Assembly (NCBI RefSeq): GCF_042477335.2
Contig: NC_091245.1
Span: 29,336,501-29,400,500 of the forward strand
DNA length: 64,000 nt
Direction: 5' to 3'
DNA from: Ovis canadensis
Lineage: Eukaryota; Chordata; Mammalia; Artiodactyla; Bovidae
The position numbers were made by a program, and so were the translations under genes. This document shows positions 1-64,000 of the stretch, one piece after another. The notes under the pieces were generated by a model. It worked only from the letters and a program-made list of their open reading frames with translations, was not told where the DNA came from and did not search any database. How positions within the stretch are numbered: the stretch's first letter is position 1; every line of letters begins with the position of its first letter.

Positions 1-103
1 CAGCTTTCAGAATCTTAGTTCTCTGATTAGGGATTAAACCCACACCCTCGGCAGTGAAAGTACAGAGTTCTAACTGTTGGACTGCCAGGGAATTCCCTGG
101 AGC
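1..103 (-). mobile_element. CHR-type SINE, 5' part in antisense
   Basis: Reads as the reverse of the tRNA-Glu-like head: GGGATTAAACCCACACCC and a closing GACTGCCAGGGAATTCCCT. The element is cut by the window edge. Confidence 0.7.
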
Positions 104-223
104 TGGGCTTTGATGGATGTATAGGAGTTTACCAGGTAGTGAATGGGAGAAGTGATATTCTAGGTACAAGGAAAGGTAGTGCAAGTCAGAGAAATGTCAG
201 AGAACAGGGGACAGTGGTAAGTG

Positions 224-475
224 TCTGTTATTGTTTAGTCGCTGCCATATCTGACTCTTTTGTGACTCCATGGACTGTAGCCCTCTATCCATGGAATTTC
301 TCAGGCTCCTCTGTGCATGGAATTTCTCAGGCTCCTTTGTCCATGGAATTTCTCAGGCAAAAATGCTGGAGTGGATTGCCACTCCCTTCTGCAGGGGATC
401 TTCCTGACCCAGGGATCAAGCTCAAATCTGCATTGGCAGGCGGATTCTTTGCCACCGAGCCACCAGGGAAGGCCC
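224..475 (-). mobile_element. Bov-tA SINE with an internal 26-bp triplication
   Basis: Antisense Bov-tA from GTCGCTGCCATATCTGACTC to GAGCCACCAGGGAAGGCC. The block from 290 holds three copies of a 26-base unit (starts 290, 316, 342, each beginning CATGGAATTTCTCAGG), where the consensus has one. Confidence 0.88.
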
Positions 476-479
476 AGTG

Positions 480-1220
480 TCTTGTGGCAGGAGGCAAAGT
501 GCATGAAGGGGAAGAATGCCTGAACTGGGACTGGAGAATGGGGTAGGGGCCAGTCTATGAAGGGCCTGAATTCTGGGCTGGGAGTTTCTACTTGGAGAAG
601 TTTAAAGGTTTTGAGATGAGGAAGTACCCAAGTAAAGTTATAGGTACTGTAGGAGGGGCTTAATACGTGGGTAGCTGTGAATCAACAGATACGGAGCACC
701 TGTAGCGCATCAGACACTGTTTCCCCCTCCACCTTAATATGCACTCCAAGGCAGGGACTGTATCAGGTTCAAAATCTCTCTTCGTCCCACCCCCTCCTGC
801 CTAAAGCAGAGAGCTGAGGAGGCACTAAATGTTGGATTGCTTCAGAGCCAGGAAATGAATGCATGGCTCCTGGGAGGGTCACTTCAGAGGTCAGCAGCCC
901 ACGTGGCCACGGGGGACATGATTGGAGGCCAGCCCACTGGGGAAAGTGCCCATAGCATTGTGCCTGAGCTGATCAAATATCAGCATTTTTAAAGGGTATT
1001 ATTTTGGAGAAGCTCTGTGGCAGAGGAGAATCAAAATATTAATAATCAAACTCCCAGCCATCATGGAGGGAGCTCCCGAGGTGTGTCAGATGCTATGCTA
1101 GGTAAACTACACTCTGGATCTTATTCACATTGTTACCCTCAAAGGGAACCCCGATCCTTACTTCTCTCCCATCTCCAGTTGCCAGAGCCTCTTATCTGTC
1201 TTCTGGGAGCAGTCTTGTCC
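480..1220. other. Unassigned unique sequence
   Basis: No exon, recent repeat or RNA gene recognised. Open frames here are short and lack family features. Confidence 0.5.
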
Positions 1221-1224
1221 CTCC

Positions 1225-1530
1225 TGCAATGGATTCTCTACCCAGCAGCCAGTGTGACATCTAAAACCACTGCAGGTCATGGCACTCAAAACCCTCCTGT
1301 GGTTCCCGTCGCAGAGTCCTTCCACAGCCTACAGGGTCCCCCATGTCCTGACCTCTGCCACCGGTGGGCTCCGTCTCATCTCCTACCTGGGCTCCAGTGC
1401 TCTGGTTTCTGTCCTCAGACTTGCTGACAGTGGCCCTTCTTTGGGGGATCTGATTCTGTTGTTCCCGCTGCCTGGCACACCTGACGGGCCAGGGTGATTC
1501 ACCTTCTCAACAAGGCCTCCCCTCACCCTC
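1225..1530 (+). mobile_element. L2-like LINE remnant
   Basis: Decayed L2 3' pattern: CACTCAAAACCCTCCTGTGG, then pyrimidine-rich text and 'CTGCCTGGCACACCTG'. Strongly diverged. Confidence 0.45.
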
Positions 1531-1659
1531 TCATTAGGCCACTTTCTGACACATGAGGGCTTTTTTTCTGCATTGGATTTAGCCCCATCTGAACTTATCT
1601 TAGTCACTTATTTATTTACTTGTGCTTTTGTTTTTGCCTCTCCTAACAGAGTGCACAGA

Positions 1660-1792
1660 GAAGGCAATGGCAACCCACTCCAGTACTCTTGCCTGGAAAA
1701 TCCCATGGACAGGGGAGCCTGGTGGGCTGCCGTCTCTGGGGTTGCATAGAGTCAGACACGACTGAAGCGACTTAGCAGCAGCAGCAACAGAA
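1660..1792 (+). mobile_element. BovA SINE 3' part with (CAG)n end
   Basis: From AGAAGGCAATGGCAACCCAC through CAGACACGACTGAAGCGACT to a short AGCAGCAGCAGC run. Confidence 0.9.
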
Positions 1793-1799
1793 TGCATGG

Positions 1800-2455
1800 G
1801 AGCTCCCATGCTTCATGAGAGCACCTGCAACCTTGTCTGTTTTCTCTCCTTCGGGTCCCCAGTGCCTGGCCCCCAGCAGGGCTTTGTATGTATGTGCAAG
1901 GTAAACAGGACTTCCAGGCTGGCCCACAAGGGCCCATGAAGCCCAGCCATGGGCTCCTTGCTCCCTGGGAAGAGCGCCTCCTGAGTGGAACTGACAGATG
2001 GTGTGGAGCCCAGAGCCGAGGCACTGCTTTTATTAGTGAGTTGCTTTAGCTCGGAATAGGATTAACATAAATATCATCCCAGGCAAGTGGATAAGGCAAA
2101 GCTCTGTTAGTTACATCAGATTTTGTTTCCCTGACACATCTAGAACAGTCCTTTTCCAGGGTAAGTACAATTCATGGCTGAAGGTGCTGCTCAGAGAAGT
2201 CAAGTGGGGTGGGCATGGGGGTCCACACAGAATCCTTCTCAGTCCCCTCCTCACTCAGTCCCCTGTCCACACTGACCTCCAGAGTGACCTCTCATGCCTA
2301 AAATCCAACCCTATTGTGCCTGGCAGAAACCTTTTATTGGCTCCCGCTGTGTCTGGATGAAGGACAAAAGCCTTACAATGATGAAGATGAAGACGTGATG
2401 ATGGGAGGTACCACATAATTCTCTCAAAATCCTCCCAATGGCCCTGCAAGGCAGA
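1800..2455. other. Unassigned unique sequence
   Basis: No exon or recent repeat recognised. Confidence 0.45.
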
Positions 2456-2600
2456 CCACTCTCACCATTCTCATTTGTCAACTGAAAATCTGATGGCTCA
2501 GAGAGGTTCCATGACTTGCTCAAGGTTACTCTGCCAGTGAATGACAGAGACAGGCGCCAAGCCCAGGCCTATGGACCAATGGTTTGATGTACGTTCAAGG
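2455..2600 (-). mobile_element. MIR SINE, antisense
   Basis: Pattern CATTTGTCAACTGAAAATC, CTCAGAGAGGTTCCATGACT and TGCTCAAGGTTACTCTGCC is the reverse of the MIR core. Confidence 0.65.
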
Positions 2601-3109
2601 CCAGCCTCCTACTCCAATGAGGCTGCCATGATCCTCCAGGTGCCCAGGTGTCAGCCTAACCTTTCTTAACAAGAAGCCCAGTCAAAGGCTAGTATTTGCC
2701 CCTGAAACTCCATGAAACTCTAAGTAAGAAGCACCCCTTGTTTTAGCATCCTCCTTCTCAGCTCCATCAAGTGTTTCATCTTTGCAGGAGGGAGTCATTT
2801 TCCACAAAGAGTTCATAATAACTATACTAATATGTATAATAACTATAAGGCTAAGAGTTATGGGGTGTTATACATCAAGACTGTGCCAAGTATTTTATAT
2901 GCATTATCTCACTTTTTGAAATTCTATTAATATATCTAAAAAGGAACCCTCTACACATGATTAAAACAAAACAAGAGATTACAAAAAGGTATATGGTAAG
3001 CAGTAAGCCTTCCTCCCTCTTCTGCATCCCTGCCTCCCACTTCCCCTCCCAGAGGCTACCCTGTACCACCCAGTTCCTTGGCTGTCCTGAGAGCCTATGA
3101 ATGACTATC

Positions 3110-3290
3110 TCATTTAATCCTCTCAACATCGTTGGAAGTAGATGTTACTATTCTTATATCCCATATCAGGAAACAAGTTCAGAGACAGGAAGTCACTTAA
3201 CCTCACACAGCTTCAAGTGGCAGAGCTGGGATTTCTCCCCAGATGGACTGCCTCTAACCCTGTGCAACTTCAACCCCAGGCTTCTCTGCC
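3110..3290 (-). mobile_element. MIR SINE, antisense
   Basis: ATCTCATTTAATCCTCTCAA, ATATCAGGAAACAAGTTCAG and AGTGGCAGAGCTGGGATTTC match the reversed MIR core. Confidence 0.65.
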
Positions 3291-3717
3291 TCCGCTAGGA
3301 AGAAAACCGGGCAGCTGAGCTGAGAACTGCCCACTGGGCAGTCCGCCGGGTGGCCTCTCTGACAGGTTTTGCCTCACTTATCAGTCTTGCAGCAAAGAAT
3401 TCAGATTTGGACCTCAGTAAAATGACAAGTTATGACCTGTCAGACCTCGAGGTTATTGACCAGTGCTAGAGACCTCAAATACCTCTAGTCTTCAGTTCTT
3501 GCTGTTTCCTGTCTCCTGCTACCTTCATGCCCTTGGTTTGCCCTCTGGCTCTGACAAGCTGACAGTATAAAGAAGGTCACATGAGACCCTGAAAGGACAC
3601 AGCTGTGCACCTGGAACCCCAAACTTGTGCTCAGCTCTGCCCCTGGCCTGTAGGGCTCGGCAGGGGCGGGGATCACCTCATCTTTCTGCACCTCGGTGTC
3701 TTCACTTGTAAGCTGAA

Positions 3718-3913
3718 TAAAAGTGAAGTCGCTCAGTCATATCCAACTCTTTGCCACCCCATGGACTGTAGCCCGCCAGCCTCCTCCATCCATGGGATTT
3801 CCAGGCAAGAATACTGGAGTGGTTTGCCATTTCCTTCTCCAGGGCATCTTCCCAACGCAGGGATTAAACCCGGGTCTCCTGCACTGCAGGCACTGAGCCA
3901 CCAGGGAAGCCCA
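3718..3913 (-). mobile_element. Bov-tA SINE, antisense
   Basis: Nearly full length from AGTGAAGTCGCTCAGTC to GCCACCAGGGAAGCCC. Confidence 0.93.
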
Positions 3914-4227
3914 AAATGAATAATTACATCTGACTTAAAAGGTTTGAGGACCCTCAACTGAGGTGATAAAAGCCACATGGCAGTAGCAAGGCCTCATGCA
4001 AATGCTATTCCTTTTAATAACAATAAAAGTTGGAGGCAATCTGGTAGTCTCTAGATGAAAACAGCTGGCTACTCTCACAACTGCTGTCTGCTCACTTCTT
4101 TCCACGCCTTCCACCAACCTGCATCTGTCAGATCTGCTACAATTTAAACAATCGTTTTTGTCTCTTGTCTTATTCGTCCTTGCTGGGCCCTGAGAGGCGG
4201 AGTGCAGCAGGAACGGCCACCCCCAGT

Positions 4228-4910
4228 CTTTGTTGTTGCTGTTCAGTCACTAAGTTGTGTCTGACTCTTCGTGACCCCATGGACCACAGCATTCCAGGTT
4301 CCTCGGTCTTGCAGTATCCCAGAGTTTGCTCAAATTCATGTCCACTGAGTCGGTGATGCTATCTAAGTATCTCATCCTCTGTCACTCCCTTCTTTTGCCT
4401 TCAATCTTTCTCAGCATCAGGGTGTTTTGCAAAGAATCAGCTTTTCACATCAGGCGGCTAAAGTACTGGAGTTTCAGTTTCAGCATGAGTCTTTCCAATG
4501 AATATTCAAGGTTGATTTCCTTTAGGATTGACTAGTTTGATCTCCTTGCTATCCAAGGGACTCTCAAGAGTCTTCTTCAGAACCACAGTTCAAAAGCATC
4601 AGTTCTTCAACGCTCAGCCTTATTTATGCTCCAACTCTCACATCAGTACATGACTATTGGAAAAAAGCATAGCTTTGACTAGATGGACCTTTGCCGGCAA
4701 AATGATGTCTCTGCTTTTTAATATGCTGTCTGGGTTTGTCATAGCTTTCCTTTTCAAGAAGCAAGCATCTTTTAATTTCATGGCTGCAGTCACCATCCGC
4801 AGTGATTTTGGAGCCTAAGAAAAGAAAATATGTTATTGCTTTCACCTTTTCCCCTTTTATTTACCGTGAAGTGATTGGGACCGAATGCCATGGTCTTAGT
4901 TTTGGAAAAC
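4228..4910 (-). mobile_element. BovB LINE 3' end, antisense
   Basis: Begins with the reversed 3' tail (GTTGTTGCTGTTCAGTCACT) and runs back through CTCTCAAGAGTCTTCTTCAG and GGCTGCAGTCACCATCCGCA to CATGGTCTTAGTTTT. No intact reverse transcriptase is included. Confidence 0.92.
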
Positions 4911-5309
4911 CAAGGTTCCAAGAGGGGCAGTGCCTTGCCGGAGGTCACAGAATTAGTGAGAGGTGGGTCCTCATACCTGGTTGTGTCAATGCTCTGCCCT
5001 CTCCCACAGGAGAGAGCCCGTGTTCCTTAGCTTGGCCCCCGAGCTCACTGGCATCAGGCCCGCGCTTCCTATGTTCATCTCTCAGCACACCCCACTATCT
5101 ACCGAGTGTATCATCGTTCCTCAAATGCGAATGGCCGTTCTCAGCCCCTTGTCTTTCACCCGGTGCTCCCACCGCCAGACGACCTGGTGGGCTCCTGCCA
5201 TCCTCCTTAATTCCTTCTACAGTCCCCGTGATCGGTGCCTGCCAGTCCGTTTGCACTGTTGTTGTCACGACTGCGCTGTGGACCACTTTGCACTGTGCCC
5301 CAGGGCCCC

Positions 5310-5530
5310 GTCTCTGGAGCCAAACTGCCTGCGTTTAAATCCTGGCTCAGCCACCAACTAGCTGAGTGATGCTAGATGAGTTACTTAACATCTCTGTGCT
5401 GTATCTTCTCAACTGTCTCCTGAGGGTACCTTCTGGCACTGTTGTGAGGAGTAAATAATACATGTAGAACAATCAGCACAGGGCTGACACAGAATTTACA
5501 CTCAATATTAGCTCTCATTGTTATCATCTT
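5310..5530 (+). mobile_element. MIR SINE
   Basis: CTGGAGCCAAACTGCCTG, GAGTTACTTAACATCTCTGT and a GTTGTGAGGAGTAAATAAT segment in consensus order. Confidence 0.75.
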
Positions 5531-5534
5531 TTAT

Positions 5535-6290
5535 GGGTATTCAGTAATACCTCCTCTCTCCCAGCCCCTGTGCTGAGCACACCAAGCTGACTGAGACGCA
5601 CTCTCTGGCTGCAGAATCCAGGGGAGGAAAGAGACACGTAGACACTCCATGACAAAGCATTCATTCTAATCGGGTCGCTGTTTGGCTTAAACCACCCTCT
5701 GCCCATGTTCGAGGGCTCCGAGGAGCAAACAGCATTCTGTAGCCATTCCCTGCCGGCCATGGGTGGCCTGGGTCCCGGAGCCCTACAGCCTGAGGACTGT
5801 CTAATCCACAGGGAATGGTTTTGTCGGCTCCCTTTCTCTCCATGTTAACCCCAGAGACAGGAAAGAGCCAGCCGCAGTACAATTTATCTCCCAGGGGCTG
5901 CTTCCTCAGCTGAGATTTACGACTGTGCTTGTCACTGTGACCCTGCAGGCTCAATTACAGATCTGCTTCTAGGCTAGACAGGGGGGCAGGAACCTGCCTA
6001 GATCTGCCGAACAGCCCCAGGGGAGAGCCACTGGCCCTGTCAAGTCTGGGACCTCAGAGAGCTTGGGGCTCACCCAGGTGCTCCGCTTGTCACCTGTGAA
6101 GAAACTGAGGCCAGAAATGAGGGTTTACTCCGAGCTGTGCTTGGGAAAATAGGCCCAGTGTGAAGTGGAATGTCGCCTCCCGAATACCATCAAGGGAGCT
6201 TATTTTACTGTACATGAGTGTATTACTTCATTTTACTCAAATAGCTTTCTTCTGTTTAATAACATGAGTTTAATTTCTATTGCTTCTTTT
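5535..6290. other. Unassigned unique sequence
   Basis: No exon, RNA gene or recent repeat recognised. Confidence 0.45.
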
Positions 6291-6299
6291 TACTTTTTT

Positions 6300-6530
6300 A
6301 AAAAATATTTATTTACTTATTTGACTGCATTAAGTCTTAGTTGCAGTGTTCGGGTTTCTCTCTTGTTGTGATATGCAAGCACCAGAGCATGAAGGCTTAT
6401 TAGTTGGCAGCGCTCAGACTTAGTTGCAAGGCGGTATGTGGAATCTTAATTCCCTGACCAGGGATCGAACCCACATCCACTGTATTGGAAGGTGGATTCT
6501 TAAGCCCTGGACTACCAGGGAAATCCCTAA
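6300..6530 (-). mobile_element. CHR SINE, antisense
   Basis: Starts with the reversed A/T tail (TATTTATTTACTTATTTG), includes CCAGGGATCGAACCCACATC and ends CTACCAGGGAAATCCCT. Confidence 0.85.
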
Positions 6531-7052
6531 CTTTCTTTTTATATAATTAAAATATTTACTATGGAGCCATGCTTTGAAACCTAAACCTAAAGCAAAACAT
6601 CTCTATTCTTCCATAAACAAAGGCATAGTCTGTCTATACAAACACATTAAGAATGTATTGGACGCAGCCTAAACACTGCTCAAGTTTAATGACCTGTGAT
6701 TACAAAATGGAGTCCAATTTTTGTCCAAAGGACGATGATCCTGAGCCTCACTCTGCATACGTGGGAGTTTCTCTCTCTCAAAGGGCCCCCCAGGTGTTGC
6801 TAGGAATCCTCAAGAGTAGCCGCAAGCCAGCCTGTCGATGGCAGCCACCATGTTTGCCTGTTCTTCCTCTCCAGCTTCGGACTCCATCTTCATCAGTATC
6901 CTCAGCCAGTGACACCCTTGGAAGGAGTCCACTGCCGCCACTGTTCACGGTGCTGTCATGGGGACAGTGTCAGGGCTTAAAAGTGCCCCACACTGCCTTT
7001 GCTCTGCGTGTAATAAGCACTGGGGCCAGGCCCCTGGGTTCAGGTTCCTTGA

Positions 7053-7168
7053 CACCCAGTCCTATCGAGTGCAAGGAGTGGACCCCCTTGTGGACTGAAA
7101 GCTTGTCAACTAGGAGTCCTGGGTCAGGCCACCTCCCCTCTGAACCTGAGGCATCTCAACAGAGACAT
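7053..7168 (+). repeat. Source-like copy of the inverted segment at 7751-7866
   Basis: Reverse complement of 7751-7866, one mismatch in 116 bases. The right part overlaps a MIR-like stretch that continues to about 7280. Confidence 0.92.
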
Positions 7169-7281
7169 AGAGGTGATAACGTGCCCTTGGAAGGCTTGTT
7201 GGGAGGATTACATGAGGTCTATATACATGAAGGCTGGCACATATCAGGCATTCAATAAATGGCAGTTACTGTTATTATTGC

Positions 7282-7560
7282 TTCCCTGATAGCTCAGTTG
7301 ATAAAGAATCTACCTGCAATGAAGGAGAGCCTGGTTCAATTCCTGGGTCGGGAAGATCTGCTGGAGAAGGGATAGGCTACTCACTACAGTATTCCTGGGC
7401 TTCCCTTGAGGCTCAGCTGGTAAAGAATCTACCTGTAATGCGGGGGACCTGGGTGTGATTCCTGGGTTGGGAAGATCCCCTGGAGAAGGGAAAGGCTACC
7501 CACTCCAGTATTCTGACCTGGAGAATTCCATGGACTTTAGAGTCCATGGGGTCGCAAAGA
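7282..7560 (+). mobile_element. Bov-tA SINE, one partial plus one longer copy, 3' end displaced
   Basis: A first copy (7282-7396) stops after CAGTATTCCTG and a second begins GGCTTCCCTTGAGGCTCAG. The second breaks off at GTCGCAAAGAG; its last part, GAGTCAGACACGACTGAGCG, is found only at 7870 onward. Confidence 0.9.
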
Positions 7561-7868
7561 GGCCTTTGCCGGAGAGGAGCTCGGGGCAGAGAGGTGAGCT
7601 GCAAGGTCCTGTCTGGTCAGCCTAGGCTCTGGTCAGGAAGCCAAAATCTGACTGATTTGGCTGAGCCCCTTCCCTCTCAGGAATTTGAGTGGCCACTCCT
7701 GGAGAATCTGCAATGACAACTATACATCCTCACTAGCTGCACCCCCTGCCATGTCTCTGTTGAGATGCCTCAGGTTCAGAGGGGAGGTGGCCTGACCCAG
7801 GACTCCTAGTTGACAAGCTTTCAGTCCACAAGGGGGTCCACTCCTTGCATTCGATAGGACTGGGTGCA
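7557..7868 (+). repeat. Composite insertion of two inverted copies of flanking DNA inside a Bov-tA
   Basis: 7751-7866 is the reverse complement of 7053-7168 with a single mismatch in 116 bases. 7557-7745 is the reverse complement of about 9322-9516 at roughly 85-90% identity by eye with small indels. The two pieces abut and split one Bov-tA, with GAG shared at both outer junctions. Confidence 0.9.
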
Positions 7869-7905
7869 GAGTCAGACACGACTGAGCGACTTTCACCGTT
7901 ATTAT
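7867..7905 (+). mobile_element. Displaced 3' end of the split Bov-tA
   Basis: GAGTCAGACACGACTGAGCG followed by ACTTTCACC continues the SINE interrupted at 7560. Confidence 0.9.
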
Positions 7906-8029
7906 TGCACTGTCTGTGGCTGGGTTTCCCCAGGAACAGTCCCTAAAAAAGGATTTGAGACAAGAGGGAGCACCTGCAGGAATGTTGGAAGGTGAGACAA
8001 GGAAAGGAAAGAAGTGGAGGATGTTATCA

Positions 8030-8383
8030 AATTTTTTTTTTATTTTTTTGTTTTAATTTATTTATTTTTGGTTGTGCGGGTCTTCGTTGCCGTGAAGGCT
8101 TTTCTCCAGTTGTGGCGAGTGGAGGCTACTCTCTAGTTGCAGTAAGCAGGCTTCTCACGTGGTGGCTTCTCTTGGTGCGGAGCACGGGCTCTCGGGTTTC
8201 AGTAGCTGTGGCACACCGGCTCAGTAGTTGCAACTCCTGGACTCTAGAGTGCAGACGCAATAGCTGTGGCACGTGGGCTTTGTTGCTCTGCAGCATGTGG
8301 GATCTTCCTGGATCAGGGATTGAACCCATGTCTCTTGCATTGGTAGGTGGATTCTTTACCACTGAGCCACCCAGGAAGGCCCT
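8030..8383 (-). mobile_element. CHR-2-type SINE, antisense, near full length
   Basis: T-rich reversed tail, GTCTTCGTTGCCGTGAAGGC, repeated 'TAGTTGCA' phrases, GATCAGGGATTGAACCCATG and CACCCAGGAAGGCCC. Confidence 0.92.
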
Positions 8384-9020
8384 CAAATAAGTTTCTGATA
8401 ACCAAGGATTCCACCAAGGAATTCTGGATGATGACATAGAATGTGCCTCAAAGTTGTCCCAGTCAAGGGGTGAGGGAGCTGGAGAGTGTATCAGCCCCTC
8501 ATTGGCTGGGATCTGCCGTGCTGTGCTGTGTCCACATTGGTCTTGGTATGGCAGTTTGAAGCCCTAGAATGTCAGGGCATGAGGTGGCCAAGTGGATCCA
8601 TGGTAGAGATGAGAAGCAGCCCTGGAGAAGAGAAGCTCTAGCCCAAGGTCACTTAGTGAAGCAGAGAGAAGCCAGATCCAAAGCCCCGGGTGTCTAGATC
8701 TCCCACCACCTATGTGGGCATCTTCTCTGAGCTAGCAGGGAGTTGTGCATAAGTGTGTGTGGGGTGTCCTGTGAGCCATCTGGATGCAAGGTCAGCCCTC
8801 CCTCTAACTTTTAGTGCTCCTGGGGTCTCTCAGCCTCTCCCAGATACCTTTCCTTTTCCCATCTGATGTGCCTGGGGCTTATGAAAAACCTCAGCTTTAG
8901 AGAAAGGAGAAGAAAACTGTTATGGAACCCTGGAAATGCTGGTCGAGCAGCCAGAAGCTTCTGTTTCTCCCTTCTCCACCTACATACTTCTGAGGGCCAC
9001 GTATAGACAGGGGACCCCAG

Positions 9021-9220
9021 GGACTTCCCTGGCGGGCCAGTGGTTAAGAATTCATCTTGCAATGCCGGGGATGTGGGTTTGCTCTCTGGTCAGGCATCTA
9101 AGATACCACACGCTGCAAAGCAACTAAACCCTCACCACCACAACTACAGAGTCCTTGCCCAGCAACACAGATTCTCCATGCCACAAAGACCCAATGCAGC
9201 CAAATATTTAAAAAAAAAAA
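9021..9220 (+). mobile_element. CHR-2-type SINE with A tail
   Basis: GGGACTTCCCTGGCGGGCC head, CCACAAAGACCCAATGCAGC near the end and an 11-base A run. Confidence 0.9.
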
Positions 9221-9232
9221 GGGGGGGGGGGG
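9210..9232 (+). repeat. A11-G12 homopolymer junction
   Basis: Eleven A are followed directly by twelve G at the end of the CHR SINE. Confidence 0.95.
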
Positions 9233-9321
9233 ACTCATTAGTGTTCCCTGAGATAAGCCCTTTCCTGTGCAGAGCCAAGGGACCTGCAAAGTGAGGAGGT
9301 CCTATGGAGGCTCTGGGAGGT

Positions 9322-9516
9322 GGGGTTACAGCTAGTGAGGATGTATAGCAGTCAATGCAGATTCTCCAGGAGCGGCCTTTCAAATGCCTGAGAGGGAAGG
9401 GACTCAGCCAAGTCACTCAGTCAGATCCTGGCTTCCTGACCAGAGCCTAGACTGACCAGACGAGACCTTGCAGCTCACCCTCTCTCCTCCAAGCTCCTCT
9501 CCTGCAAGGCCTCTCG
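9322..9516 (+). repeat. Source-like copy of the inverted segment at 7557-7745
   Basis: Reverse complement of 7557-7745, including GCTAGTGAGGATGTATAGCA and GGTGAGCTGCAAGGT-type matches with small indels. Confidence 0.85.
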
Positions 9517-10289
9517 GGATTGTCCCTACTCTGCACCACTGCAAATCTGTGTCACTTGCCTGGGTTATCAGTGCTTTCCTCCTTCCCAGATAGAAGTCAA
9601 GGTCATTGGTTCTTACCCAGAATAATGGCTGCAACATCGGCACTGTGGACCATTTCATCCTTGAATTCCTCTCAATTTTTCCAACATCACAGTCTTCTGG
9701 TTTCTCCTCTTAGGTCTCTCAGGCCTCTGTGGATTGTTTCATTTGTTCAACGAGGATTTATGCTGCTACTTGTTTGTGTTAGTCATTGCACTTGGGCCTG
9801 GTTACTCAGTGGTGAGCAAGATGGTCAGGATGAGCAGGAACTGCCTTCCAGAACCCTCAGGGTCCTGTTCTGAGCCTCCTTCCACCTGCCGCCTCTCTAC
9901 TCCCTCCTGATAATCTCAGCTACAAACTGATGACTGTCAAACCCCCCTCTTCTGCCCAGACTTTTTCTTGAGTTCCACACAGATCCACACAGATCCACAT
10001 CTCTAACCCCTTGGAGGGCGTTTGCACCTGATGGTCTACAAGCAACTCAAATTTGCAAGGTCCAAACCGAGCTCATGATCTTCTCCCAAAACCTATCTTC
10101 CTCTATAGCTTGTCTCAAGAGCAATGAGCTCGGGAGACGTTTTTCACTCCTCCCTCTAGCACTTACAACATCTGCCTTCTAAATCAGTGCAGCCCTTCTG
10201 TCTTCCCATGTCAGTGACCTATGCTGCATCCATCTTCCTCATCCAGACTTGTCCCCTCCAAACAACTGCATGGACTCAGCTAGAGGGAT

Positions 10290-10348
10290 CAAAAGTAAAC
10301 CCAAACAGCCCAAAGGTTCATCAACAGATAAACAATTTGTAGTACGTA
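10290..10348 (+). mobile_element. L1 remnant, part 1 (before MER2)
   Basis: CCCAAAGGTTCATCAACAGA is the classic L1 ORF2 3' phrase. It continues after the MER2 and Bov-tA insertions. Confidence 0.7.
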
Positions 10349-10663
10349 CAGTTGGCCCTCTATATCCACAGGTCCTACATCTACGGATTCAACCAACTGT
10401 GGATCTAGAATATTCAGGAAAATATTGCAGAAAGTTTCAAAACACAAAACTTGAATTTGGCAAGGGCTGGCAACAATTTACACGGTACTCACATTGTATT
10501 AACAACTATGTACTTTGCATTAGATATTGTAAATAATCTAGAAATGATTTAAAGTATACTGGAAAATGTGCCATTTTATACCATGTAAGGGACTTGAGCA
10601 TCTGGGCATTTTGATAACCACAGGGGTCCTGGAACAGTCCCCACAGATACCAAAGGACAACTG
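10349..10663 (+). mobile_element. MER2 DNA transposon (Tigger-related) with TA duplication
   Basis: Terminal inverted repeats CAGTTGGCCCTC and its inverse at ACAACTG, flanked by TA on both sides. It is a non-autonomous element without a transposase. Confidence 0.88.
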
Positions 10664-10702
10664 TACATACAGTGAGATTTATTCATCCATATAAAGGAAT
10701 GA
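10664..10702 (+). mobile_element. L1 remnant, part 2
   Basis: Short L1 piece TTTATTCATCCATATAAAGG between MER2 and the Bov-tA. Confidence 0.6.
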
Positions 10703-10926
10703 GGGCTTCCCTGGTGGCTCAGGCAGTAAAAAAAAAATCTGCCAGCAATGCGAGAGCCCTGGGTTTGATCCCTGGGTTGGGAAGATCTCCTGGAGAAGGA
10801 AATGGCTACCCACTCCAGCATTCTTGCCTGGAGAATCCACCTGGACAGAGGAGCCCGGCAGGCTACTGTCCATGGGGTCACAAAGAATTGGACATGACTG
10901 AGTGACTTAGCACAGCACAGCATGTC
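10703..10926 (+). mobile_element. Bov-tA SINE with 9-bp target duplication
   Basis: Sense element from GGGCTTCCCTGGTGGCTCAG to GACTTAGCACAGCACAGCA. AAGGAATGA flanks it at 10694-10702 and 10927-10935. Confidence 0.93.
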
Positions 10927-11280
10927 AAGGAATGAAGTGCTGATAGATGGCAACACAGATGAGCCTCAGAACTATTAAGTAAGGGGAAAGAAACCAGGCG
11001 TAGAAGGTTTCCTATTGTATGGTTCTATAAATGAAATGTCCAGAATAGAAAAGTCCATAAAGACAGAAAGCAGAGTGATTGTTGCCAGAGGCTGAGAGGA
11101 GGAAGGATGGGAAGAAACTGCTTAACAGGTAAGGGATTTTACTTTGGAGTCATGAAAATGTCTTGGAATTGGTTGTTGGCTGAGCAACATTGTGAATGTA
11201 CTTAATGCCACAGAATTGTTTGCTTTAAAATGGTTAATTTCATGTTATGTTAATTTCATCTCAGTAAATTATTTTTTAAA
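10927..11280 (+). mobile_element. L1 3' end remnant, part 3
   Basis: GTTGCCAGAGGCTGAGAGGA, GAATGTACTTAATGCCACAG and AAAATGGTTAATTTCATG are L1M-type 3' UTR phrases. Confidence 0.75.
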
Positions 11281-11913
11281 ATACCTTCTTACACTCATTA
11301 GGATGGCCAATATCAAAAAAGCAAAATAACAAGTATTGGCAAGAAAATAAACTGGAACCTGGTGCATTGTCAGTGGGGGTGTAAGACAGCACAGCTGCTG
11401 TGGAAAACAGTATGGTGGTCTCTCAAAAAATTAAAACTTGCATCACCTTATAACCCAGCAAGTTTACATCTGGGCATACTGCCAAAAGAATCGGAAGCAG
11501 GGTCTCCAAGAGAGATTTGCACACCCACATTCAAAGCAGCAAGATTCACAACAGCCAAAAGGTAGGAGCAACCCACATGTTCATAGAAGGGTAAATAAAT
11601 AAACAAAGTGCGGCAGATACTGAATAATAGAATATTATTCGACCTTAAAGAAAGATGGAAATTCTACATATGCTACATGGGGGAGCCCTGAGGACACTGA
11701 TTGAAATGAGCAAACACTGTATGATTCCATGTATATGAGGTACTTAGAGTGGTCAAAACCATACAGACAAGAAGCAGAATGGTAGTTGCCAGGAGCTGGT
11801 GGGGAGGGGAGAATGGGGAGGTCTTGTTGAATGGGTAGAGTTTCAGATTTAAAAGATGAAAGGAGAGAGGGCAATGGATGGTGGTGCTGGCTACACAACA
11901 GCGTGAATGTATT
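11281..11913 (+). mobile_element. L1 3' end, second copy, first half
   Basis: ATTAGGATGGCCAATATCAA, GGAAAACAGTATGGTGG and ATTCACAACAGCCAAAAGG mark the end of an L1 ORF2; the 3' UTR continues after an insertion. Confidence 0.82.
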
Positions 11914-12130
11914 CATTTATTTATTTTTTAATCCGAGTATAGTTGCTTTACAGCGTTGTGTTAGTTTCTGCTATACAACAATGTGAATCAGCTCTGTGTG
12001 TATATATCCCTCCATCTTGAACCTCCTTCCTACCGTAACCCTCCATTCCAGGCCTCTAGGTCACCAGCGAGCACAGAGCTGAGCTCCCTATGGATATTTT
12101 TTAAAATGCTTTATTTTTACAGGCTTTGAA
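11914..12130. mobile_element. Interspersed repeat inserted in L1 (family uncertain)
   Basis: GAGTATAGTTGCTTTACAGC and GTGTTAGTTTCTGCTATACA recur in ungulate genomes in L1-linked repeats; the family is not certain from sequence alone. Confidence 0.5.
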
Positions 12131-12280
12131 AATTATTTATTTGGCTGCACAAGGTCTTAGTTGCGATACGAAAACTCTTAGTTGTGGCATGTGGGATCTA
12201 GTTCCCTGACCAAGAATCGAACCCCAGGACCCTGCCCTGGGAGCACGGAGTCTCAGCCACTGGACCACCACAGAAAGTCC
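12131..12280 (-). mobile_element. CHR SINE, antisense
   Basis: TTATTTGGCTGCACAAGGTC, TTCCCTGACCAAGAATCGAA and a closing CACAGAAAGTCCT. Confidence 0.82.
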
Positions 12281-12385
12281 TCAACGATGTGAATGTATTT
12301 AATACCACTGAACTGCACACTCAAAAATGACTAGGATGGTAAGTTTTATGTTATGTGTATTTTACCACAATAAAAAAATTTTTTT
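12281..12385 (+). mobile_element. L1 3' end, second copy, resumed
   Basis: GTGAATGTATT at 12289-12299 repeats 11903-11913, and the L1 tail GTGTATTTTACCACAATAAA follows. Confidence 0.8.
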
Positions 12386-12394
12386 AAGTAAATC

Positions 12395-12800
12395 TGACCT
12401 TGTCAGTATCTTTTCAGTTCCCTGAAAAGGCCCCATTGTTCTCACCATTAAGTTCCAGCTCCACAGTCTGGTACCCAAGGCCGTCTATAATCTGGCTCCC
12501 CACCCACTTCCCAGGCCTCATGTGCTGCTCCTCCCCACATACACTCTATTCCACACACTAGTTACAGTGTGCCGCACCAGCCAGCCATTCTCTCTAATGC
12601 TCTGGGCCCCCGCATACACTATGCCTTCTACCTGGACACTTTCTCCCACTTCTCTAGGCTCACGCTTCATCCTTTAAACCATGCTGAGGAGTCTTTTCTC
12701 TAAGAAGCCTTTTCCCCCCTCCCCCATCCCTGTCCCAGGGCCTCTGAGCCCCCCTCCATCATATGACACTCACGTCACAGTATCATCCATTTATGTGTCC
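12395..12800 (+). mobile_element. L2 LINE 3' region
   Basis: CCAAGGCCGTCTATAATCTG, CCACCCACTTCCCAGGCCTC and TCTCTAAGAAGCCTTTTCCC follow the L2 order. Confidence 0.7.
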
Positions 12801-13299
12801 GTCTTCCCCTGCCTCCCGGACTTTGTGCTGCAGGCAGATCTTTACGAGGTTCTATGCATCTCGGTGTATGAGTCAGCAGAGAAGAAAGGAGGAACATTAG
12901 CGTGGAGATGGCTGAGGCGGTAAGCTCTCAGCCTAGGTATGTGAGTCAGACAAGAACACGAGAAGTAGGGATGAAGGGCAGTATATACAGAGGAGGGAGT
13001 GGTCCTGCCCTGACACTGAGCCCTGGAAGCTTCTTGGAGGCATGGGCATTTGAGAAGGCAGAATTTCTACAGAGATAGAGACCTCCAAGGAGCATGGGTA
13101 AAAGCATGGAGATGGGAACCTGCTTGGCATGGACAAGGAGCGGAGAACAGCCAGTCGTATTAGGGCAGTGATTCCTCATAAATCTTTCAGAGCTGCAGAA
13201 GCCTTACAAATGAAGTTTTGTGAGGACCCAACACACAAGACATACAAGTAGATATGGTCTGGTTGAAGTAGACTTGAGTGGTCTCAAAGCCCAATTCTG

Positions 13300-14970
13300 T
13301 CCAAACCACAGCACATCATCTTCTTGGCCACCACACACATCACCCCCATCGCCACACACACCATGTTACCTCAACCATTACACATACCACCCTCACTAGC
13401 ACACACACCATTACCTCAGCCACCACACACACCATTACCTCAACCACCACACACACCATACTCACCACCATACACATCACCCCACCACTACACACACCAT
13501 TACCTCAACCACCACACATACCATCCCACCACACACACCATTACCTCAACCAGCACACACACCATCCCACCACACACACCATACTCACCACCATACACAT
13601 CACCCCCACCACCACACACACCATTACCTCAACCAGCACACACACCATCCTCACCAGCACACACACCATTACCTCAACCAGCACACACACCATCCCACCA
13701 CACACACCATTACCTCAACCACCACACATACCATCCCACCACACACACCATACTCACCACCATACACATCACCCCCACCACCACACACACCATTACCTCA
13801 ACCAGCACACACACCATCCTCACCAGCACACACACCATTACCTCAACCAGCACACACACCATCCTCACCAGCACACACACCATTACCTCAACCAGCACAC
13901 ACACCATCCCACCACACACACCATTACCTCAACCACCACACATACCATCCCACCACACACACCATACTCACCACCATACACATCACCCCCACCACCACAC
14001 ACACCATTATCTCAACCAGCACACACACCATCCCCACCACACACACCATCCCCACCACAACACACACCATCCCCATCAGCACACACACCATCCCCACCAC
14101 ACACACACCATCCCCACCACACACACACCATCCCCACCACACACACACCATACTCACCACCATACACATCACCCCCACCACCACACACACCATTACCTCA
14201 ACCAGCACACACACCATCCTCACCAGCACACACACCATTACCTCAACCAGCACACACACCATCCCACCACACACACCATCCTCATCAGCACACACACCAT
14301 CCCCACCACTACACACACCATTACCTCAACCACCACACACACCATCCTCATCAGCACACACACCATCCCACCACACACACACCATTACCTCAACCAGCAC
14401 ACACACCATACTCACCACCATACACATCACCCCACCACTACACACACCATTATCTCAACCAGCACACACACCATCCCCACCACCACACACACCATCCCCA
14501 CCACCACACACATCATCCTCATCAGCACACACACCATTGCCTCAACCACCACACGCACCATCCCCACCACCACACACACCATCCCCACCACCACACACAC
14601 CATCCCCACCACCACACACACCATCCCCACCACCACACACAACATCCCCACCACCACACACAACATCCTCACCAGTACACACACCATTACCTCAACCGCC
14701 ACATACACCATCCCCACCACCACACACACCATCCCCACCACCACACACAACATCCCCACCACCACACACACCATCCTCACCAGTACACACACCATTACCT
14801 CAACCGCCACATACACCATCCCCACCACCACACACACCATCCCCACCACCACACACAACATCCCCACCACCACACACAACATCCTCACCAGCACACACAC
14901 CATTTCCTCAACCACTACACACACCATTACCTCAACCACCACACACATCACCCCCACCACACACCATCAT
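13300..14970. repeat. 1.65-kb CA-rich minisatellite (VNTR), units mainly 21 and 24 bp
   Basis: Tandem units such as ACCATCCCCACCACCACAC and ACCATTACCTCAACCAGC recur throughout. A higher-order marker, CATACTCACCACCATACAC, reappears at about 13457, 13579, 13749, 13968, 14150 and 14408. Most units are multiples of three bases and lack stops, giving long spurious open frames of His/Thr/Pro on one strand and Val/Met/Gly/Cys on the other. The minus strand is rich in GG and GGGG runs. Confidence 0.97.
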
Positions 14971-15007
14971 CACAACTATCACATACACAAATACCACCAT
15001 ACACACA

Positions 15008-15012
<5 letters not shown>

Positions 15013-15040
<28 letters not shown>
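15013..15040 (+). repeat. (CA)14 microsatellite
   Basis: Uninterrupted CA dinucleotides just beyond the minisatellite. Confidence 0.95.
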
Positions 15041-15059
15041 TCCCATCACACACATAGCA

Positions 15060-16680
15060 TCTTTCTCTACAGAACATAGTTAGAAAACCAGCAGCACAGT
15101 GGGTAGAGCAATGGATATAAGTATCACTCTGAGAACGATGACAGCTGGTCATCAGGGCCCTGTGGGCAAGGTTGTGGAGCTCCAACTTCATCTTGAGGAC
15201 AATGGGGAGCATTGGAGGGGCCTGGGCAGGAAGATCCCCAGGTAAAATAGAGGGGCCTCCAGTCAGGGCCCAGAAAGACCCTGAAGGACAGAAGGGGGAC
15301 CTACGCCATCCCTCCTGTGCAGGGTAGGTAAGGAGTGTCCCCAGACCAGCATGGCAAGAATTCTCAGGACCTAGAAACTGGAACCAAGTCCAAACCAACA
15401 TTCTTACTCATTTTTGAGCCATGCCCAGACTCTGTGGTCTGTCCAGGTTCTAGATGAACTCAGGGCAATGGCTGGAGGCAGGGAGGCCAGGAGAGGTTAC
15501 CAATGACAGCGTAGTGGCAGTGGGGATGAGAGAGACAGGAACACACTGGAGAGACGGGGACATGCGCAATTGACTGGCTGGATGTGGGAGGTGAGGGAGG
15601 GGAAGGGATCGAAGAGGAGCCCAGGTATCTGTCAGAGTGGCTCACTGAGAGAGTAACGCAGGAGGGGAGGAGGCTCAGGGAACATGATGACTCCCCTGGA
15701 GGCTTGTGTGGCAGTCGTCCTGTGGGGACGAGGACGAGGACTGAACCTAGGAGAGAGGCCTGGATGGAGACCCAGACTGGGAGTCACCAAATACCACGGA
15801 GATGGTAACAAAACTCCCAAGACAGACAAGACTGCCCAAGAGCCTGCTGGGTGAGGGCACAGAAGCCTCCTTAGATCCTTCACACTAAGCTAGTGGAGAT
15901 TGTCTCCACTGCGCTGTGTGTTGCCCCTTTGACACACTCACCCGTCTAGGGGACTGACAAGTCCAATTTGCCCAAGGCTTCCCTGATTTTAGGACTGAAA
16001 GTCTCATGTCCTGGGGAGCCCCTCAGTCCTGGCAAGCCAAGGCAAGCTGGGACAACTGATCACCTCTCACACATACCAGTTTTAAGGATTTGGTCAGTGT
16101 CTGTCTTTCTCAGCAACGGTAATAGGACTTAAGATTAAAAGCAAGGTGAAGGGTGCCAGGAGGATTCGGGGCCATGTCTGGGATGTTGCAGAAAACCTTC
16201 CAGGAGGCGTTTAAAGCCTTTTTTCTACTGGGAAATTGGCACAACCAGGATGCAGTGGCTCAGGCTGGCTCCTTGGTGGTTTCACCTGCCAGATCCCTCA
16301 GACTATGTTTCCCTGTCACATTCCATCCTCCCCAGGGAGGTCATCAGCTTCCCTGGGATGCCGCAGAGCCCACCTTGCGGCCCCACAAGGTGGCGCTGTG
16401 CCCAACGCCAACCCAGACCTCTGCCAGGTGGATGAGCAGAGTGGCCTCCGAAGCATCTGTCCAACCCTCTGGGCTGGCTCCCCTACCCGCCTCAGGCCTC
16501 AGGTCCTTAAGAACTGTCTGGTGGAGGAAGACACCTACAGTGCACACAAGGGCTCTCTCTCACCAGGCATGTACACACTCTCCTGCCCACACAGGCCCCC
16601 CAAAACCCCAAACCCGACATTTCTGGGGGAACAGGCTCAGTAGAACCAGGAGGGACCTCAGGGATCACCACTCCCAGTCC
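15060..16680. other. Unassigned unique sequence
   Basis: No exon, recent repeat or RNA gene recognised. A 187-codon open stretch at 16153-16716 has no family features. Confidence 0.45.
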
Positions 16681-16684
16681 CTTC

Positions 16685-17065
16685 CAGAGTACACACACAT
16701 GCACACACATGCATAGGAGCACCCCTTTACGTGAGCACATGCACGTAGCCACCTCCTGCAGTCAAACACCCCTCCCTTTGCCTTCCTCTCAACCTCCCTT
16801 TCTCCACGACCCCCTCACAGCCCTTTGGTGGGGATCAAAGGAGACACTGGAAGAGACGGGCTTTCATAGAGCCAAGCAGGCCGGGCACACGTGAGAGTGC
16901 AGTGGGCATAATGTTAGACGCACATGTATGTTTCCAAACACACCCGCACATGCAGCCACACACAGCCCCTCACACCTGTGCCCCCAATCGCACTCATTGG
17001 AGCTCCTGTGCGGCTGCACATGTGAAAGCCAGTGCAGGGACGCACGCACGCACACCAAGTCACCT
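16685..17065. repeat. Degenerate CA/GT-rich block
   Basis: Many short CACACAC, CACATGCA and GCACGCACG phrases without a fixed period; it looks like a decayed simple repeat. Confidence 0.5.
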
Positions 17066-17848
17066 GCTATTCAGAACTGCAGGCCTGGTCTGGACACCCC
17101 ACATCCAGCGGGCCCCTTCCTTCCAGGTTCCCTTCACTTTGAGATGGAGCCAGCAAAGAGGACGGGTGTCCAGGCAGGGTTTCCCCAAACCTTCAGACTA
17201 GCCCCTAACCAGCCTCAATCTCAGCTCTGGATGGACAGGTGCTCTTGTGACCTGGCCCCACAGCTAGCCCTAGTTCCAGCTCCTCTCCACTGGCTGCGTG
17301 GCCTCAAGCCAGGCCTTCCCCTCTCTGGTCCCCACTCTGCTCCTTGTAGCTGGATTGTCCTCTGTCAGACCTCAAAGAGGCTTGGGGGTCCCAGTGAGAA
17401 ACTTGGGCAGTGACGGACACGCTGGTCTCGAGGGTCCCACCCACATAAATTGGAACTCCCTTTCCACCTCTGACTCTGGGTGACCATGGGCATCCTGAGG
17501 AACCTTTCCAGGAGTGACGCAGTTAGTAAGGAGTCTGGCACAGGGCCTGCTACACCACAGGCAGACCAGAAGTCTTTACTTCCTTCATGACAGGGAAACA
17601 ACATTTTGTGTTGGGGATTGTATGGACAGGGTCAGTTGTAAAGAAAGCATTTCCACAACCCTGACAGAGCTGGAGATGCCTAAGGACAGGGAGCTGCAAC
17701 AGAGGGGAAGGGAGTGAGAGGCTCAGAGTCCCCCTGACTCCTTCCCAGCCGCCTTCCCTCGGCCTGGCACCAGGCCCTGCCAGGCATAAGTGAACCCAGG
17801 GAGGACTGGGTGCCCAAGAGCATGGGCCTGTGGCCTGGATATCCATGC

Positions 17849-17897
17849 TGTGTGCATCTGTGTGTGCATATGTGTGTGTGTACATGTGTGTGTGCAG
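17849..17897 (+). repeat. Interrupted (TG)n microsatellite
   Basis: Runs of TGTGTGTG broken by CATA and TACA. Confidence 0.85.
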
Positions 17898-17924
17898 GAG
17901 GACATCGCTCCACGTGCCTGAGAA

Positions 17925-18135
17925 AGTAAAAGTGTTAGTCACTCAGTTGTGTCAGACTCTTTGTGACCCCCTGGACTGTAGCCCACCACGCCCCTCTATT
18001 CATGGAATTCTCCAAGCAAGAATACTGGAAAGGGTAGCCATTCCCTTCTCCAGGGGATCTTCCCGACCCAGGAATCAAACCTGGGTCTCCTGCATTACAG
18101 GCAGATTCTTTACCGTCTGAGCCACCAGGGAACAT
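17925..18135 (-). mobile_element. Bov-tA SINE, antisense
   Basis: AAAGTGTTAGTCACTCAGTT to GAGCCACCAGGGAACATGGG, near full length. Confidence 0.93.
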
Positions 18136-18179
18136 GGGCAAACTCTCCCAGATGAGCCTGTGGCTTAGGTTTGATGTCC

Positions 18180-18390
18180 AGAGACACTTCTGGGCTTTGT
18201 GATTTTGCTCCGGTTACTTCACCTCTCTGTGCCTCTGGCTCCTCACGTATAAAACAGATTATAAGAATAATAAAATTTCAAAGCTAGCACAGGCAATGGA
18301 TTAAAGAGAGGATACATGTAGAAAGCAGTTAGCCAAGCACCTGGTAGCACACAGTTGATATTCAAAACCCTGTTGGCTGCTATTTCATAT
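18180..18390 (+). mobile_element. MIR SINE
   Basis: GGTTACTTCACCTCTCTGTG and CACGTATAAAACAGATTATA, then a tail with AGCACCTGGTAGCACACAG. Confidence 0.7.
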
Positions 18391-18659
18391 GCAACCAGCA
18401 CTGTGGGCTCATTCATTTATTCATTTTTATGCATTCACTGACTATATCTCTTTGCCAGCCCAGGCTTGTGCTAGAGGACAAGGACACAGAGATGAACTGG
18501 ATAGGGTCCTTGACCTCCAGAAGCTTCCAGAATGATGGAGGAGACAGATCTGAACGCTGACAACGACAGCAAGGCAGATGTTGACAGAGGCAGCTGGGAG
18601 ACAGAGGAAGGGAGAAAAGGGCCCCTGGGACAGAGGAGAGCCTCCTTCTTGGCCCCACA

Positions 18660-18870
18660 CACCCTGTACACCAGCCCTCTTGGAATACTCTCCGTTTGCG
18701 ACCATCCTCCAGGTTTCCTACCTCCAGGCCTTTGCTCACGCTGCTCCCTCTGCCCAGAAAGCCCTCCTCCCATTCTGCCTGGTGACTGCGGTGCATCTTT
18801 GAAGGACCCAGCCCCAGTGGCACCTCTTCTGTTCCACCCAGACCAAAGGGCTCCTGGCTTTACCCACCAC
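18660..18870 (+). mobile_element. L2 LINE remnant
   Basis: CAGGCCTTTGCTCACGCTGC and CTCTGCCCAGAAAGCCCTCC match the L2 3' pattern. Confidence 0.65.
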
Positions 18871-18954
18871 ACTCATCAGGATCGAGCCGCCTGGTTGGTG
18901 TGGGGTCAGCACGCACAGCCTCCTGCAGTTGCTTGTTTCTAACCTTAGCCCCAT

Positions 18955-19125
18955 CAGTAACTCTCAGGGTGATCTTGAGCACATCACTTTACTTCTCAGG
19001 CCTCAGGTTCCCCCTCTGCAAAATGGGCAACACCTCCTTCTCAGGACAGGTGTGAGGATCAAAGAACAGAATGTTTGGGGAAAGCAGTTTGCAAACTGTA
19101 AAATGCTGGGCACTCATCCAGAGGA
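18955..19125 (+). mobile_element. MIR SINE
   Basis: GATCTTGAGCACATCACTTT and CCTCTGCAAAATGGGCAACA. Confidence 0.7.
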
Positions 19126-20079
19126 GTTTTTATATTCAAACAGCTTCCTTCCCTCTCCTGGGTGTGAGCCAAAAGGTGTGTATACCCCACAGGCTTGGGC
19201 TGTGAATACCTGGAGCTCAGGTGTGGGGCAGTTTCTGTTTGGGGTTTGTTTGTGTTTTAATTCAAAGACAGGGAAACTCCCTCGTCCAGGTGATGCGGGT
19301 GGAGCCTTGTCAACAGAGTGGCCAGGGGAATCCCAGGGGTTGGGGTCCCTGATGGCTACCCATGGTGATCAGGTAGAAACTCACCCCCCAGGAAGGAGGA
19401 AGGGCCATGAGACTGTACTGCAGGGACAGGGTGTCCCTTGGAGTCAGGCAACTTGGGTGTGATTCCTGCTCTCCTGGGTGACCGTAAGCCAATTGCCTTC
19501 TGTCCGGGCTTCAGCTATAAAGCCAGTGCACAGGATTTATGATTTGAGGAGCCTGACATGGCCATCCCAGATCCCCCTGGACTTGGCCCTGCTGTGTGGG
19601 AAGTATCTCGACAGCCAGGCTTTGTCCCCACCTGCGCTTCTGGCCTATCACCTCCACTCTCTGTCACCTCCACCTCCACTCCCACCTGGTGGACTCGGGG
19701 ATCCCCAGTCTTTAATCTCTAGCCATGTCCTGCCTGAAGAGCCCTTCCGCCCCTCCCTCTCTCTCCCTTGCCTGTTCAGTGCCTCTGCATTCCCCAGAGC
19801 CCCACCCAGGTGCCACCACCCCCAGGGGACCCTCCCCACTTCCAGGCAGTGCTGAGGCTCCTCTGCTGGTCCTAGTGCTCACCCGCCTTGTGTCACTGTT
19901 GGTTTAGGAGCAGGCTACCCACACCATTCTTATCGCCTTGTTTCCCCAACACCTATAAGTTCAGGATCAGGTACTCAATGGCATGAATGAATATCCCTGA
20001 AGGGGATATTCTTGGCACAAACATCAGGAAGACCATCTGGGAGATTCCATGTGGTTTTGATTTTGTGGAAAGAGCCCTA

Positions 20080-20265
20080 GAAAGAGCTGAATTCAAGTTC
20101 CCTTTCAACCACTTACTAGCAGGTGGTCTTTGGTAAACTCCTCAGCCTGGCTGAGCCTCAGCTTCCTCATATGTAAAATGGGGTGGTCATGCAGATTAGA
20201 GAGGGTGGGGCACCTGCATGCCTGTGGACTCAGTGAGCGGGAGCAGTTACTGTTATATCTCCATT
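20080..20265 (+). mobile_element. MIR SINE
   Basis: CAACCACTTACTAGCAGGTG and CTTCCTCATATGTAAAATGG in order. Confidence 0.72.
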
Positions 20266-20944
20266 TCTGCAGCAAGACCAAAAGAGATGGTGTCCAGGCT
20301 CTTTGCAGCGTAGCCCCCAGAGCTGGCCAGGCATGCTCAGTGTAGCCCAGGTGAAGCCAGGGTGCTGAGATGGCCAGAGCAGCCTTCCTAGAGCCTGGGT
20401 GGGCTTGGAGGAAGCCAGCAGAGGGCAGTGAGCCCACTGATTTTCTGGGAAGGAGCCAGTCTAGAGCCTCGCTGACTTCAGAGGGGAATGTGGAGTAGCC
20501 CTGGGAGGTCCTAGGCTCAGTTTCTAGGGCAGCTGGGCCTGGCTTCGGGCACCACGCATTCCAGGCCTTCAGGGACGAAATAGCAGGCCAGGGTGGCCAC
20601 GGGTTTCTGGAAGGCTCCACCAGGAGCAGCCTCTGACCAGGTACCCATGATGGGGCAGCAGTTTGTCAGGGCCTCTCTGGGACCTCGGGAATCCTGAATC
20701 ATTTTGCAGCTTCAGGCTGGGGCTGGTCAACACTTACCGCAGTCATGCTCCACACTGGGCACTGTGCCCCGAAGTGCTAGCACTGCCAGACTCTGAAATC
20801 AGACCCCTGATTAGAAGCCTGCTCCACCACTAACTAGTGATTCGACTGTAGGTGGGACACCACCTTCTCTGCCCAAGCTCGTCTCCTGTGAGGCCTAAAC
20901 AAGCGTGTGTAGAACAATTCCTGCTATCAGCATCAGCCTTTTTT

Positions 20945-21115
20945 TTAATGGGAGCTATAAGCTGTGACCTCAAGCAAGTTACTCAACTTCTCAGCACTTT
21001 AATTTCCTCATCTGTGAAATGGGCCTCATAACAGTACTTTTGTCCCACAGCATTATTACGAGGATTAAAGGAACTAGCTTATGGGAAGTGCTCAGATTCT
21101 TAGAACACCAGGCAC
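20945..21115 (+). mobile_element. MIR SINE
   Basis: GACCTCAAGCAAGTTACTCA, CCTCATCTGTGAAATGGGCC and ACGAGGATTAAAGGAACTAG. Confidence 0.8.
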
Positions 21116-21149
21116 AAAGTGTTTAATATCAATATCTGAAATGTATTTT

Positions 21150-21400
21150 GGGGACCTCCCTGGTGGTCCAACGGATAAGAATCTGCCTTGCAATGCAGGG
21201 GACATGGGTTCGATCCCTGATCTGGGAAGATCCCACATGCTTTGAAATAACTAAGCCTGTGTGCTGCAACTACTGAGCCTGGTGAGCTCCGGAGCCCGTG
21301 TACCACAAGGAGAGAGAATCTGTACGAAAGATCCTGCACGATGCAGTAAAGATTCCATGTGCTGCAACTAAGACCCGACGCAGCCAAACAAATATATTTT
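21150..21400 (+). mobile_element. CHR-2-type SINE
   Basis: GGGGACCTCCCTGGTGGTCC, CCTTGCAATGCAGGGGACAT and a late GCAACTAAGACCCGACGCAG before the A/T-rich tail. Confidence 0.92.
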
Positions 21401-22254
21401 TTTTAAGTTCCTTTCTGTCGGCTAAAAAAAAAAAAAAAACCCACACACAGAAAAAAATATTTAAAAATAATAAAATATTTTCTGTTACAGCTACAAATGT
21501 GAGTTACGGTTGTTACCTGATTTTCTTATTGACTCTTCTCATCTGCTCTCCTGTTAAGTCTGGGATCTGCAGACAGATCTAGTTAGTGCCTGGGTTTGAA
21601 TTCTGCCTCCACTGTTTCTTTGAATAAAGAATAATCATAGTTACTGTTTAGAGATTTAAAGAAGAAAGTAAATACAAAAAAAAATCTAGAAAAATGCCTG
21701 GCCTAAACTTCAAAAAAATGCTTCTACTATTATTCCCAATTTACAGATAAAGAAATTGAGATTTGGAGAGGTTAGGGCAGAGCCAAGCTGAGAAACCTAT
21801 TCCTAAGTCCAACTTCTGACACCATCTCTGCCTCACTTCTCTCTGGATCCCAGTGCCTTGGCCCATTTCCGGGCTTGGGGTGGGTGCTGGAGTAGTGTCT
21901 CTTAAGGAGACCCAGAGAACCAAAGGGTCGACAGACCAAGGTTACTTGGCCAGGTAGTGGCAGAAACAGACATGAACTTAGCTCATGAGCTCACTGTGCC
22001 CAACTGGTTTACTCCGAACAGTGTGTGTGGTACCAACAGTTCAAGAGCCTTTCTACACGGTGGGCTGTGTCCCAGGAGAAGGCATCAACAGCTAAGAGTG
22101 ACCACATGGCCCTCTTGGTCCAGTGGGCTTCACTCTGAAGCCAAGGACACAAGGACTGCTTCCATCACTGTCCTGAGAGAAGCAGCTGCCAGCAGCCACC
22201 TCCTGAATGACCGGGGAGGAGGCCCCATGTGGGGTGCATTCCCCTGTTCTTTCA

Positions 22255-22400
22255 GTCCTCACAGTGACCTCGTAAGTAAGGTCTTTCTTGCCCCATTCTG
22301 CACATAAAGAAACTGAGGTTCAGAGAAGTTAAACAACCTGCCCAGGGTTGCATGGAGTCAGAGAAAGGACTGGAAATGGACTCAGGTCTGCCAGACCTAC
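22255..22400 (-). mobile_element. MIR SINE, antisense
   Basis: CACATAAAGAAACTGAGGTT and ACCTGCCCAGGGTTGCATGG. Confidence 0.65.
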
Positions 22401-22404
22401 AGGC

Positions 22405-22970
22405 CAGAAGAGGTGTTTCGAGGATCAGCACAGCCATTTGCAAGGGCTCCCTCATCGATAACATTGGCCCTGCAGGCCCAGGCTGTCTGGAGGAGCCAAA
22501 GCTCTGGGCTGGGGGAAGGCACAGTTCAAGGCCACATGCCAATAGGGAGGGACCTGGGGTCTAAGCCGGCTTTCTCCGCAGACCCTTGCCCTCTGAAAAG
22601 GGGAAATAGTCGGTGAGCAGGAAAGCTGCGCCATGTTTCCCATGCCGACGCTTCCAGGGCTGGGGCGCCCTGGCTAATGGGTATCATTTCAGCCCTTTCA
22701 TTTCTGGAGACACTGCGCTGTCATAAAGACTGTCATTTCCTGTGGCTCACGCAGGATAATCAACGTGCTGGCTGCCCGGAGGGCTGGGAATGGCAGTATC
22801 TGGGCACGTTTGTGAAGACAAAACCATCCTCTCTTTCTCTGCCAGTCCAGTCCTTTCCCAGGTGGGCACAGCCCTCATGTTTGAGGCCATTCGCCTGAGG
22901 TCTCAAGAGGCTCCAGCTCGCTACATTGTCCCCCAGCTCAGCGACACACTGTCTCTCTTAGCCTAGTTTC
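22405..22970. other. Unassigned unique sequence
   Basis: No exon or recent repeat recognised. Confidence 0.4.
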
Positions 22971-22974
22971 AACA

Positions 22975-23165
22975 TAACATCACCAGGTGACCTTGAGCAC
23001 AGCACTTTCCCTCCCCAAACCTCAGTTTCTTCATCCGTAAAATGGAGACAACTATGTCTACCTCACAAGTTGGCTTAAGTGAGATGACATGTCTTAAATC
23101 CCTGCCACGTAGGGTGCTTAAGAATAGTAGCGATGACAGTGACAGTACTGGGGGTGATAGTGATG
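22975..23165 (+). mobile_element. MIR SINE
   Basis: GTGACCTTGAGCACAGCACT and TTTCTTCATCCGTAAAATGG. Confidence 0.75.
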
Positions 23166-23279
23166 CTAGTCACATTTTGGAAATAGGGAAACTGAGGCCA
23201 GAGAAGGAAACAGGCTCCCCCAAGGTCACATTCATAAGTCAATGGTATTAAGTGAGAGTTTTGTTGACTTGGGCTTTGT

Positions 23280-23415
23280 CATGCATTATCTCACTTAATC
23301 CCCCCAGGGGGCTGATGCCGTTGGCGTCACTTTGCAGGTGACAATATTGAGCTAAAAGAGATGGGGTGACCTGCCCAAGGTCACACAGCTAGCAAGTAGT
23401 GGGGCTGAAGTTCAA
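23280..23415 (-). mobile_element. MIR SINE, antisense
   Basis: GCATTATCTCACTTAATCCC and CTGCCCAAGGTCACACAGCT. Confidence 0.75.
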
Positions 23416-24762
23416 TTGGGGATGGTCTGTCTGCAGAGCCGCGGCTCTGGCCTCCGTGCTGGAGCGCTTGAAGACTGGCAGCTGAGGGTGGAGATGGAGA
23501 CTCCCAGATTTGCGCACACACACCATCCCAGCTTGAGCCCAGCCACAGGCTGGGCTATCATCTCCCCTACTCTGATGAGCTGATAAGGACAAGGTGAGCT
23601 TCAGTCCAGATGCCGCCCCAAAATCTAGCCCATAGTGCTTGGAGGGCAGAACCCCAAAGGTGTCCTCAAAGAGGGCATGCTGTGTGTCCAGTCTTGCCCA
23701 TTCAGGGAAATTGAGACCTGGGAAGTTTGCGAGGTGTTCACAACTCAGGCTGGTGAAGGAAGCCTGGCTCAATGGCTTGAGGAGTCTGAGAGTAAGAAGG
23801 TCAGTGGGAGAGAAAGAGCCTGGGGCCTCTTCTTCAAACACCCCAGAGTCTCCTGCTGGCACATGACCCTGACTGACCCCTAATTCATTATGGTGCCACA
23901 CCCTCATGGCAAGCCAGGACCTGTGGTCCCATTCTGCAGGTGGGGATATCAAGGTTCATAGAATCAAAGTACCCTGCTCAGGCTCACTCAATTAGAAAGA
24001 AGAGCGTGGGCTTGAACCCAGTTCTCCCAATGTTCAGACTACTCTTTTTCCCTTGCTTAATTCATGTCTTACTTTATCAGCTCTTTTCTCTCTAGTTCTT
24101 TTCTCTGCAAGTTACCAACTCGTCTGGCCTCCGTCTCCCAGATTTGGCTACACTCAACTGTAAGCATCTGGAAGTTAGGAATCTCCTCTGATCTGCTCTT
24201 CCCTGTATGCCTGGTGCCTAAAACTGTAATAGTCACAAGGCTGGAAATCAGTGGATGTCTGTTGGATTGTTGAAGGGGTTGTAATGGGACTACAATTTTT
24301 TATATTGATGCCAGTGGTCAGCACAGTCAATTTCTGGTGCCATGAAAGGACTCACTTGAGTGATTCATTATGCAAATATAAAGGTGAACAAGGGAAAGTG
24401 ATGTATTATAAATGTATTTTTTGTTCATTATTCGGTAACAAGATTGTTCCACTTCTTGATATATAGTGCTCTGGGGAGGACAAGAAAATTCTCATAAGGA
24501 TGCCAGAGATATTCTCATAGGAAAGCACTGGGAATCCAACCCCTGCTCACTGTGGTGTAAACCTGGAAAACTGTGGGTGGACTGGAGTAGCTCTCAGTAG
24601 ACTGGAGTATCTCTGAGTGAAGTCCAATAACAGGGGAAGGTCAGAGGGCACCAAAGAAAACTCATCTGGAGGAAAAGGATGGGCTGGTGAGCTAAGCTTG
24701 ACATTAAGGGTGAGGGCAGAGACACATGGGATTTCAATCAGCGTTTCAGGCCAGGATCACTA

Positions 24763-24998
24763 TGTATGCGTGCCTGCTAAGTCGCCTCAGTCATGTCTGA
24801 CTCTATGTGACGCTAAGGACTGTAGCCCATCAGGCTCCTCTGTCCATGGGATTCTCCAGGCAAAATACTGGAGTGGGTTGCCATGCCCTCCTCCAGGGGA
24901 TCTTCCCAACCCAGGGATTGAGCCCCACCCCCCAATCTGTTACAACCCCTGCACTGGCAGGCAGTCTCTTTACCACGAGCGCCACCTGGTAAGCCCGA
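24763..24998 (-). mobile_element. Bov-tA SINE, antisense
   Basis: CGTGCCTGCTAAGTCGCCTC to GCGCCACCTGGTAAGCCC. Confidence 0.92.
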
Positions 24999-25711
24999 AA
25001 GATCACTAAATATTTAGGGAAAGACACCAGCATGAAAGAGCCACCAGTCCTCAGTCTCCAGCCTCATTACTGAGTCCAGTGTGGGTGTCCACAGGCAGGG
25101 CTCTGTCCACCTGGCGGGACTGGCGTCTGTCAGGATGCACACAGCCCGTCTTCAACAATCCTCTCTGTTCCTGGAGTTTGGAGGCAGGACTGGCCTGCTT
25201 TAGACAAAGTCCTCGTGGTTCCTGGGTCAGTTCAGGAGAGTGGAGGCCCCTGGATGGATACTGAACTTCCCACTAACGAGGGCTTAGGACGAGCAATTAG
25301 TTGGAAAATTAGGAGGTGACTTATTTGCATCCTGAGATGGTGAAGTTCTCATACAAGTTACAAGTCAGTTTTATCAACTCTGTCACCAGTGACCACAACC
25401 GTATACACTGACAAACAACACACACAGGAGGGTTCTTTTCTATAGCAGAAAATCTTTAAAATTAATGACAATGAAAACAATTGCACACCTGTGCATGGCA
25501 TGCTATAGTTTACATAGCTCTTATCCATTTATGCTCTTCTCTGAGCCTCATGCCAAACCTGTACCAGATAAGTAGGATAGAGTCAAGGGCCCCAGGAAAC
25601 TGAGGCTCAGAGAGAAGGTAGTGACTTGCCCATGGTCACTAACAAGTCAATAAGAGCTGCTCTCACCCCTACTCTGGGGTCCCAGGGATGTCAGACGCCA
25701 GGTCCCCCCGC

Positions 25712-45738
<20,027 letters not shown>

Positions 45739-46009
45739 CTCCTCATCGGGTCCCTGCAGGTCTGCAGAGCTTGGGGCAGGCCAGGACTTGAGGGTCTGAA
45801 GCAGGGGAAAGAGAGGTGAGGCTGCAAGGGCCTCCAAGTTAACGGTGGTGTGAATAATTCATCGGGCCCTCGAATTAGTAAGCTGATCCCCTGTGCTTCC
45901 TTCACTCCACCCTAAGGTGACGGATATAGTGTCACCAGGTTGACACTTCTGAGATCTGCACTGGCCACACTGGATGGGGAGAGGGCTGGGAGAGAATCTG
46001 GTGGTGGAG

Positions 46010-46215
46010 AAAGAGCACGGGTCTGGGGGCTAGGCAGATCTGGGATCGTCCTGGGTCAGCCTCCAACTTGCCAGGTGACCTTGAACAAAGTCATCCAACC
46101 CCTCTAGGTCTTGATCTGACGCCTATATCTGGTGGGGCCACTCAGCCCTGCCTATAGGGCTATTGTGGAAAAAAAATGTGGTAACACATGCTAAAAAACA
46201 CAGTTGGCGCTTGCT
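46010..46215 (+). mobile_element. MIR SINE
   Basis: CAGGTGACCTTGAACAAAGT in MIR context. Confidence 0.6.
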
Positions 46216-46337
46216 ACAGGTTTCCCCATCGCCTATCCAGGTGGGAGGGGACAAGGATCCCTGAGACATGCATAGATGAGCTCAGAGGGAGAGTGAAGGG
46301 AAGAACGTAGCAGGAATAACAGAATGGGAAAACACTA

Positions 46338-46563
46338 CGGGACAGCTCCCAGTGGCACTGGGGCTAAAGAACCTGCCTGCCATGCAGGAGACTAGAGGCG
46401 GGGGTTCGATCCTTGGGTCGGGAAGGTCCCCTGGAGGAGGGCATGGCAACCCACTCCAGTATTCCTGCCTGGAGAATCCCATGGAAAGAGAACCCCGGCG
46501 GACTACAGTTCATAGGGTCGCACAGAGTTGGACATGATTGAAGTGACAGCATGCACGTAGCAG
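46338..46563 (+). mobile_element. Bov-tA SINE
   Basis: AGCTCCCAGTGGCACTGGGG to ACATGATTGAAGTGACAGCA. Confidence 0.92.
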
Positions 46564-46611
46564 GCACAATACAGTCATGGATTGCATGGCCAAGACTATT
46601 AAGTGGTCACC

Positions 46612-46685
46612 TTGTTGCTGCTGCTGCTGCCGCTAAGTCACTTCAGCCGTGCCCGACTCTGTGCGACCCCATAGACGGCAGCCAA
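46612..46685 (-). mobile_element. BovA fragment with (TGC)n, antisense
   Basis: TTGCTGCTGCTGCTGCCGCT then AAGTCACTTCAGCCGTGCCC. Confidence 0.85.
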
Positions 46686-46689
46686 CCTT

Positions 46690-47580
46690 GTTATTGATCC
46701 ACAAACCTGGCTCAAACAGCACCATGTACCAGGCCCTGTGCTAGGATCTGGGCTGTGGCAATGCCCTCAGGGGTTCCATGTCCAACAGGAAGTAGGATCT
46801 TTCAGTTTACTCTAGGAGACTATTTGGTTCAGCCAGGCCCCAGGCTCATTCCCTAAGCTCTTTCTCTGTGCAGAGCCTGTGCCAAGCCCGGGGCATCTGA
46901 GGTAAACATGGCCCATGCCTGCCTCCCAGTGAGGAGCCCGGGCTCTGCCGTGGCAGACATGGTCTGAATCCCGGCTCTACCCCTCACTGCTGGGCTGTGG
47001 GGCCCCCCTGAAGCTGGGCCTCCTGGACCACGAAGGAGAGCTTATAGTGCCTGCAGTGAGAGGATGAGATGAGATGATCGTCAGTGCCTGGCTCAGCACA
47101 CAGGAGCGAGGAGGGTTTTGCTGCCCTCTGAGGAGCTCAGACGTCCATCTGCCAGACCACGTGTTGCCTCAGAACCATCCTTTTGTCAGGAGGTCCCCAG
47201 GGGGCCCTCCGCTGCCAGCACGGGAGGGAGGCCGCCTGGAAGGTATTCAGCCAAGAGCATTAGGAATGCTCAGGCCTGAGGGACTGGCTTATGTGTGGGG
47301 CCTGATTGGCACGAAGAGAACGGTGCTATGTCCTAGACAGTCCGAGGGGAATGGAGCTGCCACCCTGCCGAGGTCACTGGGGAGTGCTATACCTCCCATG
47401 GGACTGTCCCCCTGGGTACCCGGGGCCTTGCAGCACCTCTCTGGGAAGATTCCCACGGCGGAACCCTGAGGACCCACCTCAAACTTCCAGGGGGTGTCTT
47501 GGCGTGGAGAGGACGCCCCTTCCTGCCACCGGCTCTGCAGCCCCTTGGAGCCAGTGGGCGTGGAGCTGTCCCTGAGGGTC
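46690..47580. other. Unassigned unique sequence
   Basis: GC-rich; no exon, recent repeat or RNA gene recognised. Confidence 0.4.
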
Positions 47581-48200
47581 GCTGTGAGTATGTCCAGTGG
47601 GGGGCTCTGCCGTGCTGCTTCTATCACCGCACAGTCCACCTCTGGGTGCATCTGTGTCGCCATCTGCTCAGACTGTTTCCTCGGGCTCACGAACTCACCT
47701 AGTGTCTGGGCACTGGGCACCATGTGTGTTGGTCTCTCTCCGGGTGACTGTCCACTGCTGAGTGTGAAAATGCCCTTTGTGACGACACCCAGTGCTGCGC
47801 ACTCACACCTGCTCCTTTGCGCACGTCTCTGTGTACACTTGAACTGCACACACCCGTGTAGGCACGTGTCTTTCGCTATGACTGTGGTTACCCTCCTAGA
47901 CCTGCATATACCCAGCGCTCTCCCTGGATGCATACACGTTTCCGAGGGAACGCCCCTCACTGGGTGCGTACGTGTGTCTTGAGTGCAAATGTCACAGCTG
48001 TGGGTGTGTGTGACAGTCTCAGGGGACTCTTCACAGATACACACTTTGTAAGTGCACGGCTCTTTTCGTGGGTACACAGCTATCTGCTAGTGCGCAGGTC
48101 AGTGTGTTAGTATAAACCTGTCCCTCTGGGTGTGCACCCAGCTCTGAGTACATTCGCTCCCACGGATCTGGTGTGCCTGTCTATGTCTGGGGCTCCTCTC
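47580..48200. repeat. Degenerate GT/CA-rich block keeping CpG sites
   Basis: Recurring phrases such as TGGGTGCATC, TGGGTGCGTACGTGTG, GTGGGTACACAGC and TGGGTGTGCACCCAG spaced about 40-100 bases apart suggest a decayed tandem repeat. A 262-codon minus-strand open stretch (47289-48077) covers much of it but shows no protein family. Confidence 0.45.
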
Positions 48201-49280
48201 TAAGCCTGTTTTGTTTTCAAGCCTGAGTCTGCCCCTCCAGCCCGGGAACAGGGACGGAGCCCACAGGATAGCAAGAGTGCTGCCTTATGCCTCCCTTTCC
48301 CAGAGGTCTGGGCAGACAAAGGAGGCTGCGGCAGAGGGCAGAGAGGAGGTGCCCGCCCTGGGATTCCTGACTGGGCCCTGGGGAGCCACATCTTTCTCTT
48401 GACTGGGACCCTGAGGACTCAGGGGAGCTTCCCAGGAGTCTGGGGACCCGGGGGGCAGGGGTCGGGAGGTAAGGACATTCGGGGCACACCCACTCCTTTG
48501 CTCCTGATGTCACACCCCAGACTTCCTCTGCTGGGTCTGACTGAAAGCCACAGGTCAGCATAGTGTGAGCGAGTGTGTAAGATGCCAGAGGGGAAGGAGA
48601 AAGGGGCCGGAATGCAGAGAACTCAGGAGGAAGGCGGAAAGCTGAAAGCAGGGAGGCACGAGGAGGCAGGCCCCTGCAGAGCTGGGGCTGGTGGGGAGCT
48701 GGAGTGGGGTCCCGGGATAGCAGAAGGGGACCCCTGGGGACTTGCTGGCTTCCCACACCCCTGGGAGCCACACACCAGCCCAAGGCTGGGACTTGGCCAA
48801 GAGGAGGAAGACACAGCCCCGCCTCCTCTCCTTGTGACTCTGCTTTCTCTCACAGTCTTGCTGACCTGGCCTCATTCCCAAAGGCTGAGTGCAAGGGCCA
48901 CAGCCCAGGAATGACATCACAGAAGACCAGATACACCAAGGATGAGGTTTCTGGGGAGACCGTGGACAAGGGTGTGACCTTCTCAGCTTCCAAATCCGTA
49001 GCTTCTGGGAGGAAAGTGGGTAGGGGGCCTAGATTGCCGCCTTTTGTGGGGCCCACCCAGCTCTGGGCTCTTCCTGCCTGGGAGGGATACTGACCCACAT
49101 TGTAGACAGGAAGCCAGGGCCCAGCCCGGATGGGGTCTGCCTGGAGCTGGGACTGTGCAGTGTGGGCACCCCCAATCCTGGGACACCCAGAGGTCTAGGG
49201 GACCAGGCAGAGAGTGCCCCCCACTCTGGGGGCTGCTCGCCCTCAGTGGTGCTGGGTCACTGCTGTTATGCTTGGTTTGG
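48200..49280. other. Unassigned GC-rich unique sequence
   Basis: Open frames overlap on both strands without family features; no splice-flanked candidate was convincing. Confidence 0.4.
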
Positions 49281-49284
49281 TGGA

Positions 49285-49500
49285 AAGAGTGACAGGTTTG
49301 GGTTTGAAACTCCCTGGATTTGGACCCATGTTTCCCATCTGACAGCCTGTGTAACTTTGGGCAAGTCACTCACTTCCCCACCCCCGACCACCGAGCCTCA
49401 GTTTCCACATGTGCCAAGGGGGTTCTAATCCTGCCCGACCTCCCTGGGCTGCTGTGAAGACCACACGTAAGATGCAAGAGGGCTTTGTAAACTGTGAAGG
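49285..49500 (+). mobile_element. MIR SINE
   Basis: ACTTTGGGCAAGTCACTCAC and CTCAGTTTCCACATGTGCC. Confidence 0.72.
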
Positions 49501-49681
49501 GCTGTGCACAGCAAGGGCAGCATGTTTCCGGGTGGATGAATGATAACTGGAGCCACCAGGCCTTGAGCTGGGCACTGGGTTGAGCACTTTACATGGGTCT
49601 ATTCTATTCTATTCATGTAAATTCATGCATTTGAACAAAGTTAAAAATCTTTATAACAACCTCACAAAGTATGAAGACTAA

Positions 49682-49802
49682 ATGGCAACCCACTCCAGTA
49701 GTCTTGCCTGGAGAATCCCATGGGCGGAGGAGCCTGGTGGGCTACAGTCCATGGGTTGCAAAGAGTCGGACACGACTGAGCGACTTCACTTTCACTTTCA
49801 AT
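49682..49802 (+). mobile_element. BovA SINE 3' part
   Basis: ATGGCAACCCACTCCAGTAG to ACACGACTGAGCGACTTCAC. Confidence 0.93.
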
Positions 49803-50086
49803 CAGGGCTCAGAGAGAATTGCTTGTATTTGTTCACTCATTCAACAATCGCTTATTGAGCACCTACTAGGTGCTAGGCCAAGGCACCCTAGTTTATGCAC
49901 TTCATCCCACTAAATTCTCACAGTTCAGTGAGGAGGTATTAGTGTCCCCATTTCCAAACACCCCTTAGCAGGGCAGTATTGCTGTTTACTGTCTGTCTTG
50001 CCACCAGCACACGATCACCGGGAGTGGCAGAGATCTGTGTTTTTCAGCCCATTGCAGATTAAGTGCTCGGTAAACATCAGCTGAAG

Positions 50087-50310
50087 GGCTTCCATGTGGC
50101 TCAGTCAGTAAAGAATCTGCTTGTAATGCAGGAAATGCGGGTTTGATCCCTGGGTCGGGAAGAGCCCCTATAGAAGAACATGGCAACCCACTCCAGTATT
50201 CTTGCCTGGGAAATCCCATGGACAGAGGAGCCTGGTGGGCTACAGCCCATAAAGTCACAAAGCCTCGGACACGACTGTAGTGACTGAGCACGTGTGCACA
50301 TAAACGTGAG
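50087..50310 (+). mobile_element. Bov-tA SINE
   Basis: GGGCTTCCATGTGGCTCAGT to GGACACGACTGTAGTGACTG. Confidence 0.93.
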
Positions 50311-50640
50311 CTGAGACAAGAAAAGCAAGCCCTGCTAGCTCACACATGGAGAAACTGAAGTTCAGAGAAGAAATTGCCCAAGATGACTCAGCCAAGAAAT
50401 GGTGGTGCTGAGACTTCAGCTTACATCTGATTAGTTCAAAAGGCCGTTCTTACCGTGACACTGATTCTACCCACAAGGAAGGGCACTTGTAGGGAGGAAG
50501 AAGAGGTCTGAGCTCAATGCACACTGGGGACAGAGGGCTGTAGATGCCTGGAATGGCAGAGCTGGGGGCCAAAGTTACTCTTGCCTTCTTCACTGGGAAC
50601 CCTGGTCCCTCCTGCCTCCCACTGCCCAGCTGTGTTTCAG

Positions 50641-50795
50641 GTCCCTGGCCATCCTGGTCAGGGGAGCAGCCCTCCCTCATCAGGTCCTCCATCAAGAAAG
50701 GCGGCCAGCCAAGCTTCAGAGAGTCCAGCGCAGGAGCTGCCAGGCTCAGCTTCCAAGGCCTCCTGGCTGTTCGCAGGCTAACTCAGGAGTTCAAG
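50641..50795 (+). pseudogene. Possible N-terminal exon of the Tctex1-like gene
   Basis: A well-formed acceptor (pyrimidine-rich, GTTTCAG) and donor (TTCAAG|GTGAGA) flank an open frame rich in Ser, Arg and Lys ending LSFQGLLAVRRLTQEFK. Such basic, serine-rich N-termini occur in the longer Tctex1 family members. The donor is phase 0, compatible with the exon starting at 52686. It could instead be a chance open stretch. Confidence 0.35.
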
Positions 50796-51164
50796 GTGAG
50801 AGGGAATGGCTCCAACTGGAGGAAGGGGTGGGAGCAGGGCCTTGGGCCATCAGAGCTGGGGAGGGGACTTCAAAGAGCAAGTTCAATCCCCTCATACCCA
50901 TTTTCTGGCTGTGGAAACTGAGGCCTGAAAGACAGAAAGACAAGATAGAGCCCAGCACTTGCTGAGTGTCCACTCTGTACCAGGCAGTGTGCCAAGCTCT
51001 TTCACATTTGTTATAATGGCATCTGCTCCCAACTCCCTACCCTAGAGATTGTGGACACCCCCAAAGTCAGTGTCCTCAAGGACCCACCCTGCACACAGGT
51101 GGGTGTCCAGGAATGTTTGCTGAACACATGAATGAAGGAGTTAATTAGTGATGTAGGAAGCATT

Positions 51165-51417
51165 TCGGAGAAGGCAATGGCATCCCACTCCAGTACTCTT
51201 GCCTGGAAAATCCCATGGACAGAGGAGCCTGGAAGCCTGCAGTCCATGGAGTCGCTGAGGATCGGACACAACTGAGTGACTTCACTTTCACTTTCATGCA
51301 TTGGAGAAGGAAATGGCAACCCACTCCAGTGTTCTTGCCTGGAGAATCCCAGGGACGGGGGAGCCTGGTGGGCTGTCATCTCTGGGGTCGCACAGAGTCA
51401 GACACGACTGAAGCGAC

Positions 51418-51448
<31 letters not shown>
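51165..51448 (+). mobile_element. Two adjacent BovA SINE copies ending in (GCA)10
   Basis: The first runs GAGAAGGCAATGGCATCCCA to TTTCACTTTCATGCA, the second GGAGAAGGAAATGGCAACCC to CACGACTGAAGCGACGCA. Ten GCA units close the second copy (51418-51448). Confidence 0.94.
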
Positions 51449-51450
<2 letters not shown>

Positions 51451-52077
51451 AGCATTTTGCCATTGAGGAAACTGAGGGTCAGAAAGGAGGGAATTGACAA
51501 CAGCCTCAAATGCAGCTGAAAAATGATCTCTGGATGCCAGGGACCTTGTAGAGCCCATAGGGTGCAGGTGGGGCAGGTACCAGACGGCAGCAAACTGGGG
51601 AGTGATGGGAGACGAGGAAGGTTAAGGAGAGGCTGAAAACGTGAGTCAGAGAGACAGAGACCGAGAGAGCGAGGGAGAGAGTATTCTCTGGACTAACGGG
51701 GAGGCAAGGCAGGCTGCTGCTTTACTAACGTGGGTGTGGTGGAAGGGTGCAGGGGACTTGGATAGGCTTCAGGTCTGGTTGGGTGGAGCCAGTAGGGACG
51801 TTCTGGAGATTTTTCTGGAACCACTGAGCAGGTCTCTTAGTAGAGACCCCCTCCTGCTCTCAGAGGAGAAAAGAAAGGAACACTCAGAGACCTGACTGTG
51901 GGCCAAGCCCAGTGCTGGGTGCTGGGGCAATTCCTTTACTCCTCAAAGCAGCCCCGGGAGGAAATGAGATCCCATCTTCATTTTACAGAAGAGCAGTGGC
52001 TAGCCCAAGGTCGTGTGGCACCCACCAGCTCATCCAACAAATGCCGCTTCAACACTGCCTGTCTAGATGCTGTGCTG

Positions 52078-52103
52078 GTGGGGTGGTGGGGTGGTGGGGG
52101 CCG
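52078..52103 (+). repeat. G-rich GGTGGGGTGGTGGGG tract
   Basis: Repeats of GGTGGGGT give four or more GGGG/GG runs within 26 bases, a possible G-quadruplex. Confidence 0.85.
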
Positions 52104-52685
52104 GCACACTACAGAGGCTGCCCTCAGGCCACATCACTTCCTCTGCCAGCTGTTCTACCCGGAGAGCATCCATTCCTTTGCCTATAAAACAGGAAAGCTC
52201 CAGCTGTCAAGATTGTGAGAATTAAGTGAGAGTCTAGTGGACACTGTTGATTGCCACTTCTGTCACCCCAGCCCAGCTGGAGGGACACACACTGGGCTTC
52301 CTGCATCTCCCTGCCTGAGGGCTGCCAGGCTGAGCCCACTCCCGGGAGGCCACAAGTGCTAGGAGCTGGTGCCCTAGGAACAAGCCTCAGCCCTTAGAGA
52401 GACACTAGGTGCTGGCAGATAAGCTCCCCAGTTCCCTCTCCCCCGGAGTGGATAGTGCTGAGTGCCTTCTGCAGTTGCTGGTGGGACCCCCAAGGATGGG
52501 CCCCAGCTGTGCAGGAGGAAGCCTGCCCGTTAACACGTGTGCTGGCTCTCCTCGCCCTCCCTCGCCATGCTCCCCTAAGTGCCCTCCCATTAAACTTCTT
52601 GCACCCGCATCCTCATTCAGAGCCTGCTTTGGGGCAAACGCAGCCCGAAACAGTGACTAAAACTCGGCGCTCAGGAGACCTTCAG

Positions 52686-52800
52686 CAAGCGTTGCTTCCC
52701 TCCAGGCTCATTCTCACTTTTCCAGAATCGGACGTCTTCGAGAACACAGTCATGGCTCCAGTCGGACTGCCACTGGCCTGTCAGCATCATCCAGGAGCAG
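52686..52800 (+). pseudogene. Possible upstream exon of the Tctex1-like gene
   Basis: The frame ends PESDVFENT... and then a donor GAGCAG|GTGTGG. An ENT(Y) motif opens Tctex1 domains in relatives. From 52686 the exon would be phase 0 in and phase 1 out, matching the exons on both sides; a shorter start at 52726 after TTTTCCAG is also possible. Assignment is by position, phase and one short motif. Confidence 0.4.
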
Positions 52801-53066
52801 GTGTGGGCCAGGGCCTTGGGGTCGCAGGGAGCTGGAGGGGAGTTGGGGCCCTGGGCGTTAGGGCACCTATCACAGGCTGAGCCCCTTGGAAGCTCAGGAC
52901 TATAGAGTTGTACTTTATGTTCCTGGGTCCTTATGTTCCATGGTCTGTCCATCCCTCTGCTCCGACTCAGGGTCTGTGCTCAACATGTTAGGCTTTGAGC
53001 CCCAACTCTATATGTTCCCTGTTGCAAACACTCCCGACCATCACCCCCCTCCTCCCCTCCCTCCAG

Positions 53067-53411
53067 GTGCCCCTGGGGGCAGCCAGGTTGCAGGTGACAT
53101 TCCCCTGGGTCTGGCGCGGGAGCTGATGCAGGCTCACCTGCCCTGCAAGCTGGCTGGTGTGGCCTACCATCCGGCCCTGTGTGCCCACCTGGCCGCCATG
53201 CTGAGTGCCGAGATCCGGGACCTGGTCAGGGCTGTCACCCTACCCCACTACAGGCTGGTGTGCTCCATCGGCATTGGGGGCAAGGGGCAGGTCAGCGTGG
53301 TGGTCTCCAGCAGGTGCCTGCAGGACCCACATGCAGACAGCTTTGCCACCCCTCTATGTGAACCCCATGCTCTTCTGCATGGCGCTGGTACACACAATCT
53401 ATTTGGAGTGA
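53067..53411 (+). pseudogene. Tctex1-type dynein light chain-like exon with a frameshift
   Basis: The frame from 53067 encodes a typical Tctex1 C-terminal fold: an ARELMQ helix, YHPALCAHLAAMLSAEIRD helix, the PHYRLVCSIGIG strand, VVVSSRC and DPHADSFA. After SFA the frame breaks by one base in a C-rich run near 53345-53354, and the family's final strands continue in another frame (YVNPMLF, then VHTIYLE and TGA at 53409-53411). The start follows a strong polypyrimidine tract and CCAG. Tctex1 proteins are dynein light chains or cilium-linked relatives. The frameshift and the duplicated end suggest a pseudogene; a sequence error in the C run is the alternative. I cannot assign it to a named DYNLT gene. 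Confidence 0.75.
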
Positions 53412-53643
53412 GTCAAGCCAGGGTTCGATTCCTAGGTTGGGAAGATCCTCTGGAGAAGGGAATGGCAATCCACTTCAGTATTCTTGCCTGGAGAATCCCA
53501 TGGACAGAGGAGCCTGGTGGGTTACAGTTCGTGGGGTTGCAGAGTCAGACACGACTGAGTGACTAACACACACACACACACTGCGTGAACCCCACGCTCT
53601 TCTGGGTGGCGCTGGTACACGCCATCTATTTGGAGTGAGTCAA
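53354..53643 (+). repeat. 63-bp duplicated exon end flanking a BovA SINE
   Basis: 53354-53416 and 53581-53643 are the same 63 bases with about 7 differences. Each copy contains the last codons of the Tctex1-like frame, the stop and GTGAGTCAA. A BovA fragment with an (AC)n tail fills the space between them. Normal SINE target duplications are about 7-20 bases. Confidence 0.9.
53417..53580 (+). mobile_element. BovA-type SINE fragment with (AC)n tail
   Basis: Starts inside the tRNA-related part (GGTTCGATTCCTAGGTTGGG), runs through GACAGAGGAGCCTGG and ends GACACGACTGAGTGAC plus (AC)8. The first ~45 bases of the full element are missing. Confidence 0.88.
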
Positions 53644-54214
53644 ACAGATGAGGGGTCCAGGACTTGTGAAGGGCTCTGGACTCAAGCCTCACAGGGAAGA
53701 CTCAGCCCCCAGCCCATCGGTCAGTGACCTGGGAAAGCAGACCCACCCACGCGAGGCAGGCTGCTTCCACAGCTCTTGGCTAAAAGAAAATGAGCACCGT
53801 GCCTCTACATGGCCCCTCCTCAGGCCACCCAGACCACACACACTGCTGATTCCTTTGCCTCTGGCTGGAATTATGTTAGCCATGTGCGGCTCCCGGAGGG
53901 CTGTACAGATCAGAAGCTCTGAGGGGCAGCTATCTATGTCTTTGATTAATAAAAAATGGGAAATAGATTAATAATGACTTAATACATGCAATTTGGGATC
54001 AAAATCTTCCAAAGCATGGGGAAAATAATAAAAAGGGGAGTTCCTAAAACTGAAAAGTTTGAGAATAAGTGCTGTTGTCCAGAGGCCAGCATGAGCCAGG
54101 TGCTGCTGGGGAGGGCCTCTGGGAAGAAGAAAGGCAGGGGACTGGTTCTCACACCCGCTCTGGACCACGAGCTGCGCTTGGGAGTCACATGTGTTTCCCT
54201 CATCTTCACAAGGC

Positions 54215-54320
54215 CCTGGGAAACCACGGTACCATCCCCACTTTACAGGTGAGTAAACTGAGGCCCAGACAGGACAAGTTACTTGCCCTGGATACTTGCA
54301 GAATCAGTAAGAGATCTGAA
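54215..54320 (-). mobile_element. MIR SINE fragment, antisense
   Basis: ACAGGTGAGTAAACTGAGGC and GACAAGTTACTTGCCCTGG. Confidence 0.65.
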
Positions 54321-54360
54321 CCTTGTTCTGCCTCACTTAAAAAGGAAAACAAAATACAGT

Positions 54361-54390
54361 AAAAAAAAAAAAAGGGGGGGGGGCGCGGGG
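54361..54390 (+). repeat. A13-G10 homopolymer junction
   Basis: Thirteen A then ten G, followed by CGCGGGG. Confidence 0.95.
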
Positions 54391-54523
54391 AAAGAGTCCC
54401 AAACTGTGATGCCTGGAAAGTCACTCTGGTTTGAGTTTACGAGGAAAGGAGGGACAAGTGGAGGGGCATGTAAGTGGGCGCTGGGCACTGTTTACACTAT
54501 TTACTGTTGTATCTAGACCAGGG

Positions 54524-54720
54524 CTTCCCTTGTGGCTCAGCTAGTAAAGAATCCGCCTGCAATGCCGGAGACCTGGGTTTGATCCCTGGGTTGGGAAGAT
54601 CCCCTGGAGAAGGGAAAGGCTACCCACTCCAGTATTGTGGCCTGAGAATTCCATGGGCTGTATAGTCCATGGGGTCGCAAAGAGTTGGACACGACTGAAC
54701 GACTTTCGCTTTCACTTCAC
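54524..54720 (+). mobile_element. Bov-tA SINE
   Basis: GGGCTTCCCTTGTGGCTCAG to GGACACGACTGAACGACTTT. Confidence 0.94.
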
Positions 54721-54872
54721 TTTCCCTGGGTCAAGAATATTCCCTCGAGAAGGAAATGGCCACCCACTCCAGAATTCTGGCCTGGTGAATCCCATGGACA
54801 GAGGAGCCTGGCGGGCTATAGTTCATGAGGTCGCAAAAGAGTCAGACATGACTGAGTGACTCAACAACAACT
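54721..54872 (+). mobile_element. Second, 5'-truncated Bov-tA directly adjacent
   Basis: CCCTGGGTCAAGAATATTCC to GACATGACTGAGTGACTCAA. Confidence 0.9.
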
Positions 54873-55292
54873 AGACCGCGGCACAGGGTAGGTGCTCACA
54901 AGAGTTTCAGATCAAAGAATGAAAAGCTTGACGGCATAGAAGGGCGCAGCTTACCCTGCGGTGGGAGAGAAGCAGTGAATGTTTTTAAGCCTCTAGTTTC
55001 TGAAGCACTTTGATGGCATATTCAATCTTATTTTTAAGAAGTTCTCTAATTATGGAAATATTTCTAACACAGAAAAAGGTAGAACATTAATAAAGCAGAC
55101 AACGGTGAACCCATCACCTAGATTTATCAGATGAACACCTTGCTGTATTCATTTCAAGTATTTTTCTAGTGAAGTGATAGAGATGAAAGTCCCCACTTCA
55201 TCCAACCTCCTTCTCTTCTTTCTGTCAAGGGGTCACCACTATCCTTGAAATTGGTGACTCTCCTTCCTGAGCATTTGGTATTATTTTGTGCT

Positions 55293-55499
55293 TTAATTAA
55301 AAAAAAAAAAAGTTATTTGGCTGCACTGGGTCCTGGTTGCCACACACAGGATCTTCGCTCTTCGCTGCAGCATGGGAGACCTTTCCAGTTGTGCAACGCA
55401 GGATCTTTGGTTGTGGCATGTGGGATCTAGCTCCGTGATCAGGGAACGAACCCGGGCCCCCTGCGCTGGGAGTTCAGAGCCTTAGCCACTATAGTCCCT
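55293..55499 (-). mobile_element. CHR SINE, antisense
   Basis: TTATTTGGCTGCACTGGGTC, TGGCATGTGGGATCTAGCTC and AACGAACCCGGGCCCC. Confidence 0.88.
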
Positions 55500-55947
55500 A
55501 TTTTGTGTTTTTAAACTTTCCGAATATGGGCATCTTATTCTACCCTTCCTTTTGCAATTTGCTTTTCACTCTATTATGCCTTTAGAATTTAGCCATGTTG
55601 ATACACAGAAATCTAGATCCCTCGCTTTAACAGCTGTATGGTTTTCCACTGTACGCATCTACAAAGAACACTTCATTTCCCCATTTTCTTACTGGTGAAC
55701 ATATTTTCATTCTTGGTAGTTTCAAACAGTGCAGCAGTGGATAGCTTTATACACATCTCCTGTGCACCCACATCACGTACAACCTGTATAACAGTTGCAG
55801 CACATACCCCTGCATGGCCTTGGAGAATCGTGTAACGTCTCAGAAGCTTAGTTTCCTCATCAGTATCCTGGGGTAATAAAACAGCACACATTTGGTGATG
55901 ACGGCATGCTTCAGTGCAGGTGTAAAGCATTTTGCAACCTGTACAGG

Positions 55948-57200
55948 ACTCCACATGTTAGTAAGGTAATGCTCAAAATCCTTCAAGCCAGGCTTCAACA
56001 GTACATGAACCAAGAACTTCCAGATGTACAAGCTGGATTTAGAAAAGGCAGAGGAACCAGAGATCAAATGCCAGTATCCACTGGATCATAGAAAAAGTAA
56101 GGGAATTCCAGAAAAACATCTACTTCTGCTTCACTGACTACACGAAAGCCTTTGACTGTGTAGATCACAACAAACTGTGGAAAATTCTTAAAGAGAAGGA
56201 AATACCAGACCACCTTACCTGCCTCTTGAGAAATCTATATGCAGGTCAAGAAACAACAGTTAGAACCAGACTTGGAACAACAAAATGGCTCCAAATTGGG
56301 GAAGGGGTATGTCAAGACTGTATATTGTCACCTTGCTTATTTAACTTATATACAGAGTACATCATATGAAATGCTGGGCTGGATGAAGCACAAGCTGGAC
56401 TCAAGATTGCCAGGAGAAATATCAACAATCTCAGATATGCAGATGATACCACTCTAATGGCAGAACTAAAGAGCCTCTGGATGAGGGTGAAAGAGGAGCA
56501 TGAAAAAGCTAGCTTAAAAATCACCATTCAAAAAACTAAGATCATGGCATCCAGTCCCATCACTTTATGGCAAATAGATGGAGAAAGTGGAAACAGTGAC
56601 AAATTTTATTTTCTTGGGCTCCAAAATCACTGCAGATGGTGACTGTAGCCACAAAATTACGACACTTACTCCTTGGAAGAAAAGCTATGACAAACCTAGA
56701 CAGCATACTAAAAAGCAGAGACGTCATGGTGCCGACAAAGTCTGTATAGTCAAAGCTATGGTTTTTCTGGTAGTCATGTATGCATGTAAGAACTGGACTA
56801 CAAAGAAGGCTGAGCACCAAAGAATTGATGCTTTTGAACTGTGGTGCTGGAGAAGACTCTTGAGAGTCACTTGGACTTCAAGAAGGTCAAACCAGCTAAT
56901 CCTATAGGAAATCAATCCTGAATATTCACTGGAAGGACTGATGCTGAAGCTAAAGCTCCAATACTTTGGCCACCTGATGTGAAGAGCTGACTCATTGGAA
57001 AAGACCTTGATGCTGGGAAAGATCAGGGCAGGAGGAGAAGGGGGCAACAGAGGATGAGATGGTTGGATGGCATCACCAACTCAATGGACATGAGTTTGAG
57101 CAAACTCCAGGAGAGAGTGAAGGACTGAGAAGCCTGGCGTGCTGTAGTCCATGGGATCACAAAGAGTCGGACACGACTTAGGGACTGAACAACAGAGGAC
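55948..57200 (+). mobile_element. BovB LINE, part of reverse transcriptase plus 3' end, inactive
   Basis: Broken frames include QAGFRKGRGTRDQ and, near 56436-56455, the reverse-transcriptase core YADDTTLM. Stops and frameshifts interrupt it repeatedly. The 3' end follows the usual order (GATCATGGCATCCAGTCCCA, GACTCATTGGAAAAGACCTT, GACACGACTTAGGGACTGAA). Confidence 0.95.
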
Positions 57201-57575
57201 TCCATGAGTGTTGGCTGTTCATTATCCGCATGTTTGATATCCAGGATGTACTGAGCACCCTTCCATCTGGGGACACAGCGAACAGGGACGGCTCCCAATG
57301 TGCTCACACGCAGAAGAGACAGTTTGATGAGTGCAGCACGAGAATGCACAAGACTGCTCAGTGATCTAGGCCAGGGTGCAGAGGCAGGTACGGCTTCAGA
57401 GAGGCAGTGACACTAAACTCAGCCCCCTGAAGACCGAGGCAAAGTGAATGGAAGATGGGAGGATGGAAGGCTGACTGGGGCAGAAGGCACAGTAGATGCG
57501 AAGGGACTGAAGGGCGTAAGGGGACATAAGAGCTGGGCGTGGGGGAGTGGCAGCAAGATCAAATAAGCCCAGACA

Positions 57576-57591
57576 GGTAAGTAAGTAAGTG
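57576..57591 (+). repeat. (GTAA)n microsatellite
   Basis: GTAAGTAAGTAAGTGA at the edge of a Bov-tA. Confidence 0.85.
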
Positions 57592-57866
57592 AAAGTTGCT
57601 CAGTTGTGTCTGACTCTAAATTCTCCAGGCTAGAATACTGCAGTGGGTAGTCTTTCCCTTCTCCAGGGGATCTTCCCAACCCAGGGATCGAACCCAAGTC
57701 TCCCAAATTGCAGGTGGATTCTTTACCAGCTGAGCCATAAAGGAAACCCAAGAATACTGAAGTGGGTAGCCTATCCCTTCTCCGGCAGACCTTCACAACC
57801 CAGGAATCAAACTGGGGCCTCCTGCATTGCAGGTGGATTCTTCACGGAGCTATCAGGGAAGCCCGG
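57590..57866 (-). mobile_element. Bov-tA SINE, antisense, with duplicated inner part
   Basis: GTGAAAGTTGCTCAGTTGTG to AGCTATCAGGGAAGCCCGG. The block from AGAATACTG through GGTGGATTCTT appears twice. Confidence 0.9.
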
Positions 57867-58042
57867 AGAGGTAAGCAGAGCCCAGACACCACGCCCTGAG
57901 TAATAGGGAGCCACTGATGGATTTTAAGCAAGGGAGTGATAGATTCTGTGTGTTAGAAGCAGTCTAGGTAAGCTCTGGAGAGCGGCTGTAAACCATTGTA
58001 CCTCCACTCAGCAACGATGTCTCCTACACTTCGGGAGGTCCT

Positions 58043-58168
58043 CTCTGGTAGTCTAGAGGGTTAAGATACCACGATTCTAATACAGGGTGCATGGGTTTGA
58101 TCCTTGGTCAGGGAACTAAGATCCCACATGCTACGCAGTGTGGGCAAAAATTTTAAAAAATTTAAAAA
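58043..58168 (+). mobile_element. CHR SINE, 5' part with A-rich tail
   Basis: CTCTGGTAGTCTAGAGGGTT and GGTCAGGGAACTAAGATCCC. Confidence 0.85.
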
Positions 58169-58169
58169 G

Positions 58170-59290
58170 GGCCTGGCTGCAGTGTGGAAGGGGTGTGGGG
58201 GAGAGGCAAGAGGCTGAAGGCCGAGGATGGGAGTGCTGCAGGGGTGCAGTGAAACATGACGAGGGCAGAGCCAAGGCGGCCACTGATTCTGCCCCATCAC
58301 GCTGTGGCAGCATCACCAGCACAGATGGGAGGAGTGGGCCAGCCGACGGGCACCTCATCGCGATTCAAAGAGGTCTGTGCTTACACACCGCAGTGAGTCT
58401 TTGTCTTGGGCTCACTTATCATCTTTCAAGGCACAGGACCCAGCCACCAGCTCTCAAGCTCCTGGATGATATGAGCCCTTCGGTATCATGGCAGCAAGGA
58501 CGTGGCTGGGTCCTCACCAGGGTCCCAGGATAAGAAGCCCCACCAGCATCCAGACCACACAGATCCCATATGGAAGGAGGGGAAGGGGCGACATATCCTA
58601 ACATAAGAGGGGCCGTCGGTTATCACTGGGTGGTAATATCTACACATCAGATACCTAACATGGGACAAAGACAAAGAACTGCCCAGGATCCTCACTCCTT
58701 AGGTGGGGACCCCCGACCATCCCTAACAACGGTGAGAGGCCTCCACCCTCCGCGCAGTGGTGTGTCTTAGCCTCCCCCAGGCTAGCCTAGAGCCAGCCAT
58801 TCTCCCGGCGCTCTGTACTTCCCATTTGAGCATACTCACCTCTTTGAGAATTACAGCTTTAATTCCGGTCTTCTTGTCATACTGTAAGCTCCATGATGGA
58901 GCTTCCCAGGACTGCCCTCGCCTTGTTCACTGTTCTCCCCTCAGTGCTGCAAACAGAGTCTGGCTCCCAGCTGGCCCTCCAGGAGTATTTGTAAGTAGAC
59001 TCAATAGGACACACCAACTAAGAGGAAAAGGTGAATGAAGACGCCCCGACTGAGAGACCCTGAGAAAGGAAAAGTGCCTCTCTCCAGGCACAGGAGAGGC
59101 AGTGAGGTCACAGTTCCTGTCCGTGATGCGGCTGCTCAGAGAAGGGCCTTCTCCTTACCCTAGGCTGAAAAGAGGCTTTGCAACAGACCAGGATTCCCTG
59201 AAGCTCAGTCCATGGAAGGCTGGTCTCAAAATGTTCTCTAGTTTAAAAAGCCTGGGAAACCCTGGTTAAAACGAAAAATCTTTCTTCACC
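58170..59290. other. Unassigned unique sequence
   Basis: No exon, recent repeat or RNA gene recognised. A CYB5RL 3' UTR would end above this stretch if the candidate signals are used. Confidence 0.4.
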
Positions 59291-59308
59291 ACTGGACTTT
59301 TCAGAACC

Positions 59309-59314
59309 TTTATT
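59309..59314 (-). other. Second possible poly(A) signal (AATAAA) for CYB5RL
   Basis: A minus-strand AATAAA follows the previous candidate by about 140 bases. Either could end a long CYB5RL 3' UTR; a Bov-tA at 59866-60065 would then lie inside that UTR. Confidence 0.25.
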
Positions 59315-59450
59315 ATGCTCACATGCTTACATGCACATAATTGCTGGCAAAGGCCACAGGCGGTATTCTCCACATCTACATGACCATGGAATGCTGCCTG
59401 TGAAACTTGGTTTGAAACCTTTGGCACCACCCCGCAATGGCCTGTCCTTA

Positions 59451-59456
59451 TTTATT
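59451..59456 (-). other. Possible poly(A) signal (AATAAA) for CYB5RL
   Basis: AATAAA on the minus strand about 1.7 kb past the CYB5RL stop, in a stretch without recognised recent repeats. Use is not shown by the sequence. Confidence 0.25.
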
Positions 59457-59865
59457 GAACACGGCACAGCACGGAGTTTTGTTGCAACTTTTTGGGCAGT
59501 ATAGGAAAACCCTATTTCACAAATGAAAATGACTCCAAGCCCCAAGATAGAAATGGGATAAAAACAGAACTGCTCTGGTTGGAGGGGGTCCTGGGGATCC
59601 CACCCAGCTTCCATTCCTTCACAGCAGCCATGCCAGGAACTATGCTATCCTACAGAGTCCAGTCTAAAAAAATCACTGGTACAGAATCTGTGGACAGGGC
59701 TGACATTATAAATCTGGCTTCTGATGCTGGCCCCGCAGTGAACTGTTTTATATTGGGCAGATCACATGGCCTCTCTGGGCCCTGATTTCCCCATTGATAC
59801 AATGAATCTGATAGAAGAGATACTTTCTGGAGTCCTGAGCTTTAACCTCTGATATGATGAGGACT

Positions 59866-60066
59866 GGGCTTCCCAGGTGGGGCTAATGGTAAAGAATTTG
59901 CCTGCCAATGTAGGTGGCATGGGTGGGTTCGAGCCCTGGGCTGGGAAGATCCCCTGGAGGAGGGTATGGCAACCCATTCTACTATTCTTGCCCAGAGAAT
60001 TCCAGGGATAGAGGAGCCTGGCGGGCAAAGAGTCAGACAAGACTTAAGTGACTTAGCATGCACACA
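59866..60066 (+). mobile_element. Bov-tA SINE
   Basis: GGGCTTCCCAGGTGGGGCTA to GACAAGACTTAAGTGACTTA. If CYB5RL has a long 3' UTR, this lies inside it in the opposite sense. Confidence 0.92.
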
Positions 60067-60079
60067 CACATGTGACGAA

Positions 60080-60170
60080 GACTGTGATTTTATGACTGCA
60101 AAATTCTAACTCTTCGATTTTATGGTCCTTTGATTCTGAGATTCCATGGCTTAATATTCTAATTCTGGGA
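60080..60170. repeat. Degenerate GATTTTATG/ATTCTAA-type low-complexity block
   Basis: TGATTTTATGACTG, CGATTTTATGGTCC and TTGATTCTGAGATTCC recur irregularly, like the block at 28150-28340; both lie just past a Bov-tA. Confidence 0.5.
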
Positions 60171-61144
60171 CTGCCTGTAGCCAGCTGGAGCTGGTGCAGC
60201 AGACAGGAGCACAGGCTGCAAAAAAAGCAGAATTCATTATCTGCAGTGTGCTGCCCAGGAGCACTGGGTTCCCTGGGGAGGGCATGCCCCGTTCAGGATG
60301 GAGCCGGTGGCGTGTGGAGGGGAGGGAACAGCAGCAGCTCAATGGGCAGAGCAGGGAGAGGGACCCAGGTCTCCCGACTCCTGCTCTATCTTTAGATCTC
60401 CATAGCAACCGTCACCAGGGTGTTGAGCTGCCGGCGCAGGCTGAGCTGGCTGCCTGCAGGAGGGAGGGGCATTAGCTTCCTTCCGTACCTCTTTTGCCAG
60501 GGAAAGGACTCTGGGTTGAGCTCTCAAGCCAGGAAAAGGAGACTGAGAGGGAAGCCCTTTGCAGCAGGAAAGGCCTGGGGCCAAAAGAAAGGTAGTCTAG
60601 GGCCCCACCTTGCTCTGAAATGTGGTCAGGTCAAAGAAGCCTTGACCTTCATTGTGTCAGGCTCACAGCACTAGAGGCCCAGACAGCAAGTTCTTCCTCC
60701 AGCCTCCCCGGCGGTCATTCCCTAAACAGTCAGTGAGCACCTCCTCTGAGCTGGCCTGGAGGCCACAAGAGATACACAGACTCCAGGGAAAGCAGGCTTT
60801 GGCTGAGGAATCAGGAAAGCCCCTCCCAGTCCTCCTTCTGCTGATTCCTACTCAGCCAGGACCTGGCTCCTTCCAGGAAGTCCTCCCTGACTGCCCACTG
60901 TATACTCTCCTGTTCAGGACTCCTACAGCCCCATCCTCTCTCCTCCCAGCAGGATGCCTGTCGGAGCGTCAGCGACCTCGTGGGATGGATGAGAAATGGA
61001 GGTCTGCAGAGGCAAAGGTATTCATCCCAGGTCACCTGGAGCACGAACAGCGGTCTCCCATTCATGTCTTCGGATTCCAGTCCATGCTCCTTCCTGCTTC
61101 CCAGTGCCGGGCCCCAGGCCTGAGCTTTAGAAGTGAGGCCAGGC

Positions 61145-61348
61145 CTAGAAGAGGAAGTAGGAGTCCTCGGCCAGGCCTGCGTGCAGCAAGTACCCAGCCA
61201 CGTCCTTGGTAAACTCGGCTGATCCACAGACCAGAGCGAATGGCTTTCTCCGACAGGTGCTGACCAGTTCTTCAAGCAGGTCCTGGTCCAGGCGGCCAAA
61301 GCGGGTCCTGTCCCGGTAACTCCAGGGGAGCTGCTCCAGGGAGTTCTC
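61145..61348 (-). CDS. CYB5RL: CYB5RL last coding exon (C-terminal part of the NAD(P)H-binding domain)
   Basis: The exon has 67 codons plus TAG and opens after the acceptor CATCCTCCCAG with ENSLEQLPWSYR. It shows the ferredoxin-reductase C-terminal features: the GRTRFG-like turn (RTRFGRL), the nucleotide-binding strand and turn (FALVCGSAEF), and a C-terminal aromatic end (SYFLF). CYB5 reductases pass electrons from NADH through FAD to cytochrome b5; CYB5RL is a little-studied paralogue. The usual CGPP motif reads CGSA here. No earlier exon was found up to 64000, so the rest of this minus-strand gene lies outside the window. Confidence 0.9.
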   Translation of the reverse strand, partial: ENSLEQLPWSYRDRTRFGRLDQDLLEELVSTCRRKPFALVCGSAEFTKDVAGYLLHAGLAEDSYFLF

Positions 61349-61807
61349 CTGGGAGGATGAGAGACAGTGGGGGTAACTCCTGGGCATCCTCAGAGTTTAC
61401 ACAGTCAGCTCCTCTCTGCCAAACAAGGAACCTGAGCCAGAGGGGATGGGGGGAAGCATGCTTCACCCAGCCCCACCACAGGCCAGGTACTTCCTTCCAC
61501 GTGGACTCAGGTCACCCTCACAGAAGCCTGTGGACCAGTAAGCACAGGTGAGGCACAGGGAGGAGGAGGGATGTCCCTGGGACACATGATGATGTGGGGC
61601 AGCAGAGGGATCAGACTGTGGGTCCCATCATTTCCACTGCCTCCCAGGGGCTGCTGTCCCTGACACTCTGGAGGGAATGTTTTCTCACCATGACTGTGGG
61701 TCTCCCAGCATCTTTCCAAGGTTATTTATCACCATCACTCTCAGAGCATAACTTTTGAGCATTTAAGTTTTCAATTCACTTGTTGAGTTAACCAATGTCT
61801 ACTGAGT

Positions 61808-61934
61808 GGACTCGATGGACATGAGTTTGCGCAAGCTCTGGGGAGTTGGTGATGGACAGCGAAGCCTGGGGTGCTGTAGTCCATGGGGTCACAAAGAGTC
61901 GGACATGACTGAGCAACTGAACTCACTCACTGAG
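61808..61934 (+). mobile_element. BovB LINE 3' terminal fragment
   Basis: GATGGACATGAGTTTGCGCA to GACTGAGCAACTGAACTCAC. Confidence 0.92.
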
Positions 61935-62199
61935 TGGACTGTGCCTGGCTCTGTGCTAGGCAATAGGGACAGGACAGCTGCTCCAGGCAGACAGGGCTCC
62001 TGGCCTCATCTGGCTGTGCAACAGCGATCCCAGGCTGCCTTAACCAAGAGAGGGGTTTATTTCTCTCACATGGGAAGGCTAGAGGCAGCATTCCAGGGGT
62101 GTATGAGGCCCCAGGCTCTTTCTCGTTCTGCTCCTCTAGCCTTAGCTTGTGGCTTTCATCCCTAAGGTTACAAAAGAAAATCTCCACTACCAGCTGACT

Positions 62200-62335
62200 T
62201 GGAAAAATTTAAGTAAATATTTTCTTGAAGTATAACATATGTATACATATGTCATATATTGTATATGTATTGACAGTTTGGAGAATTTTGACGAAAGAGA
62301 AGAAGCCATGTAACCAGCATCCAAAACAAATAAAA
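62200..62335. mobile_element. AT-rich L1-like 3' UTR remnant
   Basis: TATACATATGTCATATATTG and AACCAGCATCCAAAACAAAT; assignment is weak. Confidence 0.35.
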
Positions 62336-62449
62336 CCCCAGCAGAACAGGGCTGTCACCTCTGCAGATGCTATTGAGGTGAAGCTGCGAGACAGGATGGA
62401 GAGGGGGTGTTGGGGCTGGAATGCAAGCTTTGCCACCAATTTCTGGTGA

Positions 62450-63410
62450 GTGACCATGACCTCTCGGAGCTACCGTGATGAGTGATGAGTGCGGGGTGAT
62501 TGAGAAACCCTGAAAGAGGCTCCATGAGAGCAGGCCTAGAATCCCAGGCGCGCTCAGCGCCATCAGACCCCGAGGGCCTCTGAGCACAGTGCTCTGCTGC
62601 TCACAGCCGATCCTCTCTGATGATCCGCACCTTCTTGTGTGCCCTTTGTGCTCTGACCTGTCCAACGGGCCCCTTCAAGGGCAGGAACCAGCAGGGCCCA
62701 CTGGCCTTGCCCCTCCTTCCCACTGCCCAGTCCCGCCTTCCTCCCTGACCAGTTCATTCAGTGCGGCTCACCCTGACTGTACACACCAAGGGATGCATGG
62801 GGTCTGGTTGCTGCTCAAGTGGGGAGGGACCCTCAACAACGAGGATGCAGTGGGGTGGGTGAAGGAGAGCCTGGGCCGTGATAGCAGAAACATCTACACC
62901 AGCCTGGAGGCTCAGGGAAGCTCCCAGGACGGAATTATACCTCTGCAGAGAGATGTGAGGGATGAGTGGGTGTTAGCTTAAGAAGTGGGAAAAAGTGCTC
63001 CCTGTGGGGGAACAGCACGCACAAAGGCAGAAAAGCATGGAGCATTCGCAACCATGGGCAGACCAGTGACGCCAAACGCAGCAGGCAGTGGATGGAGGAG
63101 GGCCAGGGTGAGAGGCTGCAGAGGGCTGGCACATAGTCCTGGAGCCGCGGGGAGCCAGGGAAGGGCAGGAAGCGGGGCGGCGATGTGGTCAGAGCTGCCC
63201 TTCCAGCGGCAGGATGAAGGACAAATGGGCAGGAAGGCCCTTGACGAGGCTGTCACTATGGCCAGGCAGCTGGAGTGGAGGGAGCACGGACAGGCAGGAG
63301 GCCCCGTTCACTCCATCCTCCCCCGCCTGCCCTTGCTACTGACAGCCAGCCCACTCGCCTGCCCAAGCCCAGGGCACCGCATCGCCAAAACCCTGGCCCA
63401 AGGCAGAAGG
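62450..63410. other. Unassigned GC-rich sequence upstream of the CYB5RL last exon (intron)
   Basis: The minus strand was examined for further CYB5RL exons and none was found. This stretch should be an intron of that gene. Confidence 0.45.
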
Positions 63411-63419
63411 TCCCGTACT

Positions 63420-63540
63420 GCTGGTGAACTGTGACTCTGCCCTCAAGCCCAGGCTCAAATGCCATCTGCTGCGTGAAGCCCTCTCTGCTGGCTGCCAGCA
63501 CCTGAACACACTCCACAGCACCGACCCCCGTGCTGTTTTA
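63420..63540 (+). mobile_element. L2 3' fragment
   Basis: CAGGCTCAAATGCCATCTGC and GTGAAGCCCTCTCTGCTG. Confidence 0.65.
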
Positions 63541-63559
63541 TACCAGCAAGCAAGAAAAC

Positions 63560-63760
63560 CATGGACTCTCCACCAACTTGCTGTGTTACCTTGGGCAAGG
63601 TTCTTAACCTCTCTGTGCCTCAGTTTCCACATTCATTAAAAGGCCATGATGGAAGTGCAAGCCTCTAAAGATTTCGGTGGGGACTAGATGAGTTAACACA
63701 CATACAGTGCTTAGAACAGTGCCAGGCACAGACAAAGTTCTCGATGAAGGGAAGCCCTGT
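63560..63760 (+). mobile_element. MIR SINE
   Basis: TTACCTTGGGCAAGGTTCTT, CTCAGTTTCCACATTCATTA and CTTAGAACAGTGCCAGGCAC. Confidence 0.82.
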
Positions 63761-64000
63761 CAGCCGTCTCTGTGGCTGTCTCCACATATATAGGTGGGCC
63801 CCTAGAGGCCAGAAAGAGGGCATCTTCCTTTTGAAGCAGGACTGGCCCTTCGCTCACCCCTCTCCCCTTGGCTGTCCACTAGCCCTCTGCTCCATCTCTG
63901 ACCGTGGGCATTGCTGTTGCTGCTCACGCTCGCCAAGCATGACATCCTGGGTGATCAGGCCACTGAGCATTCCTCCTGATAGACAGGCCTGTGGACTCTG

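Follow-up and report, generated by a model that had tools for sequence, protein, structure and literature searches.

The window, a stretch of 64,000 nucleotides of Ovis canadensis DNA, contains a SINE interrupted by 310 bp (7562-7871). The interruption consists of two inverted copies of nearby DNA, pieces A and B. The features of the locus are listed below.

7012-7277, plus strand: old MIR, unbroken through 7168, with the SINE inserted in its tail (BLAST match from 7118, start possibly 7012)
7053-7168, plus strand: donor of piece B, in its ancestral place (115/116 identical to the reverse complement of 7751-7866)
7271-7281, plus strand: left target-site duplication of the SINE, GTTATTATTGC, exact match
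7282-7897, plus strand: dimeric SINE, presumably of Bov-tA type, flanked by an exact 11-bp target-site duplication
7282-7561, plus strand: 5' part of the SINE, with monomer repeats at 7280-7394 and 7399-7513
7558-7561, plus strand: AGAG at the left joint, a 4-nt microhomology common to the SINE and the A donor
7558-7745, minus strand: piece A, inverted copy of 9323-9514, 10.7% diverged
7746-7750, no strand assigned: CTGCC at the A/B joint, five bases with a clean fit to neither donor
7751-7866, minus strand: piece B, inverted copy of 7053-7168, 0.9% diverged
7868-7871, plus strand: second AGAG, after the insert, where the SINE resumes
7868-7897, plus strand: 3' part of the SINE, following the insert
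7898-7908, plus strand: right target-site duplication of the SINE, GTTATTATTGC, exact match
9323-9514, plus strand: donor of piece A, with no further copy found in the genome besides the insert

The 11-mer GTTATTATTGC occurs twice in the window, exactly flanking the SINE, where 0.01 copies are expected. Because it lies on both flanks and nowhere else in the window, the split SINE is a single element. With the 310 bp removed, its end is colinear with other SINE copies. The same dimeric monomer arrangement (7280-7513) recurs in the window at 57619-57861. A second partial match also lies directly upstream in 23 of 39 other genomic copies scored (the best 39 of 3,860 candidates). Hence, the dimer is a family trait and not a local duplication. 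At 9210-9232, the end of a SINE-like element reads 11 A followed directly by 12 G.

BLAST of positions 7000-8100 against the window aligned 7558-7746 with 9514-9322 on the minus strand (86.6% identity over 194 columns). It also aligned 7751-7866 with 7168-7053, again on the minus strand (115/116). A repeat search of the window recovered both arm pairs, the A pair as three ungapped segments. In global alignments, piece A differed from the reverse complement of 9323-9514 at 20 of 187 aligned bases, with four gaps (8 columns), and piece B from that of 7053-7168 at 1 of 116. The A mismatches comprise 13 transitions and 7 transversions; four are in a CpG context. Observed scores were 225 and 205 bits, while 500 Markov-shuffled inserts compared with the rest of the window reached at most 36.5 bits. 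These comparisons confirm what an earlier note had described from the sequence, a composite insertion of two inverted local copies splitting a SINE. The boundaries needed small corrections. The interruption itself stands, but the limits of 7560 and about 7867 give way to 7562 and 7871. Similarly, the inverted donor of piece A is local as claimed, but runs from 9323 to 9514 and not from 9322 to 9516.

The insert contains copies of donors that are both still present in place, one ~0.4 kb and the other ~1.5 kb from where the insert lies. The arms of the B pair (116 bp) are 582 bp apart and those of the A pair ~1.58 kb. Both pieces are inverted and collinear: the bottom strand reads 7053-7168 and then 9323-9514, the order of the chromosome, a point absent from the earlier note.

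Amplification chimeras are near-perfect, inverted, short-range copies. Piece B has all of these properties, so we considered an assembly or library chimera, absent from the animal, with piece A alone being real. However, B sits exactly between A and the right half of the SINE. It also has one base difference from its donor, and the contigs of the assembly are chromosome-scale. We consider such an artefact improbable.

We searched the animal's own genome (G000; 2.97 Gb in 42 contigs) with a method that skips very common words. The 310-bp insert gave three matches: itself and the two local donors. The A donor with its flanks (9230-9620) gave two, itself and the insert. A second joined A-B unit was not found in these 2.97 Gb, very common words being skipped. 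The dispersed family holding both segments already joined, which the earlier note had raised as a contrary outcome, was thus sought across the genome and not found. Since the search returned the insert and its local donors only, a dispersed repeat or mobile element was rejected. A diverged paralog as the donor of A was rejected as well, with none found in the same search, and this disfavours the note's suggestion of another source for the older half. Scans of a prokaryote genome collection with a 21-mer and of a viral collection with a 20-mer gave no orthologous match, which is the expected outcome for such collections.

Direction of copying and structure of the joints

The element taken as a MIR gives the direction of copying for piece B. 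Its BLAST match at 7118-7268 is modest (E = 6e-6), standing in row 21 of the window's 28 MIR rows. Local alignment of 7012-7277 scored 125, and the maximum in 300 mononucleotide shuffles was 78. Because this old MIR continues unbroken across 7168, where 7053-7168 has its inner edge, that segment is the source in its ancestral place. Conversely, 7751-7866, which breaks the SINE, is the copy. For piece A the polarity follows from its splitting of the SINE: 7558-7745 is the copy. We rejected the idea that the spacer separating the B arms has been inverted, because the MIR is continuous at 7168 and the SINE halves point in the same direction. Together, these two observations imply that the present orientation is ancestral, unless an even number of flips has restored it.

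The AGAG is duplicated around the insert, ending the left half of the SINE and beginning the right half. The earlier note had seen GAG at both outer joints; the bases are indeed shared, but the shared motif is longer by one. At the right joint, the match of piece B stops at 7866 and is followed by one extra C and then the AGAG of the SINE, leaving 0-1 shared base. On inspection of the sequence, clean microhomology was absent from both the right joint and the A/B joint. Possibly, the return was instead to a GGGT slightly upstream, with small deletions later. Under either reading, SINE bases are duplicated and none is lost. The clear target duplication around the insert is 4 bp; a longer, imperfect one is obtained only with the GGGT return and later deletions. 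No direct duplications flanking the insert were found beyond the 4-bp AGAG, and neither edge of the insert carries poly-A.

Retrotransposition is disfavoured, as the insert has neither poly-A nor a long target-site duplication. In a related scheme, the insert is an RNA-templated patch: a spliced plus-strand transcript, with exons near 7053-7168 and 9323-9514, was reverse-transcribed and inserted backwards. The bottom-strand pieces are in transcript order, there is an AG/GT 4 bases past 7168, and an AG at 9330-9331 lies near the start of the A donor. However, the joint is off those splice signals and the intervening bases are unlike a spliced product. The homology of piece A also extends past the AG at 9330-9331, and the insert combines a lack of poly-A with a clear duplication of 4 bp. 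We give this scheme almost no credence. A processed transcript was likewise rejected, since there is no poly-A and the joint is away from splice signals.

The insert appears to be best explained by serial microhomology-primed template switching, which is an established type of event. This fits because there is microhomology at the left joint, no target base was lost and the donors are strictly local. The preference of the earlier note for template switching over transposition is therefore supported by the left joint, by the local donors and by the lack of poly-A or a long duplication. Briefly, we envisage that replication or break repair went wrong in the germline not long after insertion of the SINE. 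A nascent 3' end within the SINE would have left its template at AGAG (7558-7561). The AGAG microhomology would have primed synthesis on the opposite strand at 9514, with copying to about 9323. A second jump, to the opposite strand at 7168, would have been followed by copying to 7053. Return to the SINE at or just before the exit point would then duplicate AGAG with no loss of SINE bases. The mirror-image order, starting from the other side, may equally apply. Because the order of the pieces on the bottom strand is that of the chromosome, a single excursion on one strand, skipping ~2.15 kb, and two separate switches are equally economical.

Unequal ages of the two pieces

The consensus used to date the SINE was the majority of 29 near copies, taken from the best 39 other copies scored among 3,860 candidates; 8 of the 29 were re-oriented to one strand. 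The second monomer and tail of the SINE differ from this majority at 11 of 185 positions (5.9%; 95% CI 3.0-10.4%), a value biased downward by the use of the nearest copies. The 29 copies themselves average 5.0% from the majority. Within the window, the best relative has 19 differences in 191.

The A pair has diverged by 10.7% (95% CI 6.7-16.0%), equating to 5.3% per copy. Because this matches the ~6% of the SINE, piece A is about as old as the SINE. Divergence of the B pair is 0.86%, with a wide interval (95% CI 0.02-4.7%). At the rate of A, the probability of at most one mismatch in 116 is 3e-5, and Fisher's exact test of A against B gives 7e-4. By these counts, piece B looks about twelve times younger than piece A. 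Substitutions accumulate at roughly 2e-9 per site per year; at such a rate A would be ~25 million and B ~2 million years old, with wide error. The contrast between B, A and the distance of the SINE from its consensus is telling only if A and B entered together.

One young event would make the two pieces equally young. Piece A must then have been copied from a diverged relative of 9323-9514, or with very many errors. However, no other relative of A was found in the genome search, very common words being skipped. Moreover, 20 changes and four gaps in 187 bases are far above usual copying errors. The mixture of transitions and transversions also speaks against it, as does the spacing of the changes: there are 4 adjacent pairs against 2.0 expected, so clustering is not significant (P = 0.12) and clustered errors were rejected. 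Finally, the divergence of A coincides with the age of the SINE. We judge a single young event highly improbable.

The age gap would be explained directly if there had been two independent template-switch insertions, that of A soon after arrival of the SINE and that of B much later, at the exact A/SINE boundary. Local insertions of this kind may not be rare, as described below. However, the second insertion must fall within 1-2 bases of the edge of the first. If positions are uniform over the SINE, the chance of landing within 2 bp of the A/SINE boundary is ~1%. The same orientation and collinearity of the pieces are also readily given by a single excursion, although they weigh little for a single event, having a chance of 1 in 4. 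Two events are hence unlikely, though they deserve some weight.

Our preferred explanation of the age gap, at a probability of about 60%, is one old event with later homogenisation of the B arms, which lie close together. This reading is favoured because it requires only the known tendency of inverted-repeat arms to become alike. Homogenisation of such arms, both long and short, is documented in one report (PMC8604942). The anatomy, the local donors, the lack of a further copy in the genome search, the copying direction of B and the age gap itself are observed, and from them we infer the enzymatic route, the common origin of both pieces and the part played by homogenisation in the age gap. The B pair would have been homogenised later, by gene conversion or by template switching between the arms of the inverted repeat, while the wider A pair kept diverging. 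It counts against this explanation that the supposed homogenisation of B spans the entire arm, from edge to edge. Arms of 116 bp are short for gene conversion in a mammal. The A/B and right joints, with their lack of clean microhomology, also weigh against it.

Under one old event with later homogenisation, the split SINE is a clock and pieces A and B share a birthday. We offer more tentatively, at somewhat less than even odds, an account of one event with two fates: arm-to-arm correction kept the close pair near-identical for tens of millions of years and the wider pair diverged neutrally. If true, spacing (582 bp against ~1.58 kb) would largely decide which short inverted repeats homogenise in the mammalian germline, and homogenisation would act at arm lengths of only ~116 bp. 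The locus could serve as a natural paired experiment on spacing and homogenisation of short inverted repeats.

Related insertions in other genomes and in a control sample

The scar belongs to a documented class, of which the locus is a new member. Among the titles listed for template switching or inverted duplication in cattle and sheep, none concerned the locus or such ruminant scars. Among the closest known relatives are complex templated insertions of the human germline linked to MMBIR (MMB-TI), reported to draw on several nearby templates in inverted or direct orientation (PMC8421209). In that report, complex insertions made up 33 of 103 curated germline calls in one person and 26 of 99 in another. 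As in MMB-TI, the insert described here has two pieces, each from an identifiable nearby template, and the donors were left in place. The report gives microhomology at most MMB-TI joints; here the left joint has 4 nt, and the A/B and right joints are ambiguous. However, its search took inverted templates within 100 bp from short reads, whereas the donors here are ~0.4 and ~1.5 kb away and the pieces measure 116 and ~190 bp (PMC8421209).

Long reads from 1,019 humans gave 277 inverted duplications with a median of 284 bp (PMC12350158). Most had 1-15 bp of microhomology, and the authors of that study read the events as replicative. Those events are polymorphic and are classed as inverted duplications, whereas ours comes from one assembly, has two pieces and, judged from piece A, is old. 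Short-range template switches in great apes also involve reverse-complement copying of nearby DNA in an excursion with a return, as seen here, and the return may precede the exit (PMC7954356). In contrast to our two pieces, they are described by a single-fragment model, with a median of 12 bases and a longest case of 128 in the gold-standard set.

Class 2 templated sequence insertion polymorphisms (TSIP) resemble the insert as patches with microhomology and without poly-A (PMC5110952). The report on them describes distant donors and discusses RNA templates; here the donors are local. Class 1 TSIP, or retrotransposition, was rejected: it has poly-A and a target duplication of at least 5 bp, and the clear duplication here is 4 bp. 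Small inverted triplications, with a DUP/IN/DUP structure of 148/160/148 bp, have likewise been attributed to template switching and share an inverted piece with our locus (PMC13334657). These have flanking direct duplications, whereas ours has none beyond the 4-bp AGAG. Hence, with both flanking direct duplications absent around the insert, a small inverted triplication was rejected.

The control comprised 15 stretches of this genome, each 10 kb long (L034-L048), together with 29 loci of ~3.2 kb around similar SINEs (L005-L033). Coordinates were chosen as round numbers, not by a formal random draw, and three control loci, L035 included, contain masked bases. Repeat pairs of at least 35 bp and at most 10 kb apart were retained if low-copy, meaning that the median number of further matches to the two sides within the pooled sample did not exceed 2; local copies of common repeats were dropped. 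Inverted low-copy pairs were present in 1 of the 15 stretches and 0 of the 29 SINE loci.

The single inverted pair, in L035, proved to be part of a second two-piece local insertion (L035:9319-9508; G000:C1:90009319-90009508). Its first piece, 9319-9404, is a direct copy of 9690-9775 (86/86). The second, 9402-9508 (107 bp), is an inverted match to 8472-8579, at 96% over 108 columns. The pieces abut with a 3-base overlap at the joint, and the labels of donor and copy rest on that abutment. Against the whole genome, the best three matches of this insert were itself and its two local partners (40 scored of 65 candidates). The other 37 of the 40, none above 76 bases or 63.5 bits, were short or weak and all fell in the second piece, indicating that it includes a fragment of a dispersed repeat. 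The rate of two-piece insertions is thus one in 150 kb, a crude figure with a very wide error, and such scars are probably not rare in this genome.

Of the direct low-copy pairs, two were in L035, including the 9319-9404 piece, and the window (53358-53643) and L027 had a single pair each. The pair in the window is a 59-bp direct repeat (53358-53416 and 53585-53643; 91.5% identical) on either side of a SINE fragment (match 53418-53564), and it far exceeds the usual length of a target-site duplication. That in L027 joins 2615-2738 and 2964-3089, 226 bp apart and 78.6% identical over 126 columns.
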